Of a DNA stretch of 30,972 nucleotides, positions 1 to 30,972 are shown piece by piece. A program made the position numbers and the translations under genes. Each line of letters begins with the position of its first letter. Positions within the stretch are counted from its first letter, which is position 1. Source of the stretch: a virus; the IMG/VR virus record IMGVR_UViG_3300042691_017924, positions 1 through 30,972 of that record; one strand, 5' to 3'. Under the pieces are notes generated by a model, which saw only the letters and a list, made by a program, of their open reading frames with translations, did not search any database and was not told the origin of the DNA.

Positions 1-847
1 AACCTGCTTTATATTTCGTTTTACTTGGTAGTCCTGCTCTATTTTGATCATTTTTATTACCATGTACATTCGATTTAGTTCTGGCAGCTTCGGTAGCTTC
101 AATTTCCTTTACCTCATCTGTGTCTTCTTCGTCCAATTCAATTTCATAAATTGCTTCATCATTCAAATCAGAACTTTCGTGAGCTTCAGAATTACTCCAG
201 TCATTTTCTTCTGACATTTCAAAATCGTCACCACTTTCGTCATCGAGTTTAATGATATATTCATCATCACCCATGTCAAGGTCAAGTTGGTCACCATCTT
301 TTTTAACGACAACACCATCTTCTGGTTTCATTGCTTTGAATACTTTAAGAACTTCATCATCGGAAGCTCCTGTCATATCCATAACATCATCATCAGAAGT
401 CATATCGTCTTCCATAGAGTCATCATCTGAAGACATATCATCACTCATAGAATCATCATCTGAGGACATATCATCACTCATAGAATCATCATCTGAGGAC
501 ATATCGTCTCCCATGGAATCATCTGAATCCATAGAATCGATACCTTTAGACGGTTCGTCATTATCGAGGTCATCTTCGTCTTCAGAATCATCTTCGCCTT
601 CACCTTCGTTGTCGTCGGTTTCGTCTTCAGGTTGTTCTGACATACCTTGTTCTTCCTCTTTTTTAGGTTTAGAAGGTTTACTTTTTTCAGTTCCTTCTTC
701 ATCCTCTTCTTCCAAAGATTCTTTAAGCAAATCATTTAGTTCTTGCTTCATTACTGAAGAAAGTATACCTTTTGCATTTTGCTTTACTGCCTCCTCAAGT
801 GTATTAACTTGGAGTAGTGCTTGTTCTAAAATGGATTTTTCACTCAT
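1..847 (-). CDS. Acidic prohead scaffold-like protein (T4 gp22 position), partial
   Basis: The frame opens at 847 (MSEKSILEQALLQVN) and stays open to the left edge, so at least 282 residues are present and the C-terminus is missing. The first 60 residues look helical. Residues about 65-145 are extremely acidic, with three 11-residue repeats of the type DDMSSDDDSMS; the end seen here is more mixed (AARTKSNVHGNKND). An acidic, helical protein directly downstream of the prohead protease is where T4 keeps its core scaffold gp22, with the major capsid gene next, which would lie off the left edge. An ATATTTAT box sits 20 nt upstream of the start. Role assigned by position and composition, not by a diagnostic motif. 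Confidence 0.7.
   Translation of the reverse strand, partial: MSEKSILEQALLQVNTLEEAVKQNAKGILSSVMKQELNDLLKESLEEEDEEGTEKSKPSKPKKEEEQGMSEQPEDETDDNEGEGEDDSEDEDDLDNDEPSKGIDSMDSDDSMGDDMSSDDDSMSDDMSSDDDSMSDDMSSDDDSMEDDMTSDDDVMDMTGASDDEVLKVFKAMKPEDGVVVKKDGDQLDLDMGDDEYIIKLDDESGDDFEMSEENDWSNSEAHESSDLNDEAIYEIELDEEDTDEVKEIEATEAARTKSNVHGNKNDQNRAGLPSKTKYKAG
414..512 (-). repeat. Three tandem 33-nt units in the scaffold-like gene
   Basis: Units at 414-446, 447-479 and 480-512 are nearly identical and encode an 11-residue Asp/Ser/Met repeat. They keep the frame, so length variation here would change only the acidic tract. Confidence 0.8.
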
Positions 848-867
848 TTTTTTGTTTTATTTACTTT

Positions 868-875
868 ATAAATAT
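868..875 (-). promoter_or_regulatory. Late-type promoter box ATATTTAT
   Basis: Sense strand reads ATATTTAT, 20 nt before the scaffold-like start at 847. One of at least eleven such boxes in the window. Confidence 0.45.
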
Positions 876-927
876 TAGTGTTTTATGAAAAATTTTGTTT
901 TTTAGTATTTCTACAGGTAAAAAGTTA

Positions 928-1611
928 TTATTTAGATAAAAAATTATCTAATTGACCCATCAATTTTTTCATTCTATCATCAACGATTGGTTTTTCATCT
1001 ATTGACTCTTGATAATGGTCTCTTTCTTTAGGATCTGAAAATACATACGCACCAGGTGTTGATGGTGATGATACTAAGTCAAAACAAACAAGTTCAAAGT
1101 CTTCTTGTACTATGTTTTGTCCTTTTACATTTTTTAGTGAACCAACTCCACGAGAGGATATACCTAAGGTTGCACCATTCATTATTAACATCGCCGCTTG
1201 ATCTCCTTTTGTTGAAACGATACCCATCTTCTTCCAACCTGGAGAAGTAAATAATTTAATTTTACCCATGAGTATTTTACCATCCCACCAAGTTTCGAGA
1301 ATAGAATGTGATACTCTATCTAAATCAATAAGTGAAGAAGATGGATGATTTAATTCATTTAACGCACCACCCTTTTTTATGAGAGTTTGATATTTTTCGT
1401 TTTCTCTCTTTAAAAGAACCTCGGGATAAATTCTTCCATTTTTATTTGGAGTGTCAAATTTTTGTAAAACAGCATAAAGAATAAGGTCTTCTGAAAAGTC
1501 CATATTCTTCATTTCTGATATTACTTTTTTGTTATCGTCAGGGGAAACATGTCCGGCATCATATTCAATTAAAATGCCCTTACCAGTTTCATTTGGACCT
1601 AATATCTTCAT
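928..1611 (-). CDS. Prohead core protease, T4 gp21-like
   Basis: A 227-residue serine protease of the T4 gp21 / herpesvirus assemblin-like fold, expected to cleave scaffold and capsid proteins inside the prohead. The N-terminal half carries NGRIYP (58-63) and NELNHPSS, with the likely catalytic His at 89; the likely nucleophile lies in GISSRGVGS (Ser152 or 153), followed by a conserved core strand (FELVCFDLVSSPS). Length is close to T4 gp21. It lies between portal and scaffold-like genes as in T4. A box ATATTTAT is 16 nt upstream of the start. Motif pair and synteny agree. Confidence 0.9.
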   Translation of the reverse strand: MKILGPNETGKGILIEYDAGHVSPDDNKKVISEMKNMDFSEDLILYAVLQKFDTPNKNGRIYPEVLLKRENEKYQTLIKKGGALNELNHPSSSLIDLDRVSHSILETWWDGKILMGKIKLFTSPGWKKMGIVSTKGDQAAMLIMNGATLGISSRGVGSLKNVKGQNIVQEDFELVCFDLVSSPSTPGAYVFSDPKERDHYQESIDEKPIVDDRMKKLMGQLDNFLSK

Positions 1612-1627
1612 TTATACTTTTATTCAT

Positions 1628-1635
1628 ATAAATAT
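1628..1635 (-). promoter_or_regulatory. Late-type promoter box ATATTTAT
   Basis: Sense strand ATATTTAT, 16 nt before the prohead protease start codon. Confidence 0.45.
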
Positions 1636-1648
1636 ATTGATATAGGTA

Positions 1649-2074
1649 TTATTTTTTTGTTTTGTTAAAATTAAATAAATTTTTATCCTCTAATCCAAAA
1701 TCAACAATTGTTTCTAATATATTTTTTGCTGAATTTTTAAAATCTTTTGATTTTATTTCTAATTGTTTTTCAACATATAAGGTCACTTCTAAATTCATAA
1801 ATGACCTTTTTTCCAATTTGATTCCTTTAGTCCTTATATCTAAATCAACAATACTTTGTTGTTTAAAATTTTGATTTTTTAAATTGTATATAATTTCTTT
1901 AATTTTTCTTCTTGATTTTGAAATTGATAAATCAAAATCATCTGTGTCATTTATAGGTTGAAGCCAAGAATTAAATTTTAGATAAATTGTTTTTAGATTT
2001 TTATAATCCACCGTACCATACCCAATTTTTACATTTTTATATTCACCTAATGGAATATATTTTCCATTTTTCAT
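1649..2074 (-). CDS. Unrecognised 141-residue phage protein
   Basis: No family recognised. The protein is basic, without signal peptide or membrane segment, and alternates short beta-like runs (VKIGYGTVDY, TIYLKFNSW, NLEVTLYVEKQLEI) with a basic helix (SKSRRKIKEIIYNLKNQ). It lies inside the head block between the core-position gene and the protease, so a structural or assembly role is possible. Unlike its neighbours it has no clear ATATTTAT box upstream; it is divergent from the bS21 gene, with about 100 AT-rich bases between the starts. Confidence 0.7.
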   Translation of the reverse strand: MKNGKYIPLGEYKNVKIGYGTVDYKNLKTIYLKFNSWLQPINDTDDFDLSISKSRRKIKEIIYNLKNQNFKQQSIVDLDIRTKGIKLEKRSFMNLEVTLYVEKQLEIKSKDFKNSAKNILETIVDFGLEDKNLFNFNKTKK

Positions 2075-2153
2075 TATTTCTTCATATTATCGTATTTTAT
2101 GTGGTGTAATTAAATTATAAAAAAAAATAATTAGAAAACCAAAATATTTTATA

Positions 2154-2161
2154 TATATTTG
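2154..2161 (+). promoter_or_regulatory. Host-type -7 box TATATTTG before bS21
   Basis: TATATTTG matches the Bacteroidota -7 consensus TAnnTTTG and lies 17 nt before the bS21 ATG. No convincing -33 TTG is visible. Confidence 0.5.
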
Positions 2162-2178
2162 TAATATAATTATAAAGT

Positions 2179-2367
2179 ATGTTGATAGTAGACTTAACCA
2201 AGGAAAAAAACATTGAATCTGCTCTCAGAACTTACAAAAATAAAGTTCAGAGAACAAGACAAATTCAAGAATTGAGGGAAAGACAAGTTTATGTAAAACC
2301 TTCAGTTAAAAGAAGAGAAGAAGTTTTAAAAGCTTCGTATGTTCAGAAATTAAAAAATGGTCTTTAA
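2179..2367 (+). CDS. rpsU: Ribosomal protein bS21, phage-encoded
   Basis: A 62-residue small-subunit ribosomal protein. The bS21 signature is clear: an N-terminal strand, IESALRTYKNKVQRT, then ELRERQVYVKPSVKRREEV and a basic C-terminal helix. bS21 sits near the 3' end of 16S rRNA and takes part in start-site selection; in flavobacteria it belongs to the group of proteins that occlude the anti-Shine-Dalgarno tail. The gene is alone on the plus strand inside a minus-strand head block, which suggests different timing. The leader reads AATTATAAAGT before the ATG and has no GGAGG-type site, whereas flavobacterial host rpsU is reported to be autoregulated through a strong one. Its stop lies in a terminator shared with the convergent gene. 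Confidence 0.93.
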   Translation: MLIVDLTKEKNIESALRTYKNKVQRTRQIQELRERQVYVKPSVKRREEVLKASYVQKLKNGL

Positions 2368-2382
2368 TTAAGACCATTTTTT
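2352..2382. terminator. Bidirectional terminator between bS21 and the convergent gene
   Basis: A 13-bp stem AAAAAATGGTCTT / AAGACCATTTTTT with a 5-nt loop has A and T tracts on both sides, so it can act on both strands. It overlaps the stop codons of both genes. Confidence 0.85.
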
Positions 2383-3101
2383 AATTGTGATAATTTGTAA
2401 TAATTTAGTCTTGTGGAAGACATTTTATCGACCTCCTCTTTAACATTTTTTAGTTTATTTTTCAAGTCTAAATCATCTGATTCATTTAATAAAGTAGAGA
2501 CTTTCTCATTAATTGATTCTTTTAATTGTATAAATTGGGTTTCAACTTCACTATTTGATAAGGATAGTAAATTTTTTAATTCCTTTTTTTCTTCTTCATT
2601 TAACGTATTGTCATATAAGACATTGAAATTATTTGTTAATACAGAATGTAAAAGATTTTCATTTTGTGAAAATTTATTTGTTTTGTTTTCTGAAATTTCT
2701 TTCTTGGTTGTTAAATAATTAACTAAATCAATTTTAGCCCTTACCTTACTTTCTATATTAAGAATATTATCTTCCTCTAATAAAGAATCTAATGTATCAT
2801 ATACATTTTGATACTTTGTTTCAACTAAACCAATTTTATCGTCAATTTTCTTAATTGTTTTTGATAATTTTTTTGATTTACCATTTAATGATTTACTTAA
2901 TTCTTCGACATAATATTTTGCGGTATCAGTATCTGAAAAATATTTATTTTCAATATTTTCATACAACAAATACATTTCTTTGAATTCTTTATCTTCATTT
3001 ATAACATTAAGGAGATTTTTCATTTCCTTTTTGTTTTCACTTGAGTACGTATCAACAAACTTACTTAATAACTTGGCTTTAACCATTCCAAATTTATTCA
3101 T
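2364..3101 (-). CDS. Helical head-region protein at the T4 67/68 core position
   Basis: A 245-residue, Lys/Glu/Asn-rich, predominantly helical protein with likely coiled coils (residues about 60-95 and 190-230). No signal peptide, membrane segment or recognised motif. It starts 4 nt after the portal stop, so the two are probably co-transcribed. T4 has its small prohead-core genes 67 and 68 at this place, between portal and protease; a core or scaffold-associated role is inferred from position only. The mRNA ends at the shared terminator covering its stop codon. Confidence 0.75.
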   Translation of the reverse strand: MNKFGMVKAKLLSKFVDTYSSENKKEMKNLLNVINEDKEFKEMYLLYENIENKYFSDTDTAKYYVEELSKSLNGKSKKLSKTIKKIDDKIGLVETKYQNVYDTLDSLLEEDNILNIESKVRAKIDLVNYLTTKKEISENKTNKFSQNENLLHSVLTNNFNVLYDNTLNEEEKKELKNLLSLSNSEVETQFIQLKESINEKVSTLLNESDDLDLKNKLKNVKEEVDKMSSTRLNYYKLSQLKNGLN

Positions 3102-3105
3102 TTCT

Positions 3106-4917
3106 TTAATCGTTTAAAATATCTTTAATTTTATTTTCTATTTCATAAATATTCTGTTGGGCCTTTTCAATGTCAAACAAATCACTAAATTCCATTTTTT
3201 CATCTCCCAACATACCTAATATCTTTGATTTTTTAGATTCACTCAATGGTGCTTCTCCGCCAGCCGGTGCTGCTGGTGGGGGAGCACCTCCACCCATGTC
3301 CATACCACCACCCGCGGCGGCTTCACCACCACCCGCAGCTTCGACCTTCTTCCTTTCTTCTTCAGGTATACCATATTTTGAATCAACCTCATCAAATACT
3401 CCTGATCTCTTAATAATATTTTGAGTATTCTGTAATTCAAAACCAACCGCCCTTTCGAGACGTTGTTGTTGTAAATCAAGTATAACCTCACTATCACTCA
3501 TACCAAGAATATTTTTCTTGGCCCATGTATGTGAAACAGGTAAAATACCTATTTGTGACTGGTCAGATGTTGCATCCTTATAAAGTGTGATTTTTTCTTT
3601 CCATTGCTCAATACGTAATAAATCCGATTGTGCGGAAGGGTTGGTTAATGATAATGAAAAATTATCTAATTCATCCTCTAAACCTAATAAATAAAGGTGA
3701 ACAAGTGCAATTTTATTTAACTCTTGTATTACCGATTTTTGAATTCTATTAATCGTTCTAGCAAAACGAATATCCATTAACGCTAAACTCTTTCCTTCAC
3801 CAACAACTTCTTCAAATCCTAAAAACGCTTTTGGGATACGTAATGCTGCCAATAATTTTTTCTGAATATATTCAATATCCGCAATCTCACCCAAGTTTTG
3901 AGCACCTGCTAATGTTTCAATTGGATTTGTCTGTGCAGGATCACGTACAGGTATGAAATAATCTTGGTCTACCGCCATTTGATTATATCTCATATCTACC
4001 TGACCATTGCGTGGGTCCGCAATTTGGTCACGTTTAAACTTATTAGCAACACGTTGTACATATGGTTCAATATCTTTATCATCCATATTACCAACAAACA
4101 CTTTAAATACCCTTCTTTCAGGCGCTCTTGATGTTCTATAAATCAACATTGCGTCTTCTGCAAGAAGTAGTTGTTTCCAAATTCTTCTTATTTTATCCAA
4201 CATTGAAGTACCATATGGTAATTTTCTGTCATCTCCAAGTAATCTGAAGTGAGCAACCTCCCAAGCCTGAAATTCCATATCTTTATTTTTCCATTGGAAT
4301 CTCAATTCTCTTGTTGGTACTTTAGAATCTTTTGTTTGTCCTGGAGTTTTCGATGCCGCACCTTCAATTCTTTCTATTTCTATATTTGGTAATTGTTGAC
4401 ATCCGATAACGCCAGATTCAGGATCTATTTTTAAGTAAACAAAATTATCACCATATTTACACAAACCTCTGGTCCACATTTGTAAATTGGTATTAATATC
4501 TAACTTATTGTTGAATAAATCTATTAGGATATTTTTGATTCTATCTGAATCCGAATATATTGTTAAGATTTCTCCTTTCTCTGATAATGTGGTAGATTCT
4601 TCTGCATAAATGTCAAGCGCCGCGGATATCTCCGGAGTAAATTCCATTGATTCATAATCATAATATGCCGCCAAACGATTTGGTTCGTAATATACAGATT
4701 GATTATATAATGACTGATCAAGTTTAGTCCATTTATCTGCAATGTATTGTGTTTGTTGTGATTGTAAAAGAGCCTTTTCGTAATCTTCTCTACTATCTGT
4801 TTTTAATAATTCGTCTTTAGAAAAATTGAATGATGGGGTTTCATCGGGTTTTTTTTGACCCGGATAACCGAACATTCTTGTGAGTTTCTGAAAAACAGTC
4901 AAATTTTGATTCGCCAT
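3106..4917 (-). CDS. Portal vertex protein, T4 gp20-like
   Basis: A 603-residue portal protein, the dodecameric DNA-entry ring at the capsid vertex that docks the terminase. Characteristic segments include AALDIYAEEST (about 99-109), the long stretch around WEVAHFRLLGDDRKLPYGTS, a clip/stem region with RIPKAFLGFEE, and GEGKSLALMDIRFARTI, all typical of gp20-type portals. Residues about 530-560 form an Ala/Gly/Pro/Met-rich linker before a charged helical tail; this insert is unusually GC-rich for the window. Gene order terminase-portal-core-protease supports the call. The sense sequence GTATTTAT ends 4 nt before the ATG. Confidence 0.95.
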   Translation of the reverse strand: MANQNLTVFQKLTRMFGYPGQKKPDETPSFNFSKDELLKTDSREDYEKALLQSQQTQYIADKWTKLDQSLYNQSVYYEPNRLAAYYDYESMEFTPEISAALDIYAEESTTLSEKGEILTIYSDSDRIKNILIDLFNNKLDINTNLQMWTRGLCKYGDNFVYLKIDPESGVIGCQQLPNIEIERIEGAASKTPGQTKDSKVPTRELRFQWKNKDMEFQAWEVAHFRLLGDDRKLPYGTSMLDKIRRIWKQLLLAEDAMLIYRTSRAPERRVFKVFVGNMDDKDIEPYVQRVANKFKRDQIADPRNGQVDMRYNQMAVDQDYFIPVRDPAQTNPIETLAGAQNLGEIADIEYIQKKLLAALRIPKAFLGFEEVVGEGKSLALMDIRFARTINRIQKSVIQELNKIALVHLYLLGLEDELDNFSLSLTNPSAQSDLLRIEQWKEKITLYKDATSDQSQIGILPVSHTWAKKNILGMSDSEVILDLQQQRLERAVGFELQNTQNIIKRSGVFDEVDSKYGIPEEERKKVEAAGGGEAAAGGGMDMGGGAPPPAAPAGGEAPLSESKKSKILGMLGDEKMEFSDLFDIEKAQQNIYEIENKIKDILND

Positions 4918-4921
4918 GTAT

Positions 4922-4929
4922 ATAAATAC
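4922..4929 (-). promoter_or_regulatory. Late-type box GTATTTAT before the portal gene
   Basis: Sense GTATTTAT, then ATAC, then ATG. The 4-nt spacing would make a transcript almost leaderless, as also seen before the terminase and the gene at 25734. Confidence 0.4.
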
Positions 4930-4970
4930 TTTTCTTTCTAATATAAACTATTTTATTTGATTTTAGAATC

Positions 4971-6743
4971 CTATTTACGTTTACTAAATAACCAAGAATA
5001 TTCACGATACATGTCCTTACTATTATTGGTCGGATTGTTTTGGTGGTATAGGTCACCATTCGTCTGCATTGCCGCTATCGGATCTAATGAAGTACCATAT
5101 GAATAGAACGATTTATTAGGCTCGTAGGTTCTTTCGGATAATACCCAAGACTCCAACATCGCTTTATTTTTGGAATCATTTTTTTGTAATTGATTAAAAC
5201 AAATATCACTAGCATATAATGCCATTGATAAACTCATTATAGAATCATCATGAGCACCTTTCATGTGGTCAGGTCTTCCATTAATATAAACAAATGTATT
5301 CAATTCATTTAACAACCTATTTGACCTTACTTGAAAATTTTTTCTTAATTGTTCCTCAAATGCCGCAACTATTTGTGTTCTTTTATTATTAAAGTTTATA
5401 CCTGGAATTTTATCCATGGCTTTTTTATTATAGTCCCATATATTTTGAGTGTTAATACCATCAATATAGAGATTCTTATAATTCATTTCTTGTAACTTTC
5501 TTGATGTGGCAATTCCCATACCACCCGTAATATCAATCACAATAAACGCGTCGTATAAAATACCCCACTTATATGCAACTGACGCCAAATCATCTGGAGG
5601 AATTTTACCAACATATTCTAAAACTTGTTCTCTATCATCAAAATCCACAATATTGATTGATGAAAAATCCTCACTATCTCCTCTACTCACGTCAACACCC
5701 ATTATATAACGATGACCTTGTATTGGATCTTTCCATTGCCAAAGAGTTCCTTGCATGTATTTTTCTTTTGGTTGTCTTATCATATTCTTGGCAATATTTT
5801 CTTGGATATCTCCGGGTATTACCCCATCACCTGAACCCAAGAAATCACATTCCAATTCCTGAGCAATCTTACGTCTATCATATTTAAATTTTTTAGACAT
5901 AGATTCAAACCAAGAAGAGAATGGTTTATAACCTTGTTCTCCATATTCAACATATTTTTCAATATCAAAATCGTACATCACCACTTCTTCATCGTTATAC
6001 TGTTCCCTATTCAACATGTAATGTACAACATCACTACATTTAACCCATCTTAAATCTTTAGTGTATCTTGGGTCTTTAAACCATCTTAAATCTGTAATAT
6101 GAAAATCATTAATTCCACGAATTGCTTGGTCATATACACCATAGTATATTGGGTCGTACCCATTCGGTGTCGAGATTAATATAATTTTACCACCTGTGGA
6201 TAGGGATGCCATAGATGCTGCCCAGAAATCATCTCCAGCCTCAATATATGCGGCCTCATCAAATACGAGTATTGTAGGTGTGTAACCACGAAGAGCATCC
6301 GCAGATGTCGCGACCGCCTTTACCTCACAACCATTATTTAGTCTGAATCTACTTTCAGAATTTTTATCAGGAGAAAAACCTACGTTAATCCATTCTGGCC
6401 ATTGGTCTAAGAAATGTCTTACCTTATTTGCCATCTCAATTGCGGTATCTCTTTTATTCGCAATAATCAGCACTCTTTCAGGATTTTCAGGTTTTGCCGT
6501 TTGTAATTTTTTTGAAATCCATGCTGCGGTTACTGTAGATACACCCGCCTGTCTATATTTTCTTGTAATATTTTCGTTGTATTTTTCATAATCCTGAATA
6601 AGTTGTACTTGGTCAGGAAATAGTTCTAACGGTACGAATTTTTTTTGAGTATTATCGTAAGTTGTCAAATAAGTTTTTAACGCGTACGGAGCATCCTTAA
6701 TTATTTTTGCATATTCCTTTAATTGTTCTATTTTTTGATTCAT
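4971..6743 (-). CDS. terL: Large terminase subunit, T4 gp17-like
   Basis: DNA-packaging motor with N-terminal ATPase and C-terminal nuclease. From the start at 6743 (590 aa): Walker A variant RQAGVST (64-70), Walker B TILVFDEAAY (157-166), coupling motif STPNG (191-195), then an RNase H-fold nuclease with MGVDVSRGDSEDFS (Asp351), VIDITGG (Asp404) and HDDSIMS (Asp499/500). Length is close to T4 gp17 (610 aa). The frame extends 9 codons further to 6770, but those codons lie inside the preceding terminator hairpin, and ATATTTAT plus 4 nt stands directly before the inner ATG, so 6743 is preferred. Confidence 0.96.
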   Translation of the reverse strand: MNQKIEQLKEYAKIIKDAPYALKTYLTTYDNTQKKFVPLELFPDQVQLIQDYEKYNENITRKYRQAGVSTVTAAWISKKLQTAKPENPERVLIIANKRDTAIEMANKVRHFLDQWPEWINVGFSPDKNSESRFRLNNGCEVKAVATSADALRGYTPTILVFDEAAYIEAGDDFWAASMASLSTGGKIILISTPNGYDPIYYGVYDQAIRGINDFHITDLRWFKDPRYTKDLRWVKCSDVVHYMLNREQYNDEEVVMYDFDIEKYVEYGEQGYKPFSSWFESMSKKFKYDRRKIAQELECDFLGSGDGVIPGDIQENIAKNMIRQPKEKYMQGTLWQWKDPIQGHRYIMGVDVSRGDSEDFSSINIVDFDDREQVLEYVGKIPPDDLASVAYKWGILYDAFIVIDITGGMGIATSRKLQEMNYKNLYIDGINTQNIWDYNKKAMDKIPGINFNNKRTQIVAAFEEQLRKNFQVRSNRLLNELNTFVYINGRPDHMKGAHDDSIMSLSMALYASDICFNQLQKNDSKNKAMLESWVLSERTYEPNKSFYSYGTSLDPIAAMQTNGDLYHQNNPTNNSKDMYREYSWLFSKRK

Positions 6744-6747
6744 ATAT

Positions 6748-6755
6748 ATAAATAT
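6748..6755 (-). promoter_or_regulatory. Late-type box ATATTTAT before terL
   Basis: Sense ATATTTAT-ATAT-ATG, immediately after the terminator at 6760-6783, giving terL its own start site. Confidence 0.45.
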
Positions 6756-6759
6756 AAAA

Positions 6760-6783
6760 AAAGTGGTCAAATTTGACCACTTT
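6760..6783 (-). terminator. Rho-independent terminator upstream of terL
   Basis: A perfect palindrome (AAAGTGGTCAAA then its complement), followed on the minus strand by a run of seven T. It ends the five-gene operon 10432-6787. The other strand has a weaker tail. Confidence 0.88.
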
Positions 6784-6786
6784 AAA

Positions 6787-8160
6787 TTATCTTCTAATTG
6801 GACCTAAATCATCGTCCTCATTATCCTCATCTCCATCATCTTCATCCCCGATTGTTCCTTGAATACCTAAGGATTTTAAAAAGTCATTTAAATCATCTGA
6901 TTCAGTTTCATCTGTTGCATCATCTAAATCATCTCTAAACATTGCTACAGATTCTTCGTATTCTTGGTCTCTAAACATTTTATTTATACCGTCCATTAAT
7001 TCGTTCATCATTCTTTTACCTTTATCTGAACCAGATAAAACCTCTTTCATGAAAACCAAAAATTTCTTAGCGGGTAATTTGAATATTTCAGTTAGTAAAT
7101 AATTTTGGAGTTCTACTTTATTTTCGTCTGTTAGAATGTCTTCAGGAAATTGACTTCTAACTCTATCCCATATTGCGGGTCCGAGTCTCAAATCCCACAT
7201 TTCTTTTTCTAAAGTATCCTCTGATTGTTCAACATCTTCAAATCCTTCATCACCTTCAGGTCTACCTTGTATTGCGAATAGTTCTAATACACCTTTAATT
7301 AGTTCATGTACTAAAACAGGGAAATTTACACCTCTGGCGATTATTTTCGCTTTACCTTCAGGGTCATCTTCATCTGGTCTTTCTACACTTTCTTTTCCCG
7401 CAACTGAATTCGGAGAACCTTTCAATAATTCATCACTCGCCTGCCAATAAGTTATATCAAGTATTGACATTAGTGTACCATATAAATTTAAAATATTTGG
7501 TTCTCCAGTAATCTGTTGAAGTCTGTCAGGTACTAAATGGAACATATAATGACCCTTTTTAGATGCCCCTTGAATGATACTATTAATCATTCTTCTTTTT
7601 GCCTTTTCTAAATCTAAATTTTGTAATTCGTTAAAAATTTCAATTTCATTCTCAATATTAACCTCTTCAGGGTTTTCTTCATTTCGATTATCTCTGTTAA
7701 AATCATTCGTATCTATTTCACCCATCCCAATAATCTTAGCATCAAAATCTATTGCGTCTTCAGGTATACCCATTTCTTTCATTACCAGTTCTACGGCCAA
7801 TTGTTCTAACTCTTGTTTATGTTCTCTTTCTACTTGAACAATTGTATTGTGAGCATCCATTAAAGTACCCTGTAATTGCATTAAACCCGTCATATTTCTT
7901 TGAACAGGTGCATTATTACCCAAATATCTTCTTAAATTATTAACAACTTGTTTATACCTTTCAGATGCCAATATTTCTTGAAAATTCTTATTTGGTTCTT
8001 CACCTGTTTTAGGTAACGGAACTTTCTTAAAGGGAGTTTCTCCTTGTGATAGTTTATTTTGTAAACCTGCATCCGGTCTATCCGGACTATCGAAATCCAT
8101 TGCCATCTCTTCTAAATTTTCTTTTATCAAAGATAACAAATGTTTTTTTGTAAATTTCAT
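6787..8160 (-). CDS. Acidic 457-residue structural-type phage protein
   Basis: No family recognised. It opens with a basic helix (MKFTKKHLLSLIKENL), has coiled-coil-like stretches around residues 100-130 (VEREHKQELEQLAVELVMKEMG), a compact middle (GHYMFHLVPDRLQQITGEP; VNFPVLVHELIKGVLELFA), and a very acidic C-terminus (DEDDGDEDNEDDD before LGPIRR). HELIKG is not a full HExxH site. Its ATG overlaps the previous stop (TAATG). It is last in a five-gene run that ends at the terminator before terL; the context suggests a virion or assembly protein. Confidence 0.75.
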   Translation of the reverse strand: MKFTKKHLLSLIKENLEEMAMDFDSPDRPDAGLQNKLSQGETPFKKVPLPKTGEEPNKNFQEILASERYKQVVNNLRRYLGNNAPVQRNMTGLMQLQGTLMDAHNTIVQVEREHKQELEQLAVELVMKEMGIPEDAIDFDAKIIGMGEIDTNDFNRDNRNEENPEEVNIENEIEIFNELQNLDLEKAKRRMINSIIQGASKKGHYMFHLVPDRLQQITGEPNILNLYGTLMSILDITYWQASDELLKGSPNSVAGKESVERPDEDDPEGKAKIIARGVNFPVLVHELIKGVLELFAIQGRPEGDEGFEDVEQSEDTLEKEMWDLRLGPAIWDRVRSQFPEDILTDENKVELQNYLLTEIFKLPAKKFLVFMKEVLSGSDKGKRMMNELMDGINKMFRDQEYEESVAMFRDDLDDATDETESDDLNDFLKSLGIQGTIGDEDDGDEDNEDDDLGPIRR

Positions 8161-8987
8161 TATTTGTCTTCTTTTAATGCCTTTGGTTTAGGATTTTTTC
8201 CAGGACCTGGTTTATATGGTGTTTTTGGTTTTGATGGTTTGGTGGTTGGTTTTACTTTTGGTTTTGTTTTTGTACCATCCTCTTTAACTTCGGATTTTTT
8301 TATTGCATCATAACTCATAAATTCAGGCACATCATTGTGACCCTCTTTGACATTTGGACCAACTTCATGTTGTACCATTTTTGTTTGAATCAATTCCATA
8401 ATTTCATTCTTAGAGGTAAATGAATGATAATTATTCTCCACTAATTTATTAACCCAATTTTTTACTTCGACACCTTCTCTTTTAATATTTTTCCACATAG
8501 CAGCAGCGGCAACTGATTTAGGGTCTTTAGCTCCACTTTCTTTTGCATTCTTTTCTATTTTTTCAAACCCCTTTCCCTTCTTACCAATATCTTCACCTTT
8601 TTTAACTTTTTTGACTATATCACTTTTCTTTTCTTTAGAAAGTCCTGCAGATGGTTTCTCTTCTTTAACCTCAGTTTTTTTCTTCCCTTTTCTCAAAAGT
8701 TTGAAATCTTCAGAATCAATTTCATTATTTTTATTTTTATCTAAAGATTTTAATTGTTTCTCTGTCGGTTTTTTACCTTCCCCAACCTCACCTTCATATG
8801 TCATATATGACAATTTTTTTTGTTGTGCCGCTATAATTTCTGCTTTATTATCTTTAGGTATGTTTAATGTTGCCTCACCCAAAATTCTACTACCCAATGT
8901 ATATAATTGTTTATCTGAAAAATTAACAAGTGTTTTTTCTGATAATCCTTCTTTGATAAGTCTTTGGACTAATTCATTCCTCTTCAT
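8160..8987 (-). CDS. Lys-rich 275-residue protein with an EF-hand-like loop
   Basis: No whole-protein family recognised. Residues about 84-96 read DKNKNNEIDSEDF, which fits a calcium-binding EF-hand loop (acidic or amide side chains at 1, 3, 5, 9 and 12), though the usual Gly at position 6 is Asn. A Lys-rich middle (GKKGKGFEKIEKN) is followed by AKESGAKDPKSVAAAAMWK, an acidic region, and a Pro/Lys tail (TKPKVKPTTKPSKPKTPYKP). Its ATG overlaps the upstream stop (ATGA), so it is translationally coupled. Probably structural by context. Confidence 0.72.
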   Translation of the reverse strand: MKRNELVQRLIKEGLSEKTLVNFSDKQLYTLGSRILGEATLNIPKDNKAEIIAAQQKKLSYMTYEGEVGEGKKPTEKQLKSLDKNKNNEIDSEDFKLLRKGKKKTEVKEEKPSAGLSKEKKSDIVKKVKKGEDIGKKGKGFEKIEKNAKESGAKDPKSVAAAAMWKNIKREGVEVKNWVNKLVENNYHSFTSKNEIMELIQTKMVQHEVGPNVKEGHNDVPEFMSYDAIKKSEVKEDGTKTKPKVKPTTKPSKPKTPYKPGPGKNPKPKALKEDK

Positions 8988-9385
8988 ATATTTTTGAATT
9001 TAATTTCTTCTTTTAATAGGTGATAACCTCTTTGTTTTAATTTTTTTGATACAGAATCAATTGTTTCTCCAAATTTAAATGATAATCTATCAAATTCGGA
9101 CTCAATGTTAAATTTTTCCCAACCTAAAGATACAACACCATCAACAGCATCAATAACTCCGAAATAATCGGAGTTTTGAATTAATTCTAATTGTAAATCT
9201 GTATTTTTAAGTAAACCAACCATATCAACATATTCTATGTCAGGTGATTTACTTCTGGAAACGATAGATGCAGGAATTATAAACCAATCTTCAATGTCAA
9301 GTTCGGTTGAGTTACTAAAGATAAACTCATATTGTTTTTGACCTTTGTAATCCGACCCAATTTCATTGACATAAATCAGTTTCAT
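8984..9385 (-). CDS. Unrecognised 133-residue protein in the structural operon
   Basis: A compact alpha/beta protein without signal peptide or membrane segment; visible pieces are MKLIYVNEIGSDYKGQKQYE, a DIEDWFIIPASIV segment and a C-terminal helix (DSVSKKLKQRGYHLLKEEI). Start follows the previous stop directly (TAAATG) and its own stop overlaps the next ATG (ATGA), so it is a coupled member of the 10432-6787 operon. No function assigned. Confidence 0.72.
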   Translation of the reverse strand: MKLIYVNEIGSDYKGQKQYEFIFSNSTELDIEDWFIIPASIVSRSKSPDIEYVDMVGLLKNTDLQLELIQNSDYFGVIDAVDGVVSLGWEKFNIESEFDRLSFKFGETIDSVSKKLKQRGYHLLKEEIKFKNI

Positions 9386-10432
9386 TTATTTAAAATATTT
9401 TCCTAAAGTTTCAGCTACACTTCTATTAATTGCACTTTGAATTTCGTTCATATCTAATTCAACAACATCTTCTTCCATTGAATTTTCACCCATACCTAAA
9501 CGAGCATACTTGCTCAAATCAATTTCACTTGATTGTATAGGTGTGTCAATAAATTCTTCAAGTTTACTCATGGGGTCATCAGTTTCACCTAAATCACCTT
9601 CCGCTGAAGGTTCTTCAGCAGGAACTTCAGTTTCATCTGATGGCATATCCTCCTCATCTGAAGATGGTTCTTCTGATGGAATGCCCTCTTCCTCTTCTCT
9701 TTCAAATTTTTCTGCGATGTCTTCTAAATCTTCTAAGTCAAGTTTTTCTAAATCAACGGCAGAAATTATCATGTTCAAGACATACTTAATATCATCACTT
9801 TCCATTTTGTCATGGAGGTCTCTTAATTCTTGACCAAGTTTACCAGCATATTTTTGAACTTCCGCCATATAGTCAGATCTTTTACCTTCACCTTCTGGTG
9901 ATGGGGTTTCTGAATCCATTTCTGGAGAGGACATATCACCTTCAGGTGATGGTTCAGAACCCATTTCTGAAGAACCCATTTCAGGTGCCGGTTCAGAACC
10001 CATTTCAGGTGCCGGTTCAGAACCCATTTCAGGTGCCGGTTCAGAACCCATTGTTGGTTCCGGCATAGGAGCTTCCTCTTTTGGTTTTGATGTTTTTAAA
10101 ACATACTTAGTTGCTTCATTCAACTCATCTTGACCTTTTAAGAGTTCCAATCTTTTTAACGCCTCCGCATATGATGAAAATTTGTTTTTGTTTTTCATGA
10201 ACATACCACCAATATAATCTAGTGATGATTCATTCAAACCTTTTTTCACATAGTAACCGTCTTTTTCTCTGACGACACCATATACACTACCGTTAGTAGA
10301 TTCCTTAACTAAATCAGGTTTTGACGTATTTGATTTGCTATTATTGTCTTTGTAGTAAGTCAGCTCGAGAATTCTTTTCAATTTTTCGTCGACTTTTAGT
10401 TTCTCACTACCGAGTGGTTTTAAATCTCCCAT
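9386..10432 (-). CDS. Acidic repeat-containing phage structural-type protein
   Basis: A 348-residue protein, first gene of the operon that ends at the terL terminator. Residues about 45-100 look folded (GSVYGVVREKDGYYVKKGL). A low-complexity centre has three exact MGSEPAPE units and related EMGSEPSPEG; it is followed by a helical block (DYMAEVQKYAGKLGQELRDLHDKM), a second acidic Ser/Glu-rich tract (residues about 245-285), and a C-terminal helix with AINRSVAETLGKYF. The acidic linker style matches the scaffold-like protein at the left edge. Unrecognised family; a capsid-core role is only inference. A GTATTTAT box lies 34 nt upstream. Confidence 0.75.
   Translation of the reverse strand: MGDLKPLGSEKLKVDEKLKRILELTYYKDNNSKSNTSKPDLVKESTNGSVYGVVREKDGYYVKKGLNESSLDYIGGMFMKNKNKFSSYAEALKRLELLKGQDELNEATKYVLKTSKPKEEAPMPEPTMGSEPAPEMGSEPAPEMGSEPAPEMGSSEMGSEPSPEGDMSSPEMDSETPSPEGEGKRSDYMAEVQKYAGKLGQELRDLHDKMESDDIKYVLNMIISAVDLEKLDLEDLEDIAEKFEREEEEGIPSEEPSSDEEDMPSDETEVPAEEPSAEGDLGETDDPMSKLEEFIDTPIQSSEIDLSKYARLGMGENSMEEDVVELDMNEIQSAINRSVAETLGKYFK
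9981..10052 (-). repeat. Three perfect 24-nt tandem repeats
   Basis: Units 9981-10004, 10005-10028 and 10029-10052 are identical and encode MGSEPAPE. Exact identity suggests recent expansion. Confidence 0.9.
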
Positions 10433-10466
10433 GTTTTTTGTTATTAGATAAACTTATTCTTATCCT

Positions 10467-10474
10467 ATAAATAC
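10467..10474 (-). promoter_or_regulatory. Late-type box GTATTTAT
   Basis: Sense GTATTTAT followed by AGGATAAG, 34 nt before the first gene of the five-gene operon. Confidence 0.42.
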
Positions 10475-10502
10475 ATAGATATCAGGAAAAAAATAAGGTT
10501 CT

Positions 10503-11258
10503 TTATTGTGTTATAGATAATTTCTTATCAATTAAGTTTGATTTGAGGTTTAATAATTTTTCAATATAACCATTTCTCCTTAATAACTTAAAAGTTAAAT
10601 TCTCATAAGAGTATTCCCCACCTTCCTCTAAACCACTTTGCCTAAACTCTTTAATCTTTTTTCTTAATACATCAATTTGTGTTAACGCATCGTCTTTTTC
10701 ACCTATTGAGGATAGTCTATCTATTTTTTTCGCAAACTCTTCACCTTTCTCAAGAATTTTTCTTTCGTCAATATTAGGAGTTTCTTTCTTCGGTTCAACA
10801 ACCCATTTGTTATTCAAAATTGAATACACACCTGATGATACGTGAGGTTCATTAACATCTTGTACATATACCTCAACATCAAAACCTTTTATTTTAATAT
10901 CGTGTTTCTCATTCCAAACATTTTTCTTTGCATCAAAAAACTCTTTCAATAAATCAGAATTAAATTTAGAATCTTCAAAATCTATTAGAATATGTAAATC
11001 AACATCTGAGTATTGTGACCAATTATAATTAGATAATGATCCTGTCAAGACAATGTCATGAATAAAAAATTCAATACCTAAGGATTCGATAAAATCATCT
11101 GATATATCAAGTAACCTTTTTCTTATATCTTCACGCATGGTAAACCTTTTACCATCCATTTCAAATATTTGGTCAGATAAAGAATCCTTTGATTGAAAAG
11201 ATTTAACTATCTTTTCATCCTTATCAGAATACTCAATTAATTCATCAATTAAACTCAT
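10503..11258 (-). CDS. Nucleotidyltransferase-fold protein (MNT/Pol beta-like)
   Basis: A 251-residue protein with the nucleotidyltransferase signature LTGSLSNYNWSQYSDVDLHI: GS at 73-74 and carboxylates Asp85 and Asp87, with a third acidic site in FDVEVYVQD (Asp127 or Glu129). All catalytic elements look intact. The N-terminal 60 residues and C-terminal 90 residues are helical. Members of this fold transfer nucleotides to antibiotics, proteins or RNA ends; the substrate here is unknown. Its start overlaps the stop of the KTSC gene, so the two are coupled. A CCA-adding role is unlikely because the RNA-binding domains of that family are not seen. Confidence 0.82.
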   Translation of the reverse strand: MSLIDELIEYSDKDEKIVKSFQSKDSLSDQIFEMDGKRFTMREDIRKRLLDISDDFIESLGIEFFIHDIVLTGSLSNYNWSQYSDVDLHILIDFEDSKFNSDLLKEFFDAKKNVWNEKHDIKIKGFDVEVYVQDVNEPHVSSGVYSILNNKWVVEPKKETPNIDERKILEKGEEFAKKIDRLSSIGEKDDALTQIDVLRKKIKEFRQSGLEEGGEYSYENLTFKLLRRNGYIEKLLNLKSNLIDKKLSITQ

Positions 11259-11500
11259 CCTATTTTAGTATACTTATAACTTCTGGCGATATTTTCGTTG
11301 AAGTACTTTCCTTGTGATTCGGCCATCCTAAATTTAGTAAACTTATTCCAAGGAACTTTATTATATTCATAAATAGCACCACTATTGAAAGTTACCGATA
11401 AATCCTCAGTTTCCGTATTGTATTTTGCGGACTTTAAATTGGATGAATTAATTACCACTTCAATAAGAGTACCATCAATTTTTTCAGAAATAATTGCCAT
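11255..11500 (-). CDS. KTSC-domain protein
   Basis: An 81-residue single-domain protein matching the KTSC family pattern: INSSNLKSAKYNTE, LSVTFNSGAIYEYNKVP, then AESQGKYFNENI and YKYTKI. The family is often a stand-alone or lysyl-tRNA-synthetase-linked domain, and common in phages; biochemical role unknown. It is preceded by a terminator and an ATATTTAT box and overlaps the nucleotidyltransferase gene downstream by 4 nt. Confidence 0.85.
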   Translation of the reverse strand: MAIISEKIDGTLIEVVINSSNLKSAKYNTETEDLSVTFNSGAIYEYNKVPWNKFTKFRMAESQGKYFNENIARSYKYTKIG

Positions 11501-11527
11501 AGTGAAATTTTTATTATAATATACTAA

Positions 11528-11535
11528 ATAAATAT
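11528..11535 (-). promoter_or_regulatory. Late-type box ATATTTAT before the KTSC gene
   Basis: Sense GATATTTAT, 27 nt before the ATG and right after the terminator of the preceding gene. Confidence 0.5.
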
Positions 11536-11542
11536 CAAATAA

Positions 11543-11566
11543 AAAACCTCGATTTCTCGAGGTTTT
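11543..11566 (-). terminator. Rho-independent terminator after the gene at 11572
   Basis: Stem AAAACCTCGA / TCGAGGTTTT with a 4-nt loop; sense T tract follows on the minus strand. It ends within 6 nt of the preceding stop codon. Confidence 0.88.
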
Positions 11567-11571
11567 CTGTT

Positions 11572-11988
11572 TTAATCACACATCAAAGTACAATCTGATT
11601 TTTTTATAACGGTTCTCGTACCGATAGTTTCAGTTATAATATATTTTTCATTAAAAAACAATGCTAACTTAGTACCTGATGGATATTGTTCAAATATATC
11701 ATCAAAATTAACAAACTCATCACTAAGACAAAAATCTTGATTTACTGAAATGACATGTACTTTTTTATCCCCACCATTACATGGACTAAAAGAATTTGTT
11801 ACTTCAATAAACATACAGTCAAAATGATAATATGTTGGTTCTGGTGGATATATTGGACCAGGTGTAGGTTGTGGTGTTGGCGGCGGAGGAGGAATTATGG
11901 TATCTGATTTTGAAAATCTTTTAACTACACCATAAACAATGAATCCAAGTACTATAACTACAAATAAAATACCTAAAATGTTTCCCAT
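11572..11988 (-). CDS. Single-pass membrane protein with Pro-rich linker and Cys-rich domain
   Basis: From the preferred start at 11988: 138 residues, with a transmembrane segment at about 3-22 (NILGILFVVIVLGFIVYGVV), a basic stop-transfer KRFSK, a Pro-rich spacer (about 33-53), then a C-terminal domain with six cysteines. No family recognised. The frame runs on to 12060, but that longer start overlaps the Hsp20 terminator and lies before the box ATATTTAT at 12001-12008; the inner ATG follows the box by 12 nt, so the short form is preferred. The Cys-rich part would sit outside the cytoplasm if the N-terminus is inside. Confidence 0.72.
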   Translation of the reverse strand: MGNILGILFVVIVLGFIVYGVVKRFSKSDTIIPPPPPTPQPTPGPIYPPEPTYYHFDCMFIEVTNSFSPCNGGDKKVHVISVNQDFCLSDEFVNFDDIFEQYPSGTKLALFFNEKYIITETIGTRTVIKKSDCTLMCD

Positions 11989-12000
11989 ATGTTTTTTTAG

Positions 12001-12008
12001 ATAAATAT
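12001..12008 (-). promoter_or_regulatory. Late-type box ATATTTAT
   Basis: Sense GATATTTAT, 12 nt before ATG at 11988 and downstream of the Hsp20 terminator. Confidence 0.5.
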
Positions 12009-12030
12009 CTGAAGTTATCCAATAATAAAA

Positions 12031-12051
12031 AACCCCGAAAAATTCGGGGTT
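12031..12051 (-). terminator. Rho-independent terminator after hsp20
   Basis: Stem AACCCCGAA / TTCGGGGTT with a 3-nt loop and a following T run on the minus strand, directly after the hsp20 stop codon. Confidence 0.92.
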
Positions 12052-12056
12052 ATCAG

Positions 12057-12425
12057 TCAATTTAATGAAATCGTTCTCTCCAATGATTTTTTATTATCAA
12101 TTGGTAAAACTAATTCCAATATTCCATTTTCAACCTTACCTAAAATGTTTTTTTCAACAACATCATCAGGAATTCTATAAGTTTTAACGAAATTGGAAAT
12201 GAATAACTTGGTCTCTTCATACTCTTCCATTTCATAAGAAATTTTAAGAATCCCCTCTTTAGTGGAAATCTTCAAATCGGATTTTGTTAACCCTGGCACA
12301 CAAATGGAGATTTTGTACCCTTCATTTGTTTTATTAATCTTTGTTTTTGGTGAGTTGTAAAACTCCGCACTATCGAACATTTTGTCAATAGTACTAAAAA
12401 TCGGGTCTCTGAATAATGTAATCAT
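12057..12425 (-). CDS. hsp20: Small heat-shock protein, Hsp20/alpha-crystallin family
   Basis: A 122-residue ATP-independent holdase. The alpha-crystallin domain starts at about residue 30 (NEGYKISICVPGLTKSDLKIS) and ends with the family's GKVENGILELVLP motif and a short C-terminal extension. T4-like phages of cyanobacteria also carry hsp20 near virion genes, where a role in capsid folding has been proposed. It is monocistronic, ending in its own terminator, and is divergent from clpC with a 151-nt shared upstream region. A weaker box (ACATTTAT) lies at 12473-12480. Confidence 0.93.
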   Translation of the reverse strand: MITLFRDPIFSTIDKMFDSAEFYNSPKTKINKTNEGYKISICVPGLTKSDLKISTKEGILKISYEMEEYEETKLFISNFVKTYRIPDDVVEKNILGKVENGILELVLPIDNKKSLERTISLN

Positions 12426-12508
12426 AGTTTATAGTTTTATAAAAAACATTCAAAAACTTTACCAATAGAAATATAAATGTAAAATTGTCATATTTTATTA
12501 TAATTGTC

Positions 12509-12521
12509 AGACATTTTGTCT
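12509..12521. promoter_or_regulatory. Inverted repeat between hsp20 and clpC
   Basis: AGACA-TTT-TGTCT lies between the two divergent chaperone genes. It could be an operator shared by both, but its 5-bp arms are short and this is only a suggestion. Confidence 0.25.
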
Positions 12522-12549
12522 TATAGTTTTTTTTACGTTTAAAAAATCA

Positions 12550-12557
12550 TATATTTG
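12550..12557 (+). promoter_or_regulatory. Host-type -7 box TATATTTG before clpC
   Basis: TATATTTG fits the Bacteroidota TAnnTTTG consensus, 19 nt before the ATG. A -33 element at the usual spacing is not evident. Confidence 0.5.
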
Positions 12558-12576
12558 TTTATCTAAATCAAATAAC

Positions 12577-14595
12577 ATGGCGGTAGATTTTTTCGAAGAA
12601 GGTCAAACAATAAATCCAAAAAAAAGTAAAAAAAACAGTAACACCCCAATATTGGATAATTTTTCAAGAGACTTGATAAGATTAGCTGAAGAGGGAAAAA
12701 TAGACCCTATTGTTGGTAGGGACAAGGAAGTTAAAAGAATTGCGCAAATTTTATCAAGAAAAAAGAAGAACAATGCGGTGATAGTTGGTGATGCTGGTGT
12801 GGGTAAATCCGCATTAGTGGAAAAATTGGCATTGATGATTCATAAAGGAGATTGTCCAACGAACTTATTAGATAAAAGGATAGTTTCATTAGATTTGACA
12901 TCTCTTGTTGCTGGTACAAAATATAGAGGACAATTTGAAGAGAGAATTAAAGCAATTTTAAATGAATTACAAGAAGCACCAAATGTGGTTGTGTTCATTG
13001 ATGAGTTACATACAATGGTAGGTGCAGGTAATGCTAGTGGTTCTATGGATGCTGCTAACATCCTTAAACCCGCATTAGCTAGAGGAGAAATCCAATGTAT
13101 TGGTGCAACGACTTTTGATGAATTTAAAAAACATATTGAAAAGGATGGTGCATTGGTTAGAAGGTTTCAAAAGATTATCTTGAAAGAACCAACACAAGAC
13201 GAGACTATTGAGATATTAAAAAATCTTAAAGAATCTTATGAGAATTTTCATAAAGTAATGTATAACGAAAATGTTGTTGAGACAATAGTTAAACTTTCAC
13301 ATCGTTATATCACTGATAGACAATTTCCAGATAAGGCAATTGACATACTTGATGAATTAGGTTCAGAAAAAAGGGTATCAACAAGAATTCCTGATTTTAT
13401 TGAGAAGTTGAAAAAGGAATCTGAAGAAATAAAAGAAAAAAAATTACAAGTAGTAAAAACTCAAAACTACGAACTTGCAGCAAAGCTTAGAGATGATGAA
13501 AGAAAGATTTTATCAAAACTCGAAGATGAAAAACAAAAGTGGTCCGACAACCAAAAAACTAACAAGACACCGATAACGGTTGAAAATGTTTATGAAATGG
13601 TTTCTCAAATCACAGGAGTACCCATAACCAAATTAGATGAAAAAGAAAGTGATAAATTATTGAAAATGGAAGAAACACTTTCATCAAAAGTGATTGGTCA
13701 AGATGAGGCAATTTCAATAATTTCAAAATCAATTAGAAGAAATCGTGTTGGGATAAAAGATGTTAATAAACCAATCGGTTCTTTTATATTTTTGGGTTCC
13801 ACTGGTGTTGGTAAAACATATTTAGCAAAATCAATTGCCGAAATCATATTTGGTGACCCCGAAAAAATTGTCCGTGTTGATATGAGTGAATACATGGAAA
13901 AACACAATGTTTCAAGATTAATTGGATCTCCTCCCGGTTATGTCGGATATGATGAAGGAGGACAATTGACCGAAAAAATTAAAAACAATCCATTCTCTGT
14001 CATACTATTTGATGAAATAGAAAAGGCACATAAAGATGTTTTCAACATACTTCTTCAAATTTTGGATGAAGGACATCTCACGGATTCGTTTGGTAGGAAG
14101 GTGAATTTCACAAATACAATTATCATCATGACATCTAATGTCGGAGCTAAAAAAGTATCTGATTTTGGGAATGGTGTAGGTTTTTCCACATCATCAAGTG
14201 AGAATCAAAAATATGAGGTTAGAAAATCAATTATACAGAAAGCATTAAAACAACAATTTAATCCTGAATTCTTGAATAGGATTGATGATGTTATACTTTT
14301 CAATTCATTAAATGAAGAGACAATTAAAAAAATCATCAACATTGAAATAGGTAAACTGACTAACAGACTGAAGGATAAAGGTTATAAAATTAACTTTGAT
14401 AAAACTGTTATAAACAAAATATTTGAATTAAATACACAAGAGGAATATGGTGCTAGACCGATTAAAAGAATTATCCAAAACTTATGTGAAGATTTTCTTA
14501 GTGAGGAAATTCTAAAAGGTAATATTTTAGAAAATGAACAAATTACTGTGAAATTTAAGGACGAAAGTTTAAAAATTTCAAAAAAATATTCATAA
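12577..14595 (+). CDS. clpC: ClpC-type AAA+ unfoldase lacking the N-domain
   Basis: A 672-residue double-ring Clp/Hsp100 ATPase. D1 has GDAGVGKS (71-78) and VVVFIDELH (137-145); a short middle region has a UVR-like segment (NYELAAKLRDDERKILSKLE, about 297-316) typical of ClpC; D2 has GSTGVGKT (407-414), VILFDEIEKAH (475-485) and the C-terminal GARPIKRI sensor. VGF at 534-536 fits the ClpP-docking tripeptide loop, so partnership with host ClpP is plausible. The adaptor/substrate-binding Clp N-domain is absent: the protein begins about where the linker after it ends in cellular ClpC (TPILDNFSRDL). No phage ClpP is seen here. Ends before a strong terminator. Confidence 0.93.
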   Translation: MAVDFFEEGQTINPKKSKKNSNTPILDNFSRDLIRLAEEGKIDPIVGRDKEVKRIAQILSRKKKNNAVIVGDAGVGKSALVEKLALMIHKGDCPTNLLDKRIVSLDLTSLVAGTKYRGQFEERIKAILNELQEAPNVVVFIDELHTMVGAGNASGSMDAANILKPALARGEIQCIGATTFDEFKKHIEKDGALVRRFQKIILKEPTQDETIEILKNLKESYENFHKVMYNENVVETIVKLSHRYITDRQFPDKAIDILDELGSEKRVSTRIPDFIEKLKKESEEIKEKKLQVVKTQNYELAAKLRDDERKILSKLEDEKQKWSDNQKTNKTPITVENVYEMVSQITGVPITKLDEKESDKLLKMEETLSSKVIGQDEAISIISKSIRRNRVGIKDVNKPIGSFIFLGSTGVGKTYLAKSIAEIIFGDPEKIVRVDMSEYMEKHNVSRLIGSPPGYVGYDEGGQLTEKIKNNPFSVILFDEIEKAHKDVFNILLQILDEGHLTDSFGRKVNFTNTIIIMTSNVGAKKVSDFGNGVGFSTSSSENQKYEVRKSIIQKALKQQFNPEFLNRIDDVILFNSLNEETIKKIINIEIGKLTNRLKDKGYKINFDKTVINKIFELNTQEEYGARPIKRIIQNLCEDFLSEEILKGNILENEQITVKFKDESLKISKKYS

Positions 14596-14621
14596 TTTGT
14601 TTACTTTTTTATAAAATATAT

Positions 14622-14735
14622 GTATTTATATTCTCGGAGGTTCTCTTTGCCGATTACCTTCTTCGTTTTTTTTAAAATAAGTGAGGTTGAACTCACCGAA
14701 TGACCTTAAACCCCAACATCCTGTTGGGGTTTTTT
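14622..14735 (+). ncRNA. Candidate small RNA between clpC and the lipoprotein gene
   Basis: A box GTATTTAT (14622-14629) is followed by about 100 nt without a plausible ORF and then a perfect terminator (14708-14735). Visible hairpins: TCGG/CCGA enclosing 12 nt, which exposes GGAGG in its loop, and GTGAG/CTCAC with a 6-nt loop, then the terminator stem. It may instead be only the clpC 3' UTR. Confidence 0.35.
14708..14735 (+). terminator. Rho-independent terminator
   Basis: Stem AACCCCAAC / GTTGGGGTT with a 5-nt loop, followed by six T. Confidence 0.92.
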
Positions 14736-14753
14736 ATTTCCAAAAAAAATTTG

Positions 14754-14761
14754 TATATTTG
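14754..14761 (+). promoter_or_regulatory. Host-type -7 box TATATTTG before the lipoprotein gene
   Basis: TATATTTG then TTTT then ATG. The short spacing implies a leaderless or near-leaderless mRNA if this box is used. Confidence 0.4.
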
Positions 14762-14765
14762 TTTT

Positions 14766-14945
14766 ATGAAAAAATATACATTAATTCTTGGTTTGGGTGT
14801 GATGATATCACTCATATCATGTGGAGGTGAGTCTACCACATCTGAAACAACTGACTCATTGGCGGTACAGGTTGATACATCATCTGTAACAGCGAAAGAC
14901 ACCACAGTCAGTAAAATTCAAGAAGAAAGCACCGGGATTAAATAA
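14766..14945 (+). CDS. Small secreted lipoprotein
   Basis: A 59-residue protein from MKKYTLILGLG: basic N-terminus, hydrophobic core, and lipobox LISC with Cys19 followed by GGES, then a Thr/Ser-rich disordered tail. Processing by signal peptidase II would leave a peptide of about 40 residues in the envelope. An in-frame upstream ATG at 14700 lies inside the preceding terminator and is rejected. It has its own promoter box and terminator. Small Bacteroidota-type lipoproteins of this kind occur in phages, where superinfection exclusion is one possible role; nothing here proves it. Confidence 0.8.
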   Translation: MKKYTLILGLGVMISLISCGGESTTSETTDSLAVQVDTSSVTAKDTTVSKIQEESTGIK

Positions 14946-14957
14946 TCCAATCAGTTT

Positions 14958-14987
14958 AAGGGTTGGGTAACTCCCAACCCTTTTTTT
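14958..14987 (+). terminator. Rho-independent terminator after the lipoprotein gene
   Basis: Stem AAGGGTTGGG / CCCAACCCTT with a 5-nt loop and a run of T. Confidence 0.93.
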
Positions 14988-15006
14988 CACTATTTATTTA
15001 TAAAAA

Positions 15007-15432
15007 ATGGAAGAAAATAATATAATCGGAGATTTAATTCTATTGCGAGGGATTCCTGGCAGTGGAAAATCTACTCTGGGTGAAATAATAATGAAGTCAA
15101 AAGGGGGAGACATACCAGATGTTTTATCTGCGGATGATTTTTTTGTTGATGAAAGGGGTTTTTATAAATTCGACCCTACTAAATTAAAGGAAGCACATAA
15201 TTCTTGTCTTGTAAAATGTGCAGATAGAATGAGACAAGAAATATCTAAAATTGTTGTTGCGAATACGTTTACCCAAGAATGGGAAATGGAAAAATATTTT
15301 GAAATTGCTGAAAGATATTTTTATAGAGTACATTGTGTTATTGTTGAAAATAGACACGGTAATAGAAATATTCACGGGGTTCCAGAAGACAAATTAGAAG
15401 TCATGAAAGATAGATTTGAAATTAAACTTTAA
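15007..15432 (+). CDS. Polynucleotide kinase-like P-loop protein
   Basis: A 141-residue P-loop kinase: GIPGSGKST (15-23), SADDFF (41-46), a core NTFTQEWEMEKY segment and the NIHGVPEDKLEVMKDRFE lid, a pattern shared with the polynucleotide-kinase domain of N4BP2-like and AAA_33 kinases. The likely reaction is phosphorylation of 5'-OH RNA (or DNA) ends. T4 Pnkp carries an additional 3'-phosphatase domain of about 150 residues that is absent here. It is followed within 60 nt by an Rnl1-type ligase and then by a cyclic-phosphate-processing receiver-like domain, which supports an RNA-repair role. CTATTTAT lies 10 nt upstream. Confidence 0.82.
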   Translation: MEENNIIGDLILLRGIPGSGKSTLGEIIMKSKGGDIPDVLSADDFFVDERGFYKFDPTKLKEAHNSCLVKCADRMRQEISKIVVANTFTQEWEMEKYFEIAERYFYRVHCVIVENRHGNRNIHGVPEDKLEVMKDRFEIKL

Positions 15433-15484
15433 ATGAGTAAGTTTATTCCGTCATACCTCAGTATCTCAAAAAAGAAAAAAATTA

Positions 15485-16573
15485 ATGTTAAAAACATTAG
15501 AGAAATATTATCAAAATGGTTTAGTTTTAAAACAAAAACATCCAAGACTAAATCTGACGATTTGGAATTACGCGGCAAAAGTTCAGTATGAAAAATTATG
15601 GGATGATGTTACTCTGCGTTGTAGAGGACTAATAACCGACGAAAACGGTAAAATTATTGTTCAGCCATTTAAAAAGTTTTTTAATTACGAAGAGGTTGTA
15701 AATGAAATCCCAACAAATAATGATTATGTCTATGTTCAAGAAAAAATTGACGGGTCATTAGGTATACTTTTCTTTTATGAAGGTGAGTGGATCATGTCAA
15801 CCAGAGGTTCATTCACATCTGAACAATCACAAAGAGGTTTAGAAATTTTAAAAAAAAAATATAACCTACAATCATTTGAACCATCAGTCGCTTACTTGGT
15901 TGAAATTGTTTACCCCGAAAATCGTATTGTTGTCAACTATAATCATGAAAAAATTGTCTTTTTAAGTGCAACACTCAATCATAGTTTTACTTGGGATAAA
16001 ACAAAAGAAGACGAATTACATTGGACAACTTCATGTGCTTTTTTTAAGTCAAATGGAATAAAAAAGGAAGATATCGTAGAGACAAAACAATTTTTTAATT
16101 TTAGTGATGAACTATACAAAGAACTAAAAGAAAAGAATGAAAACAATAAAGAAGGGTATGTTCTAAAATTCTTTCCTTCTAATTTCAGAGTTAAAATAAA
16201 ATTCGAAGAGTATGTTCGTTTACATAAAATAATAACGAACATATCAAATAGAGATATTTGGGAATATCTTAAAGAAGGGAAATCTTTTGATGATATATTG
16301 GAGAAAGTTCCTGACGAATTTTATAATTGGGTTAAAGAAACCAAAGAATCAATCGAATCTCAATTTAAAAAAATTGAAAATGAATATCAATGGATATTCA
16401 AAGTAATTAAACGAGCTGACGGTACTTCAGACAGAAAAGTTTTTGCAGACTATGCACTAAACTATAAACACCCATCTATATTATTCAACATGAATGTCGG
16501 GAGAGATTATCATGAAATAATATGGAAAATAATATACCCGAATTATTCAAAACCTTTTAAAAATGAACAATAA
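15485..16573 (+). CDS. RNA ligase, T4 Rnl1-like
   Basis: A 362-residue ATP-dependent RNA ligase. Motif I is EKIDGS with nucleophile Lys87; then STRGS (105-109), motif III-like YLVEIVYPENRIVV, motif IV EGYVLKF and motif V FRVKIKFEEYVRLHK, followed by a helical C-terminal domain of about 110 residues as in T4 Rnl1 (374 aa, KEDGS). It would join 5'-phosphate and 3'-OH RNA ends, the last step of repair of cleaved tRNA anticodon loops. Its last codons overlap the start of the next gene by 11 nt, showing tight coupling. Confidence 0.92.
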   Translation: MLKTLEKYYQNGLVLKQKHPRLNLTIWNYAAKVQYEKLWDDVTLRCRGLITDENGKIIVQPFKKFFNYEEVVNEIPTNNDYVYVQEKIDGSLGILFFYEGEWIMSTRGSFTSEQSQRGLEILKKKYNLQSFEPSVAYLVEIVYPENRIVVNYNHEKIVFLSATLNHSFTWDKTKEDELHWTTSCAFFKSNGIKKEDIVETKQFFNFSDELYKELKEKNENNKEGYVLKFFPSNFRVKIKFEEYVRLHKIITNISNRDIWEYLKEGKSFDDILEKVPDEFYNWVKETKESIESQFKKIENEYQWIFKVIKRADGTSDRKVFADYALNYKHPSILFNMNVGRDYHEIIWKIIYPNYSKPFKNEQ

Positions 16574-17045
16574 ATTAAGACTTTATTTAGATGATGTAAG
16601 AACACCAAAAGATTCTGAATGGATTGTGGTGAGGAATTATGAAGATTTTGTAAACCAAATAAAATCATATGGATTAGAAAATTTTGATGTCATATCATTA
16701 GATCATGACCTTGGTGAAGGTGCAATGATAGAATATTACACTAATGTCAAAAATAATTACACATTAGACTATTCAAATATTCATGAGAAAACAGGAATGG
16801 ATTGTTGTAGATTTTTGGTTATAGAGAGTATGTCTAAAAACATCCCTCTACCTCAAATTTACGTACATTCTGCAAATCCAATCGGTAGTTCTAATATGAT
16901 GGGGTATATCAATAATTATTTAATGAATATCAATCAACCTCAAACGTGTGTGAGAGTTAAAATAGAACACACAATTGATGAACCATTGATGTTGTCACCA
17001 GAAGCTCGAAAAGCGAAATGGGATAAAACAAAAAATAATGACTAA
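16563..17045 (+). CDS. Cyclic-phosphate-processing receiver-like (cREC) protein
   Basis: A 160-residue protein with a receiver-like core: LYLDDVRTP (Asp10-Asp11) and DVISLDHDLGEG (Asp47, Asp49), then a helix with GMDCCRFLVIES and PQIYVHSANP. This fits the receiver-like family predicted by comparative genomics to act on 2',3'-cyclic phosphate ends in RNA-repair operons. Overlap with the ligase gene upstream and sulfotransferase-like gene downstream (ATGACTAA) shows one transcript. The cyclic-phosphate activity is a family prediction, not visible chemistry; ordinary two-component signalling is unlikely because no kinase or output domain is near. Confidence 0.75.
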   Translation: MNNKLRLYLDDVRTPKDSEWIVVRNYEDFVNQIKSYGLENFDVISLDHDLGEGAMIEYYTNVKNNYTLDYSNIHEKTGMDCCRFLVIESMSKNIPLPQIYVHSANPIGSSNMMGYINNYLMNINQPQTCVRVKIEHTIDEPLMLSPEARKAKWDKTKNND

Positions 17046-17706
17046 AGGTTTACAATATTTTGAAAAAAATAATATCAGAATTATAACGTCTTTAAGATGT
17101 GGTCACAGGACATTGAAAAATGCGAAAAATAATTTAGGTAACGATTTTTTTGTTAATATTCCTGTAAATGTTGAATTTTTCGAATCCCATACGTTATTTC
17201 CTTATGATGGTGAGACGTACTTTATTATTAGGGATCCGATGGAACACCTAATAAGTGCCCTAACATTTACTATGGGTATGTGGTATGGAGACTCAATAAA
17301 TTCAAATGGATTGTTTCATCAATTACCAAATGAAAAAAAATTAAATCATTGTATAGATGAAATATATTTTTCAAAATATAACTTTCATTGGGTTGCATAC
17401 CGATATCAAACGATTTATAAAGAAGTAATAAAATTAGATTTAAAAAAATATAAATATGATTTTATTATACTTAAAAATCTTACTGATTTTTTAAAAAATA
17501 AGTTTGAAATATATGAAATAGACAATAAGGACGAATACAACTCCCCACATTATACCAAATCACAGATTTTAGATTTACTAAAAAATAATAAATTTGAAAA
17601 TTTTGACAGACTTGTGGAAATGTGTTTTGTAGAAAAATATTACTATCTATTATTGAAGGAAAAGAAATTCTCAGAAAAATTTTGCCATGATTATATTATG
17701 TCGTAA
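17038..17706 (+). CDS. Sulfotransferase-like protein
   Basis: A 222-residue protein with sulfotransferase-fold landmarks: a 5'-phosphosulfate-type loop IITSLRCGHRTL (15-26) at the N-terminus and a 3'-phosphate-type segment YFIIRDPMEHLISAL (61-75). The rest is Lys/Asn-rich and helical. The usual donor is PAPS; the acceptor cannot be read. It overlaps the cREC gene by 8 nt, so it may belong to the RNA-repair transcript only by position. The 5' loop departs from the consensus (Cys-Gly-His instead of Ser-Gly-Thr), so activity is uncertain. Confidence 0.65.
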   Translation: MTKGLQYFEKNNIRIITSLRCGHRTLKNAKNNLGNDFFVNIPVNVEFFESHTLFPYDGETYFIIRDPMEHLISALTFTMGMWYGDSINSNGLFHQLPNEKKLNHCIDEIYFSKYNFHWVAYRYQTIYKEVIKLDLKKYKYDFIILKNLTDFLKNKFEIYEIDNKDEYNSPHYTKSQILDLLKNNKFENFDRLVEMCFVEKYYYLLLKEKKFSEKFCHDYIMS

Positions 17707-17745
17707 CTTTATTTCCTTTTTCTAACAAACTAAACCAACAACCAA

Positions 17746-18084
17746 ATGATTAAACAAAAAGTTAAAAAATCAGAACCGTTTAAAGAATTGAAAATTGACG
17801 GAAGGTATAACGAGTTCAAAGATTTTTATGATAGGAATAAAGAATTAATTTATAAATCAATAATAGAACTCTTTGAGGGATTCAAAACATCCAGAAAAAA
17901 AAGTTTAAAACTCTATATTTCGGCAAATATAAAAGGGTTAGAATGGGATACTGAATTTAATTTTCACAGAGATGAGACAATTGTTTTGAAAAGAGATGTG
18001 ATGCCATATTTTGAAGAAATCGAAGATTATGAAACTTGTGGTGATATAATAAATTTACATAATGAATTGACAATATGTAAATAA
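17746..18084 (+). CDS. Unrecognised 112-residue protein
   Basis: A charged cytoplasmic protein: N-terminal basic helix, DFYDRNKELIYKSIIELFEGF helix, a beta segment (SLKLYISANIKGLEWDTEFNF) and an acidic end with EEIEDYETCGDIINLHNEL. No motif recognised and no membrane segment. It is last in the plus-strand run and ends before a bidirectional terminator. Confidence 0.7.
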   Translation: MIKQKVKKSEPFKELKIDGRYNEFKDFYDRNKELIYKSIIELFEGFKTSRKKSLKLYISANIKGLEWDTEFNFHRDETIVLKRDVMPYFEEIEDYETCGDIINLHNELTICK

Positions 18085-18136
18085 ATAATTATACTTTTTT
18101 AACCTGAGAAGGTAGATTTATTATTTTTTGTCTAAG

Positions 18137-18168
18137 AATCCCTAATGTCACAACATTGGGGATTTTTT
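18137..18168. terminator. Bidirectional terminator between convergent genes
   Basis: A 12-bp stem AATCCCTAATGT / ACATTGGGGATT (one G-T pair), loop CACA, then T6. It abuts the stop codon of the minus-strand gene at 18167. Confidence 0.85.
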
Positions 18169-18970
18169 ATAAGTTAACCCCCAAACCAAAAAATGTATTT
18201 TTTCTTATAGGGTCATAATCTAATTTTACAGTTATGTTTTTGAAATCCCTAATTAATCCAATTTTTATTGTTGTGAAATTACCCGTGTATTTTGGAAACG
18301 TTATGTAACCTTCGGCATCATAACCTCTCCATCTAACAACTTCAGTACCAAATCCAAGCATAGTATGAACACCTGTTCTACCGAATCTTTTACCAAATCC
18401 AATGTACGTGTTATTATTTTTAACAAAATCATCAACTAGTGGAAAATCGACCAATTGTATTTTTCCATTTGGAAAAAAAGTTGATTTATCAACTTCATAT
18501 GTTTGGGAATATTCTAAAATTAAATAACCTCTATCTCCCAAGGTTAACCATCCACCCATTTGTTTTTTTGATGACATCTGTACACCGAAAGAAAAATTTA
18601 AAGACTTACCTTTTATTGTGTCTTTTTTACCATCGTCATAGACATAAATTCTTGCTGGACTTCTATAACCCCATCTATCATAATAAGAATATGGTAACCA
18701 ATAATCATATCCAAATGTAGGTGCACCCCAATAATTCCATCTATCCCATCCCACATTGTTGTAGTATGGTCTATTGATTATTACGTTAGGTTTCACATTT
18801 TGATTTACCGGAGGGTTATGTCTCCAACTACTATATCCATCAGATGGGGTTACTCTAATGACTTCATTTGATGTACCTTTTGAGTTAGATTGAGTGGGTG
18901 AATTGTTTCTCCAAGACGATACCTGACCAAAAGATAAAATTGGTATGAATAACAGAAATAATATTCTCAT
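18167..18970 (-). CDS. Exported beta-rich envelope protein
   Basis: A 267-residue protein with a signal peptide (MRILFLLFIPILSFGQ, cleavage after about residue 15-16, a typical Bacteroidota FGQ end). Residues 17-60 hold two related SSWRNNSP / SSWRHNPP segments; 65-115 are rich in Tyr, Trp and Pro. The rest shows alternating hydrophobic strands ending in NTFFGLGVNL, compatible with an outer-membrane or periplasmic beta structure. No family recognised. ATATTTAT lies 15 nt upstream. A phage-made envelope protein could change the surface of the infected cell. Confidence 0.72.
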   Translation of the reverse strand: MRILFLLFIPILSFGQVSSWRNNSPTQSNSKGTSNEVIRVTPSDGYSSWRHNPPVNQNVKPNVIINRPYYNNVGWDRWNYWGAPTFGYDYWLPYSYYDRWGYRSPARIYVYDDGKKDTIKGKSLNFSFGVQMSSKKQMGGWLTLGDRGYLILEYSQTYEVDKSTFFPNGKIQLVDFPLVDDFVKNNNTYIGFGKRFGRTGVHTMLGFGTEVVRWRGYDAEGYITFPKYTGNFTTIKIGLIRDFKNITVKLDYDPIRKNTFFGLGVNL

Positions 18971-18985
18971 AAAAGATATTTTATT

Positions 18986-18993
18986 ATAAATAT
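18986..18993 (-). promoter_or_regulatory. Late-type box ATATTTAT
   Basis: Sense GGATATTTAT, 15 nt before the start at 18970. Confidence 0.48.
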
Positions 18994-18994
18994 C

Positions 18995-19249
18995 CTATTC
19001 TGTCGGTGTGTTAGACTGTGATTTTTTGTTAATAAACTTATCAACAGATGCTATGCCCAATGATCCTAAAGTTAACCATTGAAATGCATCAAATATAAAT
19101 TCGTTAACAATCAACTCCTTACCCAAATAACCCGTTACAATATCTGCGATAGCAAATATGCACATCATCATAAAAGATAAGAAACCTATAACCGCCTTTT
19201 CGTTTATGTGGTTACTATCGTTGAAGAGTTCTGATAAAAATTTTTTCAT
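18995..19249 (-). CDS. Two-TM small membrane protein, holin-like
   Basis: An 84-residue protein with two hydrophobic segments (about 20-42 and 57-68), a short hydrophilic N-terminus and a polar tail (NKKSQSNTPTE). Size and topology fit a holin, the membrane pore former of lysis, and also fit generic small phage membrane proteins. ATATTTAT lies 22 nt upstream. A second holin-like gene is at 22824, so assignment of the lysis role is open. Confidence 0.65.
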   Translation of the reverse strand: MKKFLSELFNDSNHINEKAVIGFLSFMMMCIFAIADIVTGYLGKELIVNEFIFDAFQWLTLGSLGIASVDKFINKKSQSNTPTE

Positions 19250-19271
19250 ATTTATTAGTTTTTGTCTAATA

Positions 19272-19279
19272 ATAAATAT
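19272..19279 (-). promoter_or_regulatory. Late-type box ATATTTAT
   Basis: Sense GGATATTTATTATTAG, 22 nt before the start at 19249. Confidence 0.48.
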
Positions 19280-19283
19280 CCAA

Positions 19284-19661
19284 TCAATATAAAATTTGAT
19301 TCGTTTTTTTGAGAATTGAATTACCTAAACTGATTCTCGTCTCAACCTGAGGTATTGAAAATTCCACAATTTCAATTATCTCATCAATAATTTGATTGTC
19401 TTCATTTTCCAATTTTGGATTATCCGTGAAATATATGTATCTATTTTTATCAAATACTTTCTTCATATCATTAAATGAACTTTTAAAGAAATACATCTCT
19501 CTAACCATGTTTTCCATATGTAATAAATGTGGAGATAAACATCTATTCATAAATGATGAATCAACAACTTGTAGATATGATAATAATTTATATTGTTTAT
19601 ATTCAAAATCTATCGGTGATTCAACATACCATTTAATTGAAATTATATTTTTATTTAACAT
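19284..19661 (-). CDS. Unrecognised 125-residue protein downstream of the metzincin gene
   Basis: No signal peptide, membrane segment or known motif. It reads as an alpha/beta cytoplasmic protein with IISIKWYVESPIDFEYKQYKLL at the N-terminus and an acidic ENEDNQIIDEIIEIVEF segment near residue 90. Its ATG is 1 nt after the metzincin stop, so the two genes are probably co-translated. Confidence 0.68.
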   Translation of the reverse strand: MLNKNIISIKWYVESPIDFEYKQYKLLSYLQVVDSSFMNRCLSPHLLHMENMVREMYFFKSSFNDMKKVFDKNRYIYFTDNPKLENEDNQIIDEIIEIVEFSIPQVETRISLGNSILKKTNQILY

Positions 19662-19662
19662 A

Positions 19663-20565
19663 TTAGTTAGTTTTACTTCTAATTACCAATGTGTCGTTTT
19701 GTATAAACGTACATCCATTTGGTGTCGGTCCCACCCACCACATCGCAACACAACTCGAACCAATTGAACCCATTATTGGTCCTGTTCCCGTTGAATAATC
19801 ACATGGTTTATATGTGTAAAGTAAATTACAATTTGTGTCATATTGTGATTGGTGATATAATCCTATAGTATGTCCTGATTCATGAGATGACGCAACTCTT
19901 ATCCTTAATGTATTATAAGACATTGTATTAGAGAATACAAAACAAGGAGTGTCGTCACCCCAAAACATACTACCAACATAAGCAATACCTGCAACGCCGG
20001 GATACACCCCACTAGATGTGGTTACAACAACTCTCATTCTTTTCGCAATACTTGCATTTAAATAAACATTCTCATCAGTCGTTACTGTTATATTAAATTT
20101 AGAATAATCTTTAATCATACTATCCAATATAGTTTGTATTTGTTCGGGATATAATCCACTTGGTTGACATTGATAAGGAACACCATTATTCCACATCGGA
20201 CTATTCAAATAATATCCATCAAAATCAAGTAATATGACTGATTTAATAGATGGTTCATTTCCGTATGGATACGGATCACACACATCACCAATACCATCCT
20301 TATCACTATCCAATTGGTTTGAGTTAGATGTCTTAGGACAATTGTCTGTATTGTCAGGATTACCATCCTTATCAAAATCCTTAATTCTGGTAGACCCTCC
20401 GGTTCTTGCCAATTCAAACTCTTCTCTTGTTTGAAATTTATCATTATTCAATATCCCAAAATCACAAACTTCGGGTTTTCTGTTTGTGTTTGTTGGAATA
20501 GTTTCTTTATTACATGTGATTGTTAGTAGAACAATAAAGAATAAAATAAAATAGAACGGTTTCAT
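19663..20565 (-). CDS. Lipoprotein metzincin with thrombospondin type-3-like calcium repeats
   Basis: A 300-residue secreted metalloprotease. Signal peptide and lipobox LTITC put Cys18 as the lipidated residue; NKE follows, compatible with Bacteroidota surface-export signals. Residues 63-98 contain Asp-rich calcium-binding repeats (DFDKDGNPDNTDNCP, then DSDKDGIGDVCDPYP). The catalytic domain has HESGHTIGLYH (His228, Glu229, His232, His238), the full metzincin zinc motif, with GPIMGS (Met265) as Met-turn. The expected site of action is the cell surface; substrate unknown. ATATTTAT is 16 nt upstream. TSP3-type spacers are common in bacterial surface proteins, suggesting acquisition from a host. 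Confidence 0.9.
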   Translation of the reverse strand: MKPFYFILFFIVLLTITCNKETIPTNTNRKPEVCDFGILNNDKFQTREEFELARTGGSTRIKDFDKDGNPDNTDNCPKTSNSNQLDSDKDGIGDVCDPYPYGNEPSIKSVILLDFDGYYLNSPMWNNGVPYQCQPSGLYPEQIQTILDSMIKDYSKFNITVTTDENVYLNASIAKRMRVVVTTSSGVYPGVAGIAYVGSMFWGDDTPCFVFSNTMSYNTLRIRVASSHESGHTIGLYHQSQYDTNCNLLYTYKPCDYSTGTGPIMGSIGSSCVAMWWVGPTPNGCTFIQNDTLVIRSKTN

Positions 20566-20581
20566 GTGATGTTGGTTTTAC

Positions 20582-20589
20582 ATAAATAT
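20582..20589 (-). promoter_or_regulatory. Late-type box ATATTTAT before the metzincin gene
   Basis: Sense GATATTTAT, 16 nt before the start at 20565. Confidence 0.48.
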
Positions 20590-20665
20590 CATTTATTATC
20601 ATGTTTGGTTTATATATATTTTGGCACATTTTAGGTATTTACACATCTTTTGTGTTATTTATTAA

Positions 20666-21751
20666 ATGAATAAATTCCTCACAATTTTTCCCATGACAAA
20701 AACAAAAGTTCTCTTTATTTTAAAAAGAAGAGAGGATTATAGTGTAACAAAACATTCACATATTGGAATGAGTACAGGTCTGTACAATTCTGCCTCATTT
20801 ATGAACGACATGTTATTAGAATCGGGTGTCGATTCTGAGATTGTTGTTGTTTTAGACAATAATTGTATTGATAGGGAAGTTACAAAACACAAACCAACAC
20901 ATGTTATTATCGAAGCGTTGTGGGTTGTACCATCAAAATTTAGTGTTTTATGTAATTTACATCCAGATGTAAAATGGATTATAAGGTTACATAGTGAAAC
21001 TCCTTTTTTGGCCAATGAGGGTATGGCATTTGATTGGATTGGTGATTACATGACATTTGACAACGTTATTGTTGCGGCAAATGCTCCGAGAGCAATGGTT
21101 GAAGTGAGGGAATTTATTAAAACAAAATTGAGAATAAATGAAAAATCTTTGATGGATAAAATAATTTATTTACCCAATTATTATCCTCAGATTTATAGTT
21201 TTAAATTTTTTAATCGAAATAAAGAATACATTGACATATCCTGCTTCGGAGCAATAAGACCACTGAAGAATCATATAATACAAGCATTGGCAGCAATTAA
21301 GTTTGCCGAAAAAATTGGTAAAAAACTAAGATTTCATATTAATACAGGTAGAGTAGAACAAAAAGGTGATTCCGTCTTAAATAATTTGAAGGGAATTTTC
21401 GGACACTTAACAGAATCAGGACATCAACTTGTTAATCATACATGGACACCGAGAGAAGAATTCATAAAAATATGTTCAAAAATGGACATCGGTATGCAAG
21501 TTTCGTTTTCAGAAACATTTAATATTGTTGCTGCAGATTTGGTCACACAAGGTGTTCCGGTTGTTGGATCAGATGAACTACCATGGATTAATAAGATATT
21601 CAGTGCAAGCGCCACCGAAACTGATAAAATCTATAATAAACTATTATTGACATATAAATTTCCCTTATTTAATAACATTACAAATCAATATTTATTACAT
21701 AGATATACAAATAAAACAAAAAAAATATGGGTAAATTATTTTAAAAATTAA
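20666..21751 (+). CDS. GT-B glycosyltransferase (GT4-like)
   Basis: A 361-residue GT-B-fold protein. The N-terminal half has KVLFILKRRED at the first strand; the C-terminal half has ISCFGAIRPLKNHIIQALAA and the donor-binding region SFSETFNIVAADLVTQGVPVVGSDELPW, with the acidic Glu of the GT4 EX7E-type motif. It would move a sugar from a nucleotide donor to virion, DNA or surface glycan. Two starts are possible: 20666, or 20693, which places KVLFILK near the N-terminus and leaves 30 nt after the box TTATTTAT (20655-20662). Confidence 0.85.
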   Translation: MNKFLTIFPMTKTKVLFILKRREDYSVTKHSHIGMSTGLYNSASFMNDMLLESGVDSEIVVVLDNNCIDREVTKHKPTHVIIEALWVVPSKFSVLCNLHPDVKWIIRLHSETPFLANEGMAFDWIGDYMTFDNVIVAANAPRAMVEVREFIKTKLRINEKSLMDKIIYLPNYYPQIYSFKFFNRNKEYIDISCFGAIRPLKNHIIQALAAIKFAEKIGKKLRFHINTGRVEQKGDSVLNNLKGIFGHLTESGHQLVNHTWTPREEFIKICSKMDIGMQVSFSETFNIVAADLVTQGVPVVGSDELPWINKIFSASATETDKIYNKLLLTYKFPLFNNITNQYLLHRYTNKTKKIWVNYFKN

Positions 21752-21755
21752 TAAA

Positions 21756-21950
21756 ATGAAAAAAGAAAAACACAAATTAACAATTCAAGACTGGAACAAT
21801 GGTATTTGGGGTAACAGAGATTTATTCTTCGAAAATCTTGAGGATGCGAAAAAACACGCAAAAAAAGAAAAGGGAAAAATAAAAATATACAATGGTAAAG
21901 GTCATTTAATGCATAGTGAACACAAACACGATCACAACACATACGCATAA
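21756..21950 (+). CDS. Small basic His-rich protein
   Basis: A 64-residue protein starting 4 nt after the glycosyltransferase stop: MKKEKHKLTIQDWNNGIWGN, then LEDAKKHAKKEKGKIKIYNGKG and a His-rich end (MHSEHKHDHNTYA). The histidine cluster could bind metal. The central pattern looks like a small alpha/beta domain. No function assigned. Confidence 0.7.
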   Translation: MKKEKHKLTIQDWNNGIWGNRDLFFENLEDAKKHAKKEKGKIKIYNGKGHLMHSEHKHDHNTYA

Positions 21951-21997
21951 AATAACTTTACTTTTAATAAGTAATCAACTATATTTTTTATGTTATA

Positions 21998-22068
21998 GGG
22001 TGGTTCGTTTAGCGGTAAGACAATTGACTCCGACTCAGTAAATAAGGGTTCGACTCCCTTACCATCCA
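21998..22068 (+). tRNA. tRNA-Arg (anticodon CCG), Gln-like body
   Basis: Acceptor GGGTGGT/ACCATCC, D arm GTTT...AGAC, anticodon stem ATTGA/TCAGT around loop CTCCGAC, T arm AAGGG-TTCGACT-CCCTT, discriminator A; CCA is not encoded. Anticodon CCG (22030-22032) reads the Arg codon CGG, which should be rare in this AT-rich genome. The arms resemble bacterial tRNA-Gln, which has CTCTGAC in the loop, so one base change could have shifted identity. Confidence 0.88.
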
Positions 22069-22228
22069 CAAAAATAAGAACGTTTCTGTCGTGTAGTATC
22101 GTGTAATGTGATATTACTCTTAAAATTTAATCGTTTTGGGAACCAGCTAAGAATTACGGCCATATATTGGTTTTAGTTCAGAACCACAGTCGGAGTCAAC
22201 GATAGAAATAATTTTACTAAAAATCAAA
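22069..22228 (+). ncRNA. Possible structured RNA downstream of tRNA-Arg(CCG)
   Basis: This 160-nt gap has no plausible gene. It contains hairpins GTAAT-GTGAT-ATTAC and GGTT...AACC and a 12-nt stretch, AGTCGGAGTCAA (about 22188-22199), that is exactly complementary to the anticodon arm of the tRNA just upstream. It could be a processed 3' trailer or a small RNA. Confidence 0.3.
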
Positions 22229-22528
22229 ATGATGAATACTTTATTACAAGCGGTTAGTATGTCAGATGAAGTGACTGTAAGTTCACTCCCACACCCAATC
22301 TCAATGTTTTTTCTTGGTATTTTTGCGGTCACAATTATATATGTTGTAATTGAAACAAACAGAATAAGAAAAGAATGGGAAAAAATTAAACATTCACTTG
22401 ACGGGTTTAACGATGAATTTAAAACTTACAAAAGTAATGTCGATATTAAGATAAATGACATTTCCAAAAAAATCGATTCTCGTGTTGACAAAGCATTGGT
22501 TAACATGTCAAAAAAGAATGTTTTATAA
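22229..22528 (+). CDS. Single-pass membrane protein with coiled coil
   Basis: A 99-residue protein: a short N-terminus (MMNTLLQAVSMSDEVTVSSL), one transmembrane segment at about 27-43 (MFFLGIFAVTIIYVVIE), then a charged helical region to the end (IRKEWEKIKHSLDGFNDEF; INDISKKIDSRVDKAL) likely to form a coiled coil. The layout recalls phage spanin-like or haemolysin-XhlA-like proteins, but no motif decides. It lies next to the tRNA and holin-like genes. Confidence 0.65.
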   Translation: MMNTLLQAVSMSDEVTVSSLPHPISMFFLGIFAVTIIYVVIETNRIRKEWEKIKHSLDGFNDEFKTYKSNVDIKINDISKKIDSRVDKALVNMSKKNVL

Positions 22529-22573
22529 TTAAAAAAAATTTCGGTTTTTTTGTTTTTTGTGATATTTTTTCTA

Positions 22574-22581
22574 TATTTTTG
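22574..22581 (+). promoter_or_regulatory. Host-type -7 box TATTTTTG before the tRNA pair
   Basis: Fits TAnnTTTG and lies 18 nt before tRNA-Leu. Confidence 0.42.
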
Positions 22582-22599
22582 TAATGTAATTTAAAAATA

Positions 22600-22686
22600 G
22601 CCCTTGTGGTGGAATAGGTAGACACGCAGGACTTAAAATCCTGTTCGCCGAAAAAGCGAGTACGAGTTCGATTCTCGTTGGGGGCA
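22600..22686 (+). tRNA. tRNA-Leu (anticodon UAA)
   Basis: Acceptor GCCCTTG pairs with TGGGGGC (several G-T pairs); anticodon stem CAGGA/TCCTG around CTTAAAA gives UAA; a long class II variable arm (GTTCGCCGAAAAAGCGAG) and T loop TTCGATT follow. UUA is expected to be the favoured Leu codon in this AT-rich phage. Confidence 0.95.
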
Positions 22687-22693
22687 CATATTG

Positions 22694-22763
22694 GTTCCGT
22701 AGTTCAATGGATAGAACGGGTGACTTCTAATCTCCAAATTCAAGTTCGATTCTTGACGGAACT
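22694..22763 (+). tRNA. tRNA-Arg (anticodon UCU)
   Basis: Acceptor GTTCCGT/ACGGAAC, D arm TTCA...TAGAAC region, loop CTTCTAA with anticodon UCU, T arm CAAG-TTCGATT-CTTG. It reads AGA/AGG. The anticodon stem GGTGA/TCTCC has a T-T mismatch at 29-41, and the discriminator is T, both unusual. Only 7 nt separate it from tRNA-Leu, so they form one transcript ending at the terminator at 22776. Confidence 0.85.
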
Positions 22764-22775
22764 ACCAAGAATCAA

Positions 22776-22802
22776 AAAAGGTCGAGACATACTCGACCTT
22801 TT
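22776..22802. terminator. Bidirectional terminator between tRNAs and holin-like gene
   Basis: An 11-bp stem AAAAGGTCGAG / CTCGACCTTTT with a 5-nt loop; A/T tracts serve both strands. Confidence 0.92.
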
Positions 22803-22823
22803 CTTATTTCCCCAACTATGATT

Positions 22824-22988
22824 TTATTTTTTCTTGGCAACAATCGACCAGACTGTTCCAATTAGTGCGGTTACGCCACCGATAACTTCAGTTAGTTGGG
22901 TTTCATCTAATAATCCTTTCATGATTAATAATCCACCTACAAATGTGAATGCGTGTCTTACAATACCTAATACTTGTTCTTGTGTCAT
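22824..22988 (-). CDS. 54-residue holin-like membrane protein
   Basis: Read directly from the minus strand: MTQEQVLGIVRHAFTFVGG to the end IGTVWSIVAKKK. It has a hydrophobic N-terminal segment (about 8-24), a short polar DETQ turn, and a second hydrophobic helix ending in WSIVAKKK. This layout closely resembles small phage holins of the Pam3-gp28 type. A GTATTTAT box lies 28 nt upstream and a bidirectional terminator directly follows, so it is a separate late-type unit. Too short for usual gene-length cut-offs. Confidence 0.72.
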   Translation of the reverse strand: MTQEQVLGIVRHAFTFVGGLLIMKGLLDETQLTEVIGGVTALIGTVWSIVAKKK

Positions 22989-23016
22989 TTTACTTGTTTT
23001 AAAAGTTTATTTAATA

Positions 23017-23024
23017 ATAAATAC
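23017..23024 (-). promoter_or_regulatory. Late-type box GTATTTAT before the holin-like gene
   Basis: Sense TTTTGTATTTATTATTAA, 28 nt before the ATG at 22988. Confidence 0.45.
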
Positions 23025-23084
23025 AAAATTCATGTCTTATTTCGAGTAGAAAAACTTATTCGAACATATATATAAAATAAATTC

Positions 23085-23116
23085 CATTGATTTAGTTCGA
23101 TATCAATGATTTTTTT
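23085..23116 (+). terminator. Terminator-like hairpin upstream of the HExxH protein
   Basis: CATTGAT / ATCAATG with a 10-nt loop and seven T, only 15 nt before the ATG at 23132. With no gene just upstream on this strand it could be an attenuator. Confidence 0.4.
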
Positions 23117-23131
23117 AAAAATTTATTTTAT

Positions 23132-23662
23132 ATGAAAAGATTATGGTTAATTTTAGGATTAGTTGTTGTTTTAATTTCTTTATTTTTTATTGTCATTAAG
23201 GTTACTGGAGAAGAAAAGTACTTCAATAAAGTAGATTTGAGTTATAATAATGTTATATCAAATACAATTAATCCCAGTTTTTATGATACAATTTTAAGTG
23301 TTGGATTAGATGAAATGGGAATTATGGGTCAAACAATAGTAGTATCACAATTAAGTGATGCTTCTAAATTACAATTTAACGGAGAACTTAAAGCCCATAT
23401 TAGATATTACAACGGTGTTTTTTATCTCTTTATAGATGAGTACAGTAGATTACAATCAATACAAATAATTTCACATGAAATCATACACATTGATCAATAT
23501 TTAAGCGAACAACTTGTATACGAAAACAATATGGTGATATGGGAAACTCAACCATACGATATTGACCAATTAGAATATGATAATAGACCATGGGAAAGGG
23601 ACGCATTTGATAGAGAAAATATGTTATCAAGTAAAATTAATAATATACTATACGAAGAATAG
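23132..23662 (+). CDS. Membrane-anchored HExxH metalloprotein
   Basis: A 176-residue protein with an N-terminal membrane anchor or uncleaved signal (residues 4-24) and an extracytoplasmic zinc site: HEIIH (His115, Glu116, His119) with a likely third ligand Glu155 in RPWERDAF, the pattern of small gluzincin-like peptidases (HExxH plus downstream E in a W/E/A context). It is unrelated to the metzincin at 19663. Substrate unknown; peptidoglycan cross-links or envelope proteins are possible. It leads a plus-strand run of envelope genes. Confidence 0.78.
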   Translation: MKRLWLILGLVVVLISLFFIVIKVTGEEKYFNKVDLSYNNVISNTINPSFYDTILSVGLDEMGIMGQTIVVSQLSDASKLQFNGELKAHIRYYNGVFYLFIDEYSRLQSIQIISHEIIHIDQYLSEQLVYENNMVIWETQPYDIDQLEYDNRPWERDAFDRENMLSSKINNILYEE

Positions 23663-23671
23663 AGTTTATTT

Positions 23672-23702
23672 TTTTATTTAATTTCTTTAAATTAAATAAA
23701 AA
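23672..23702. repeat. AT-only inverted repeat
   Basis: TTTATTTAATTT - CTTT - AAATTAAATAAA, at least 12 bp, between two genes. It lacks a T tail on either strand, so a simple terminator is doubtful. Confidence 0.6.
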
Positions 23703-23705
23703 ACT

Positions 23706-23933
23706 ATGTATTGGACATTTCATCTAATATGCACTTTCTATTGTGTAATTCAATTAATAAAAAAATATCGAAAATTTGAAAATCCTGGAATGATTGGACA
23801 TACACCAGGATTGGATATTATAATGGTTGTTGTTTTATCTCCAATTCTGGCAACTGTCGATTTATCACTCACATGGATTCGTTTATATAGAGAGGCTGAA
23901 GAATCTAGAAGAAACAATCAAAAAGTTTTATAA
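23706..23933 (+). CDS. Small two-TM membrane protein
   Basis: A 75-residue protein with hydrophobic segments at about 3-17 and 37-58 and a charged C-terminus (REAEESRRNNQKVL). Between them is a polar loop (KKYRKFENPGMIGHTPG). No family recognised. It sits between the HExxH protein and the barrel gene in an envelope-themed run. Confidence 0.65.
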   Translation: MYWTFHLICTFYCVIQLIKKYRKFENPGMIGHTPGLDIIMVVVLSPILATVDLSLTWIRLYREAEESRRNNQKVL

Positions 23934-23959
23934 ATTAATTAATCCTACCCTAATCACTC

Positions 23960-24337
23960 ATGAAAAAAACAATCCTAATCACAATAATCACATTACTCAC
24001 ATTGACGGTAAAATCACAAGATTATTGGAGAACTTTAACACTATCAACAATTGCCGGTACAAATGGTGTTGATAGGTTTAATACCGTTTCGGCATCCCTT
24101 CATTATGATTTAAAAAATAAATTTTTTGTTTCAAATTGGACGGGATTACAAATACAAAGAACCGGAGAAATAAATAGTTGGTTCTCAACTCAAACAACAA
24201 TAAACAAATACATCGGAAAATGGAATGTCGGTATTGGACATCAGTATGGACTATTCTCTATACCAAACAGTAGAATTTTAAAAAATAATTCATCATACTT
24301 CGTTTCATCCGTGTCATATAGATTTAAATTAAGATGA
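23960..24337 (+). CDS. Small exported outer-membrane-type beta protein
   Basis: A 125-residue protein with a signal peptide (MKKTILITIITLLTLTVKSQ, Bacteroidota KSQ end) and alternating strands that end in SSYFVSSVSYRFKLR, a typical outer-membrane barrel C-terminus with an aromatic near the end. At about 105 mature residues it is short for a full barrel (perhaps six strands). It is translationally coupled to the GT2 synthase gene (TGA-C-ATG). In Bacteroidota, YaiO-type barrels sit beside GT2 synthases; whether this is a reduced version is not decided. Confidence 0.7.
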   Translation: MKKTILITIITLLTLTVKSQDYWRTLTLSTIAGTNGVDRFNTVSASLHYDLKNKFFVSNWTGLQIQRTGEINSWFSTQTTINKYIGKWNVGIGHQYGLFSIPNSRILKNNSSYFVSSVSYRFKLR

Positions 24338-24338
24338 C

Positions 24339-25733
24339 ATGGAATCACAAATTTATCAATGGATTGTTACATTAACAATCGCCGGATATATCTCATATTC
24401 GTTAATTATTTTATGTGTTTACTTAATTGCCACAATTAGAGTTTGGAAATTTTATAAACCAAGTCCCGAATTAAATATTGAAAATCAAAATAATCCTAAA
24501 GTATCTATAATACTACCTGCCTATAATGAAGAAGTATCGATTGTCGATTCGGTTAAGTCAGTTTTAAATCAAGATTACAATAATATTGAAATTATTATTG
24601 TAAATGACGGATCGACAGATGATACAAAGAATATTCTAATTAAAGAATTTAATTTAAAATATTCAAAATCCAAATTAGAAAAATTTGACGAACTATTACT
24701 TGATTACCCCGATTTTTATTTTTCAGAATTAGATTCATTATATTTTAATAAAAATATTACATTAATAAACACAACCAATGGGGGTAAATCATCCGCATTA
24801 AATTTTGGAATAATTTATTCTGATTCTGATTTCATATTAAACATTGATGCCGACACAATATTGATTAAGACTGCAATATCAAAAACATTAAGTTGTATGA
24901 GACCAGATTGTGATGCTGTCTCATGTTTTGTTGGGGTGGCAAATGGTAATGAAATTTCTAATGGCGAAATAATAAAACATGAAGTACCCAAAAAAATATT
25001 ACCAAGAATTCAATGGTTAGAATATGTACGTAGTTTTATTTTATGGAGAACCGCAAACGATAAACAAAACGCCACTTTGGTTATGCCGGGAGCGTATAGT
25101 TTTGTTAGAAAAAATACACTCATAGATTCTGGTGGATACAAACCAAATTTTTTAAGTGAAGACATGGAACTTACATTGAATATTATAAGAAACAAAAAGA
25201 AAATTCAATTCATATCAGAATTCTTCGCTTGGACTGAAGTGCCAGAAAATTTAAAATCGTTAACAAAGCAGAGATTAAGATGGTATAGGGGTGGTTTACA
25301 AAACTTATTAAAATATAGAAAATTAACGTTTAGTAGAAAACACAGTAAGTTTACTTCGTTTTATATGTTACCATTTTTATGGTTTGCTGATGTTATTGGT
25401 ATATGGGTAGAACTTTTCGGTATAATACAAATTATAATTTTTTACGTTATGTCAATTAATGTTAACTGGAACTTATTTTTCATATCATGGACAATAATTG
25501 CGGTCACATACTACATCATAATGACATTGTTAATATTATTTGTTAAATACAAATTGATTGGTAAGAATGAGGACTTAAAATTATACAGGACTATTCCTAT
25601 CATATTTTTTGAAATATTCACATATCATTATATAAATCTGTATTGGATGTTGAAATCTCATACAAATCATTATTTGGGGAGAATGAAAAAGTGGGATAAA
25701 TTTGAAAGAGTCGGTTTCTTGAAAAGAAATTAG
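24339..25733 (+). CDS. Membrane-embedded processive GT2 glycosyltransferase
   Basis: A 464-residue polysaccharide synthase-like enzyme. N-terminal TM (about 10-33), GT2 catalytic domain with SIILPAYNEE (56-65), VNDGSTDD (88-95), donor DAD in LNIDADT (Asp170, Asp172), catalytic SED (273-275) and QRLRW (311-315), then C-terminal TM segments (about 340-365, 375-400). QxxRW marks processive synthases such as PgaC/BcsA/hyaluronan synthases, so it would polymerise and extrude a glycan across the inner membrane. The gene is coupled to a barrel gene upstream. Such a complete synthase is unusual in a phage and suggests gene capture. Confidence 0.9.
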   Translation: MESQIYQWIVTLTIAGYISYSLIILCVYLIATIRVWKFYKPSPELNIENQNNPKVSIILPAYNEEVSIVDSVKSVLNQDYNNIEIIIVNDGSTDDTKNILIKEFNLKYSKSKLEKFDELLLDYPDFYFSELDSLYFNKNITLINTTNGGKSSALNFGIIYSDSDFILNIDADTILIKTAISKTLSCMRPDCDAVSCFVGVANGNEISNGEIIKHEVPKKILPRIQWLEYVRSFILWRTANDKQNATLVMPGAYSFVRKNTLIDSGGYKPNFLSEDMELTLNIIRNKKKIQFISEFFAWTEVPENLKSLTKQRLRWYRGGLQNLLKYRKLTFSRKHSKFTSFYMLPFLWFADVIGIWVELFGIIQIIIFYVMSINVNWNLFFISWTIIAVTYYIIMTLLILFVKYKLIGKNEDLKLYRTIPIIFFEIFTYHYINLYWMLKSHTNHYLGRMKKWDKFERVGFLKRN

Positions 25734-25922
25734 TTACTTTCTTTTTCTATATTTTAAAATTAACTTTATAATTGTGATAACAAAAACAAGAGTTACCGCA
25801 AAATATGCCAACGGATCGCCAGATATCTTATGTAATAAGTCTATAAGTTTATCAATTATATCAATATAATAGTCAATGTCAAGAAAATCGTCAAAATTGG
25901 GTGTAAGTAGTGTGGTGTACAT
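25734..25922 (-). CDS. Small single-TM membrane protein
   Basis: A 62-residue protein: acidic N-terminal half (DDFLDIDYYIDIIDKLIDLL), one transmembrane helix (about 39-57), basic tail KYRKRK. The stop abuts the GT2 stop on the other strand. The sense sequence ATATTTAT-AGGT-ATG gives it the same 4-nt-spaced box as terL and portal, which argues it is a real gene. Possibly a lysis or inhibitor peptide; unproven. Confidence 0.6.
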   Translation of the reverse strand: MYTTLLTPNFDDFLDIDYYIDIIDKLIDLLHKISGDPLAYFAVTLVFVITIIKLILKYRKRK

Positions 25923-25926
25923 ACCT

Positions 25927-25934
25927 ATAAATAT
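25927..25934 (-). promoter_or_regulatory. Late-type box ATATTTAT
   Basis: Sense ATATTTAT, 4 nt before the ATG at 25922. Confidence 0.42.
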
Positions 25935-25993
25935 TACTTAACAACTACTTTTATAAATTTGACATATTAAAATAAATTATATAAATTTTATAT

Positions 25994-26455
25994 ATGAAAA
26001 AATTTGAAACATTATACGGTAATAAAATTGAGAATGTTGTCGAATATATTAGAGGATATCTCTCAAATAAAAATGATGTTGAAATACTGATTGGATCAGA
26101 CTCACAATCATATAAAAATATAAAAACGGTTTACGGGATTGTCATTGCATTATATGTAAAAGGGAAAGGTGCTCATGTCATTTGTACAAGAGAAACCGAA
26201 CCAATACAACATAACACCTCAGTTCGTTTATTAAATGAGGTGTGGAAATCCATCGAAGTTGCAGAATTTTTAAAAGAAAATGGATTACCAAAACCACAAT
26301 GGATTGACATAGACCTAAATCCAGACCCTAAATATAAGTCCAACTCAGTTTTAAGACAAGCGGTTGGTTTAGTAGAAGGTATGGGTTATAAGGTCAGATA
26401 TAAACAATTAGGGGCAGTTTCTACGTATGCCGCCAATCATTTAGTAAGAATTTAA
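25994..26455 (+). CDS. YkuK-like RNase H-fold protein (DUF458 type)
   Basis: A 153-residue protein with the RNase H-like pattern of the YkuK/DUF458 family: first-strand VEILIGSDSQSY (Asp36), a second strand VYGIVIALYVKGKGAHVI, then WIDIDLNPDPKYKSN (Asp105, Asp107) and a C-terminal helix. Acidic residues at the expected sites support a metal-dependent nuclease fold, but activity in this family is not established. It lies just upstream of a short basic gene, tRNA-Met and the large structured RNA, so a role on RNA is an attractive guess. Confidence 0.82.
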   Translation: MKKFETLYGNKIENVVEYIRGYLSNKNDVEILIGSDSQSYKNIKTVYGIVIALYVKGKGAHVICTRETEPIQHNTSVRLLNEVWKSIEVAEFLKENGLPKPQWIDIDLNPDPKYKSNSVLRQAVGLVEGMGYKVRYKQLGAVSTYAANHLVRI

Positions 26456-26465
26456 AAAATATAAA

Positions 26466-26669
26466 ATGAAAACAATTAAGTCGTTAAAACAAACAAAAGA
26501 AGTAGAATTAGGTGAAATTCGAAGAGTGGATGATAAGACCGCACATAACATGGTTGGGTCTATGTGGGGATACATCTCAAAAAAAGAATGGAAATCCTCA
26601 ACACCAAAACCAACACCAGTCGATGTTTCAGAAAAAAGTAAAAAAAATTTGAAAAAAACATCAAAATAA
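26466..26669 (+). CDS. Short basic protein upstream of tRNA-Met
   Basis: A 67-residue Lys-rich protein, MKTIKSLKQTKEVELGEIRR, then DDKTAHNMVGSMWGYISKKEW and a disordered Lys/Pro/Ser tail. It starts 10 nt after the YkuK-like stop and ends 25 nt before the promoter region of tRNA-Met. The AHNMVGSMWGYISKKEWK core looks like a conserved phage motif, but no function is recognised. The basic tail could contact nucleic acid. Confidence 0.7.
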   Translation: MKTIKSLKQTKEVELGEIRRVDDKTAHNMVGSMWGYISKKEWKSSTPKPTPVDVSEKSKKNLKKTSK

Positions 26670-26693
26670 TTTTGTTTTTGTAAAAACTCATCG

Positions 26694-26701
26694 TATATTT
26701 G
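26694..26701 (+). promoter_or_regulatory. Host-type -7 box TATATTTG before tRNA-Met
   Basis: TATATTTG, with TTTTTG about 15 nt further upstream as a -33 candidate. It leads into the 33-nt leader repeat. Confidence 0.55.
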
Positions 26702-26730
26702 TAAAACAATCGGAAACGATAAAGTTCTTT
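26698..26730 (+). repeat. Leader repeat, copy 1 (tRNA-Met)
   Basis: 33 nt identical to 26860-26892. It begins at the end of the promoter box and contains a mini-hairpin ATCG-GAAA-CGAT. Confidence 0.95.
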
Positions 26731-26737
26731 TAAATAT

Positions 26738-26809
26738 TGTGAGGTAGAGCAGTGGTAGCTCGGAAGGCTCATAACCTTTAGGTCGTTGGTTCGAATCCAT
26801 CCCTCGCAA
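26738..26809 (+). tRNA. tRNA-Met (anticodon CAU)
   Basis: Acceptor TGTGAGG/CCTCGCA, D arm GAGC-AGTGGTA-GCTC, anticodon stem GAAGG/CCTTT around CTCATAA, variable loop AGGTC, T arm GTTGG-TTCGAAT-CCATC with a T-T mismatch, discriminator A, no encoded CCA. An elongator-type CAU tRNA; identity as lysidine-modified tRNA-Ile2 cannot be excluded. Confidence 0.92.
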
Positions 26810-26855
26810 CAGAAAAAAAGTTTTATAAAAATTTGGAAATATAAAAAATGTTTCT

Positions 26856-26863
26856 TAATTTTG
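26856..26863 (+). promoter_or_regulatory. Host-type promoter of the large structured RNA
   Basis: TAATTTTG (-7) with TTTG about 20 nt upstream (26832-26835) as -33 element. It is separate from the tRNA-Met promoter. Confidence 0.58.
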
Positions 26864-26892
26864 TAAAACAATCGGAAACGATAAAGTTCTTT
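26860..26892 (+). repeat. Leader repeat, copy 2 (large structured RNA)
   Basis: 33 nt identical to the tRNA-Met leader at 26698-26730, including the GAAA mini-hairpin. Confidence 0.95.
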
Positions 26893-27797
26893 GACTCAAA
26901 ATATTGGCCGCCTATGGTCAACAAAATAAACCATGAAAGTGGTATAAAGTGAATCTGAATTAGTTATTCAGGTTTGCGGTTTCGGTAACGGAACTCGAGT
27001 AGGCAAGCGAGATATCATTAAACCTTTTGTACCGAGGGTAACACTGTAGGGAAAATGGTTTGGTGACCAAGCGATACCGGTCGTTTGGTTGAGGTGGGAA
27101 CACCAATAAAAATAACTCGTAGGATTATCGTAAGAAGTGTGGTTCATCCAATTATACAATTACGTGATTCAATATGATGGAGGTCTTAAAACCGAAAGGT
27201 ATGATGATGTACAGGTGGTGCTGTTATTGTCCTTGATTTGAATCTACCAAGGTTCATTTTTCGAAGATGTCCAAGAGTATGGAGGTAGGGATATCTCAGA
27301 GGGTAGTTTAGTATCGTGTTGTTCAAAAGATGACATGGCTGGCAGACGAGCCACTACCTTCCAAATCGGTAACTAAATCACTTTGTTAATTTTGGTTTAA
27401 CAAACTACAATAAAATAAAGGAAAAGTGCTCGTCAGTCATTAGAGACAGGTGACTACATAGTCGTGAGGGGTTCACGGCCACAAAGGGTTCCAAGCCTAA
27501 TGTGAGTTTCCAGAAAGTTCTCTAGTCCCGCAAGGACTAATTGGGGTGGCAATCTCGAAGAGTAATGAGTATGGTGAGAGTATCTGATGACTTAAGGATT
27601 GGTTAATCTAATTGACCGTCACTGATTGGTACAGTTCAAAAGACTGTGGATATGAAAGGAAACAATAATCTTTCTAAAGTCAATCACTAAAACTTGTAAT
27701 CTCAGAGTTTTTTTCTTTGTTTAAAAAAACAAAGTGGTGGAGATAAAATAAAATTATTGGTTAGTTCCCGAAGTCAGAAGAAATTCTGACTTTTTTT
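26864..27797 (+). ncRNA. Large structured non-coding RNA, GOLLD/ROOL-like candidate
   Basis: About 0.93 kb from promoter to terminator, with no credible gene in any frame and higher GC than its neighbours. Hairpins read by eye, in order: TATGGT/ACCATG (26913-26935), CTGAAT/ATTCAG (26955-26971), GTTTCG-GTAA-CGGAAC (26979-26994), TTGG/CCAA (27060-27070), GGTG-GGAA-CACC (27093-27104), ACC-GAAA-GGT (27191-27200), CCTTG/CAAGG (27231-27252), GGTAG/CTACC (27302-27358) enclosing TGGC/GCCA, GACT/AGTC and CGTGA/TCACG (27452-27477), TAGTCC-CGCAA-GGACTA (27523-27539). A 3' three-way junction, TGATTG/CAATCA (27623-27686), holds ACAGT/ACTGT and GAAAG/CTTTC. Three GNRA loops fit tertiary docking. Size, complexity and tRNA neighbour recall GOLLD and ROOL RNAs of phages; family membership is inferred, not shown. 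Confidence 0.8.
27771..27797 (+). terminator. Rho-independent terminator of the large RNA
   Basis: Perfect 9-bp stem AAGTCAGAA / TTCTGACTT with GAAA loop and seven T. A weaker hairpin CTTTGTTT/AAACAAAG lies at 27714-27733. Confidence 0.93.
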
Positions 27798-27855
27798 GTT
27801 TTATAGATATACCAATATTATTTGTTTTTGTTGTAAGATTATTTATATTATATTA

Positions 27856-29781
27856 ATGAATAAAAAAATAATAAGTTTTATTAACCCAAATTTTTCCCAA
27901 GGTCCGAAAGAACTTAACGCGTATTATTTACCATATAGTGTTGGTGTTTTATGGTCATATGTTAATCAATTTGAGTTTATACAAGAAAACTATGAATTAG
28001 GTGAAGTTATTTGGAAAAGAGAAAAAATTGATGATGTTGCTGATAGGTTAAAAAATCATGATATAGTTGGTTTTAGTTGTTACATATGGAACGCGAAGTA
28101 TTGTTATGAATTATCTAAAAGATTAAAAAAATTAAATCCAAAAATTTTAATAATTTTTGGTGGCCCAGAACCGGCAATAGAAAAGATAGATTTTTTTAAG
28201 AATCACCCATATATTGATGTTTGTGTTGTAAGAGAAGGTGAAATTACTTTAAAAAATTTATTGGAATCATTCGTTGTTAGTGATGATTTTCGAAACATTA
28301 ATGGTTTAGTTATCAATAATAATGGATTACCTCACAAGACAGGAATAACTGAAAGGATATCTGATTTAGATACAATACCAAGTCCATATTTAAATGGTTT
28401 TTTTGATAAAATTATAAAAGATAATCCTGAATGTATTTGGAATGCAACTGTCGAAACAAATAGGGGATGTCCTTACATGTGTACTTTTTGTGATTGGGGT
28501 AGTTTAACATATAGTAAAATTAAAGTATATGGGTTAGATAGGGTTTTTGATGAATTAGAATGGGTGGGAAAAAATAAATGCGACTACATTAGTTTTACTG
28601 ATGCGAATTTTGGAATTTTTGAAGAAAGAGATTCAATGATTGCCGATAAATTAATTGAAGTTCAGAACAAATATAATGCACCGAGAAATTATGCAGTTGC
28701 ATGGGCCAAAAATCAAAAGAAATCTGTAATTGAAATTGTTAGGAAACTTATTAATTACGGTAAATCTAGAATAGGATTAAATCTTAGTGTACAAAGTTTA
28801 GATGATGGTGTTTTAAGTGCAATTAAAAGAAAAAATTTACAAACTAATAAAATAGAAGAAGTTTTTTTAATGTGTGAGAAAAATGGTATTCCTCTATATA
28901 CCGAAGTTATTCTCGGTCTACCAGGAGAAACATTAGAAACATTTAAAGAAACTCTTTATAAACTTTTTAGGATAAATAATCATAGTGGTATATCAGTATA
29001 CCAGGCACAATTATTAGAAAATTCAGAAATGAATTTATCTCAAAGATTGGAATATAAAATTGAAGGTGCGTTAGTTTATGATTATCTATATGGTTACAGT
29101 ACCGAAAATGAGGTTATGGAGTCCATAGAAGTGGTCACATCAACAAAAGATTTACCAAGAGAAGATATGATTGCAGCACAAGTATATTCTTGGTTTTTAA
29201 ATACTTTTCATATTGATGGTATTACAAGTTTTATTAGTAGATTTTTATACAATTATTATAATATCGATTATTCAGAATTTTACGAAAAACTCTTTTTGCA
29301 TATCCAAAAAGATAAATGGTTAAATGATGAAGTTAAGTCAATTACCGTTAATTATAAAAATTGGACTGATTATGGAAAAATAGATTACCCACCAATTGGT
29401 AATATGGAAGTTTATGGTTTTAATCTTATTCATAGTACTATAGCAAAAATACAATTAGAAAATAAATATGAACATGTGTTTTCGATAGTTGAAGATTTTG
29501 TAAAAACCAATTTTAATATTGGTGAAGAATTTTATGATGAATTAATTGATTTACAAAGAAATTATTTTATTGATTATAATAAAGTAAATACATATCCAAA
29601 AACAGTTGAATACAAATATGATATTTTAGGGTTTGTTCAAGAAAATTTAGATTTAAATAAACATAGTATTTTGACATATGATTTTCCAGAAAATAAGGAA
29701 ATGTCATTATTACGTTTTTGTGAAAATTTATATTTTGGTAGACGTAGGAATTTTGGTAAGGCATGGATTAATAAAAAATAA
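27856..29781 (+). CDS. Radical SAM enzyme with B12-binding-like N-domain
   Basis: A 641-residue enzyme from MNKKIISFINPN. The N-terminal 150 residues form a Rossmann-type, B12-binding-like domain (DIVGFSCYIWN, ILIIFGGPEPA, VVREGE); no DxHxxG cobalamin loop is visible. The radical SAM core has RGCPYMCTFCDWG with Cys205, Cys209, Cys212, then SFTDANFGI, LNLSVQSLDD and EVILGLPGET. The last 230 residues are unrecognised. Related proteins occur in marine T4-like phages; substrate unknown. The longer frame from 27796 is rejected because it starts within the terminator T-run; TTATTTAT lies 9 nt before the chosen ATG. Confidence 0.92.
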   Translation: MNKKIISFINPNFSQGPKELNAYYLPYSVGVLWSYVNQFEFIQENYELGEVIWKREKIDDVADRLKNHDIVGFSCYIWNAKYCYELSKRLKKLNPKILIIFGGPEPAIEKIDFFKNHPYIDVCVVREGEITLKNLLESFVVSDDFRNINGLVINNNGLPHKTGITERISDLDTIPSPYLNGFFDKIIKDNPECIWNATVETNRGCPYMCTFCDWGSLTYSKIKVYGLDRVFDELEWVGKNKCDYISFTDANFGIFEERDSMIADKLIEVQNKYNAPRNYAVAWAKNQKKSVIEIVRKLINYGKSRIGLNLSVQSLDDGVLSAIKRKNLQTNKIEEVFLMCEKNGIPLYTEVILGLPGETLETFKETLYKLFRINNHSGISVYQAQLLENSEMNLSQRLEYKIEGALVYDYLYGYSTENEVMESIEVVTSTKDLPREDMIAAQVYSWFLNTFHIDGITSFISRFLYNYYNIDYSEFYEKLFLHIQKDKWLNDEVKSITVNYKNWTDYGKIDYPPIGNMEVYGFNLIHSTIAKIQLENKYEHVFSIVEDFVKTNFNIGEEFYDELIDLQRNYFIDYNKVNTYPKTVEYKYDILGFVQENLDLNKHSILTYDFPENKEMSLLRFCENLYFGRRRNFGKAWINKK

Positions 29782-29786
29782 TTTTT

Positions 29787-29794
29787 TATATTTG
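29787..29794 (+). promoter_or_regulatory. Host-type -7 box TATATTTG before the phosphoesterase
   Basis: TATATTTG-TTTA-ATG, the same short spacing as the lipoprotein gene; implies a leaderless mRNA if used. Confidence 0.38.
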
Positions 29795-29798
29795 TTTA

Positions 29799-30545
29799 AT
29801 GAGAATAGTTTGTATTTCTGACACCCATAGTCTCCACAATAAAATAATTCACCCATTTCCCGAGGGTGATGTTTTAATTCATGCGGGTGATTGTACCAAT
29901 GTCGGTAAAGAAAAAGAAATTGAAGAATTTATACAATGGTTTCAAAATATAAAAGGATTTGATACCAAAATTTTTATTGCAGGAAATCACGATTTTGGTT
30001 TTGAAAATTATAACGGTATACGTCATAGTAATGAAGCGCCTTGGTTATATCATCTAATAAATGAAGAGAACTTATCCCAATCTAATGTTGTTTATTTGCA
30101 TGATTCTGAGTTTATAATTGAACATCCCGAATTTTCAAGACCAATTAAATTTTACGGGTCACCATGGCAACCAGAATTTTATAATTGGGCATTTAATTTA
30201 CCAAGAAATGGATGGGAGTTAGAAGTTAAATGGAGTCAAATACCAGATGATACGGATATTTTAATTACCCATGGACCACCTCATGGATGTAGAGATTTCA
30301 TCCAAGATAGATACGGAGGATATAGTGTTGGTTGTGAGTTATTAAGGTTCCGCGTGGAACAATTTAACCCATTAGTAAATGTTTTTGGACATATACATGG
30401 GGCATATGGATCTGCACTAATTAAAGACACTCTATTCGTCAATGCATCCACATGTGATGAAGGTTATAAACCGATAAATAAACCTATTGTAATTGAACTG
30501 AAAGAATATGATGGTGAAATAATTGCCACTCATATTGATGAGTGA
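29799..30545 (+). CDS. Calcineurin-like metallophosphoesterase (MPPED type)
   Basis: A 248-residue phosphoesterase with the whole dimetal set: SDTH (Asp8, His10), HAGDCT (Asp31), AGNHDF (Asn63, His64), ITHGPPHG and FGHIHGAYG. Spacing and the GPPHG motif are close to MPPED1/2-type enzymes, some of which hydrolyse 2',3'-cyclic nucleotides. It could therefore supply an end-healing step for the RNA-repair genes at 15007-17045, but it is not linked to them and this is a guess. No signal peptide, so cytoplasmic. Confidence 0.9.
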   Translation: MRIVCISDTHSLHNKIIHPFPEGDVLIHAGDCTNVGKEKEIEEFIQWFQNIKGFDTKIFIAGNHDFGFENYNGIRHSNEAPWLYHLINEENLSQSNVVYLHDSEFIIEHPEFSRPIKFYGSPWQPEFYNWAFNLPRNGWELEVKWSQIPDDTDILITHGPPHGCRDFIQDRYGGYSVGCELLRFRVEQFNPLVNVFGHIHGAYGSALIKDTLFVNASTCDEGYKPINKPIVIELKEYDGEIIATHIDE

Positions 30546-30562
30546 TTTTTACATATTTAAAG

Positions 30563-30570
30563 ATATTTAT
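30563..30570 (+). promoter_or_regulatory. Late-type box ATATTTAT on the plus strand
   Basis: GATATTTATATATAA, 17 nt before the ATG at 30588; shows the box is not limited to minus-strand genes. Confidence 0.45.
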
Positions 30571-30587
30571 ATATAAAATAATATATT

Positions 30588-30818
30588 ATGGAGAAATTAT
30601 TAGGATTTTTAAAAAATCTATTTTCATCTAAACAACTAGAACAAATTGTGACAGATGTAAAAAAAGTAGAACAAATTGTCGAAGTTGTAAATTCAAATGT
30701 TGAAGTTAAAGAAAAGCCGAAAAAAGTGGTTAAAAAAGTAAAAAAACCAGAGCCGGTAAAAAAATCTACTAAAGTTAAAACTGAGACCCCAACCAAAAAA
30801 ATTAAAAAAACAAAATAA
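30588..30818 (+). CDS. Lys-rich small protein
   Basis: A 76-residue protein. An N-terminal amphipathic part (MEKLLGFLKNLFSSKQLEQI), a short coiled-coil-like stretch (VKKVEQIVEVVNSNV), and a Lys/Pro/Thr-rich basic tail, presumably disordered. It could bind nucleic acid or membrane. Own box upstream and own terminator downstream. No family recognised. Confidence 0.65.
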   Translation: MEKLLGFLKNLFSSKQLEQIVTDVKKVEQIVEVVNSNVEVKEKPKKVVKKVKKPEPVKKSTKVKTETPTKKIKKTK

Positions 30819-30836
30819 AGTTTTAATTAAAAATAT

Positions 30837-30870
30837 AAAAAGGTTAAAATTTTATTTTAACCTTTTTTTT
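30837..30870 (+). terminator. Rho-independent terminator before the tmRNA gene
   Basis: A 13-bp stem AAAAAGGTTAAAA / TTTTAACCTTTTT, 5-nt loop and T run. Confidence 0.9.
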
Positions 30871-30873
30871 ATT

Positions 30874-30881
30874 TAATTTTG
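30874..30881 (+). promoter_or_regulatory. Host-type -7 box TAATTTTG before tmRNA
   Basis: Fits TAnnTTTG, 20 nt before the mature tmRNA 5' end; the leader would be removed by RNase P. Confidence 0.42.
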
Positions 30882-30901
30882 TTATATCTATTTAAAATAT
30901 T

Positions 30902-30972
30902 GGGCCTGCTTGGAATTGACGGGCGTTGATATGGTAAATGGGCACGTAGTCGGATGTCATCTACGACTTTAA
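30902..30972 (+). ncRNA. ssrA: tmRNA 5' part, cut by the window end
   Basis: GGGCCTGCTTGGAATTGACGGG aligns with the conserved tmRNA 5' end (acceptor strand, D-loop mimic and TGGATTCGACGGG-type block). It is followed by the typical first pseudoknot region: GGGCACGTAG, loop TCGGATGTCAT, CTACGACTTTAA, where loop TCGG should pair downstream. tmRNA with SmpB frees stalled ribosomes and tags the peptide; the tag frame and 3' half lie beyond the edge. Confidence 0.85.

Follow-up and report, generated by a model that had tools for sequence, protein, structure and literature searches.

The structure of GOLLD RNA, determined by cryo-EM for env-38, resolves the two regions of the molecule as separate domains, with a linker in the 3' region that is disordered (PMC12286853). 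In a Lactobacillus brevis prophage, GOLLD is not needed for phage production (PMC7567579). The second point of reference is the bacterial rRNA operon, which has one boxA set at its start and another ahead of the 23S gene. The rrn antitermination complex of E. coli contains NusB and S10; boxA is both necessary and sufficient for its formation, and it may also assist the folding of nascent rRNA (PMC10250234).

The locus analyzed here lies in a 30,972-nt stretch of viral DNA, the window (IMG/VR record IMGVR_UViG_3300042691_017924). The T4-like character that a sequence-only reading had ascribed to this phage is borne out by its genes, which include a Portal_T4 match (E 4e-76), a T4-type terminase and a T4-type prohead protease. 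Promoter type is the basis on which the metagenomic phages discussed below are assigned to Bacteroidota; the promoters of the window phage are of that type, and its assignment draws in addition on the weak similarity of its terminase, whose nearest isolated relatives include Flavobacterium phages at an identity of only 29%. The same reading had described about 930 nt without a gene between a TAnnTTTG promoter and a terminator, and all of this is found: no plus-strand ORF of at least 60 amino acids starts within 26864-27797 (one 63-aa antisense ORF overlaps the interval), a promoter consisting of TTTG, 20 nt and TAATTTTG ends at 26863, and a stem-loop followed by a T-run closes the unit. The features, whose coordinates in the interval are accurate to a few bases, are the following:

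26694-26732, plus strand: head of the tRNA-Met unit, with promoter TATATTTG, hairpin ATCG-GAAA-CGAT and boxA-like GTTCTTTTA
26738-26810, plus strand: tRNA with anticodon CAU, called tRNA-Met (ARAGORN; Rfam RF00005, 64 bits)
26832-26863, plus strand: GOLLD promoter, TTTG (26832-26835), 20 nt and TAATTTTG (26856-26863), read from the sequence
26871-26882, plus strand: leader hairpin ATCG-GAAA-CGAT in a boxB-like position, paired in relatives
26886-26895, plus strand: boxA GTTCTTTGAC, kept in relatives and in Bacteroidota rRNA leaders and spacers
26896-27298, plus strand: GOLLD 5' domain, helices 26905-27297 (102 pairs, 96.4% of cells paired, 80 two-sided)
27299-27708, plus strand: GOLLD 3' domain (Rfam RF02032, 316.2 bits, covarying), with a variable unpaired linker at ~27362-27422
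27770-27797 (end approximate), plus strand: intrinsic terminator, a stem-loop at 27770-27793 with a 10-pair stem, then a T-run

From promoter to terminator the unit spans about 920 nt (~0.9 kb), untranslated; a length above 800 nt, a phage genome and a nearby tRNA gene are traits that it shares with GOLLD loci. On the 3' side of GOLLD, window 27796-29781 encodes a radical SAM protein with a B12-binding domain. The metallophosphoesterase encoded at window 29799-30545 follows GOLLD in one relative (L007) with no radical SAM gene between.

The Rfam GOLLD model matches 27299-27708 on the plus strand over its full length (model positions 1-416) with 316.2 bits and E 5e-90, a score about twice the gathering score of 150. 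The sequence-only reading had left the choice between a GOLLD relative and a new class. The first part of that statement stands, with covarying helices in both halves, and the second falls because the RF02032 match is full-length: 26864-27797 holds a gene for GOLLD RNA and not a new RNA class. The ROOL model (RF03087), which that reading had also proposed for comparison, gave no match in a full-window scan or in a scan of the region at an E-value of 1, which rules out a ROOL identity, and other large-RNA families did not match. The ~800-nt RNA of phage ICP1 was considered as a GOLLD and rejected, RF02032 not matching ICP1. Further afield, GOLLD was found in the chromosomes of none of 296 Bacteroidota genomes (under strict filters and with no positive control), a search aimed at ROOL leaders found no ROOL among 299 genomes, and a consensus pattern meant for other GOLLDs returned no matches.

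Relatives were gathered from IMG/VR with a DNA pattern drawn from the GOLLD 3' domain, a second 3'-domain pattern and the leader. Two pattern matches (L032, L130) were set aside, their apparently coding flanks pointing to matches by chance; the relatives among the matches listed were reduced to 41 non-redundant sequences and aligned from boxA to the 3' end, a sample skewed to what one 3'-domain pattern picks up in IMG/VR. For these 41, RNAalifold predicts 203 pairs, of which 152 show two-sided changes, with 96.7% of cells paired, a percentage that is flattered because the structure was predicted and scored on the same alignment. A control in which the 3' letters were redealt, and which leaves the relatedness among the sequences in place, gave a mean of 78.8% paired, with 104 pairs showing two-sided changes; sliding the partners gave at most 45%. 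The better evidence lies in the two-sided changes. The covariation that the sequence-only reading had called for is thus present in both domains. The 3' domain accounts for 97 pairs (97.1% of cells paired, 72 two-sided, among the same relatives). RF02032 models this half only and leaves 26905-27297 outside; the 5' part, with its 102 pairs, scores like the 3' part, and the half that Rfam does not model is therefore a real structured domain. Only 4 pairs, none with covariation, cross between the domains, and this paucity, together with the unpaired linker, agrees with the published GOLLD structure (PMC12286853). The hairpins, GNRA loops and 3' three-way junction that had been noticed earlier also stand up to this analysis: the loops lie at 26935-26938 (GAAA), 27097-27100 (GGAA) and 27194-27197 (GAAA), to which the leader hairpin adds a GAAA at 26875-26878, and the junction consists of helix 27623-27628/27681-27686 enclosing hairpins that start at 27630 and 27654.

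What the sequence-only reading had not noticed is the leader, a hairpin and then boxA, which follow the TAnnTTTG promoter and precede the GOLLD fold. The window carries it nearly twice. A 33-base exact repeat (TTTGTAAAACAATCGGAAACGATAAAGTTCTTT), comprising the promoter end, the hairpin and most of GTTCTTTGAC, has one copy upstream of tRNA-Met and one upstream of GOLLD; GTTCTTTTA, before tRNA-Met, has one mismatch to boxA. Among the matches listed, 40 of the 41 non-redundant loci have boxA at the 5' end of GOLLD. There, GTTCTTTG lies 640-780 nt upstream of the 3'-domain anchor, with no occurrence on the reverse strand; the chance expectation for the count over 41 loci, by simulation, is a mean of 0.18 and a maximum of 2. 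Apart from three contigs, the relatives had been chosen by their 3' domain, so that there was no selection for the leader. The one locus outside the 40 is L077, in which boxA heads a stretch with CRISPR-type repeats first and GOLLD after. In 36 relatives a TAnnTTTG box lies 15-85 nt upstream of boxA, and 35 of these also have a -33 element; some relatives have no promoter close to boxA. The letters of the leader hairpin vary while its pairing is kept (TCGGA/TCCGA, TCAGGA/TCCTGA and others), with a mean stem of 5.6 in the relatives versus 4.0 in shuffles.

The leader is not confined to GOLLD. Its composite pattern occurs 9 times in seven phage records (~1.8 Mb), in GOLLD and tRNA regions, and the reversed pattern not once. 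BoxA leaders also head tRNA genes in phages; two tmRNA genes downstream of GOLLD (L007:7779-8171 and L108:8067-8461) are headed by a TAnnTTTG promoter and boxA; in two roseophages, the boxA candidate GCTCTTTGACAATTT heads the tRNA array that contains GOLLD; and in the huge phage LR745206 (634 kb) hairpin and boxA are retained between tRNA-Met and GOLLD. The Acinetobacter, Mycobacterium and Streptococcus phages examined have no such motif around the GOLLD 5' end, which rules out boxA as a universal GOLLD feature, and neither has the 642-kb phage L196. GOLLD can therefore be made without boxA, and these absences mark boxA as belonging to the expression context of Bacteroidota-type phages, not to the GOLLD fold.

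The neighborhoods of these genes hold other RNAs. Among the matches listed, 22 of the 41 non-redundant loci have a tRNA near GOLLD, and in 19 of these the nearest one carries a CAU anticodon (14 of the 17 that lie upstream and 5 of the 5 downstream, the latter ~10 nt after GOLLD), even in tRNA-rich phages; it may be Met or lysidine-type Ile. Five relatives (L138, L140, L131, L041 and L095) share a short conserved hairpin motif, CCTGTCCTATTAnGAGTAGGGGGT, between tRNA-Met and GOLLD, ~860-945 nt before the GOLLD anchor and in 4 of the 5 with its own boxA ahead, possibly an undescribed small RNA. Directly 5' of GOLLD, L077:3575-4060 (IMGVR_UViG_3300042335_000796) contains a promoter, boxA, an anti-repeat-like segment at ~3775-3810 and three repeats of 36-37 nt spaced 66 nt, and resembles a small phage CRISPR array with tracrRNA; the 6.7-kb locus has no cas gene and the contig no Cas12f-type protein or domain. 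In two roseophages, DSS3_MAL1 and MD18, GOLLD is directly followed by a tmRNA of the permuted, alphaproteobacterial kind (L200:2591-3025 and L201:2744-3159), and the Rfam GOLLD match itself contains a tRNA-Arg.

The boxA motif also stands in the rRNA operons of Bacteroidota. Of the 16S leaders with sufficient sequence, 14 of 17 contain GTTCTTTGA or a near variant, as do 17 of 20 16S-23S spacers, in both sets with no occurrence on the reverse strand; an Adhaeribacter spacer (L146) has CGATAAAGTTCTTTGACATATTGGC, which resembles CGATAAAGTTCTTTGACTCAAAATATTGGCC of the window. The layout, too, matches an rRNA-type leader, in the order promoter (26856-26863), hairpin (26871-26882) and boxA (26886-26895), and is the same in the relatives. 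An untranslated RNA of ~0.9 kb faces the problem that rRNA faces, from which we infer that the phage uses host rRNA machinery for GOLLD, tRNA and tmRNA; the similar leaders at phage tRNA and tmRNA genes give the element the look of a stable-RNA expression signal common to phage and host. Host RNA polymerase would start at the TAnnTTTG promoter, and the nascent RNA would expose the hairpin and then boxA (GUUCUUUGAC), as a host rRNA leader does. NusB and S10 (NusE) would bind boxA and convert the polymerase to an rRNA-type, Rho-resistant antitermination complex capable of finishing the ~0.9 kb of untranslated RNA, the terminator at 27770-27797 would end the transcript, and the 5' and 3' domains would fold separately and come together in a cage made of RNA only, like that of the GOLLD whose structure is solved. 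That polymerase in this Rho-resistant mode completes a GOLLD transcript that folds into a cage is, in our estimate, quite probable. The broader proposition concerns the stable-RNA genes of Bacteroidota phages in general: GOLLD, tRNAs, tmRNA and, in a single contig, an array of CRISPR type would all be fronted by a promoter-hairpin-boxA leader of host style, through which the host machinery for rRNA antitermination and folding makes the RNA cage. We hold this to be likely, with a little less assurance.

Other readings of the leader have to be weighed against this one. The locus might be a plain GOLLD gene in which GTTCTTTGA is conserved for its part in the structure of the 5' end of Bacteroidota GOLLD, pairing for example with AAAG of the linker, and not an antitermination signal. 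A conserved cross-domain helix, in which 4 bases of boxA (26889-26892) pair with 27423-27426, is indeed predicted, but it shows no two-sided change, GTTCTTTGA also occurs in host rRNA operons, and promoter, hairpin and GTTCTTTGA head tRNA and tmRNA genes, which lack the GOLLD sequence for it to pair with; we regard this reading as unlikely. More doubtful is the notion of a decoy, a GOLLD cage whose many boxA copies soak up NusB-S10 and so lower host rRNA synthesis in the phage's favor. Within the transcript, boxA does fall outside the GOLLD helices that covary, and a cage would presumably carry many copies of it; the decoy nevertheless needs boxA to survive in the mature RNA, and it is the less likely because single tRNA genes, like tmRNA genes, carry the same leader, which fits expression better. 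Just as improbable, or slightly more so, is that GTTCTTTGA is a promoter part or a phage-regulator site common to this class of gene and unrelated to boxA: the motif is near promoters in phages, but its letters match the rRNA element, and in host 16S-23S spacers and in the tRNA-Met/GOLLD gap of LR745206 it lies far from any recognizable promoter. That the RNA is after all a new class with a merely superficial likeness to GOLLD has a negligible chance: its 5' half is not covered by the Rfam model and differs from phage to phage, but the full-length RF02032 match (E 5e-90) stands against this, and published GOLLDs likewise join a conserved 3' to a variable 5' region (PMC12286853).

The preferred reading, expression of GOLLD through an rRNA-type leader, turns a near-universal boxA into a concrete hypothesis for how a long, intricately folded untranslated RNA is made without being cut short by Rho, and it connects the giant RNAs of phages with the apparatus that synthesizes rRNA. 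The window RNA is a further GOLLD. Like env-38 (RF02032; PMC12286853) it exceeds 800 nt, resides in a phage genome, adjoins tRNA-Met and combines a full-length 3' domain match with a separate, variable 5' domain; the known GOLLD is a homo-14-mer RNA cage held by kissing loops and A-minor contacts (bridges B1-B10), a form that the window RNA may share. The two also differ in the promoter-hairpin-boxA leader, an rRNA-type element that the literature searched, which did not extend to the original 2009 GOLLD description, neither describes for GOLLD nor mentions together with it. ROOL (RF03087) is similar in being a large RNA of phages that often has tRNA genes nearby and builds a cage of RNA only (PMC12286853), but its model finds no match in the window. 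The bacterial rRNA operon, with its boxB-boxA leader and spacer and its rrn antitermination complex, shares with the phage leader the order promoter, hairpin, boxA, the boxA letters of the Bacteroidota operons and the service of a long untranslated RNA; in the phages, in contrast, the leader drives a giant RNA, tRNAs and tmRNA instead of rRNA, and the Nus factors would presumably act there as they do in the host.
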